DNA of 34,383 nucleotides from Gemmatimonadaceae bacterium (GTDB taxonomy: Bacteria > Gemmatimonadota > Gemmatimonadetes > Gemmatimonadales > Gemmatimonadaceae): positions 1 through 34,383 of the forward strand of contig JADGQR010000215.1 in NCBI GenBank assembly GCA_017881685.1, read 5' to 3'. Numbering within the stretch: position 1 is the stretch's first letter; each line of letters opens with the position of its first letter. The position numbers were made by a program, and so were the translations under genes. Shown here piece after piece: positions 1 to 34,383 of this stretch. The notes under the pieces are model-generated. The model was not told the DNA's origin and did not search any database. It saw only the letters and a program-made list of their open reading frames with translations.

Positions 1-255
1 CGCGCGCTGATTCGCGATGACAAGGTTCATCAAATCTATTCGGCGATGCAATCCGGAAAGAAGTTCGGGATGCAGACGCTGAACGATGCTCTCTATGCGC
101 TTTACATGGGCAAGGAGATCACGCAGGATGATGCGCTCAAGGTTACGAGCTTGCCTGATGAATTCCTGCGGATGATCGGCAAGGAACCAGTTGCAGATGA
201 AAAACCGTCTCCGGCGCCACGTCCCCTGACCGGTGGACTCGCCGGAAGACGGTAA
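1..255 (+). CDS. pilT: PilT-like type IV pilus retraction ATPase, C-terminal fragment
   Basis: This is the last 84 residues of a gene that begins left of the window; the frame is open from base 1. The segment RALIRDDKVHQIYSAMQSG followed by KFGMQTLNDAL is the characteristic C-terminal end of PilT/PilU-type secretion ATPases, where the helical C-terminal domain contacts the neighbouring subunit of the hexamer. The protein powers retraction of type IV pili at the inner membrane. The Walker motifs lie outside the window. The last 25 or so residues are Pro/Ala/Arg-rich and look like a disordered tail. A pilC gene follows on the same strand about 180 bp downstream, matching the usual pilB-pilT-pilC order. 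PilB could share part of this C-terminus, but the QTLNDAL stretch favours PilT. Confidence 0.9.
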   Translation, partial: RALIRDDKVHQIYSAMQSGKKFGMQTLNDALYALYMGKEITQDDALKVTSLPDEFLRMIGKEPVADEKPSPAPRPLTGGLAGRR

Positions 256-263
256 CGGCATGA

Positions 264-350
264 CAGCAAGCAGCTAGCAGTTAGCAGCACTAGCTGGTTG
301 GCAGTTAGCGTGTGGCAGTAGGCAGTCAGCAGTCAGCAGGCAGCACGCAG
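264..350. repeat. Degenerate GCAGTTAGCAG / GCAGTCAGCAG short repeat tract
   Basis: The pilT-pilC gap holds a run of imperfect copies of a unit close to CAGTTAGCAG or CAGTCAGCAG, including cagctagcagttagcagc, gcagttagcg and gcagtcagcagtcagcagg. Unit length and phase vary, so this is a low-complexity tract rather than a clean tandem array. No gene is seen in the gap. Confidence 0.65.
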
Positions 351-436
351 TATTCCATTGCCAGCGTCGCCAGCCGAGAGGGGGTGGCGGCGCGGGTGAT
401 GGAAGTGACATCAGACAACGACTCACTGGTTTTCAA

Positions 437-1630
437 ATGGCGACGTTTACTTACACAGCCCGCTCATTCGCGGGTGAGATGCGGACCGCAACTCTCGAGG
501 CACAATCGCGCGATGACGTGATTGCGCAGCTGAGGAAGCAGCGGCTCAACGTCGTCAAGATCGACGAAGCGACGCCGAAGAGGGCGAGGCGCGGTCACAT
601 CAAGATGCGGGACATTGTCATTCTGACGCGGCAGTTCTCGACCATGATCAACGCTGGACTTCCGCTCGTGCAGACGATGACCATCCTTGCCGACCAGAGC
701 GAGAACAAGGTGCTGGCGGATATCATGCGCAAAGTCGTCTTCGATGTGGAGTCAGGAAACACCGTTGCCGACGCGCTCGGAAAGCACCCGCAGGCCTTCA
801 GCGGTCTCTACGTGAACATGGTTGCCGCAGGTGAGGCGGGTGGTATTCTGGACACGATTCTGATGCGCCTTGCGACATTCATGGAAAAGAACGACGCGCT
901 GGTTCGAAAGGTGAAGGGCGCGATGATCTACCCCAGCGTGATCATGTCGGTCGCCGCAATCGCGGTGACCGTGCTGCTCATCTTCGTCATCCCCGTTTTT
1001 GAGAACCTCTTCGCCTCGGCTGGCCTCGCTCTTCCGTTGCCGACTCGAATCGTCATGGGCGCGTCGAGATTCCTCAAAGGCTACTGGTACGTCGTTCTCT
1101 CAGTGATCGGCGTCGGGACGTACTTGTTAAGGAAGTACAACGCGACGTCAGACGGAAAGCTCAGGATCGACCGAACGCTGCTGAAGGTTCCAGTACTCGG
1201 CGACGTGCTTCGAAAATCCGCAGTGTCGCGCTTCACGCGCACGCTCGGAACGCTCATCAGCTCGGGTGTGAGCATTCTCGATGGCCTGGAGATTACTGCG
1301 AAGACCGCAGGAAACCGTGTCGTGCAGGACGCGATAATGGAATCCCGTGCGTCAATTGCGGGTGGTGATACTATCGCCGCGCCGCTCAAGAAGTCCGGAG
1401 TGTTTCCTCCAATGGTCATCTCGATGATTTCCGTCGGAGAACAGACAGGCGGACTCGATGAGATGCTCTCGAAGATCGCCGACTTCTACGATGAACAGGT
1501 CGACGCAGCCGTCAGCAATCTTCTGTCTCTCCTCGAGCCGATCATGATCGTGTTCCTCGGTGTCGTGGTTGGTGGAATGGTGGTCGCCATGTATCTCCCG
1601 ATCTTCGACATGATCAACGCCGTGCAGTAG
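437..1630 (+). CDS. pilC: Type IV pilus inner-membrane platform protein PilC (T2SSF family)
   Basis: The 397-residue protein has the length and architecture of PilC/GspF: an N-terminal linker starting MATFTYTARSF, then two T2SSF helical domains separated by membrane segments. Hydrophobic segments lie near residues 165-195 (VIMSVAAIAVTVLLIFVIPVF), 215-235 and 360-390 (IMIVFLGVVVGGMVVAMY). The repeated family signature appears as FSTMINAGLPLVQ in the first domain and TLGTLISSGVSILDGLE in the second. PilC is the cytoplasmic-membrane platform on which the PilB and PilT ATPases act to extend and retract the pilus. It lies directly downstream of the pilT-like gene, with a hairpin just after its stop. 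The ATG at 437 has no strong Shine-Dalgarno, but the N-terminus aligns with the family, so this start is likely. Confidence 0.95.
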   Translation: MATFTYTARSFAGEMRTATLEAQSRDDVIAQLRKQRLNVVKIDEATPKRARRGHIKMRDIVILTRQFSTMINAGLPLVQTMTILADQSENKVLADIMRKVVFDVESGNTVADALGKHPQAFSGLYVNMVAAGEAGGILDTILMRLATFMEKNDALVRKVKGAMIYPSVIMSVAAIAVTVLLIFVIPVFENLFASAGLALPLPTRIVMGASRFLKGYWYVVLSVIGVGTYLLRKYNATSDGKLRIDRTLLKVPVLGDVLRKSAVSRFTRTLGTLISSGVSILDGLEITAKTAGNRVVQDAIMESRASIAGGDTIAAPLKKSGVFPPMVISMISVGEQTGGLDEMLSKIADFYDEQVDAAVSNLLSLLEPIMIVFLGVVVGGMVVAMYLPIFDMINAVQ

Positions 1631-1659
1631 CGGTCAGACATTTTCCTACGAGTGAAAAC

Positions 1660-1694
1660 CGAAGCCCCGCCCTCTCATCGAGGACGGGGCTTCG
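1660..1694. terminator. Hairpin terminator between pilC and the convergent lipoprotein gene
   Basis: A perfect 10-bp stem (CGAAGCCCCG / CGGGGCTTCG) is extended by a mismatch and four more pairs (CCTC/GAGG) around a TCATC loop. It sits 30 bp after the pilC stop and 45 bp after the end of the opposing gene. No long T run follows on either strand, so it may be a bidirectional hairpin that works with Rho or as an RNA-stabilising end. Confidence 0.75.
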
Positions 1695-1738
1695 TACTGC
1701 GGCCCCGATTACTCATCGGGACCCTTCAGGGCCTGCGC

Positions 1739-3128
1739 TCAATTAACTACGACCCTGTCGAGCGAGGACGGCCCGATGTTCATGCAGGCCTGTCCGACGT
1801 CTCCACCCGTCTTGTTCATATCGCCGTCATGAACCATGAACTGGAGGCGATAGTTGTGATTGGGGATGAGTCCAAGTCCAGCGATCGTCCATACGACTTC
1901 TGCCGAGTAGCCTTCATCAGGAACGCCGGCCGGGACGGGGTTTGCGCCGGGTCCGAGGTTTCTGTGGTTCTTGGCTGGATCAGCGTCCAGCGCAAATGAC
2001 CTCGTCGTAGGTGTCCTGGAAAGGTCAACGTTGAGCACCGCCGCTTTCCATGTTCCGAAAATCTTGTTCGGCCGCAGTGGCAAACCACCCTGCTGCCAGT
2101 CGCCAGCTCTCGAAGTCGGATCCGTGGTGATGTCTGTGAAGAATATCGACGGAATACCGGCCGACCGAATGGGTCAACTGCGGCTGCGGCGCCCGTCAGG
2201 AATTCCGTGCCGGTGAGAACGAACTGCGGCTGCGTCGAGCCGGGCGAACCGATCTGGCCAGCTGGGTTGCCTACCATCGGAGCTACCGCATGGTCTACAT
2301 AGAAGTCTGTCTGCCCCTTGGGCATATTGACAGACACGCGGCGGATTCCCAGAAGCAACGCATGCTCGTCGTTGTACCACATGCGAATCTCGCTGGCTGT
2401 TCTGCCGTAGGCCCGAAGAACCTCGCTCTCGTTGAACACAACGTTCGACCGCGGGAGGGCGCTATTGTCGGGATACCCGAGAACGCACTCACTCGGCGGT
2501 GGTACGGGATTGAAGGTGAATGTCACGACAACGCCATGGTGAATGTTGGCATACGCACGCGTGGGGTTGTTCAAGGTGTCACACGGAGTCGGGAACACCA
2601 GATATGTGGCCTTATCCTGTTGCAGCCTATCCATGATGCAGTCGGTGTGGCTGTACTTGGCGTATGCGGGAATCGTCGTCGCTGTGAGGTTGATTCCCGA
2701 CATGACGTCGGCCGCATTGTTGATCTCATGATCCGACGTGGCGGCGATGCGGTCCAGAACGATCTGGCACGCGCCTACGCCGACCTGATACTCCTGGCCG
2801 TCGGGTACGTTCTCGATGTCCGTGCCATCGCCGCCATCTGCGCCATCGATGGTGCCATCGAGATTGTAAATGGAACGGAATCCGGAGTTCGTGAATTTGT
2901 AGACGCCCGGGGGCTGGTCGAGTCGACGCAGACTGTAATCCGGCCTGCGTGGTCGTACGCTGTCCCGATGGTATTATCATTCGACGGCTTTAACGGGGCG
3001 GTAATGGACTTCTCAGTGGAGTCTGTGCAGGATCCGAGAACGGCGAGAATCACAGCCGCTCCCGAAAGCAGCGCCAGCCGAGCGAGTTTCACGCCTGGGC
3101 TGGTTTGGGACATTGTGGTTGAGCGCAT
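1739..3128 (-). pseudogene. Secreted lipoprotein gene broken by two frame changes
   Basis: Reading leftward from the ATG at 3128, with GGAGG at 3139-3135 six bases before it, the first frame gives a lipoprotein signal with lipobox VLGSC and continues to TAPLKPSNDNTIGT. The coherent protein then moves to a second frame somewhere within 2970-2870 (PPGVYKFTNSGFRSIYNLDG, then a Gly/Asp-rich stretch with EINNAADVMSG). It runs to about 2170 (FLTGAAAAVDPFG) and resumes in a third frame (AGIPSIFFTDITTDPTSRAG) to the stop at 1739. The C-terminus carries QFMVHDGDMNKTGGDVGQAC, a motif I associate with secreted anchor-type proteins. Rejoined, it would be about 460 residues. Because sense is kept across both shifts, the breaks are either recent mutations or sequence errors. 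The function is unknown. A riboswitch-like leader precedes it. Confidence 0.7.
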
Positions 3129-3160
3129 TGTACACCTCCGAGTGGTTCTGCGAGATTCGG

Positions 3161-3263
3161 CCTTTTCGAGACCGGTGTCGCCCCTCTTCGGTGGTCAGGC
3201 GCTTCTCGAAAGAAGCCTGACTTTGCGTGCTGGCCTCTCGGCCAGCTTGCCCTTATCGGAAGG
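3161..3263 (-). promoter_or_regulatory. Putative cyclic-di-GMP-I (GEMM-I) riboswitch
   Basis: On the minus strand the order of elements matches the GEMM-I aptamer. GGGCAA (3252-3247) is followed by a 7-bp hairpin GCTGGCC/GGCCAGC closed by a GAGA tetraloop of GNRA type (3246-3229). The hallmark ACGCAAAG follows (3228-3221), then a second hairpin starting TCAGGC and closing with GCCTGA (3220-3194), then AGAGGGGCGACACC (3185-3172). The outer ends can form P1: CCTTCCGA (3263-3256) against TCGAAAAGG (3169-3161), with CCTT:AAGG and CGA:TCG paired around a small internal loop. It lies 22 bp upstream of the Shine-Dalgarno of the disrupted lipoprotein gene, so translational control is plausible; no U-tract terminator is seen. 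Whether it binds c-di-GMP or cGAMP cannot be told by eye. Confidence 0.75.
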
Positions 3264-3272
3264 AGTTCTTTT

Positions 3273-3298
3273 GTGCCAGTTTTTTCCTTTTCTGGCAC
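3273..3298. other. Stem-loop upstream of the riboswitch-like leader
   Basis: GTGCCAG and CTGGCAC form a perfect 7-bp stem around a 12-base loop that is T-rich on the plus strand and A-rich on the minus strand. It is ten bases upstream of the putative riboswitch and could be part of its 5' leader or an insulating hairpin. The role is not determined. Confidence 0.4.
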
Positions 3299-3518
3299 GT
3301 GGGCGGGATACAACAACAGGGGTTGATATTTGATCAGGCGATTCCTGAATTCATGTACGCGCAGACCTGATGACTGTCAGACATTGCCTGAAGCAAAATG
3401 AATTGGCCGTGCGACGTGAGGTATTTTCCTGCCTTGCTGGCCGCCAAGACTGCACACCATACTCAACAGCTGAACTCACCAGTCAAAAGGTGAGAGATCC
3501 AATTACTCGCCACGACAA
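3299..3518. other. Divergent intergenic region, no gene seen
   Basis: About 220 bp separate the minus-strand leader from the ABC ATPase gene. It must hold promoters for both directions, but I see no pair of -35/-10 boxes good enough to call. A short inverted repeat (TCAGG cgatt CCTGA near 3335) is the only visible structure. Confidence 0.5.
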
Positions 3519-4406
3519 GTGAAGAGCGACAGTAGCCCGATCGTGAGTGCACCAGAGATAGTGTCGACAGCGCCGCCATTGAGCGCCGGGACGCAAACAC
3601 CAGTAGCGATTACGACAATGGGGCTTACCCGGCGTTACGGGACGCTCGTCGCCGTTGACCATCTCGATCTTCGTGTCGAATCCGGCTCGATCTTCGGACT
3701 GCTCGGACCGAACGGCGCTGGAAAGTCGACAACGATCATGATGCTGATCACGCTGCTGCCTCCATCCGAGGGAGGCGCCATGGTCGCAGGCTATGACATC
3801 ATTCGCTCGCCGGCCAGCGTGCGGCGTCACATCGGATACGTTCCGCAGAGTGTCTCCGCCGACGGCGCGTTGACTGGTGCCGAGAATCTTCGCTTGTCGG
3901 CACGCCTCTACGGGCTTCCGCGATCAGAGCGCGCCGAGCGAATCTCGGAAGCCCTCGAATTCATGGGTCTCAGCGAACATGCGGACGCGCTCGTCAAGAA
4001 ATACTCGGGAGGAATGGTCCGCCGGCTGGAGCTCGCGCAGGCAATGTTGCACCGTCCTGCCGTGCTCTTTCTCGATGAGCCTACGATTGGTCTCGATCCA
4101 ATCGCCCGCCATGCGGTATGGGAGCGTTTGAGAGAATTGCGGCAAAGATTCGGCATGACAGTCTTTCTGACGACGCATGATATGGAAGAAGCCGAAGCAC
4201 TTTGTGGCACGCTCGGCATTATGCATTCAGGGAAGCTCGCCGCCCTTGGCGCTCCAGAGGCGCTCAAGAAACAGGTTGGCGCTGATGCCACACTCGATGA
4301 CGTCTTCATCCATTTCGCCGGTGCGTCGCTCGGTGACGCCGATAGTGAGGGAGGACGATACAGTGACGTTCGCAGAACACGCCGCACTGCCACCCGTCTC
4401 GGCTGA
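3519..4406 (+). CDS. ABC-2 type transporter ATP-binding protein (DrrA-like)
   Basis: The 295-residue nucleotide-binding subunit has all core motifs: Walker A GPNGAGKST (63-71), Q-loop Gln110 in YVPQ, signature YSGGMVRR (162-169), Walker B AVLFLDEPT (181-189) and the switch His220 in TTHD. It belongs to the DrrA/NodI type of ATPases, which drive ABC-2 permeases that export drugs, lipids or polysaccharides. The first 30 residues are Ser/Pro/Ala-rich and precede the conserved domain, so the GTG at 3519 may be too early; a GTG at 3543 is an alternative. Its 3' end overlaps the start of the permease gene by 44 bp, indicating translational coupling and a shared complex. Substrate unknown. Confidence 0.93.
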   Translation: MKSDSSPIVSAPEIVSTAPPLSAGTQTPVAITTMGLTRRYGTLVAVDHLDLRVESGSIFGLLGPNGAGKSTTIMMLITLLPPSEGGAMVAGYDIIRSPASVRRHIGYVPQSVSADGALTGAENLRLSARLYGLPRSERAERISEALEFMGLSEHADALVKKYSGGMVRRLELAQAMLHRPAVLFLDEPTIGLDPIARHAVWERLRELRQRFGMTVFLTTHDMEEAEALCGTLGIMHSGKLAALGAPEALKKQVGADATLDDVFIHFAGASLGDADSEGGRYSDVRRTRRTATRLG

Positions 4407-5223
4407 CGCGCCACCGCGCTCGCGCGGTCTCGTTGGAAGGGCAAGTGGAACCGTGCTCGATTTCGCGCGCGAATCCTCAGCCGTAGCTGATGTCGAGCTG
4501 AGAAAGATTTTTCGCGATCCGACCGAGCTGCTTACTCGCGCAGTGCAGCCTACGCTTTGGCTGCTGGTGTTCGGCCAGGTTTTCACGCGTACCCGAGCGA
4601 TTCCGACGGGCAAGCTGAGCTACCTGGAATTCATGGCTCCCGGTGTACTCGCGCAGAGTGTGTTGTTCAGCGCGATTTTCTATGGCATCGCAATCATCTG
4701 GGAGCGCGATCTCGGAATCGTACACAAGATGCTCGTGAGTCCAGCATCCCGTGGCGCTCTTGTTTTTGGCAAAGCGATCTCCGCAGGGCTTCGGGCGTTG
4801 TCGCAGGCTGTCATCATCATCCTTCTCTCTCTCGTTCTCGGCGTGCGGCTGCGATTGGACCCCGTGAGTCTCATTGGCGTTGCGATTGTCGTTGTGCTGG
4901 GAGCGGCATTGTTCTCAACTTTCTCTTTTGTCATCGCGTGCCTGGTGAAAACCCGCGAACGATTCATGGGAATCGGCCAGGTGCTGACGATGCCGCTGTT
5001 TTTCGCCAGCAACGCCATCTATCCGATTGCGATGATGCCCGAATGGCTGCGGGTGGTGGCTCGTGTGAACCCGCTGACATATCTGGTGAATGCGCTTCGC
5101 GAGTTGATGGTGCAGGGCGGACAAAGCACCGTCGGACTACCAACGGATTTTCTCGTGCTCACGCTTGCGTGCCTTGTGATGGTGATTCTTGCAGCACGGC
5201 TCTACCCGGGGATCGTACGCTGA
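4363..5223 (+). CDS. ABC-2 type transporter permease (DrrB-like)
   Basis: The 286-residue membrane protein carries the ABC-2 fold: an amphipathic N-terminal segment (VELRKIFRDPTELLTRAVQPTL) followed by about six hydrophobic helices and the conserved PLTYLVNALREL near residue 240. I place the start at the GTG at 4363 because GGGAGG lies at 4349-4354 with an 8-base spacer. The longer open frame back to 4177 lies entirely inside the ATPase gene. Paired with the overlapping ATPase it should form a dimeric exporter in the inner membrane. A 90-bp gap separates it from the next, unrelated gene. Confidence 0.92.
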   Translation: MTFAEHAALPPVSADAPPRSRGLVGRASGTVLDFARESSAVADVELRKIFRDPTELLTRAVQPTLWLLVFGQVFTRTRAIPTGKLSYLEFMAPGVLAQSVLFSAIFYGIAIIWERDLGIVHKMLVSPASRGALVFGKAISAGLRALSQAVIIILLSLVLGVRLRLDPVSLIGVAIVVVLGAALFSTFSFVIACLVKTRERFMGIGQVLTMPLFFASNAIYPIAMMPEWLRVVARVNPLTYLVNALRELMVQGGQSTVGLPTDFLVLTLACLVMVILAARLYPGIVR

Positions 5224-5313
5224 GTCCTCGACGTTCTCAAATCGCCGGGATCCTCGCGATCCACAAGCTCGCTCGAGCAACAATCCTTTCTTGACCCCCA
5301 GGAATCGTCTGAC

Positions 5314-8300
5314 ATGACTCACTCGGTAACCTTACGGCTGTGCGCAACAGCCGTTACGCTGGGATGCATCCTCGCCGCCCGGCCCATGACTGTCCCGCCG
5401 GCTGCAAACGCTGTGGATCCGCGGCTCTACGCCGGGCTGACATGGCGAAACCTCGGCCCATTCCGCGCCGGACGGGTTGCCGCAGTTACGGGAGCGATTG
5501 GACAACCCGGCGTTTTCTACGCTGGTCTCCCTGCCGGCGGTGTCTGGAAGACGACGAGCGCCGGCGAGACATGGTATCCGGTTTTCGACGACATCAAGGA
5601 AGTCTCGTCCGTCGGCGCGATCGAAGTCGCTCCGTCAAATCCCGATGTCGTCTACCTCGGCACGGGCGACATGGTTACCGGCGGCGCTATTAATGAAGGG
5701 AACGGCGTCTACAAGTCTGTCGACGCCGGCCACACGTGGCGCCACATGGGACTCGACTCGACAAAGCAGATCCCGTCGATGCTCGTCGATGTGCGCGATC
5801 CAAACGTCGTTCTCCTCGCCGCACAGGGTGACATCCACCTCAAGAGCGGTTCACGCGGCGTTTACCGCACAACAGACGGCGGCACGACGTGGTCGCGAAC
5901 ACTTTTCGTCGACGATAGCACGGGCGTGCAAAAGATCGCGCGCGCCAATGACGCGCCGAGTGTCATCTTCGCGACGACAGTGCGTCACTACAACCCGCCA
6001 CCGTCACCGACAGCGCCGACTGTCATCGGCCGGCCTGCAGCGGCTCCGGATACGGGTCGCACTCAGACACGCGTTTTCAAATCGATCGATGCGGGCGTCA
6101 CGTGGAGCGAGCTGTCAGGAAACGGACTCCCTCGTCTCACTGGACGCACATCGATCGCCGTAGCGATGCGCACGAATGCACAACGCGTATTTCTGATTGC
6201 AAATTCCGGACTCTTTCGGTCAGATGATGGCGGATCGACGTGGCATCAGATCGCGGCCGATGACGAGCGCATTCGCAACGGACAAGGCGGCTACAACTGC
6301 GGAGTGTACCTAGATCCGCAGAATCCCGATGTCATCTACACGATCAGCACGTCGAGCTACGTGTCGAGAGACGGCGGAAAAACTTTTACCGGATTCAAGG
6401 GCGCACCCGGTGGAGATGATCCTCAACAAATGTGGATCGATCCCACCGACGGAAAGCGAATGCTGCTCGGACTCGATCAGGGTGCGGCAGTGTCGCTCGA
6501 TGGCGGCGCGACATGGAGCTCTTACTACAATCAGTCGACCGAGCAGATCTACCACATCTCGGCAGACAACTCGTACCCGTACTATGTGTACGGAACGCAG
6601 CAGGACGCCGGCGCAATCCGCACGCGCATCCGCGGCAACCTTGGTGAAGTCACACCGCTCGATTGGGATCCCGTTTCCGGATGGGAGTGGGGAACAATCG
6701 TCGCCGATCCGCTGAATCCAAACAAGGTCTATGCGAGCGGCAACGGAATCGTGAAGATCTCGTATCCAAGCGGGCAGTGGATAAATGTCAGCCCCGCTGT
6801 CGATCCGGCGAACCATCTTCGCACGACGTCGTCGCAGCCGCTCGTATTCGCACCCTGGGATGAGCACATGCTGATCACGGGGTTCCAGCAACTAATGGCG
6901 ACGACGGACGGAGGCGTGCATTGGTCTGCGCTGAGTCCGGACCTCGCGACGCGTACCGATGCACCACCGCCTCCCGGCGGGGGAGCGCCAACGGGAGCCG
7001 CGATCGAATCGATTTCAGCTTCGACCGTTGCATCCGGAACGATCTGGGTTGGAACGAACAATGGATTGATCAAGGTCACGCGAGACGGTGGCAAGACGTG
7101 GACGGACGTGTCAGTGCCGGGTCTCCCAAATCCCTCTCGCGCTGAAGTCGTCGCGGTAGATGCATCGCACAGCGATCCTGCGACTGCGTATGCGGCGATC
7201 GAGCTTTACCGCATCGGCGACTACACGCCCTACCTGTTCCGCACGCACGACTCAGGCAAGACGTGGACGAGAATCACGAATGGCCTGCCGACCAATGAGG
7301 TGGGGGGAAGCTTCGCGCGCGTAATTCGAAACGACACGCGAAAGCCCGGACTTCTCTTCGCTGGAACAGAGAGTGGTCTGTACGTCTCGTTCGACGATGG
7401 TGAACACTGGCAGTCGCTCATGCAGAATCTTCCTAATTCGTCGTACCGGGACATCGTGCTCAAGGACAACGATCTGATCGTCGCAACGTACGGACGCGGC
7501 ATGTGGATACTCGACGACTACTCGATGCTGAGAGATCTAACGCCGGCGATTGCAAGCGAGCCTGGCAGACTGTTCAAGCCGGGCGACGCTGTACGCGTGA
7601 GAAGAAATGTCGGCGCGGACACTCCGTTTCCGCCGGAAGTTCCTCATGCATCGAATCCACTCGATGGCGTCATCATCGACTACTGGTTCGCGCGCGCGCC
7701 AACGCGCGATGTGACGCTGGACGTGTTCGATGCATCAGGAGCGCTCGTTCGTCACATGACCAGCGTTCCTGCTACGCCGGTGCCTGAAGCGGCACGGCCG
7801 CCGCATCCGAATTTCTGGGTTGCGCCTCCGCAGCAGCTTCCCGCGAAAGCCGGGGAAAATCGCACGAACTGGGACCTGCGTTACGATTCGCCGCCAGCAT
7901 TCTCACACTCGTTCGAGATCAACGCGAATCCCGGCCTCACGCCCGCGTCGCCACTTGGCGCGATCGCTCTACCGGGTGTGTACACGCTCAAGCTCAATGT
8001 CGACGGGAAGACATTTTCGCAGACTGTGACAGTCCGTCCCGATCCGCGCTCGCCTGCAACGTCTGCTGAATTGAGCGAGCAGCACACGCTGCTCATGAAG
8101 ATCACCGATGGACTGAAGGTGTCGTCAGCAGGGTACTATGCAGCGCTCGAGTTTCAGAAAGCATTGAAGGGAGCGATTCCGACGGCAGGTGAGCCGGGAA
8201 TTCCGGACCTCACGGCAAAACTCTCGTCTCTCGCATCGCGTATCGATACGGTGGCCGGACTCGAGGCTGCGCGTGCACGCGGTCGTTTTGGCCAGGCAGC

Positions 8301-8553
8301 TGCGGCACCGAGCTTCAACAACACCAACAGGGCGCTTGTGACACAGCTGAATGCTCAGGACCTCGGCGACATGGCTCCGACTCCTTCGGCGCTCGCTGCA
8401 TTCGCCAAGACCTGCAACGACCTTACAGCCGTGATTGCCTCATGGCAGAGCGTCGCGTCGGAGCTTGGCTCCGTCAACACACTGCTCACCGGTCACGGGA
8501 AAGCCGCGCTCGTGCTGAAATCAGCAGCGTTCAAAGCACCGAGCTGCCAGTAA
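5314..8553 (+). CDS. Secreted VPS10/sortilin-like beta-propeller protein with Asp-box (BNR) repeats
   Basis: The 1079-residue protein begins with a Sec signal peptide (charged start, LCATAVTLGCILAA, cleavage around residue 33). Residues 40-745 hold about eleven Asp-box motifs of the type S/D-x-G-x-T-W, such as SAGETW, DAGHTW, DGGTTW, DAGVTW, DGGSTW, DGGATW, DGGVHW, DGGKTW, DSGKTW and DDGEHW. This fits one or two large propellers, as in VPS10 domains and GH74-type xyloglucanases. The propeller ends at ATYGRGMWILDD (about 722-733), a common closing motif of this bacterial family. Next come an Ig-like stretch (residues 790-920) and an Ala-rich helical C-terminus. I do not see the catalytic Asp pair of GH74 clearly, so hydrolase activity is not claimed. 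AGGA lies 11 bases before the ATG. Confidence 0.85.
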   Translation: MTHSVTLRLCATAVTLGCILAARPMTVPPAANAVDPRLYAGLTWRNLGPFRAGRVAAVTGAIGQPGVFYAGLPAGGVWKTTSAGETWYPVFDDIKEVSSVGAIEVAPSNPDVVYLGTGDMVTGGAINEGNGVYKSVDAGHTWRHMGLDSTKQIPSMLVDVRDPNVVLLAAQGDIHLKSGSRGVYRTTDGGTTWSRTLFVDDSTGVQKIARANDAPSVIFATTVRHYNPPPSPTAPTVIGRPAAAPDTGRTQTRVFKSIDAGVTWSELSGNGLPRLTGRTSIAVAMRTNAQRVFLIANSGLFRSDDGGSTWHQIAADDERIRNGQGGYNCGVYLDPQNPDVIYTISTSSYVSRDGGKTFTGFKGAPGGDDPQQMWIDPTDGKRMLLGLDQGAAVSLDGGATWSSYYNQSTEQIYHISADNSYPYYVYGTQQDAGAIRTRIRGNLGEVTPLDWDPVSGWEWGTIVADPLNPNKVYASGNGIVKISYPSGQWINVSPAVDPANHLRTTSSQPLVFAPWDEHMLITGFQQLMATTDGGVHWSALSPDLATRTDAPPPPGGGAPTGAAIESISASTVASGTIWVGTNNGLIKVTRDGGKTWTDVSVPGLPNPSRAEVVAVDASHSDPATAYAAIELYRIGDYTPYLFRTHDSGKTWTRITNGLPTNEVGGSFARVIRNDTRKPGLLFAGTESGLYVSFDDGEHWQSLMQNLPNSSYRDIVLKDNDLIVATYGRGMWILDDYSMLRDLTPAIASEPGRLFKPGDAVRVRRNVGADTPFPPEVPHASNPLDGVIIDYWFARAPTRDVTLDVFDASGALVRHMTSVPATPVPEAARPPHPNFWVAPPQQLPAKAGENRTNWDLRYDSPPAFSHSFEINANPGLTPASPLGAIALPGVYTLKLNVDGKTFSQTVTVRPDPRSPATSAELSEQHTLLMKITDGLKVSSAGYYAALEFQKALKGAIPTAGEPGIPDLTAKLSSLASRIDTVAGLEAARARGRFGQAAAAPSFNNTNRALVTQLNAQDLGDMAPTPSALAAFAKTCNDLTAVIASWQSVASELGSVNTLLTGHGKAALVLKSAAFKAPSCQ

Positions 8554-8567
8554 CGGAAAGAGCTGTT

Positions 8568-8810
8568 TCACGGAACTGCCCGCCACTGACCGGTGGCGAG
8601 CCGGGTGATGCGATAAAATCCCCCGTCACAGAAGTACTCGCCTGCAGGGCTGTCAGGCGGGAAAACAAGACGCTCCATTCCGTCTTCGGCAGGTTGCCCG
8701 TCGAAATGTTTTTGCGCTGTCGCAGCGGCCTCGGCGCGCGTTCCGGCTTTCCCGACCATCGTCATCCTGTCTCTACTCGGTCCGAATTCTATCAGCCAAC
8801 GGTCTGCCAC
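8568..8810 (-). CDS. Small uncharacterised protein
   Basis: A conserved-looking 80-residue frame reads WLIEFGPSRDRMTMVGKAG in its N-terminal part and YFCDGGFYRITRL near the end. It has no membrane segment and no motif I recognise. I set the start at the GTG at 8810, preceded by GGAAAAG; the frame is open to a GTG at 8870, which would add 20 residues. It converges on the propeller gene, ending 14 bp from its stop, and diverges from the MerB-N-like gene at 8901. Function unknown. Confidence 0.5.
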   Translation of the reverse strand: MADRWLIEFGPSRDRMTMVGKAGTRAEAAATAQKHFDGQPAEDGMERLVFPPDSPAGEYFCDGGFYRITRLATGQWRAVP

Positions 8811-8850
8811 TTTCTTTTCCGGGTGCGTTGTTAGTCGACCTGCAAAGCCC

Positions 8851-8881
8851 CATATGTTATATGCTTGCACGGGAAATTTCC
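8851..8881. promoter_or_regulatory. AT-rich divergent promoter region with inverted repeats
   Basis: Between the two small divergent genes lie CATATgttATATG (8851-8863), a near-symmetric AT-rich element that could supply -10 boxes on both strands, and a perfect 10-bp palindrome GGAAATTTCC (8872-8881). No clear -35 boxes are seen, so this is tentative. Confidence 0.25.
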
Positions 8882-8900
8882 AAATCGAATCTGACTGGCA

Positions 8901-9128
8901 ATGATCTCACCGACGGCGACAGATGTTCGGATCTTCATCTACGACCAGCTCATTGGCCTCGGTGCTCCGCCAACCCTGAGGAAGATTGCCGATCGTTTCA
9001 AGATGAAAACCGACGAGGCGAAAGATTTCATCGGCGGAATGAAAATCGGCAAGACGCTGGTTCCACACCCGGTGACCGGCGAGATATGGATGGCCGGCCC
9101 GTTCTCGGCTGCCGAGAGGTGGGACTGA
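8901..9128 (+). CDS. Small winged-helix protein resembling the N-terminal domain of alkylmercury-lyase-family proteins
   Basis: The 75-residue protein reads DVRIFIYDQLIGLGAPPTLRKIADRF followed by EIWMAGPFSAAERWD. This resembles the N-terminal winged-helix segment of MerB-like (alkylmercury lyase family) proteins, where an EIWMANPFSA-type strand leads into the catalytic core. Here the protein stops directly after that strand, so there is no catalytic domain and no active-site Cys. None of the three forward frames continues it before the next gene. It may be a stand-alone DNA- or protein-binding module or a remnant. There is no strong Shine-Dalgarno. The family match is by motif recollection only. 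Confidence 0.6.
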   Translation: MISPTATDVRIFIYDQLIGLGAPPTLRKIADRFKMKTDEAKDFIGGMKIGKTLVPHPVTGEIWMAGPFSAAERWD

Positions 9129-9157
9129 CGGGAGATTTCTGGGAGCTGCCGAGCTAG

Positions 9158-10255
9158 TTATTTCTTTCTTGTGGAATCGGTCGCGCTGGACCGTGCACGG
9201 CGTTCCTGTTTTGGATTTGTATCAGCGGCCATTATTCTCCCTCCGTTCTCGATGTATCCATCGACATCGATTGATTCATTCGTGCCGCGGCGCGCCACGA
9301 GCTTCGGCATTCTGAGCTGCCATTCGCTCACGATCCAGGCGCCTGAATGCACTCGTCGGAACTTTGTGAATCCGCCCGGCTCAAAGTTCGTGAGAAGACC
9401 TGCGTTGACATAAACGAAACCGACGTCGCGAAGCTCGGCGGTCTTTTCATCTACCCACAGAACTCCCTTGATGTCAGAGAGCTTTCTTTTCGGAGCGGGC
9501 TCGAATGCAACACCGATCTGACCCGGTCGTTTCTTCCTGTCGCGCACGACCTTGAAGCAGTGCGTGGCAGCAAATGCGTCTGAGAGCAGGACGGTCTCAT
9601 CCGGCCCGAAGTATTCCCATCCGGCCTGCGGGTCACCTCTCACATAACCGCGCTCGGTCAGGGAGGGAAGGTCGGATACGCCGAATGGGCGCAGGTTTGT
9701 AATTGGAAGTGTTGTCGTGTCACTCGAAATCACTTCGCCGTGTATCCCGAGCTCGCGTTTGTACATGAGCATTCTGCCCATGCCGCCGAGGTCGTTGAGT
9801 GTGAGCTGGCTGGCGCGGAGTGCTTTCGTGATTTCGTCCCACACTGCCGAGAGAGTCTGCGCGTCCTTCGTGATCGCGCCGCACTGCGCGGACGCTGAGA
9901 TCACCATCGCATCAAGTACGACGCGATCGGTGTCGACGTGGAGCACGAGCTCGTTGTTTGCTCGAAGTGTTACCGGATCGGAGAGGAACGGACGATATCC
10001 GATTCGTCTCACTCTGATGCGATAGGTGCCGGCCACTGCGCGAAAGGTGACGGCGCCGCGCTGGGAGCTGAGTCCTTCGGAGATGACGCGGTCGCCATCG
10101 ACGATGGCAACGAGGGCGCCTGTGATTGGAGTGTTCTGTCCTGCGTCGAGCCGAACTCGGACGTCGATCATCGTGCCTTGGGCGAAGGAGCTGCCGGCTG
10201 TTGCCGCGATTCCGAGGATTGCGACGAGAAGAGCGCGAATGACTTGGAAGCGCAT
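9158..10255 (-). CDS. Secreted carboxypeptidase-regulatory-like domain protein
   Basis: The 365-residue protein has a Sec signal peptide (MRFQVIRALLVAILGIAATAGSS..FA, cleavage about residue 25). A transthyretin-like CarboxypepD_reg domain follows (about 28-115: TPITGALVAIVDGDR, AGTYRIRVRRIGYRPF). The C-terminal 250 residues are an uncharacterised domain with one Cys near its start (SAQCGAI) and another in THCFKV, followed by beta-rich sequence with GVLWVDEKTAELRDVGF. Its N-terminal domain is of the same type as that of the TonB-dependent receptor at 10471, and the two genes diverge. A periplasmic or outer-membrane-associated role is likely; no enzyme motif is seen. The tail is very basic (NPKQERRARSS). 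Confidence 0.8.
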   Translation of the reverse strand: MRFQVIRALLVAILGIAATAGSSFAQGTMIDVRVRLDAGQNTPITGALVAIVDGDRVISEGLSSQRGAVTFRAVAGTYRIRVRRIGYRPFLSDPVTLRANNELVLHVDTDRVVLDAMVISASAQCGAITKDAQTLSAVWDEITKALRASQLTLNDLGGMGRMLMYKRELGIHGEVISSDTTTLPITNLRPFGVSDLPSLTERGYVRGDPQAGWEYFGPDETVLLSDAFAATHCFKVVRDRKKRPGQIGVAFEPAPKRKLSDIKGVLWVDEKTAELRDVGFVYVNAGLLTNFEPGGFTKFRRVHSGAWIVSEWQLRMPKLVARRGTNESIDVDGYIENGGRIMAADTNPKQERRARSSATDSTRKK

Positions 10256-10376
10256 CGCGGCAAGATAGTGCTGTTTTCGGCGTGGTTCTGCGGAGATCTG
10301 CGTTTTTCGGCGTTTCGCAGGTCTTTCAAGAAAACGGCTGTGTGTCGGGCAATTTCGTGAGTTTGCAAGATTTTCC

Positions 10377-10406
10377 TTGACAATCCTGTTGCGCTAATAC
10401 GTATTA
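10377..10406 (+). promoter_or_regulatory. Probable sigma-70 promoter of the TonB-receptor gene
   Basis: A perfect -35 box TTGACA (10377-10382) is followed, after 18 bases, by GTATTA (10401-10406) as a candidate -10; TATTAG one base on is an alternative. It lies 65-95 bp upstream of the receptor start and its -10 half is embedded in the palindrome at 10393-10408. Confidence 0.6.
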
Positions 10407-10408
10407 GC
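10393..10408. promoter_or_regulatory. Perfect 16-bp palindrome, candidate LacI-family operator
   Basis: GCTAATACGTATTAGC is fully self-complementary and has the central CG typical of LacI/GalR-family operators. It overlaps the spacer and -10 region of the TTGACA promoter, so a bound protein would block RNA polymerase. A LacI-family regulator is encoded 5 kb downstream in the adjoining operon and is the natural candidate ligand, by inference. Confidence 0.6.
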
Positions 10409-10470
10409 AGCCGTTCAACCGGCCGTTTCTCGTCATCCCAGTCCATTTCCCCGTACGGGGAGGAGTCAGT

Positions 10471-12954
10471 ATGACCCGCTCACGAAGTCTTTTTTCCACG
10501 GTTGTTGGCATGCTGAGCGTCCTGCTCCTGGTCGCAGCAGCGCCATCGAATGCCTCGGCTCAAACTGGCAGAATTTCTGGAACGGTCACCGATTCGAGCC
10601 ACGCCGTGCTGGCCGGGACCCAGGTGTCAGTCATCGGAACCCGCCTGAACGCGGTAAGCGACGGCAGCGGGCACTACAGCATCGGCGGCATCCCGGCCGG
10701 CACGTATGACGTCCGCATCCAGAGAATTGGACAGCGTGCGCGTGTCATTTCCGGCGTCGTCGTAAAAGCCGGCGAAGACACTCGCGTCGACGCATCGCTC
10801 GCGACAGTGCCCCTTTCACTTGGCGGCATGGTTGTCTCTGCATCGCGACGCGCCGAGAAAATCACCGATGCTCCAGCGACGATCACGCGCATCGACGCTG
10901 CCGCGATCGCGAACACTGTCGGCAACTCGTTCGCGCCGGCGCTCAAGGAAGTGAAGGGAATCGACTTCATCCAGGTCGGTGTCACGTCGGTCGCCATCAA
11001 CGCGCGCGGTTTCAACTCCGCGTTCAACAACCGCATGCTCATGATGGAAGACAACCGGATCGCGGTTCTTCCTGAGAACGGTCTTCCCGTTGGCGTCTTT
11101 ACTCCTACGGCAAAGGTCGACCTCGCCGGCGTCGAAGTGCTCGTCGGACCCGGCTCAGCCCTGTACGGCCCCGATGCCTCCAATGGTGTGCTGACGCTCG
11201 GCACCAAGGATCCGCGGGAATTTCCGGGTACGATCCTGGAAGCGGCCGGCGGCGCGCGCAGCTTCGTCGACGTTCAAGGCCGGCAGGCAGGTCTCTTCTC
11301 CGGCGGAAGTTTTGGCTACAAGCTCAGTGGCGAGTATCAGCAGGCAAAGGATTTCGAGAACAAGAACATCTACGCTCCCATAGCGACCGGCGGTCCAGTG
11401 TCGCCAGAGCTGAATGCCGATTGGAACACGAACGTCATGCGCGGCAGCGGAGCGCTCGTTTACTACATGCCGAACCTCTCGCGCTTCGAGCTGAACGCCG
11501 GCGCAAGCAAGTCAAATGGAATCGGGCAGACGAGTGTCGGTCGCAACCAGCTCGTTAACTGGCAGTATCGCGAAGGACAGCTGAAGTTCACGAATCCGAA
11601 CTGGTTTGCGCAGGCGTATGCGACGCAGTCGCTGTCGGGTGACACGTACCAGCTCAATGCCTACGCTCAGAACCGTCTTCGCTTCCCGACGCTGAGCGAA
11701 GATTCGATCAAGCACCTCTCCGACTTCCCGGCTGAAGGCAGACTGATGGCCGCGGAGATTCAGAACACGTTCGCCGTTCCGCAGTTGAATGGCCTTCGAT
11801 TGACCTACGGCGGCCAGTACCGTCACGACATCGTGAGCTCCAAGCGCCAGTGGCTCGTCGACCGAAATACGGGCGAGGACATCACGACGAGTCAAAAGGG
11901 TGTCTACGGCCAGGCTGATATTCCACTGACCGACATGTTCCGCGCGGTTTTCGCGGCTCGCTACGACAAGCATGAGCTGTTCGACGGACAGTTCAGCCCG
12001 AAGGCAGCACTGCTCTTTACACCGATGGTCGATCAGACTTTCCGCGTCAGCTACAATCGCGCGTTCAAGTCACCGACAGTTCTTCAGTACGGATTCTTCT
12101 TCCCCGACTTCGCTCCGCTCGTCGGCGTCTTCGGAAATCCGAACGGTTATCTGATCAAGAACTCGGCAGGTACGGTGGTCAACACGATCGCTCCGATCGC
12201 TCCCGAGACGAACACGACGTGGGAGCTTGGCTACAAGGGCGTCCTCGCCGATCGGCTGTTCATCGACATCACTGGATATCGCTCGAACTTCAAGAAATTC
12301 ATGAGCCCCCTCGTCATCATCGCGAATCCTCTTCTTGCAACGCCGACCTTTGCGTTCGATGCGAAGACGGGCAAGCAGCTCACAGGCTCGACAGGTGGAA
12401 TTCAGATTCCGCTTACGTACTTCAACGTCGGTAATGCGCAGATCACCGGCACCGACATGGGCGTCAAGTTCCTCGTTACGCCGACGATCGCGATCAACGG
12501 CACGGCGAGTCTGCAGAAGCTCGACACGATCGAGAGAAAGCCGTCTGACCCGATCGAAGCAACAGCGTTCAACAGTCCGACGACGAAATTCAATGTTGGA
12601 ATGGACTTCGCGAATCTCTACAACAACCAGCTCCACGCCGGATTCACCGTTCGCTACGTGAACGGCTATCAGTTCCTGTCTGGCATAAACGCGGGAAAGA
12701 TCCCAACGTTCAGCACGTTCGACTTCACGGCGGGATACAAGCTTCCGCTCTACAACTCGAGCATCAATCTCAGCGTGCAGAACCTGTTTGCCTGTCGCGG
12801 TGGCACAAACGCCATCGATGGCTGGCTCGCAGCGGCCAAGCCGCTCAAGTACACGGCCGGGCAGGAATGCGGTCTCGGCAAGAAGCACATCGAGATGATC
12901 AACATGCCCGAGATCGGAACTATGGCATTCCTGGGACTTCGCATCGACATGTAG
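10471..12954 (+). CDS. TonB-dependent outer-membrane receptor with N-terminal carboxypeptidase-regulatory-like domain
   Basis: The 827-residue receptor has a signal peptide (hydrophobic LSVLLLVAAAP, cleavage near SAQ, about residue 31). A CarboxypepD_reg-like domain follows (32-115: GRISGTVTDSSHAVLAGTQV, GTYDVRIQRIGQRA), then a plug domain (about 125-245, with VEVLVGPGSALYGPDASNGV) and a long beta-barrel rich in alternating strands. It ends GLRIDM rather than with a terminal aromatic residue. Such receptors import large or scarce ligands across the outer membrane using the TonB-ExbBD system. A good AGGAG Shine-Dalgarno (10460-10464) precedes the ATG. It sits just upstream of a ten-gene catabolic-looking operon and behind a palindrome-overlapped promoter, so it probably imports that operon's substrate. 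The ligand is not determinable. Confidence 0.93.
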   Translation: MTRSRSLFSTVVGMLSVLLLVAAAPSNASAQTGRISGTVTDSSHAVLAGTQVSVIGTRLNAVSDGSGHYSIGGIPAGTYDVRIQRIGQRARVISGVVVKAGEDTRVDASLATVPLSLGGMVVSASRRAEKITDAPATITRIDAAAIANTVGNSFAPALKEVKGIDFIQVGVTSVAINARGFNSAFNNRMLMMEDNRIAVLPENGLPVGVFTPTAKVDLAGVEVLVGPGSALYGPDASNGVLTLGTKDPREFPGTILEAAGGARSFVDVQGRQAGLFSGGSFGYKLSGEYQQAKDFENKNIYAPIATGGPVSPELNADWNTNVMRGSGALVYYMPNLSRFELNAGASKSNGIGQTSVGRNQLVNWQYREGQLKFTNPNWFAQAYATQSLSGDTYQLNAYAQNRLRFPTLSEDSIKHLSDFPAEGRLMAAEIQNTFAVPQLNGLRLTYGGQYRHDIVSSKRQWLVDRNTGEDITTSQKGVYGQADIPLTDMFRAVFAARYDKHELFDGQFSPKAALLFTPMVDQTFRVSYNRAFKSPTVLQYGFFFPDFAPLVGVFGNPNGYLIKNSAGTVVNTIAPIAPETNTTWELGYKGVLADRLFIDITGYRSNFKKFMSPLVIIANPLLATPTFAFDAKTGKQLTGSTGGIQIPLTYFNVGNAQITGTDMGVKFLVTPTIAINGTASLQKLDTIERKPSDPIEATAFNSPTTKFNVGMDFANLYNNQLHAGFTVRYVNGYQFLSGINAGKIPTFSTFDFTAGYKLPLYNSSINLSVQNLFACRGGTNAIDGWLAAAKPLKYTAGQECGLGKKHIEMINMPEIGTMAFLGLRIDM

Positions 12955-12958
12955 CAGC

Positions 12959-13001
12959 CTCCGTTCCTGCCGCCTGCCTCGAGCGGGCGGCGGGACGGAA
13001 G
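12959..13001 (+). terminator. GC-rich hairpin between the receptor gene and the ligase operon
   Basis: TCCGTTCCTGCCGCCTGC and GCGGGCGGCGGGACGGA form a long stem of about 17 pairs, including several G-U wobbles and one bulge, around a CTCGA-containing loop. It starts five bases after the receptor stop and is not followed by a T run. It could be a partial terminator or an RNA-processing/stability element that makes receptor mRNA more abundant than the downstream operon. Confidence 0.5.
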
Positions 13002-13042
13002 TTGGTCCTCCTCAATTCAGTACCTCAAACGAGAGACCTGCG

Positions 13043-14578
13043 ATGAATGTCGGGTCACTATTGCCATGGCACGCGCGGTTTCAGCCTGACCATCTCGCGG
13101 TGGTGTGCGGCGACGAGCGAATCAACTTTTCGGAGCTCGAAGCGCGCGTAAACCGGCTCGCGAACGCGCTCATCCGGCTTGGACTTCGCAAGGGAGACAA
13201 GCTCGCCATCGTTCTCCCAAATTGTGTAGAGCTTCTATATGCCTATCGTGCAGCGGCTCTGCTCGGAATAATCTCGGTGCCGCTCAGCCCATTGCTCCGA
13301 GGTGCTGGACTCGTCTCTCTCCTTCGTGACTCTGAATCGACGGCCGTAATTGCTTCCTACGCGCTGGCGGATGCGCTCGACGAAGCGCGCGGTGAGCTGC
13401 CGCTGATTCCCGCGGACAACTATCTGCTCGTCGGCGGCACAGACGTCCCGGGTTACCGCTCGTATGCCGAAGTCGTGTCGCGCGAAAGCGACCTGGCGCC
13501 TGCTCCAGTTGATATCGACGGATCCGACATCTACAACATCGTCTACTCGAGCGGAACGACCGGCTCGCCGAAAGGCATCGTTCACACGCACGATATCCGA
13601 GGCGCTTACTGCACGATGTTCGTGGGAAGTTTCCGCATCACTCCGGAAAGTGTGGTGATGCACGCGGGATCGCTGGTGTTCAACGGCTCGTTCGTGACAC
13701 TGATGCCGGCGTGGTACCTCGGTTGCACATACATACTCCAGCAGAAATTCGACGCGGTGGACTTCATCGAGACCGTCGCGCGCGAAAAAGTCACGCACAT
13801 CATGATGGTGCCATCCCAAATCGTCGCCGTGATGAACGCCCCGAATTTTTCTGCCGAAAAGCTCCAATCGCTGCAAATGCTCTGTTCGGTCGGAGCGCCG
13901 TGGCACAGGGAGCACAAGGAGAGAATGCTCGAGGTACTTCCGAATTCTCTCTATGAGCTGTACGGCCTCACCGAAGGATTCATCACCATTCTCGATCGCC
14001 GGGACTTCAGATCGAAGATGGAATCTGTCGGATGTCCGATCCCGTTCAGCGAGATGCGCATCGTCTCGGATGACGGCAAGGATCTGCCTCCAGGTGAAGT
14101 AGGCGAGATCATCGGCCGGAGCCCGATGCTCATGCCTGGTTACTACAAGCGGCCCGACCTCACTTCGCAGGCGATCATCGACGGCTGGCTCCATACCGGA
14201 GACGTCGGATTCGCCGATGCAGACGGCTTTCTGCATCTCGTCGATCGAAAGAAAGACATGATCATCTCCGGTGGGGTCAACGTCTTTCCAAAAGACATCG
14301 AGGAGATAATCGTGCAGCACCCGTCGGTGCGGGAAGTTGCTGTCTATGGCGTTCCGGATGAAAAGTGGGGCGAATGCCCCGTCGCAGCAGTGATTCTCGT
14401 TCGTCCGGGGGCAATTGCGGCGCACGAGCTGAAAGCGTGGACAAATGCCCGCGTCGCAGCACGATATCAGCAGATCCACGAAGTCATCATCACCGACGAT
14501 TTCCCGCGAAGTACGGCTGGCAAGACACTGAAGCGAGTACTACGCGATACCCACGGCCAAACGGCGACTACAACATGA
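13043..14578 (+). CDS. Acyl-CoA ligase (AMP-dependent synthetase family), first copy
   Basis: The 511-residue enzyme belongs to the ANL superfamily, which activates a carboxylic acid with ATP to an acyl-adenylate and transfers it to CoA. The P-loop motif YSSGTTGSPKG lies at about 168-178, the A5 motif YELYGLTEG near 305, LHTGDVG near 390, GGVNVFPKDIEE near 412 and the C-terminal catalytic Lys in PRSTAGKTLKR near 493. The substrate pocket cannot be assigned; medium/long-chain fatty acid or aryl acid are both possible. It is the first gene of a compact operon: its stop overlaps the next gene's start as ATGA. Upstream is an 88-bp gap with a strong hairpin after the TonB receptor gene. The Shine-Dalgarno is weak (GAGAG). 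Confidence 0.92.
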   Translation: MNVGSLLPWHARFQPDHLAVVCGDERINFSELEARVNRLANALIRLGLRKGDKLAIVLPNCVELLYAYRAAALLGIISVPLSPLLRGAGLVSLLRDSESTAVIASYALADALDEARGELPLIPADNYLLVGGTDVPGYRSYAEVVSRESDLAPAPVDIDGSDIYNIVYSSGTTGSPKGIVHTHDIRGAYCTMFVGSFRITPESVVMHAGSLVFNGSFVTLMPAWYLGCTYILQQKFDAVDFIETVAREKVTHIMMVPSQIVAVMNAPNFSAEKLQSLQMLCSVGAPWHREHKERMLEVLPNSLYELYGLTEGFITILDRRDFRSKMESVGCPIPFSEMRIVSDDGKDLPPGEVGEIIGRSPMLMPGYYKRPDLTSQAIIDGWLHTGDVGFADADGFLHLVDRKKDMIISGGVNVFPKDIEEIIVQHPSVREVAVYGVPDEKWGECPVAAVILVRPGAIAAHELKAWTNARVAARYQQIHEVIITDDFPRSTAGKTLKRVLRDTHGQTATTT

Positions 14579-15492
14579 ACGCCGAGCGGCAGCACGTTCC
14601 GAAAGGCAATGGAATGACACCTACTGAATTTGATCGTTTTGAGAACATCGGCGGTCTCGAGACTCACTACCTCGACTATCCCGGGCCTGAGCCGGCCATC
14701 GTTCTTCTCCACGGGCTCTCGGCCAACGCCAACGAGTTCGGCGGCCTGATCGAGGCTGGTCTCAGCAAACGTCATCGCGTAATCGCTCCGGATCTGAGAG
14801 GGCGAGGGAAGAGCGGCAAGCCTGACTTGGGCTACTCGATGGGCCAGCATGCCGCTGACGTCATCGGGTTGCTCGATCATCTCGGTCTCGACCGGGTTGT
14901 GATGGGAGGCCACTCATTCGGTGCGCTGCTGACGATCTACCTCGCCGCGAATTTTCCCGAGCGTGTAATCAAGGCGATCGTAATAGACGCGGCGATCGTA
15001 TTTCATCCCGATGTCGTCGATCTGCTTAAACCGTCGCTGGCCCGTCTCGCGCGAGTGTTGCCGTCGTCGGATGCATACATGATCGAAATGAGAGCGGCGC
15101 CGCACGTCACCGGGTTCTGGAACGATGCGATCGAGGGTTACTTCCGCGCCGAGCTTCACGAAAATGCCGACGGAACTGTTCAGTCACTGACGAGCGCGAA
15201 CGCAGTCGAGCAGGCTCTCCGCGGAGTCCAGACCGAGCCATGGGCTGACCTCGTTGCGCGCGTAGAACATCCTGTGCTGCTGCTGAATGCGTCAGGCAGC
15301 TACGGTCCGCCTGGAAGCCCTGCACTGGTTCCGCCGGAACACGCGATCATGACAGCCGAGTCGTTTCGGAATTGTCGGTACGTGCCAGTGCCTGGGAATC
15401 ACATGACGATGGTCTTCGGCGAAAATGCGACCGTGGTCACCCGTGAGATCGAGCAATTCCTGGCGAATGGCGCCGGCTCGACGAACGAGTGA
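14575..15492 (+). CDS. Alpha/beta-hydrolase
   Basis: This is a 305-residue alpha/beta-hydrolase of the epoxide-hydrolase/carboxylesterase type. HG of the oxyanion region is at 46-47 (VLLHGLSA), the conserved PDLRGRGKS at 72-80, the nucleophile elbow GGHSFG at 111-116 with Ser114 as nucleophile, and the catalytic His in PGNHMTMVF near 283. The acid residue is not obvious: the segment after strand 6 reads NASGSYGPPGSP. I use the ATG at 14575, whose ATGA overlap with the ligase stop implies coupled translation; an ATG at 14614 is possible. No signal peptide, so it is cytoplasmic. It probably cleaves an ester or C-C bond in the same pathway as the flanking CoA ligase. Confidence 0.9.
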   Translation: MNAERQHVPKGNGMTPTEFDRFENIGGLETHYLDYPGPEPAIVLLHGLSANANEFGGLIEAGLSKRHRVIAPDLRGRGKSGKPDLGYSMGQHAADVIGLLDHLGLDRVVMGGHSFGALLTIYLAANFPERVIKAIVIDAAIVFHPDVVDLLKPSLARLARVLPSSDAYMIEMRAAPHVTGFWNDAIEGYFRAELHENADGTVQSLTSANAVEQALRGVQTEPWADLVARVEHPVLLLNASGSYGPPGSPALVPPEHAIMTAESFRNCRYVPVPGNHMTMVFGENATVVTREIEQFLANGAGSTNE

Positions 15493-15502
15493 TCTTCGGG
15501 GA

Positions 15503-16543
15503 GTGGAACAACCTCGCGCCAGGAAAGTCACGACCCATGACGTCGCGAAACGGGCAGGCGTGTCCCAGCCCACAGTTTCGCTCGTCCTCAGCAAGAATGT
15601 TCGCGCTCGCGTGTCGGCCGAGACGCGCGAGCGCGTTCTGCGTGCGGCCGAAGAGCTCGGATACGTCCCAAATGTCGTTGCGCGCTCGCTCGTTCGCAGC
15701 CGCTCGTACGCGATCGGCGTGATCGTCCCCGATCTTCGAAATCCGTTTTTCGCTGAGGTCGTCAGCGGTGCCGAGCGTGTGGCATCCGAGGAGGGCTATG
15801 CGGTGCTGCTCTGCGAGACGCGGGAAATTCCGCGTGAGCGCCATATGCAGGCGCTTCTCGAGCGGCAGGTGGACGGAATAATGGTCGATGCGGTTGGTGC
15901 TGCATCGATGCCCGAACCGATGCTTGCTGGCGTGAACCTGGTTCTCATCGACGAGCCTCCCGATCGCTGGCCTGGTGTAGCGAGCGATGCAGTGGGAGCG
16001 GGAAGACTGGCCGCAGAGCACCTGCTCTCCCTCGGGCACACGAAATTCGGATTTCTCGGACCTGCGACGAACATTCACGCGATTCGCATGCGTGAGCGCG
16101 GCTTTGTTGCAGCGCTCGCCGCGAAGGGCATTCGCATGACGTCGGCGTCAATGCGACGCGTACCGGCGACCGCCGCTGGTGGTCAGGTGGGCATGCACGC
16201 GCTTCTCGCGCTGCCCGAGCGGCCAACCGCGGTCTTCTGCAGCAACGATCTCGTTGCGGCCGGTGCGCTCAAGGTGTGTTCTCTCGAGAAAGTCAGGGTA
16301 CCCGATGAAATGTCGATCGTCGGCTGTGATGATATCGAGCTGGCGTCTCTGCTGATCCCTTCGCTGACGACGATCGCGATTCCTGCCCGCGAGCTTGGCG
16401 CCCGCGCGGCTAGGCTTCTTCTTCAGGGGCTGACCGCTTCGGCCTCAGAGCAGAAAGTCGCCAATCGCCCGCAGCGGACCATCGCTTCACGACTCGTTGT
16501 GCGTGGAACTACCGCACCCCCTCGGTCAGAGAACAAAGGTTGA
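15503..16543 (+). CDS. LacI-family transcriptional regulator
   Basis: The protein is about 346 residues. The N-terminal LacI helix-turn-helix is clear (VTTHDVAKRAGVSQPTVSLV, about 9-28), followed by the hinge helix LGYVPNVVARSLVR and a periplasmic-binding-protein-like effector domain beginning IGVIVPDLRNPFF and ending before the Arg/Pro-rich tail. I chose the GTG at 15503, ten bases after the hydrolase stop, because it places the HTH at the usual distance from the N-terminus; the open frame extends to an ATG at 15425 inside the hydrolase gene. It is embedded in the operon it probably controls, with the perfect palindrome at 10393-10408 as a candidate operator. The effector may be a pathway intermediate rather than a sugar, which would be less usual for the family. 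Confidence 0.93.
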   Translation: MEQPRARKVTTHDVAKRAGVSQPTVSLVLSKNVRARVSAETRERVLRAAEELGYVPNVVARSLVRSRSYAIGVIVPDLRNPFFAEVVSGAERVASEEGYAVLLCETREIPRERHMQALLERQVDGIMVDAVGAASMPEPMLAGVNLVLIDEPPDRWPGVASDAVGAGRLAAEHLLSLGHTKFGFLGPATNIHAIRMRERGFVAALAAKGIRMTSASMRRVPATAAGGQVGMHALLALPERPTAVFCSNDLVAAGALKVCSLEKVRVPDEMSIVGCDDIELASLLIPSLTTIAIPARELGARAARLLLQGLTASASEQKVANRPQRTIASRLVVRGTTAPPRSENKG

Positions 16544-16551
16544 GCAACGAA

Positions 16552-17562
16552 ATGCGTGATGCAGTAATCACCGGGACCGGATCGTATGTCCCCGACCGGG
16601 TCGTCACAAACGCCGAGCTTTCGCAAATCCTCGGCGAAGACATCGACGAGTTTGTGTCGACGACGCTTGGAATTCGCGAGCGGCGGTATTGCGCGGCGAA
16701 CGAGTCGACTGCGGATCTCGCGGCGGCGGCGGCCAGGCGGGCATTAGTCTCTGCAGGAGTAGCGGCGGAGGATGTGGATCTGCTGATCGTGGCGACCGAC
16801 ACACCAGAATACATATCGCCGGCGACCGCGCCTGTCGTACAGGCGCGTATTGGAGCCTGGAAAGCGGGCGCGTTCGACATCAACAGCGCGTGCGCCGGCT
16901 TCGTCACAGCGCTTGACGTCGCGTGGAAATACATCAGGGCCGACGAGCGCTACAATCGGATTCTTGTTGTTGGCGCATACGCAATGTCGAAATTCGTCGA
17001 CCCGCGCGACAAGAAGACTTCGACAATCTTCGCCGATGGTGCGGGCGCTGTCGTCCTCGAGCGGTCGTCCGGCCCGGGGATTCTTGCGTCAGAGCTTTAC
17101 GCGGATGGCAGGCTCGCACCAGGCATGGGTGTGTTCGCAGGCGGAACGGCAGAGCCGATCACCGAGGAAGTCCTGCGGGAAGGAAAGCGCAACAAGCTTC
17201 GCTTCGTCACGAAGTATCCAAAGGAAGTGAACGAAGTGGGGTGGCCTCGAATCGCGAGATCTGTGTTGTCACGCATCGGGCGCACGACAAGCGACGTCGA
17301 TCAGTGGCTGTGGACGCAGGTGAATCTCTCCACGATCCGTGATGTCATGAACACACTCGGCGAGCCCGTTGAGAAAGCGCACACGATCATGGGAAAGTGG
17401 GGATACACCGGCGCAGCGTGTCTTCCGATGGCTCTCGACGATGCGGTAAGAGCAGGCAAGCTTCATGACGGTGATTTGATTCTGATGACCGGCTCAGGGG
17501 CCGGTCTCGCGATGGGATCGATGGCGATCGAGTGGCATCCAAATAAAAGGAAGAACGCATGA
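16552..17562 (+). CDS. KAS III (FabH)-like thiolase-fold protein with altered active site
   Basis: The 336-residue protein aligns along its length with 3-oxoacyl-ACP synthase III: N-terminal ITGTGSYVP, NSACAGF with the acyl-accepting Cys114, FADGAGAVVLE near 160-170, and C-terminal GSGAGLAMGSM. The other two catalytic positions are replaced. Where FabH has PHQAN this protein has WTQVN, placing Thr255 at the His position; where FabH has GNTSAA it has GYTGAA, placing Tyr285 at the Asn position. Without His and Asn the decarboxylating condensation of FabH is unlikely, but acyl transfer through Cys remains possible. The ATG at 16552 has AAAGG 12 bases upstream; a TTG at 16540 overlapping the regulator's stop is the alternative. 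It sits between the regulator and transporter genes with no ACP gene nearby, arguing against a housekeeping FabH role. Confidence 0.88.
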   Translation: MRDAVITGTGSYVPDRVVTNAELSQILGEDIDEFVSTTLGIRERRYCAANESTADLAAAAARRALVSAGVAAEDVDLLIVATDTPEYISPATAPVVQARIGAWKAGAFDINSACAGFVTALDVAWKYIRADERYNRILVVGAYAMSKFVDPRDKKTSTIFADGAGAVVLERSSGPGILASELYADGRLAPGMGVFAGGTAEPITEEVLREGKRNKLRFVTKYPKEVNEVGWPRIARSVLSRIGRTTSDVDQWLWTQVNLSTIRDVMNTLGEPVEKAHTIMGKWGYTGAACLPMALDDAVRAGKLHDGDLILMTGSGAGLAMGSMAIEWHPNKRKNA

Positions 17563-18068
17563 GCGCCAGCACAGCGCATCGAATCGATCTCACCCGAAGG
17601 GCTGCGCGTGTAACGCTGGTGCTCGCGGTGTGTGCAATTGCCGGAGGATATGCCGCGGCATTCAAGCCGGGTGGCGCACCAATATGGGCGCCGTGGCTTC
17701 TTGCCGTGGGGATTCCATCCGCGCTCGGCGGAATAATGGCGCTCGGTGCGGCTCGCGGAAGCGCGGGAATCGGGAAGCTCAAGTTCCCGTTTGCATTCGT
17801 CTTCGTGGTGCTGACGTCCGGTTTCTGTCTCGCGCTCGGGCTTCCAGCCAACGAAAGCATTCAGAGCACGCTGTGGCTTGGCCTGCCGGCGCGTGCAGCA
17901 ATCGTGATTTACGGAATTGGTTTGCTCCCAATAGTCGTTCTTCCCGTTGCTTACGCGCTCACGTTCGATACACAGACATTGAGCCAATCGGATATCGACC
18001 GCGTGCGTGAGCTTGCGGCGTTGCGGCTTTCCGCCAGCGATGAAGGCGAGAAGGGCGATCACGAGTGA
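17559..18068 (+). CDS. Small four-helix membrane protein, probable symporter accessory subunit
   Basis: This 169-residue protein has four hydrophobic segments: about 18-36 (VTLVLAVCAIAGGYAAAF), 43-65 (WAPWLLAVGIPSALGGIMAL), 74-95 (FPFAFVFVVLTSGFCLALGL) and 110-134 (AAIVIYGIGLLPIVVLPVAYAL). A charged cytoplasmic tail (LSQSDIDRVRELAALR) follows. I do not recognise the family. It starts by ATGA overlap with the KAS III-like gene and ends by GTGA overlap with the sodium:solute symporter gene. That position recalls the small membrane proteins that accompany some SSS transporters (DUF485-, DUF4212- or YhdT-type), though this one has more helices. A helper role in transport is an inference from position. 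Confidence 0.85.
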   Translation: MSASTAHRIDLTRRAARVTLVLAVCAIAGGYAAAFKPGGAPIWAPWLLAVGIPSALGGIMALGAARGSAGIGKLKFPFAFVFVVLTSGFCLALGLPANESIQSTLWLGLPARAAIVIYGIGLLPIVVLPVAYALTFDTQTLSQSDIDRVRELAALRLSASDEGEKGDHE

Positions 18069-19591
18069 TTCTCGCAAACATCGAGGCGACGGCCGCGCTG
18101 CTCCAGACTTCGCTGCCGCACGTCAAACAGCCAGTCGTCATTGGAGTCGGGCTCGCGTACTTCGCAGTAATTATCGGAATCAGCGTCTGGGCGGCACGCC
18201 GAACAAAGACTGCGGCGGACTTCTTCGTCGCTGGTCACGGAATAGGACTCATCGCTTTGACGGTGGCGTCGGTCTCGACGTCAGTGTCGGGTTTTGCTTT
18301 CATCGGCGGTCCCGGACTCATCTACACAGTGGGACTTGGCGCGATGTACATCGTGCTTCCCGCTTCGGTTACGAACGTGATGGGCGCGTGGGTTCTCGCG
18401 AAGAGAATGAGACTCCTGGGTGAGGCGCGGGGGCTCATGACTGTGCCTGACGCGATTGGCGCCCGGTACAACTCTCCGGCGTCTCAAGGTCTTGCCGGCA
18501 TCGCGATGCTCGTTGGCATCATCGGCTACATGGCGACCAATGCGCTCGCAATGGGAGTCGTGATCAACGCGATTTTCGGCGTGGGAATCGGGTGGGGCAT
18601 CTGGATTGGAATGGGAATCACGCTGGCGTACTCGGTCGCCGGAGGAATTCTGGCGGGCATTTACAACGATGTGTTCCAGGGAACGCTGATGGCGGTCGCG
18701 TCGGTTCTCGTCTTCGTCTTCGTTCTCAAGATCGGCGGCGGCCTTGGCAACATATCGACGTCAATTCTCTCTCACGATCCGAAGTTTCTTGGCGCGTGGG
18801 GGAAGATGACGCCTCTCGCAGCGCTCTCGTTCTTCTTCGTGTTTGGAATGGGCTCGCTCGGACAGCCGCAGGGCGTGCACAAGTACTACATGCTCCGGGA
18901 TCCGATGCAGCTCAAATGGTATCCGCTGCTCAAGACGCTGGGACTGATTCTGGTTCTTCTGCTTTATTTCGGCGTCGGTGTCGGAGTGAAGGCTTTCGTG
19001 CTCAACGGGACGATGGCACCGTTGTCGGCGCCTGACCAGGCGACACCAAGCCTGCTGTTGAGTGTGACGCCTCTCGTGCTTGCTGCATTGGTGTTCTCAG
19101 GTGTCGCTGCGGCAACCATGAGCGCGGCGAATTCGTTCATCAATATCGGCGCAGCCGTCGTGATGCATGATCTGCCCATCGCCTTCGGCAAGCGGCTCAA
19201 GAACGAGCTGAAATGGGGAAGGGCAGTGACCGTGCTGATGGCGATTGCGGCGGCGCTGATCGCGCAGAACTCCGGAACGATGGTCGCGTTTCTTGGAATC
19301 TTCGGTTGGGGACTTTTCGCCTCGACGCTTGTGCCGGCGCTGGCTGTCGGACTCAACTGGGATGGAGCTACGCGCGAAGGAGCGATGGCTTCGATCGGAA
19401 CCGGTCTGTTCGTCACACTGGCCCTCGAGACGGCATCGTATTTCAAGGCATTCACTTTTCTATCGGGAGTTACTGCATCCGCTGTCGCTCTCGTGTTGTC
19501 ATTCCTGATGTTCTTCCTGGTGTCGTGGCTCACGCGACGCGATCCGGACAAGGCGATCGATCCGGATGTGCGTCTCATCATGGAGCTTTGA
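18065..19591 (+). CDS. Sodium:solute symporter (SSS family)
   Basis: The 508-residue polytopic protein has the SSS pattern: a first helix LAYFAVIIGISVWAARRT followed by the family signature TAADFFVAGHGIG, the unwound-helix region VASVSTSVSGFAFIGGPGLIY, and about 13 hydrophobic segments overall. The later SAANSFINIGAAVVMHDL matches the conserved Na2-site helix region. It would import a small organic solute, often a monocarboxylate, amino acid, sugar or vitamin, with Na+. The GTG start at 18065 overlaps the preceding small membrane protein's stop. Its place between CoA-ligase genes suggests a carboxylate or hydroxy-acid substrate, but this is inferred only from context. Confidence 0.93.
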   Translation: MILANIEATAALLQTSLPHVKQPVVIGVGLAYFAVIIGISVWAARRTKTAADFFVAGHGIGLIALTVASVSTSVSGFAFIGGPGLIYTVGLGAMYIVLPASVTNVMGAWVLAKRMRLLGEARGLMTVPDAIGARYNSPASQGLAGIAMLVGIIGYMATNALAMGVVINAIFGVGIGWGIWIGMGITLAYSVAGGILAGIYNDVFQGTLMAVASVLVFVFVLKIGGGLGNISTSILSHDPKFLGAWGKMTPLAALSFFFVFGMGSLGQPQGVHKYYMLRDPMQLKWYPLLKTLGLILVLLLYFGVGVGVKAFVLNGTMAPLSAPDQATPSLLLSVTPLVLAALVFSGVAAATMSAANSFINIGAAVVMHDLPIAFGKRLKNELKWGRAVTVLMAIAAALIAQNSGTMVAFLGIFGWGLFASTLVPALAVGLNWDGATREGAMASIGTGLFVTLALETASYFKAFTFLSGVTASAVALVLSFLMFFLVSWLTRRDPDKAIDPDVRLIMEL

Positions 19592-19592
19592 G

Positions 19593-20006
19593 ATGAAGTT
19601 CGACGAGCTGGTCGTTGGCAGGAGCGCAGAGTTCGCGAAGACAATCACCGAGGCCGATGTTGTCATGTTCGCAGGTGTGACAGGCGACTTCAATCCGGTT
19701 CACATCGATGCAGTCGCTGCGGCGAAGACGCGTTTTGGAGGACGCATCGTACACGGGATGCTCAGCGCCGGGCTCATCTCAGCTGCGATAGCGAACAGAC
19801 TTCCCGGGCCCGGCTCTATCTATCTTGGGCAGACGCTCAAATTCACGCTGCCGGTGCGGATTGGCGATACCGTAACTGCGACTATCACAGTCGCGGAGAT
19901 TCTTCCCAGGCGGCGAGTGAAGCTTTCCACGGTCTGCACCAATCAGAACGGCGAGAAGGTCATCGATGGAGAAGCGACCGTCATGGTGGACGAAGCCAAT
20001 GGTTGA
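19593..20006 (+). CDS. phaJ: MaoC-like (R)-specific enoyl-CoA hydratase, PhaJ-like
   Basis: The 137-residue hotdog-fold protein has the length of PhaJ from Aeromonas and its catalytic dyad motif: Asp32 and His37 in GDFNPVHID. RIVHGMLSAGL and GSIYLGQTLKFTLPVRIGD follow, both close to PhaJ. PhaJ hydrates trans-2-enoyl-CoA to (R)-3-hydroxyacyl-CoA, linking beta-oxidation to polyhydroxyalkanoate; in reverse it dehydrates an (R)-3-hydroxyacyl-CoA. Here no PHA synthase is present, so a catabolic direction is plausible. The ATG at 19593 is one base after the symporter stop and the gene overlaps the next by 8 bp. Related MaoC proteins act on other acyl-CoAs, so the exact substrate is open. Confidence 0.88.
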   Translation: MKFDELVVGRSAEFAKTITEADVVMFAGVTGDFNPVHIDAVAAAKTRFGGRIVHGMLSAGLISAAIANRLPGPGSIYLGQTLKFTLPVRIGDTVTATITVAEILPRRRVKLSTVCTNQNGEKVIDGEATVMVDEANG

Positions 20007-20925
20007 TCAGTCAGCGCCCCCCGTCGTGGCCGAGTCTGACAGTGCAGGTGTGGGGCAGTTCGTTACAAGGGAGATACCGACCGATGCCGGAGCGCGTCGA
20101 TACAAGCTCTTCATCCCGTCGAGCTACGACGGGAAAAAGGCGATGCCCCTCGTCGTCGTTCTCCACGGATGCACTCAGGATCCTGATAATGCGGCGCGCG
20201 GTACGAGGTTCAACGAAGTTGCAGAAGAGTCACGAGCGCTTGTTGCGTATCCGGAACAACCAGCAGCAGCGAATGGCCTGAAGTGCTGGAACTGGTTCGA
20301 TGCAGCTCATCAGAAAAGAGATCAGGGTGAGCCCGCCCTCATCGCCGGAATAACCCGGCAAGTATTGAAGGAGATGAAGGTCGACTCGCGCCGCGTGTAC
20401 ATCGTCGGCCTGTCAGCCGGAGCCGCGATGGCGCTCACGGTTTCCTATGCGTATCCGGAATTGTTTGCAGCCGCAGGTCTCCATTCGGGGATCGCATACG
20501 GAATCGCGACGAGCACCCCGGAAGCAATCAGGCGCATGGGCGTCGGCGCGAGCGACCCAGTCGATCTCGCTGCAGCGGTAATTCGAGGCTTTGGATCGAA
20601 CAGCCCGATACCGACCATCGTCTTTCAAGGGAATAGCGACAAGACAGTCAATCCTGCAAACGCCGACAACATCGTCGCCCAGCTGATGACCGGGTTCCTT
20701 CCGGGCGATCTGAAGGCAAGAGCCGAGCACACAGGAACCACGCCGCAGGGATTTCACTTCACGAGGCGCGTCATTGGAAATCCTCCACTGATTGAAGAAT
20801 GGTCGGTCGATGAGCTGGGACACGCATGGTCGGGAGGATCGAAGGAAGGGACTTACACCGACGAGCGCGGACCGGATGCGACGCGGGAGATCATGCGCTT
20901 TCTTCTGGAGCATCGGCACACGTGA
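19999..20925 (+). CDS. PHB-depolymerase-family esterase
   Basis: The 308-residue alpha/beta-hydrolase has the Esterase_phd/PHB-depolymerase family layout: oxyanion motif LHGCTQ (55-60), lipase box GLSAG (137-141, nucleophile Ser139), acid Asp214 in GNSDKTVNP and catalytic His275 in LGHAWSGG. This family includes PHB depolymerases, feruloyl and acetylxylan esterases. No signal peptide is visible from the ATG at 19999, which overlaps the hydratase stop by 8 bp; an upstream start at 19966 would not add one. It therefore looks intracellular, unlike typical extracellular depolymerases, and may cleave a small imported ester or oligomer. No separate substrate-binding domain follows. Confidence 0.88.
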   Translation: MVDQSAPPVVAESDSAGVGQFVTREIPTDAGARRYKLFIPSSYDGKKAMPLVVVLHGCTQDPDNAARGTRFNEVAEESRALVAYPEQPAAANGLKCWNWFDAAHQKRDQGEPALIAGITRQVLKEMKVDSRRVYIVGLSAGAAMALTVSYAYPELFAAAGLHSGIAYGIATSTPEAIRRMGVGASDPVDLAAAVIRGFGSNSPIPTIVFQGNSDKTVNPANADNIVAQLMTGFLPGDLKARAEHTGTTPQGFHFTRRVIGNPPLIEEWSVDELGHAWSGGSKEGTYTDERGPDATREIMRFLLEHRHT

Positions 20926-22484
20926 GCGCGCGGCAGGAAATTGCATGGCCACAGTTCCCACGATACGCCGATCCGCTCAGGCAGTGGAGATCGATCGCCC
21001 CCGACCGCATCGCGCTGGTAGATAGACCTCGAGGAAGGCGTCTTACTTACTCGGCGTTCGACGCAGCATGTGACAGATGGGCTTCAGTGCTGCGAGACGC
21101 TGGAATTGGACGAGGACAGCGGGTCGCGGTCGCTGCTGGAAACCGGCACGAGGTAGCAGAGCTTTTCTTCGCTTGCATCAGAGTCGGTGCTGCACTGGTT
21201 CCGCTGAATTGGCGGCTCGCACCTCAGGAGCTGAGCGCGATTCTCCTGCATTCGCAGTCGTCGCTGATAGTTGGCGAGGCGAGATTCCGGGAAAAGCTCG
21301 AGACGTCCATTGATGCCGATAAAATGCCTCCGTGGCTCGACCTGGACTCGGATGCGCCTGCGCTCCTCGCCCGGGCGACAAACGGCGGCCGTGACGTCGA
21401 AACGCGCGCGAACGACGCTGTTCTGATTCTCTACACGTCGGGAAGTACCGGCCAGCCGAAAGGCGTGATCATTCCGCACCGTCAGATCTTCTACAACGCG
21501 ATTGCCACCACGACTGCCTGGGAGCTCGGTCACACTGATATTGCTCCTGTCGCTACGCCCTTCTTCCACACGGGAGGCTGGAACGTATTCGCGACGCCGC
21601 TATGGCATCGTGGGGGAACTGTTGTGCTGTTCGATCAGTTCGATCCGGCGGACTTTATCGATGCACTTGCCGAAGAGCACTGCACCGTCGCCCTCACCGT
21701 GCCAACGCAGCTCATCATGATGCTCGGCAGCAGTGCATGGGGACGTCCATTGCCCGACTTGCGCTACTTCATCTCGGGCGGTGCGCCGTGTCCTCCTGCA
21801 TTGATGGAAAAAGTTCGTGGTGCGGGGTATACGCTGCGCGAAGGGTACGGTCTAACCGAATGCGGTCCGAATTGTTTTGCCATGTCGAGCGAAGAGTCGG
21901 TAGAGAATCCGGGCAGGGTCGGGCGACCTGTCCCGTTTCTCGAAATGCGTCTGATGGCCGACGACGGCACCGCGGCAAAACTGAATGAGCCCGGAGAGCT
22001 TCAGCTTCGAGGACCGCAGATGTTCGGCGGATATCTGCACGACTCCGCCCGAACGGCCGAGGCTTTGGCGGAAGACGGATGGCTGCGGACGGGCGACCTG
22101 GCGATGCGCGACGAAAAAGGACTCTACGCGATTTGCGGCAGGAAGAAGGAGATGTACATATCAGGAGGCGAAAACGTTTATCCAGCCGAAGTCGAGTCAG
22201 CTCTCGCTTCTCATCCGGCAATAGCTGAGGTCGTTGTTGTCGGTGCGCCACATGCGTTGTGGGGAGAAACAGGATGCGCGTTCGTGATTCTGCGTAGTTC
22301 ATTCGAGAGCATCACTTCCGATGACATCATCGCATTTGCGCGACAGCACCTGGCAGGATACAAGGTTCCGCGTACCATCTTCATCACTGATGACCTTCCT
22401 CGCCTTGGATCGGGGAAGCCCGATCGTCGCGAGCTGTCATCGCGTGCGGCGACTGCAATGAAGACCGAAGGAGCGACGGCGTAG
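20922..22484 (+). CDS. Acyl-CoA ligase (AMP-dependent synthetase family), second copy
   Basis: The 520-residue ANL-superfamily enzyme has YTSGSTGQPKG at about 171-181, REGYGLTECGPN near 306, WLRTGDLA near 388, SGGENVYPAEVES near 411 and the C-terminal Lys in LGSGKPDRREL near 500. It differs substantially from the ligase at 13043, so the two are unlikely to be a recent duplication and may act on different acids of the same pathway. I set the start at the GTG at 20922, whose GTGA overlap with the esterase stop indicates coupling; the frame is open to 20826 inside the esterase gene. The next gene begins immediately after its stop. Confidence 0.92.
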   Translation: MSARQEIAWPQFPRYADPLRQWRSIAPDRIALVDRPRGRRLTYSAFDAACDRWASVLRDAGIGRGQRVAVAAGNRHEVAELFFACIRVGAALVPLNWRLAPQELSAILLHSQSSLIVGEARFREKLETSIDADKMPPWLDLDSDAPALLARATNGGRDVETRANDAVLILYTSGSTGQPKGVIIPHRQIFYNAIATTTAWELGHTDIAPVATPFFHTGGWNVFATPLWHRGGTVVLFDQFDPADFIDALAEEHCTVALTVPTQLIMMLGSSAWGRPLPDLRYFISGGAPCPPALMEKVRGAGYTLREGYGLTECGPNCFAMSSEESVENPGRVGRPVPFLEMRLMADDGTAAKLNEPGELQLRGPQMFGGYLHDSARTAEALAEDGWLRTGDLAMRDEKGLYAICGRKKEMYISGGENVYPAEVESALASHPAIAEVVVVGAPHALWGETGCAFVILRSSFESITSDDIIAFARQHLAGYKVPRTIFITDDLPRLGSGKPDRRELSSRAATAMKTEGATA

Positions 22485-23039
22485 ATGGCGCAGGCGAAGG
22501 GATCGACCCTGATCGCGACGATGGATTTCGTTCGGGTTGAGAAAGGCCCGGCGGTTCTCTCTGCGGTTATGGATCGCATCGCGCCCGACGACAGAACGAC
22601 GATCGAGACCATCTCGCCAACCGCAGAGATTCCGCTCGATCTTCTGCTTACTCTCTGGCGCGCTGTCGATGACGAGATCCGCGACTCCGATCCGGACTGG
22701 GTCGAGCGAGCAGGGGGACACTCCATCGAGTTCACTGGCGTTCGACTGTACAGCGGAATCCTTCGGAAAGCGTCACCGGTGGAATTTCTCACTCAGCGCG
22801 TTTCGCTCTTTCGCCTTTACTATCATCCCGGCGACATGGAGCTCATCGAGGAGCACGATGGATATGCCGTCACGCGCCTCGTCGGCTTCGACCAGGCCGA
22901 TCCGCTTTTCTGCCGCCGGCAGACCGGCGGATTGCGTCGCGCTCTTCGCGAAGCGGGAGGAGAAGAGCCGGAAACCTCTCACGTGCGGTGCGTGAACGAA
23001 GGGGATGCTTTTTGCGAGTGGGAATTGCGCTGGCGGTAG
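22485..23039 (+). CDS. DUF2378 (TIGR02265)/V4R-like small-molecule sensor-type protein
   Basis: The 184-residue protein begins KGSTLIATMDFVRVEKGPAV and continues with a helical segment (PLDLLLTLWRAVDDEI), then VSLFRLYYHPGDMELIEEHDGYAVTRLVGF. It ends HVRCVNEGDAFCEWELRW with Cys169 and Cys177. This organisation resembles the DUF2378/TIGR02265 proteins known from myxobacteria, and the Cys-x7-Cys ending is also seen in V4R domains, which bind small hydrophobic molecules. There is no output domain, so it may be a stand-alone binding protein, a partner of another regulator or an uncharacterised enzyme. It starts directly after the second ligase stop (TAGATG) and is the last tightly coupled gene of the operon. 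Assignment is by motif memory. Confidence 0.75.
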   Translation: MAQAKGSTLIATMDFVRVEKGPAVLSAVMDRIAPDDRTTIETISPTAEIPLDLLLTLWRAVDDEIRDSDPDWVERAGGHSIEFTGVRLYSGILRKASPVEFLTQRVSLFRLYYHPGDMELIEEHDGYAVTRLVGFDQADPLFCRRQTGGLRRALREAGGEEPETSHVRCVNEGDAFCEWELRWR

Positions 23040-23116
23040 TAGCGCGCGTTTCTTGAAGGAGGCTGGAGTCCGCAAGCAGGCCCGCTAATTACAGGTGTCC
23101 ATTCCTCTCTCAATAA

Positions 23117-23569
23117 ATGACCGACTCGAACAAAATCGTTCCGGAAGATGTCCGTGCACGGCTCGAGCGCGGAATGGCCGCGGCAATCGGCATCGAGTTC
23201 ACGCTCCTGACGCCGGACAAGGTCGTCGCCACGATGCCGGTGGACGACAGAACCCGGCAGCCGTTTGGGCTTCTTCACGGTGGTGCCTCGGCTGCACTGG
23301 CGGAGACGGTCGCTTCGATCGGGGCTGCCCTGAACATCGACAGGAACAAGCAGGCCGTCGTCGGCCTGGAGCTGAACGCAAATCATCTCCGCGGAAAAAC
23401 CGACGGACTGGTGACGGCCACGGCAACGCCACTTCACCGTGGCCGGCGCACTCAGGTGTGGGAGATTCGCATCGAAGACGAATCACACCGGCTGGTCTGT
23501 GTTTCGCGGTGCACCCTCGCGGTTGTGGATCGCGAGGGCAAGGGCGAGGCTAGGCCGCCGCTTAGGTAG
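23117..23569 (+). CDS. PaaI/YbdB-type hotdog acyl-CoA thioesterase
   Basis: The 150-residue hotdog-fold protein has the active-site signature LLHGGASAALAETVAS (about 58-73), with the conserved HGG and the catalytic Glu, followed by GLELNANHLR and a beta-rich C-terminal half with the RIEDE-type strand. This matches the PaaI/YbdB/MenI thioesterases of about 130-150 residues, which hydrolyse aromatic or aliphatic acyl-CoA esters. It follows the operon after a 77-bp gap, so it may be co-transcribed or have its own promoter. In this context it could recycle CoA from dead-end intermediates made by the two ligases. The substrate is unknown. Confidence 0.9.
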   Translation: MTDSNKIVPEDVRARLERGMAAAIGIEFTLLTPDKVVATMPVDDRTRQPFGLLHGGASAALAETVASIGAALNIDRNKQAVVGLELNANHLRGKTDGLVTATATPLHRGRRTQVWEIRIEDESHRLVCVSRCTLAVVDREGKGEARPPLR

Positions 23570-23591
23570 GACTTTGCTCGACTCGCTCGGT

Positions 23592-23627
23592 CAAGGGATC
23601 CGGAGTGTTTGCCATTGCTGATCCTTG
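23592..23627. terminator. Possible bidirectional hairpin between convergent genes
   Basis: CAAGGGATC and GATCCTTG can form an 8-bp stem with one bulged G around a 19-base loop. It lies in the 66-bp gap between the thioesterase gene and the convergent dehydrogenase gene. The stem is modest and there is no T run, so the call is weak. Confidence 0.3.
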
Positions 23628-23635
23628 CCCGACGG

Positions 23636-24985
23636 CTATCTGGGCGGGTGATAAGTGATTTTGTAAATCCGGCCACCCGCATCGTCGGTGACGAAGAGGG
23701 AACCGTCCGGTCCCATCGCCAGTCCGACGGGGCGGTGTTTTGCCGTATCAGATTGAATCTCTGCGTTCCGAGGTCCGGCAAAGCCGAAGGCGAACGTTTC
23801 GTATGAGCCACTTGCTGCCCCGTTAACCAGCGGCTGAAATACGACTCGGTATCCGGCCTGCGGTTGGACCGGGCGCTTCCACGACCCGTGAAAAGCGATG
23901 AACGCACCGTGTCGGTATCTCTCGGGAAACATGCTGCCGGTGTAGAACACCAGAGACATCGGTGCCCAATGCCCTGGAAAAACAACGAGCGGCCATTTCT
24001 TGTTCGTGCAGCGTGAGCTCTTGATGCCGTCACCGCCATACTCGGGAGCGTCGACAAGCTTCCTCTGGTCCATGGCGTAATAGCAGTACGGCCAGCCGAA
24101 GTCGTCGCCTTCATTGATCTGCATCAGCTCCTCTCCGGGATTCTCGGCTTCGTAGTCAGCGTTCGGAAATGTTGCAGGCCAGCTATCGTGGAGCTGGTCG
24201 CGTCCATGTTGCGTACCGTAGAGTTTTCCGTCGGCGGAAAGCGCGAGACCCATCTCATTCCGAAGTCCAGTCGCAAAGCGGGCGGATGGAGAAAAACTCT
24301 GATTCAGCCTGTCTGCCCGATAGCGCCATATTCCCGCTGACTTCGACAGCTCGTCACACGGATCCTTGCCAGGAGATCCCCGCTCTCTGTCGGTTACCTG
24401 ACAGCTGTTGCTCTCCGCGCCCATGTTCACGTAGAGAGAGCTGTCAGGTCCGAACGCGAAATTGTGCGCAAGATGCTGATAAAGAGGAATGCCGCTCAGT
24501 ACTACTTCGCGCGGACCAGGCACAAGCTGTGAATCTGGACGAGCATAACGAACTATCTCGTGCCCCTCGTCCACATAGAGGTATCCGTTGAAGATGCCGA
24601 TTCCGGTGTTGCCAGTCTTTCCTATGCGCTTGACGATGTCGGCACGTCCGTCGTTGTTGCTGTCACGCAGGGCGGCAAATGACACATGAGGTAGCGTCGG
24701 CGCGTTTTCGCGCGAATTGTTGGTTCCTTCGAGAGCGACATATACGTCACCATTCGAAGCGACGACGACACCACGCGCATGAATCAGGCTGTCAGCAAAA
24801 ACGGACGCGCAGAACCCCTTCGGCAGCGTAAGTCCGGCATTGTCACCCGGACAACCTGGCGAGCTTGCGCTTGCAGCCTTCGACAATGCCGTTTCGGTAC
24901 TGGGGGAATCATGTCCACTCGTACAGGCCGAAACGGCCAGAGACCCGATCGCCAACGCGAACTTCAGCCGACAACCTCTACGCAT
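23636..24985 (-). CDS. PQQ-type sugar (sorbosone/glucose) dehydrogenase-like lipoprotein
   Basis: The protein is 449 residues from the ATG at 24985, preceded by GGAG at a 7-base-range spacing. It begins with a lipoprotein signal (LKFALAIGSLAVSAC, lipobox AVSAC). The body is a six-bladed propeller of the soluble glucose/L-sorbosone dehydrogenase type: PKGFCASVFADSL, ARGVVVASNGDVYVAL, GLRNEMGLALSADGKLYGTQHGRDQL, GDDFGWPYCYY, AFIAFHGSWKR and a final GLAMGPDGSLFVTDDAGGRIYKI. Such proteins oxidise aldoses or related compounds with PQQ, although many propeller relatives are not tested. The open frame extends 51 residues upstream, but that part has no signal-like character. It converges on the thioesterase gene and diverges from the DUF1906 gene. 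Confidence 0.88.
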   Translation of the reverse strand: MRRGCRLKFALAIGSLAVSACTSGHDSPSTETALSKAASASSPGCPGDNAGLTLPKGFCASVFADSLIHARGVVVASNGDVYVALEGTNNSRENAPTLPHVSFAALRDSNNDGRADIVKRIGKTGNTGIGIFNGYLYVDEGHEIVRYARPDSQLVPGPREVVLSGIPLYQHLAHNFAFGPDSSLYVNMGAESNSCQVTDRERGSPGKDPCDELSKSAGIWRYRADRLNQSFSPSARFATGLRNEMGLALSADGKLYGTQHGRDQLHDSWPATFPNADYEAENPGEELMQINEGDDFGWPYCYYAMDQRKLVDAPEYGGDGIKSSRCTNKKWPLVVFPGHWAPMSLVFYTGSMFPERYRHGAFIAFHGSWKRPVQPQAGYRVVFQPLVNGAASGSYETFAFGFAGPRNAEIQSDTAKHRPVGLAMGPDGSLFVTDDAGGRIYKITYHPPR

Positions 24986-25153
24986 GCGTCGATCTCCGCT
25001 GTGTCGTGAACTACGAGGCAGGGGCAAGAAGCACACCCTGAACTGACTGAAATCCAGGAACAATTTAAGCTTTGGAAGGTACGGAACAGGTCGCGCGCAC
25101 ACTCCTGTTTCCGGAGTCGTGGCTCGTTTCTCCCCCACAGCGAGCGAGGCCGG

Positions 25154-26143
25154 ATGTCGAAGCTGAAAACGGCGTTTCTTTTTCTCCTGTTGCTGCCGAT
25201 GATCATGACCTACGATTCTCGGCGATCACTCCCCAATCCGGTTGACGAGATTGGCCAGGCAGTTGCGAGCGCTTCGGCCAGCATCACAGGAAATGTTCGC
25301 GCCGGCAAGCACCTCGGATTCGACACGTATGCATATCCCGGCGACGATGCAATGCTCGCCTGGAAGCAGGACGGGGCTCCGTACGAGTGGGTCGGCTACT
25401 ACCTGCCTTCCGCGCCTTGCCACAAGGGTGACACGTGGGCAGGAAAGCGCCGGACGCTCACCGACATGGGTTGGGGCCTGGCCGTGATCTACGTTGGCCA
25501 GCAGGTCTGGAGCGGAACGCCACGACAGAAGATCGTCGTGACGCGCTACGTCTCACGTCAAGTGAAGCAGGTCAAGCGAGTGAATGGTCGCCGCGTCGTC
25601 CACTACGTGAGGAAGAAGGTTCCCGTGAAAGTCACCATGTATGCGCGTGCGGAGCCGGGACAGTCGTGCTCGACGCACCTCGTAAGCGCAGCGCGTGGAA
25701 CGAAGGACGCCAATGATGCAATTGCGAGAGCTTCGGGCGAAGGCTTTGCGGACAACACCGTGATATTCCTCGACATCGAGCGAATGGATCGAATTCCCGA
25801 TGCGATGCGCGACTACTACAAGGCGTGGACGCAGCGCGTTCTCGAAGACGGGCGCTATCGTCCGGGATATTACACTCACGATTTCAACGCGAAGACGATC
25901 TACCACGATGTCGCCAGCGTGTTCGTGAATGCCGGGCGCCTCGAACAGCCTCCGTTCTGGATCGCCAGCGGCCGCGGATTCTCGGAAGACAAGGAACCGC
26001 ACGAAGTCGGTCATGAATTCGCCCAGGTGTGGCAGGGAATTCTCGACGTCGTCCAGACTCATAACGGCGTGAAGCTGCCGATCGACGTCAGCGTTGCGAG
26101 CGTTCCGTCGCCTTCATCAGGCGACTTCGCCAGCACCGAATAA
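25154..26143 (+). CDS. Secreted DUF1906 (Rv2525c-like) glycoside-hydrolase-like protein
   Basis: The 329-residue protein starts with a signal sequence (LKTAFLFLLLLPMIMT). The DUF1906 fold is suggested by HLGFDTYAYPGDDAMLAWK (about 53-71), YEWVGYYLPSAPCHKGDTW, GWGLAVIYVGQQVW, VIFLDIERMDRIPDA with paired acidic residues, RPGYYTHDF and the closing EFAQVWQGILD. This TIM-barrel family (Rv2525c of mycobacteria) is related to glycoside hydrolases and acts at the cell envelope; activity is mostly untested. An unusual basic insert (RYVSRQVKQVKRVNGRR, then VVHYVRKKVPVKV) lies between strands at about residues 135-160. GAGG precedes the ATG. The gene stands alone, diverging from the dehydrogenase gene. 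Confidence 0.82.
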   Translation: MSKLKTAFLFLLLLPMIMTYDSRRSLPNPVDEIGQAVASASASITGNVRAGKHLGFDTYAYPGDDAMLAWKQDGAPYEWVGYYLPSAPCHKGDTWAGKRRTLTDMGWGLAVIYVGQQVWSGTPRQKIVVTRYVSRQVKQVKRVNGRRVVHYVRKKVPVKVTMYARAEPGQSCSTHLVSAARGTKDANDAIARASGEGFADNTVIFLDIERMDRIPDAMRDYYKAWTQRVLEDGRYRPGYYTHDFNAKTIYHDVASVFVNAGRLEQPPFWIASGRGFSEDKEPHEVGHEFAQVWQGILDVVQTHNGVKLPIDVSVASVPSPSSGDFASTE

Positions 26144-26196
26144 TCAACGGCTCGTGACAGCCGGCTAACGGGTCGTCACATGTGGTTGGCGGGTCT

Positions 26197-26994
26197 ATGA
26201 CGTGGCGCCGACATTATGCAATGCAAAGATTCGGAATCGGCGCCCTCGTTACGTTCCTTGTCACAGCGATAAGCGGCGCATGCTCATTTGATACAAGCAT
26301 CGCGCTGGGACCAGGCATTGTTCCCGTCGCGCACCCCGAGCTTGGACGTCCGGTTCTCTTCATCGGGAACAGCCTCACCTATACAAACGATCTTCCCGGT
26401 ATCCTGCAGGCTCTCGCTGATTCCGCGGGAGGGGCCAGGCTTGCAGTCGCGACTGTCGCATTTCCTGACTTTGCGCTTGAGGACCACTGGGCCGAAGGGT
26501 CGGCGCTCAAGGCGATCAGAGGTGGCGGTTGGGAGATGGTAATTCTTCAGCAGGGCTCGTCCGCACTTCCGGAGAGCCGCGTGAATCTTCGTCAATGGAC
26601 AACGGCCTTCGCGGCTGAAATTCGCAAGGTGAACGCGCAGCCCGGCCTGTATATGGTGTGGCCGCAATCAGATCGTCAGTTCGATTTTCAGAACGTCATC
26701 ACGTCGTATACACTCGCGGCTGGCGACGTCAGCGGGACGCTGTTTCCTGTGGGCTCCGCCTGGTTGGCGGTCTGGAAGCGCGATCCGTCGGTTCATCTCT
26801 ATTCGCCCGACGGGCTTCATCCGACGATCGAGGGTTCTTATCTAGCGGCGGCCGTGTTCTACGCCAAGCTTTATGGAAAGTCACCAGCCGGCCTTCCGTC
26901 GACGCTGCGCCTCAAAAGCGGCGCCGTCGTTTCGATTCCAAAGGACCTGGCGACGATCCTCCAGGCGTCGGCTGCGGAGGTGACCGGAACCTGA
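26197..26994 (+). CDS. SGNH-hydrolase-like lipoprotein
   Basis: The protein has about 265 residues. A signal segment (FGIGALVTFLVTAISGAC) ends in a lipobox ISGAC, pointing to a lipid-anchored protein. SGNH-type landmarks follow: block I FIGNSLTYTNDLP with the nucleophile-position Ser, MVILQQGSSALPES, and block V SPDGLHPTIEGSYLAA with the Asp-x-x-His pair. These are features of SGNH/GDSL esterases acting on acylated glycans or lipids. Several starts are possible (GTG 26182, ATG 26197, ATG 26221); 26197 leaves a suitable charged N-terminus. It is followed by the MhqD-like gene after 27 bp and may be co-transcribed with it. Substrate unknown. Confidence 0.8.
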   Translation: MTWRRHYAMQRFGIGALVTFLVTAISGACSFDTSIALGPGIVPVAHPELGRPVLFIGNSLTYTNDLPGILQALADSAGGARLAVATVAFPDFALEDHWAEGSALKAIRGGGWEMVILQQGSSALPESRVNLRQWTTAFAAEIRKVNAQPGLYMVWPQSDRQFDFQNVITSYTLAAGDVSGTLFPVGSAWLAVWKRDPSVHLYSPDGLHPTIEGSYLAAAVFYAKLYGKSPAGLPSTLRLKSGAVVSIPKDLATILQASAAEVTGT

Positions 26995-27021
26995 GAACCG
27001 CTGATACTCGAAAAAAATCCA

Positions 27022-27678
27022 ATGAACGTTTCAGGGCCACATCAAGCCCGGCCTGTTTACACCGCCGGCTCTCCACTCGAATCCGCCGACGCCGCAATGG
27101 TGATGATTCACGGCAGAGGTGGAACTGCCGAGAGCATCCTTGCGCTCGTCGATGCGATCGACACGCCCGGCTTTGTGTATCTCGCGCCGGAAGCGAGCGG
27201 CAACACCTGGTATCCCAACTCTTTTCTCGCTCCGATTCCGAGCAATGAGCCGGGCATCACGTCAGGAATTGAGCTCATCGATGAAATAGTTGGATCGATT
27301 CAATCCGCGGGAATCGATGCGACGCGCATCATGCTTCTCGGATTTTCACAGGGCGCCTGTCTGTCTCTCGAATATGCGGCACGTCACGCTCGAAGATTCG
27401 GCGGGATCGCCGGATTGAGCGGCGGCCTGATCGGTCCTGACGACACGCCTCGCGACTACCCCGGCTCTTTCGACGGAACGCCGGTCTTCCTCGGCTGCAG
27501 CGACGTCGACTCACACATCCCTGCAAAACGAGTCGAGGAAACGGCGAAGGTTCTCGAGCGCATGCATGCAAGCGTCACGATGCGGCTGTATCCGGGAATG
27601 GGTCATCTCGTGAACGACGATGAGATCGCCGAGGTCAAGCGGCTGATGCAGGGAGTAGTTAGCGCGACGGGGAAGTGA
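27022..27678 (+). CDS. Phospholipase/carboxylesterase-family hydrolase (MhqD-like)
   Basis: This 218-residue alpha/beta-hydrolase has HGRGGTAES (30-38), LAPEASGNTWYPNSF (54-68), the nucleophile elbow GFSQG (107-111, Ser109), an Asp in GCSDVDSHIP and the catalytic His in GMGHLVND. The size and HGRGG/NTWYP pattern match the carboxylesterase family that contains Bacillus MhqD, which is encoded with the hydroquinone dioxygenase MhqO. No signal peptide. Its stop overlaps the maleylacetate reductase-like gene (TGATG), so the two are coupled. That pairing supports a job in hydroquinone or aromatic breakdown rather than phospholipid turnover, although the ring-cleavage dioxygenase usually found alongside is missing here. 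Confidence 0.85.
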   Translation: MNVSGPHQARPVYTAGSPLESADAAMVMIHGRGGTAESILALVDAIDTPGFVYLAPEASGNTWYPNSFLAPIPSNEPGITSGIELIDEIVGSIQSAGIDATRIMLLGFSQGACLSLEYAARHARRFGGIAGLSGGLIGPDDTPRDYPGSFDGTPVFLGCSDVDSHIPAKRVEETAKVLERMHASVTMRLYPGMGHLVNDDEIAEVKRLMQGVVSATGK

Positions 27679-28748
27679 TGAGCTTCATCTACGACTCGGT
27701 TGCTTCGCGAGTTGTTTTTGGTACCGGCACCTTTGCTCAGCTCTCGCAGGAACTGGAGCGCCTCGGCCGAAAGCGACCGATGCTCGTCTCGACTCCTGGT
27801 CGCGCGCCGCTCGCCATTAGAGCTTCGGCCATCCTCGGCGACAGGGTGGCCGCCGTTTTCGATGGCGCGATCGTCCATGTTCCCGAGCAGACCGCCATCG
27901 CGGCGCGAAACGCCGCGGCTGTCTCTCTCGCCGACTGTCTCATCTCTCTCGGTGGAAGCTCGTCGATTGGTGTCGCAAAGGCCGTCGCGTTGACGACTGA
28001 CCTTCCGATCATTGCCGTGCCGACAACATACGGAGGATCGGAGATGACTCCGATCTGGGGAATGACGTCAAACGCGCGCAAGCAAACTGGCCGCGATGCG
28101 AAAGTTCAGCCCCGGGTCGTTATTTATGACCCCGGGCTCACGGTTGACCTGCCGCCTGGTGTCTCCGCGTCGAGCGGCCTCAACGCGATGGCGCATTGTG
28201 TCGAAGCGTTATACGCGGTCGATGCGAATCCAATGTCATCGCTGGCGGCAGAGCAGGGAATAAAGCTGCTGTCGAAGGCACTGCCGGAAATCGCCGCGGA
28301 TCCGAAGTCAATCGAAGCTCGATCTTCAGCGCTCAAAGGAGCGTGGCTTGCAGGAACGGCACTCGGCACCGTTCAGATGGCGCTGCATCACAAGCTTTGT
28401 CACGCGTTGGGCGGAGCTTTCGATCTGCCGCACGCCGAGACGCACGCCGTTCTTCTTCCTTACACGGCGGCGTTCAACAGGCCAGCCGCGCGGGACGCGA
28501 TGGGGATCGCAGCGTACGCGCTGGGCGGAGGTGACGCGCCGGCTGCGCTACTACATCTGGCCAGGAGAATTGGAGCTCCGCTCAGCCTCGAACAGATCGG
28601 CATGAAAGGATCAGATCTCGATCTTGCTTCTCAGCTCGCGGTGGAGCGCGAGTACCCCAATCCGCGCTTGATAACAAAGGATGCGATACGCGAGCTGCTC
28701 ACCGCCGCATTTCGCGGCGACGCTTCCTACATCACCGCGAATTCCTGA
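27678..28748 (+). CDS. Maleylacetate reductase-like iron-type alcohol dehydrogenase
   Basis: The 356-residue protein belongs to the Fe-ADH superfamily. It begins FIYDSVASRVVFGTGTF, has the dinucleotide motif GGSSSIGVAKAVAL (92-105) and PTTYGGSEMTPIWG (115-128). It also has SGLNAMAHCVEALYA (167-180) and HHKLCHALGGAFDLPHAETH further on. The metal-ligand Asp of classical Fe-ADHs is Asn169 here, as I recall for maleylacetate reductases, which do not need iron. Maleylacetate reductase reduces maleylacetate to 3-oxoadipate in hydroquinone, hydroxyquinol and chloroaromatic degradation. The start overlaps the stop of the MhqD-like gene; a GTG at 27675 is also possible. It converges on the M20 peptidase gene with only 9 bp between them. 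Confidence 0.88.
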   Translation: MSFIYDSVASRVVFGTGTFAQLSQELERLGRKRPMLVSTPGRAPLAIRASAILGDRVAAVFDGAIVHVPEQTAIAARNAAAVSLADCLISLGGSSSIGVAKAVALTTDLPIIAVPTTYGGSEMTPIWGMTSNARKQTGRDAKVQPRVVIYDPGLTVDLPPGVSASSGLNAMAHCVEALYAVDANPMSSLAAEQGIKLLSKALPEIAADPKSIEARSSALKGAWLAGTALGTVQMALHHKLCHALGGAFDLPHAETHAVLLPYTAAFNRPAARDAMGIAAYALGGGDAPAALLHLARRIGAPLSLEQIGMKGSDLDLASQLAVEREYPNPRLITKDAIRELLTAAFRGDASYITANS

Positions 28749-28757
28749 ATCGTCTTT

Positions 28758-30071
28758 CTATTTCTTCTTTCGCTCGTGCGCGACCCTGTTGATGTAGACC
28801 GCGGCACGCTCGGTAGCAATCGGAAGCGACTTGAGATTGACTGTCTCGTCGGGCGTGTGTGCCCTGTTTCCGACGAGACCCAGTCCGTCAATTCCGTCCG
28901 CATATTGCGCGATGAACGAGATGTCGCCACCGCCGCGCAGTCCGGGATCGAGCGCTTCGGTAGGTCCTTGTCCGAGCGCACGTGTGACGCTGTCGAGCGT
29001 CGCCATCAATGCGTAGTTGCCGTTCGTTGGCGGCATTGCCGGGTTTCCATCGGTAAAGCTGATCGTTGCTGAAGTTCCCGGCAGGCTCCTGGAAACTATG
29101 GCCCGCATGATTGAGCGTGCGCTGTCGAGCTGCCCCGGTGTCATGAAACGCAGATCGCCCTGAACGATTGCAACGGGGGCGATGATGTTCAGCTTGCCCG
29201 CCGCCGTACCCGATGTCTCGAGGCTGTCGAAAGAGACATTCGTCCCACCGACGACCGCGCCCGGATTCAATGTGAGATATTTCTCGTTGCTCAATGACTC
29301 GCGGAATCCGTTCAGAATTCGCGACACTTCGTAGATCGCGCCGAATCCGGATCCCTTCGAGAACACTCCAGCCGAGTGTGACTGCCGTGCTTTCACCGTG
29401 ACCTGCCATGCGCTGAATCCGCGGCGAGCGATGGTTGCCTTGCCGGCGTCGCCTTCGAACGCGAGAAGTGCATCGCTTCGTTTTGCAGCTTCGACAAGAT
29501 CGTGGCGCGAAATGCTATCCGGCTTGCCGGGCGCCTCCTCATCGCCGGTGAGAACTACGATGATGTGAGTGTCGTCAAGCGTTGCTGCGGCCTTCATTGC
29601 TTTCAGAGCCCAGAGGAATGCGACATCGCCGCCTTTCATGTCGCCCGAGCCTGCGCCTTTCGCGGTCGAGTCGTCGATAATTGTCCACTTCTGGCCCTCA
29701 CCCTCGAAAACCGTATCGAGGTGACCGAGCAGCAGAACTGTCTTGACTGCCGGTTTGCCTTTCTTCGGAATGTGCTCCGCGAAGAGATGTCCGGCACGCT
29801 TCAGCTCCGGAGGTAACGAGACCCATCGAGTCTCGAAGCCGAGTGGCTGAAGCTCCTTCGCGAATGCATCCCCGGCTGCTCGAACTCCCGACTGATTCAG
29901 CGTCCCCGAGTTTATATCGACAACCTTCGCGAGAAAAGCAGTCTCCTCTGCGAGATGATCCTTTACGTAGCCTCGCATCTTCTGTTCAGCCGGACTCAGC
30001 TGCTGAGCCGGGGAAGGACTGGCAAGCAGTGATGTACAAGCCAGCGCTACTATTAGAGAGACGTGACGCAC
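28758..30071 (-). CDS. Secreted M20-family metallopeptidase (glutamate carboxypeptidase-like)
   Basis: The 437-residue protein starts at GTG 30071, with AGGAG five bases upstream, and has a signal peptide (SLIVALACTSLLASPSPAQQ). The di-zinc M20 layout is present: metal His and Asp in LLGHLDTVFEGEG, bridging Asp in GSGDMKGGD, the Glu-Glu pair in LTGDEEAPG, AFEGDAGKATIARRGF leading into the dimerisation domain, and a final His in GNRAHTPDE. The sequence is closest in style to carboxypeptidase G2, which removes C-terminal glutamate from folates and peptides. It is exported to the periplasm or beyond. It diverges from the ABC exporter gene. Confidence 0.9.
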   Translation of the reverse strand: MRHVSLIVALACTSLLASPSPAQQLSPAEQKMRGYVKDHLAEETAFLAKVVDINSGTLNQSGVRAAGDAFAKELQPLGFETRWVSLPPELKRAGHLFAEHIPKKGKPAVKTVLLLGHLDTVFEGEGQKWTIIDDSTAKGAGSGDMKGGDVAFLWALKAMKAAATLDDTHIIVVLTGDEEAPGKPDSISRHDLVEAAKRSDALLAFEGDAGKATIARRGFSAWQVTVKARQSHSAGVFSKGSGFGAIYEVSRILNGFRESLSNEKYLTLNPGAVVGGTNVSFDSLETSGTAAGKLNIIAPVAIVQGDLRFMTPGQLDSARSIMRAIVSRSLPGTSATISFTDGNPAMPPTNGNYALMATLDSVTRALGQGPTEALDPGLRGGGDISFIAQYADGIDGLGLVGNRAHTPDETVNLKSLPIATERAAVYINRVAHERKKK

Positions 30072-30154
30072 CTTTGCTCCTGCGGTTATCGTTAAGTCGG
30101 GCCGAGAAGAGAAAATTACTCATACGCGGACACGCGCACGTCCGAGCGACGAAC

Positions 30155-32011
30155 TTGACCGATAAACCGAAGAAGAAAGGCATCAATTACCAGCGCGCCT
30201 GGGCTGAGGCGCGAGAGCTAGTCTGGCGTCATCGGCGGTCTTTGACCGCCGGTCTCGTGTTGATGCTCATCAACCGGCTGTCGGGGCTTGTTCTGCCCGG
30301 AAGCTCGAAGTGGCTGATCGACAACGTGCTCGCGAAGCACCGTGGCGATCTTCTCATTCCGATCGCTCTCGCCGCCGCAGTCGCGGTCATTATCCAGGCC
30401 GCGACAACCTACGCACTTTCGCAGGTGGTGAGCATCGCGGCTCAGCAGGCTATCACCGACATGCGCATGAGCGTGCAGAAGCACGTGTTGCATCTGCCTG
30501 TTTCATACTTCGATTCGACAAAGACCGGTATTCTGATCTCGCGTATCATGACCGACGCCGAGGGTGTCAGAAATCTCGTCGGTACTGGACTGATTCAGCT
30601 CGTCGGCGGACTGCTTACTGCGCTCATCGGTATTGGCGTTCTGTTTGCGCTCAACTGGCGTCTGACGACGATCATGCTCGTCGTTCTGTTGTCGTTTGGC
30701 GGGCTGATGGCAGTCGCGTTCTCGAGACTTCGTCCTCTCTTCAGAGAGCGCAGCGTCATCAATGCCGAAGTTACCGGACGTCTCGCGGAGTCGATTGGAG
30801 GCGTGCGGATTCTCAAGGTTTACGTCGCGGAAAAGCGCGAGGAGAAACTCTTCGGCGAAGGCGTTCAGCGGCTGTTCGACAACGTCCGCAAGTCCATCAC
30901 GGGAACTTCGCTCGTCGGCGCAGGCGCAACTGTGATTGTCGGCACGATTGGTGTCCTCATGATCGTCGTCGGCGGAAGGTCGATCATCAATGGCACCATG
31001 ACGCTCGGCGGACTCGTCATGTACATCTTCTTCGTCGGGCTCGTTGCCGCGCCGTTGATTCAGATTGCATCCGTCGGCACGCAGATCAGCGAAGCCTTCG
31101 CGGGACTCGATCGCATTCGCGAAATCCGCGACATGGCAACGGAAGACGAACAGGATGAGGACCGCGCGAAGATGGAAGAGATTTCCGGGCGCGTAGAGTT
31201 CCGCGATGTCAGCTTCTCCTACGTGCAGGGCATTCCTGTTCTCAAGAACGTTTCGTTCATCGCGAATGCGGGATCGACGACGGCGCTCGTCGGATCGAGC
31301 GGCTCGGGCAAGAGCACGATGATCGGGCTCGTAATGGCTTTCAATCGCCCCGATTCGGGTGAGATCAGGATCGACGATCAGGCGCTCGTAGATGTCCGGC
31401 TGCGCGACTACCGGTCGCAGCTCGGTGTGGTGCTACAGGACAACTTCCTCTTTGACGGAAGCGTCAGGGAAAACATTGCTTTTGCGCGACCGAACGCGAC
31501 CGACGAAGAAATTAGTGAGGTCAGCCGGATCGCCCACTGTGACGAGTTCATCAACGGCTTCCCGCAGGGATACGACACAATCGTCGGCGAGCGAGGCGTG
31601 AAGTTGTCTGGTGGTCAACGCCAGCGCGTTGCGATCGCGCGTGCAATTCTCGCTGATCCGCGAATTCTGATTCTCGACGAAGCCACCTCGAGTCTCGACA
31701 GCGAGAGTGAGGCGATGATTCGCGACGGACTTCAGTCGCTGCGCCACGGCCGCACGACTTTTGTGATCGCGCACCGCTTGTCGACGATCGAGAGCGCAGA
31801 TCAGATCCTGGTTCTCGAAGGTGGTGAGATAGTCGAGCGAGGAACTCACGGCCAGTTAATTGCCCTCAACGGACGCTACCGGCAGCTCTACGACAAGCAG
31901 TACGGCGTGGAGCGCGACCGGTTCATCAACCCCGGTGAGGACTTCACGCCGGAAACGCCATCACCATTGGAAGAGCTGAGCGTCCCGCGTCCCCCGTCGC
32001 GAGCGCTCTAG
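30155..32011 (+). CDS. MsbA-type ABC exporter, fused membrane and ATPase domains
   Basis: This is a half-transporter of about 618 residues. The N-terminal 320 residues hold six hydrophobic helices starting SLTAGLVLMLINRLSGLVLPG. The ATPase domain carries Walker A GSSGSGKST (380-388), the Q-loop in VVLQDNF, signature LSGGQRQR (about 484-491), Walker B ILILDEATS (about 504-512) and the switch His in AHRLST. It resembles lipid and multidrug exporters working as homodimers. The frame is open back to 29843, but that part overlaps the divergent M20 gene, so I place the start at the TTG at 30155 (LTDKPKKKGINYQRAW); no good Shine-Dalgarno supports it and the exact start is uncertain. The tail is acidic and Pro-rich. 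The next gene starts 18 bp downstream. Confidence 0.9.
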   Translation: MTDKPKKKGINYQRAWAEARELVWRHRRSLTAGLVLMLINRLSGLVLPGSSKWLIDNVLAKHRGDLLIPIALAAAVAVIIQAATTYALSQVVSIAAQQAITDMRMSVQKHVLHLPVSYFDSTKTGILISRIMTDAEGVRNLVGTGLIQLVGGLLTALIGIGVLFALNWRLTTIMLVVLLSFGGLMAVAFSRLRPLFRERSVINAEVTGRLAESIGGVRILKVYVAEKREEKLFGEGVQRLFDNVRKSITGTSLVGAGATVIVGTIGVLMIVVGGRSIINGTMTLGGLVMYIFFVGLVAAPLIQIASVGTQISEAFAGLDRIREIRDMATEDEQDEDRAKMEEISGRVEFRDVSFSYVQGIPVLKNVSFIANAGSTTALVGSSGSGKSTMIGLVMAFNRPDSGEIRIDDQALVDVRLRDYRSQLGVVLQDNFLFDGSVRENIAFARPNATDEEISEVSRIAHCDEFINGFPQGYDTIVGERGVKLSGGQRQRVAIARAILADPRILILDEATSSLDSESEAMIRDGLQSLRHGRTTFVIAHRLSTIESADQILVLEGGEIVERGTHGQLIALNGRYRQLYDKQYGVERDRFINPGEDFTPETPSPLEELSVPRPPSRAL

Positions 32012-32029
32012 GCGAAAGAAATCGAGAAC

Positions 32030-33313
32030 ATGAAACGGGTAACGTTGTTCGCAGTACTGACGCTTGGCGCGTCGCCTGCCTTCGGATCCCTGGCAGATGC
32101 CCAGGACATGGTGATGAGCAGCTCGAAAGCAAAGGCCGACTCGGCGCCAGGCGTGTTCTGGGGAGCGAGCGGAATCCTGCTCGTCACGCGCGCGTCGCCG
32201 GCGATTCATGATCGGACGCTGACCGAGGGATATCTCAGTCAGCCCATGCTGATGGGGGGAGCGACGTTTCCGCGCTACGGTCTCGACATGTCCGCGACGA
32301 TCAATCTCGAAGGCCTGACGCTGAAACGCGGCGAGCTCAATGCAGGAATGTCCGGCGAGGGATACATCGACCGGCGGCATCCGCACACTTATCTCCACGA
32401 AATCGTCGCGACGTGGAAGAGACCATTCGGCTCGGACGCCCAGGTGTCAGCTACGGCAGGAAAGGGGTTCGCGCCGTTCGGGACCGACGATCCGATGATG
32501 CGACCGTTCGTGAAGTATCCCGTCAACCATCATCTCGCGCAGATTCCCGAGCGTGCAATCGGCGTCGTTGCCGCGAGTTATGGATCGCTGGCGATCGAGC
32601 TGTCACGATTCAACGGAGATGAGCCCGAAGGTCCGTCAGATTTCCCGAATTCGAGTCGTCTGTTCGATTCGTGGTCGGGCCGGGCTACCGCTCGCATTGG
32701 GGATGCCGCCGAGTTTCAGGCGAGCTATGCCAACGTCATCTCGCCGGAGATCGCTGTCGGCGGTGGGCTCGATCAAAAGAAGTGGAGCGCCTCGGCCCGC
32801 TATCAATCGGAAGCCTTGTACGGTCTGGCCGAGTATGCTCACACTCAGGAAGTTGAATCCGGGCGGGATGCATTCGCGTATCGGAGCATGCTCGCCGAGG
32901 GCAGTGTGAGCAGGAACGGCGTGGTGCTGGCGGCGAGAATCGAGCAGACAGATCGTGCCGAAGAGGAGCGATTGAGCAATGAGTTTCGAACGCCGCGGCC
33001 TGCTTCCGATCTCAGCATCCTTGGGCGAACGCGATGGACAATCGCGACTGTCAACGCCAGCCGGTCGTTTACCGTTGCGACGGCCCAATTCGCGCCCTTC
33101 ATCGAAGTTGGACGAGCGCACGCAACGTCAATCGATCGATTTGCTGTCTTCAATCCGGCGAGCTTCTACGGGTCCGATGTGATGTGGTCGATTTCTGCAG
33201 GTTTGAGATTCGGATTCGGCATGATGCACAATCGAATGGGACGATACGGCGCGGCTCTGCCGAAGGCATCGATGAAAATGGGAAACATGGAAGGCATGGA
33301 CATGGGTCAATGA
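32030..33313 (+). CDS. Outer-membrane barrel-like protein with Met-rich C-terminus
   Basis: The 427-residue protein has a signal peptide (RVTLFAVLTLGASPAFG). The body is rich in alternating hydrophobic strands with Gly/aromatic turns (GLDMSATINLEGLTL, ELNAGMSGEGY, FQASYANVISPEI, KWSASARYQSEALYGLAEY, FAPFIEVGRAHA, MWSISAGLRFGFGM), suggesting a beta-barrel. Two patches could bind metal: YIDRRHPHTYLHE and the Met-rich tail MKMGNMEGMDMGQ with MMHNRMG before it. Met-rich tails occur in copper-handling outer-membrane proteins such as CopB/PcoB, but overall similarity to those is not established by eye. Its stop overlaps the next gene as ATGA, so the two products probably work together. It may be co-transcribed with the ABC exporter 18 bp upstream. 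Confidence 0.8.
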   Translation: MKRVTLFAVLTLGASPAFGSLADAQDMVMSSSKAKADSAPGVFWGASGILLVTRASPAIHDRTLTEGYLSQPMLMGGATFPRYGLDMSATINLEGLTLKRGELNAGMSGEGYIDRRHPHTYLHEIVATWKRPFGSDAQVSATAGKGFAPFGTDDPMMRPFVKYPVNHHLAQIPERAIGVVAASYGSLAIELSRFNGDEPEGPSDFPNSSRLFDSWSGRATARIGDAAEFQASYANVISPEIAVGGGLDQKKWSASARYQSEALYGLAEYAHTQEVESGRDAFAYRSMLAEGSVSRNGVVLAARIEQTDRAEEERLSNEFRTPRPASDLSILGRTRWTIATVNASRSFTVATAQFAPFIEVGRAHATSIDRFAVFNPASFYGSDVMWSISAGLRFGFGMMHNRMGRYGAALPKASMKMGNMEGMDMGQ

Positions 33314-34383
33314 CACATCGATGGTTTGCATCGAAAGCGTTGTGCCTGATCGCGACGGTCAGCGTGATGTCTTGCGGTGGCCCCGACTCGACTGATCCCA
33401 ACAATCCTCTTCTGCCCGACACGCCATTTACGTTGAACGTCCTGGGCAACGGCAGCGTTGCCGACAGGTACACGGCCGAGCTCTGGGTTAACGGCGGCTA
33501 CGCGTACACGACAACGTGGGGAACACGCTCGGCCGGATCGATCTCTTCGCGCGGCAACGCAATCAAGATCTGGAGTCTCGCGTCTGCGTCGCCGGTGCTC
33601 GTGGATTCCGTCATCGTTTCGGATGCGACGACGCTTGGCGACGTGCAGGTGACCGCTGACGGCAAGTACATGGTCGTCGCGACCGAGGTTTCTCCCGGGT
33701 CGATAGTCATCTTCGACCTTCAGAATCCTGCGAAGCCTGTGCAGATCGCACGATTCCAGAACGCAGACACCGACCCGGGGGTACACACAGCGGAAATCCA
33801 GCCGGTTAACGGAAAGCTCTATGGTTTCCTGTCAATCGATCCTCGCGCAGGGTCGCCGGCCAGGCTCGTGATTGTCGACCTCTCGACGCCGTCGGCTCCA
33901 ACGCAGGTATTCTCCGGGGTGATGGGCACGCCGTTCGTGCATGACGTCTATGTGCGCGATGGAATCATGATGGCGGCTCTGTGGAACGACGGACTCGCAA
34001 TCTTCGACATCGGCAGTGGCGGGAAGGGTGGGTCGCCGGCCAACCCGGTGCAGATGAGCACTGTCAAGACCGTCGGCGGAAAAGCGCACAACATCGTGTG
34101 GTTCCACGACGCTGTGACGCATTCGACGAAATACGCATTCGTCGGTGAGGAAGGCCCGGGAACGATCGGCTCGTCGTCAGTCGGTGACGTACACGTGATC
34201 GATGTCAGCAGCCTGAGCAGCCCGAAAGAAGTCGCGTTTTTCAACGTACCGGGAGCGGGCGTCCACAATTTTTCTGCGGACGAGCAGAGCGGAATTCTCT
34301 ACCTCGCCTATTACAACGGCGGAGTGCGCGCGATCAGCACTCGCGGAGACTTCAACAACTGTACAGCGGACCAGAAGGCGAGC
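33310..34383 (+). CDS. LVIVD-repeat lipoprotein, 3' end outside the window
   Basis: From the ATG at 33310, overlapping the barrel gene's stop, the frame is open to the right edge, giving 358 residues without a stop. The N-terminus is a lipoprotein signal with lipobox SVMSC (LIATVSVMSCGG). The body contains LVIVD-type propeller repeats: NAIKIWSLASASPVLVDS, GSIVIFDLQNPAKPVQIARF, ARLVIVDLSTPSAPTQVFSG, GLAIFDIGSGGKGGSPANPV and VHVIDVSSLSSPKEVAFF. Each repeat has an IxD strand followed by a proline turn. His residues recur at strand ends (VHTAE, VHDVY, AHNIVWFHD, VHNFS), which is common in this family. The partner barrel protein and outer-membrane lipid anchor suggest a surface complex; function is unknown. 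Confidence 0.85.
   Translation, partial: MTHRWFASKALCLIATVSVMSCGGPDSTDPNNPLLPDTPFTLNVLGNGSVADRYTAELWVNGGYAYTTTWGTRSAGSISSRGNAIKIWSLASASPVLVDSVIVSDATTLGDVQVTADGKYMVVATEVSPGSIVIFDLQNPAKPVQIARFQNADTDPGVHTAEIQPVNGKLYGFLSIDPRAGSPARLVIVDLSTPSAPTQVFSGVMGTPFVHDVYVRDGIMMAALWNDGLAIFDIGSGGKGGSPANPVQMSTVKTVGGKAHNIVWFHDAVTHSTKYAFVGEEGPGTIGSSSVGDVHVIDVSSLSSPKEVAFFNVPGAGVHNFSADEQSGILYLAYYNGGVRAISTRGDFNNCTADQKAS

Follow-up and report, generated by a model that had tools for sequence, protein, structure and literature searches.

In an uncultured Gemmatimonadaceae bacterium, a lipoprotein gene has in its 5' leader what is, by every computational test applied, very probably a genuine c-di-GMP-I (GEMM-I) riboswitch, a further member of a well-known and ordinary class. 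It is predicted with high confidence to be a c-di-GMP riboswitch of the receptorless (type II-like) form that controls the lipoprotein gene downstream. A preliminary description of the window, meaning the whole 34,383-nucleotide stretch analysed here, had put forward a GEMM-I candidate on the minus strand and proposed a search with the RF01051 covariance model as its check. The Rfam cmscan search confirmed the candidate, with a match to RF01051 (c-di-GMP-I, GEMM-I) at 3187-3261 (-) of 43.7 bits (E 1.6e-5 over the full window), above the gathering score of 35 bits, and RF01051 was the sole Rfam family above threshold in the window. Read in order, the minus strand contains GGGCAA, a 7-bp P2 with a GAGA loop, CACGCAAAG, a second hairpin and ACCGAAGAGGGGCGACACC; from 3265 (-) the sequence is CUCCUUCCGAUAAGGGCAAGCUGGCCGAGAGGCCAGCACGCAAAGUCAGGCUUCUUUCGAGAAGCGCCUGACCACCGAAGAGGGGCGACACCGG, running on to the start codon at 3128. 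The element lies in the 5' leader on the same strand as the gene, whose Shine-Dalgarno sequence is found at 3139-3135. The core pattern GGCA[A/C]..CGCAAAG occurs a single time in the window, at the aptamer, and the isolated 75-nt aptamer folds at -32.1 kcal/mol, 4.2 standard deviations under dinucleotide shuffles, with both P2 and P3 formed.

The features of the leader and of the gene are collected in Table 1. The preliminary limits of 3161-3263 miss the two bases with which P1 starts and take in part of a further hairpin; the best limits of the aptamer including P1 are 3181-3265 (-). Likewise, the outer P1 pairing that had been called compensatory is real here, whereas compensation is not visible in a single sequence.

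Table 1. Positions of the riboswitch, its expression signals and the regulated gene within the window.
Feature	Position	Strand	Basis
c-di-GMP-I (GEMM-I) aptamer core	3187..3261	-	RF01051 match, cmscan
Aptamer including P1: CUCCUU (3265-3260)/GAGGGG (3186-3181), inner CG (3258-3257)/CG (3190-3189)	3181..3265	-	folding, pair counts
P2 with GC/GC closing pairs: GCUGGCC (3246-3240)/GGCCAGC (3235-3229), GAGA tetraloop 3239-3236	3225..3250	-	cmscan, folding, pair counts
P3, short hairpin GUCAGG-CUUCU-UUCG-AGAAG-cg-CCUGAC without tetraloop receptor	3194..3221	-	cmscan, folding, RNAalifold
G, equivalent of Vc2 G20, c-di-GMP selectivity base	3251	-	RF01051 position 11; position mapping our own
A, equivalent of Vc2 A47 (G in the GGC variant)	3224	-	RF01051 and RF03167 alignments
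C, equivalent of Vc2 C92	3191	-	RF01051 alignment; choice of 3191 over 3190 our assignment
CUUCCGA, candidate anti-Shine-Dalgarno overlapping the P1 5' strand	3256..3262	-	constrained folding; comparative support absent
UCGGAGG, Shine-Dalgarno region of the lipoprotein gene	3135..3141	-	sequence, constrained folding
Post-aptamer hairpin without U-tract, limits approximate; aligns with terminator-like hairpins of G012 leaders	3150..3181	-	folding, leader alignment
Regulated lipoprotein gene, lipobox LGSC; formal ORF 2775-3128, far end approximate	1740..3128	-	ORFs and alignment to intact relative

The draft genome to which the window belongs (3.37 Mb, 84% complete) contains three RF01051 elements, the two others scoring 81.2 and 71.0 bits. 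At least one such element was found in 42 of the 61 genomes searched, this one included, and in none of the 14 control genomes. From these searches, 62 elements were extracted, 15 of them of a short type (up to 85 nt) comprising the window's element and 14 others. Across the short type, standard pairs occupy 75% of pair cells compared with 67% in shuffles and 28-55% with partners slid, a comparison that is somewhat biased in favour of the structure, which was drawn on the window sequence. In the same 15 elements, 16 pairs changed on both sides, and the covariation score was 0.338 compared with 0.189 in shuffles (0/500 shuffles reaching 0.338). By helix, 89% of cells are paired in P2, 70% in P3 and 66% in P1. 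RNAalifold recovers P2 and P3 unaided, with double changes at 12 pairs. These alignments indicate that P2 and P3 are clearly conserved in relatives through compensatory change and P1 weakly.

In the closest leader, G015:C103, the P3 sequence is almost the same, and the lipoprotein encoded behind it is related in its N-terminal part. A model built from the 15 short elements mainly re-finds them, as it must by construction, along with long-type elements at lower score, and adds one weak new short candidate (G006:C380). Under a simple lipobox rule, a lipoprotein-like start follows 9 of the 15 short-type and 18 of the 47 long-type elements. One of the related loci, G012:C69 (L039), carries a pair of short-P3 riboswitches separated by about 1.3 kb; behind each lie a terminator-like hairpin and a related lipoprotein gene. 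Another short-P3 element (G020:C256:15686-15762, L047) precedes a gene resembling that of LspA (signal peptidase II), a lipoprotein-processing enzyme.

Three positions of the aptamer contact the ligand, namely G20, A47 and C92 in Vc2 numbering (PMC11218506), and G20 acts as a selectivity factor between cyclic dinucleotides (PMC9262584; role of G20 also PMC11218506). All three bases of the window element match, on our own mapping of positions, the c-di-GMP set (3251 G, 3224 A, 3191 C), and because this set is retained, c-di-GMP rather than cGAMP is the predicted ligand. The nucleotide itself is probably made in the host, since GGDEF and EAL domains are encoded in its genome (6 and 3 matches, respectively). 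The element shares with Vc2 of Vibrio cholerae, a member of RF01051, the order of P1, P2 and P3, the GGGCAA and CGCAAAG core, G20/A47/C92 and the place before a surface-protein gene; it differs in its short P3 without tetraloop receptor and in its moderate score. Receptorless members of the c-di-GMP-I class are referred to as type II and usually, though not always, have a GYRA loop on P2 (PMC11218506). In the window, P3 aligns to the RF01051 consensus with gaps at the receptor positions, as expected of type II, whereas the P2 loop is GAGA instead of the usual GYRA; in the short-P3 relatives this loop is mostly GCGA or GUGA. The GNRA loop on P2 had earlier been taken as added evidence for the element, an argument that loses its footing here: because P3 lacks a tetraloop receptor, one would not expect that loop to make its tertiary contact in the usual form.

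The protein read from 3128 (-) has a lipoprotein signal at its beginning (AVLGSCTDS), which bears out the lipoprotein gene expected downstream. Its reading frame is broken twice, near 2913 and 2150. An intact relative of 458 amino acids from a genome of the same genus (G018:C187) aligns with all three resulting segments, with an identity of 44-45% in the middle one and 60% in the C-terminal part. At each break a single C seems to have been lost within or next to a run of C, which may reflect either recent pseudogene formation or a mistake in the assembly. Its last ~250 residues, at the C terminus, represent a family found in metagenome-assembled genomes labelled Chloroflexi, Acidobacteria, Bacteroidetes, Actinomycetota and others (L099-L108), with the conserved motifs DEHA, GDWQ.GG and HDGDQ.K.GGD.G..C. 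Pfam and NCBIfam returned no family for the relatives of the lipoprotein, and the PDB, searched by sequence, no solved relative. The predicted fold consists mostly of strands at medium confidence (pLDDT 63.7) and gave no significant structural match. Near the relatives of the C-terminal domain in other phyla, no aptamer scored above threshold. The product is best described, in broad terms only, as a lipid-anchored surface or periplasmic protein.

Genes for pilus components are located nearby, with pilT ending at 255 (identified from the preliminary description and the end of the sequence rather than by family search) and pilC (T2SSF family) at 437-1630. Both are on the plus strand and convergent with the lipoprotein gene, and therefore lie outside its transcript. 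The larger ORFs flanking the G018, G015 and G012 relatives, read by eye, are other genes. Control of the pilus genes by the riboswitch, as the earlier link to pilT/pilC implied, was rejected on both counts, and the neighbourhood is no evidence of pilus function.

In the lowest-energy fold of the full leader, the Shine-Dalgarno region is paired with the P1 5' strand, CUUCCGA and UCGGAGG offering seven possible pairs. In the free ensemble, four bases of the Shine-Dalgarno sequence are mostly paired; constrained folding with P1 forced frees part of them. Because of this difference between the free and the forced fold, a translational ON switch is suggested, a polarity to which we would give about an even chance. 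The most likely mechanism would be that c-di-GMP stabilises the aptamer together with P1 and so releases the Shine-Dalgarno sequence from the P1 5' strand. Without c-di-GMP, the P1 5' strand would pair with the Shine-Dalgarno region and translation would be low; with c-di-GMP bound, P2, P3 and P1 would be locked together, the Shine-Dalgarno sequence freed and the lipoprotein made. It should be noted that about 7 kcal/mol separate the P1 state from the more stable free ensemble, which is much for ligand binding to make up at equilibrium, and that some of the Shine-Dalgarno sequence stays covered by a local hairpin even with P1 formed. When duplex energies of own and swapped anti-Shine-Dalgarno/Shine-Dalgarno partners were compared in 12 short elements, the own pairing was no better (mean rank 0.50). 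No intrinsic terminator was found in the window leader.

The same aptamer could instead work as an OFF switch, the c-di-GMP-bound fold hiding the Shine-Dalgarno sequence in the local CACUCGGAGGUG hairpin or stopping transcription at the post-aptamer hairpin, a reading we hold to be possible at less than even probability. Many canonical elements of the same genus carry their Shine-Dalgarno sequence (GAGGAG) directly after the aptamer, as a possible P1 3' strand, and in two related leaders (G012) the equivalent place is taken by terminator-like hairpins. In the window, however, the Shine-Dalgarno sequence is located ~40 nt past P1, the hairpin lacks a U-tract, and it is the free fold that hides the Shine-Dalgarno sequence through pairing with the P1 5' strand. 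For the long-P3 elements of the genus, with the Shine-Dalgarno sequence right behind the aptamer, we infer an OFF layout, and the two G012 leaders make transcription control possible in relatives. A receptorless aptamer whose P1 5' strand serves as anti-Shine-Dalgarno in a translational ON switch, next to other GEMM-I elements of the genus that look OFF with the switch built into P1, is a composite reading that we consider quite improbable. Two observations count against control of this gene by a c-di-GMP riboswitch: the gene is frameshifted in the present assembly, and in G018 no aptamer was detected before the intact gene. The locus might thus be a decaying remnant, an intact aptamer before a pseudogene and without useful effect, which appears unlikely: two apparent single-C deletions break the frame relative to the G018 gene, but assembly errors may account for them, given that they adjoin or fall in C runs; the three segments are otherwise open and similar, and the aptamer itself is intact. 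The G018 leader (upstream of 2882, minus strand, L035) is a single case; it aligns weakly and lacks CGCAAAG, and its post-aptamer region and Shine-Dalgarno context are recognisable.

A different ligand, either cGAMP (as in GEMM-Ib) or that of the c-di-GMP-I-GGC variant, is very unlikely. At permissive thresholds the GGC model (RF03167) scored 45.5 bits, slightly above the 43.7 of RF01051, and some related elements have A at the G20 position. The variant shares the short P3 with the window element, but the score is below its gathering threshold of 59 bits, and position 3224 is A and not the G that the GGC model has at the Vc2 A47 position, as read from the Rfam consensus lines; the GGC variant was rejected on these grounds. 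Its name presumably denotes the three contact positions. The cGAMP riboswitch of Geobacter has the scaffold in common but A at position 20, and cGAMP, entertained as a ligand in the preliminary description, was rejected for the window element on its G at 3251. That two neighbouring hairpins resemble GEMM-I by chance is highly improbable. Although the element has the lowest score of the three in its own genome, that score exceeds a curated threshold, strand and distance to the start codon are right, the homologous G015 leader shares a near-identical P3, and paired changes occur among relatives.

Some GEMM-I elements of related genomes (L052:1006-1093, L072:1311-1400, L057:387-498 and L041:2419-2498) carry at the position of Vc2 G20 an A, which in Geobacter is associated with the sensing of cGAMP, and on this sequence feature cGAMP riboswitches are possible in other genomes of the phylum. 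In L052 and L072, the aptamer 3' GCCGCC could pair with a complementary GGCGGC that has a T run behind it, an arrangement that may be a terminator switch.

The part of the literature covered contained no report joining Gemmatimonadetes with a c-di-GMP riboswitch. The element described here leaves knowledge of the riboswitch class unchanged. It contributes a lipoprotein gene probably controlled by c-di-GMP from a phylum that has been little studied and where c-di-GMP riboswitches seem common, given their presence in 42 of 61 genomes searched. If ON polarity here and OFF polarity elsewhere in the genus were both true, a rise in c-di-GMP would exchange some surface proteins for others.
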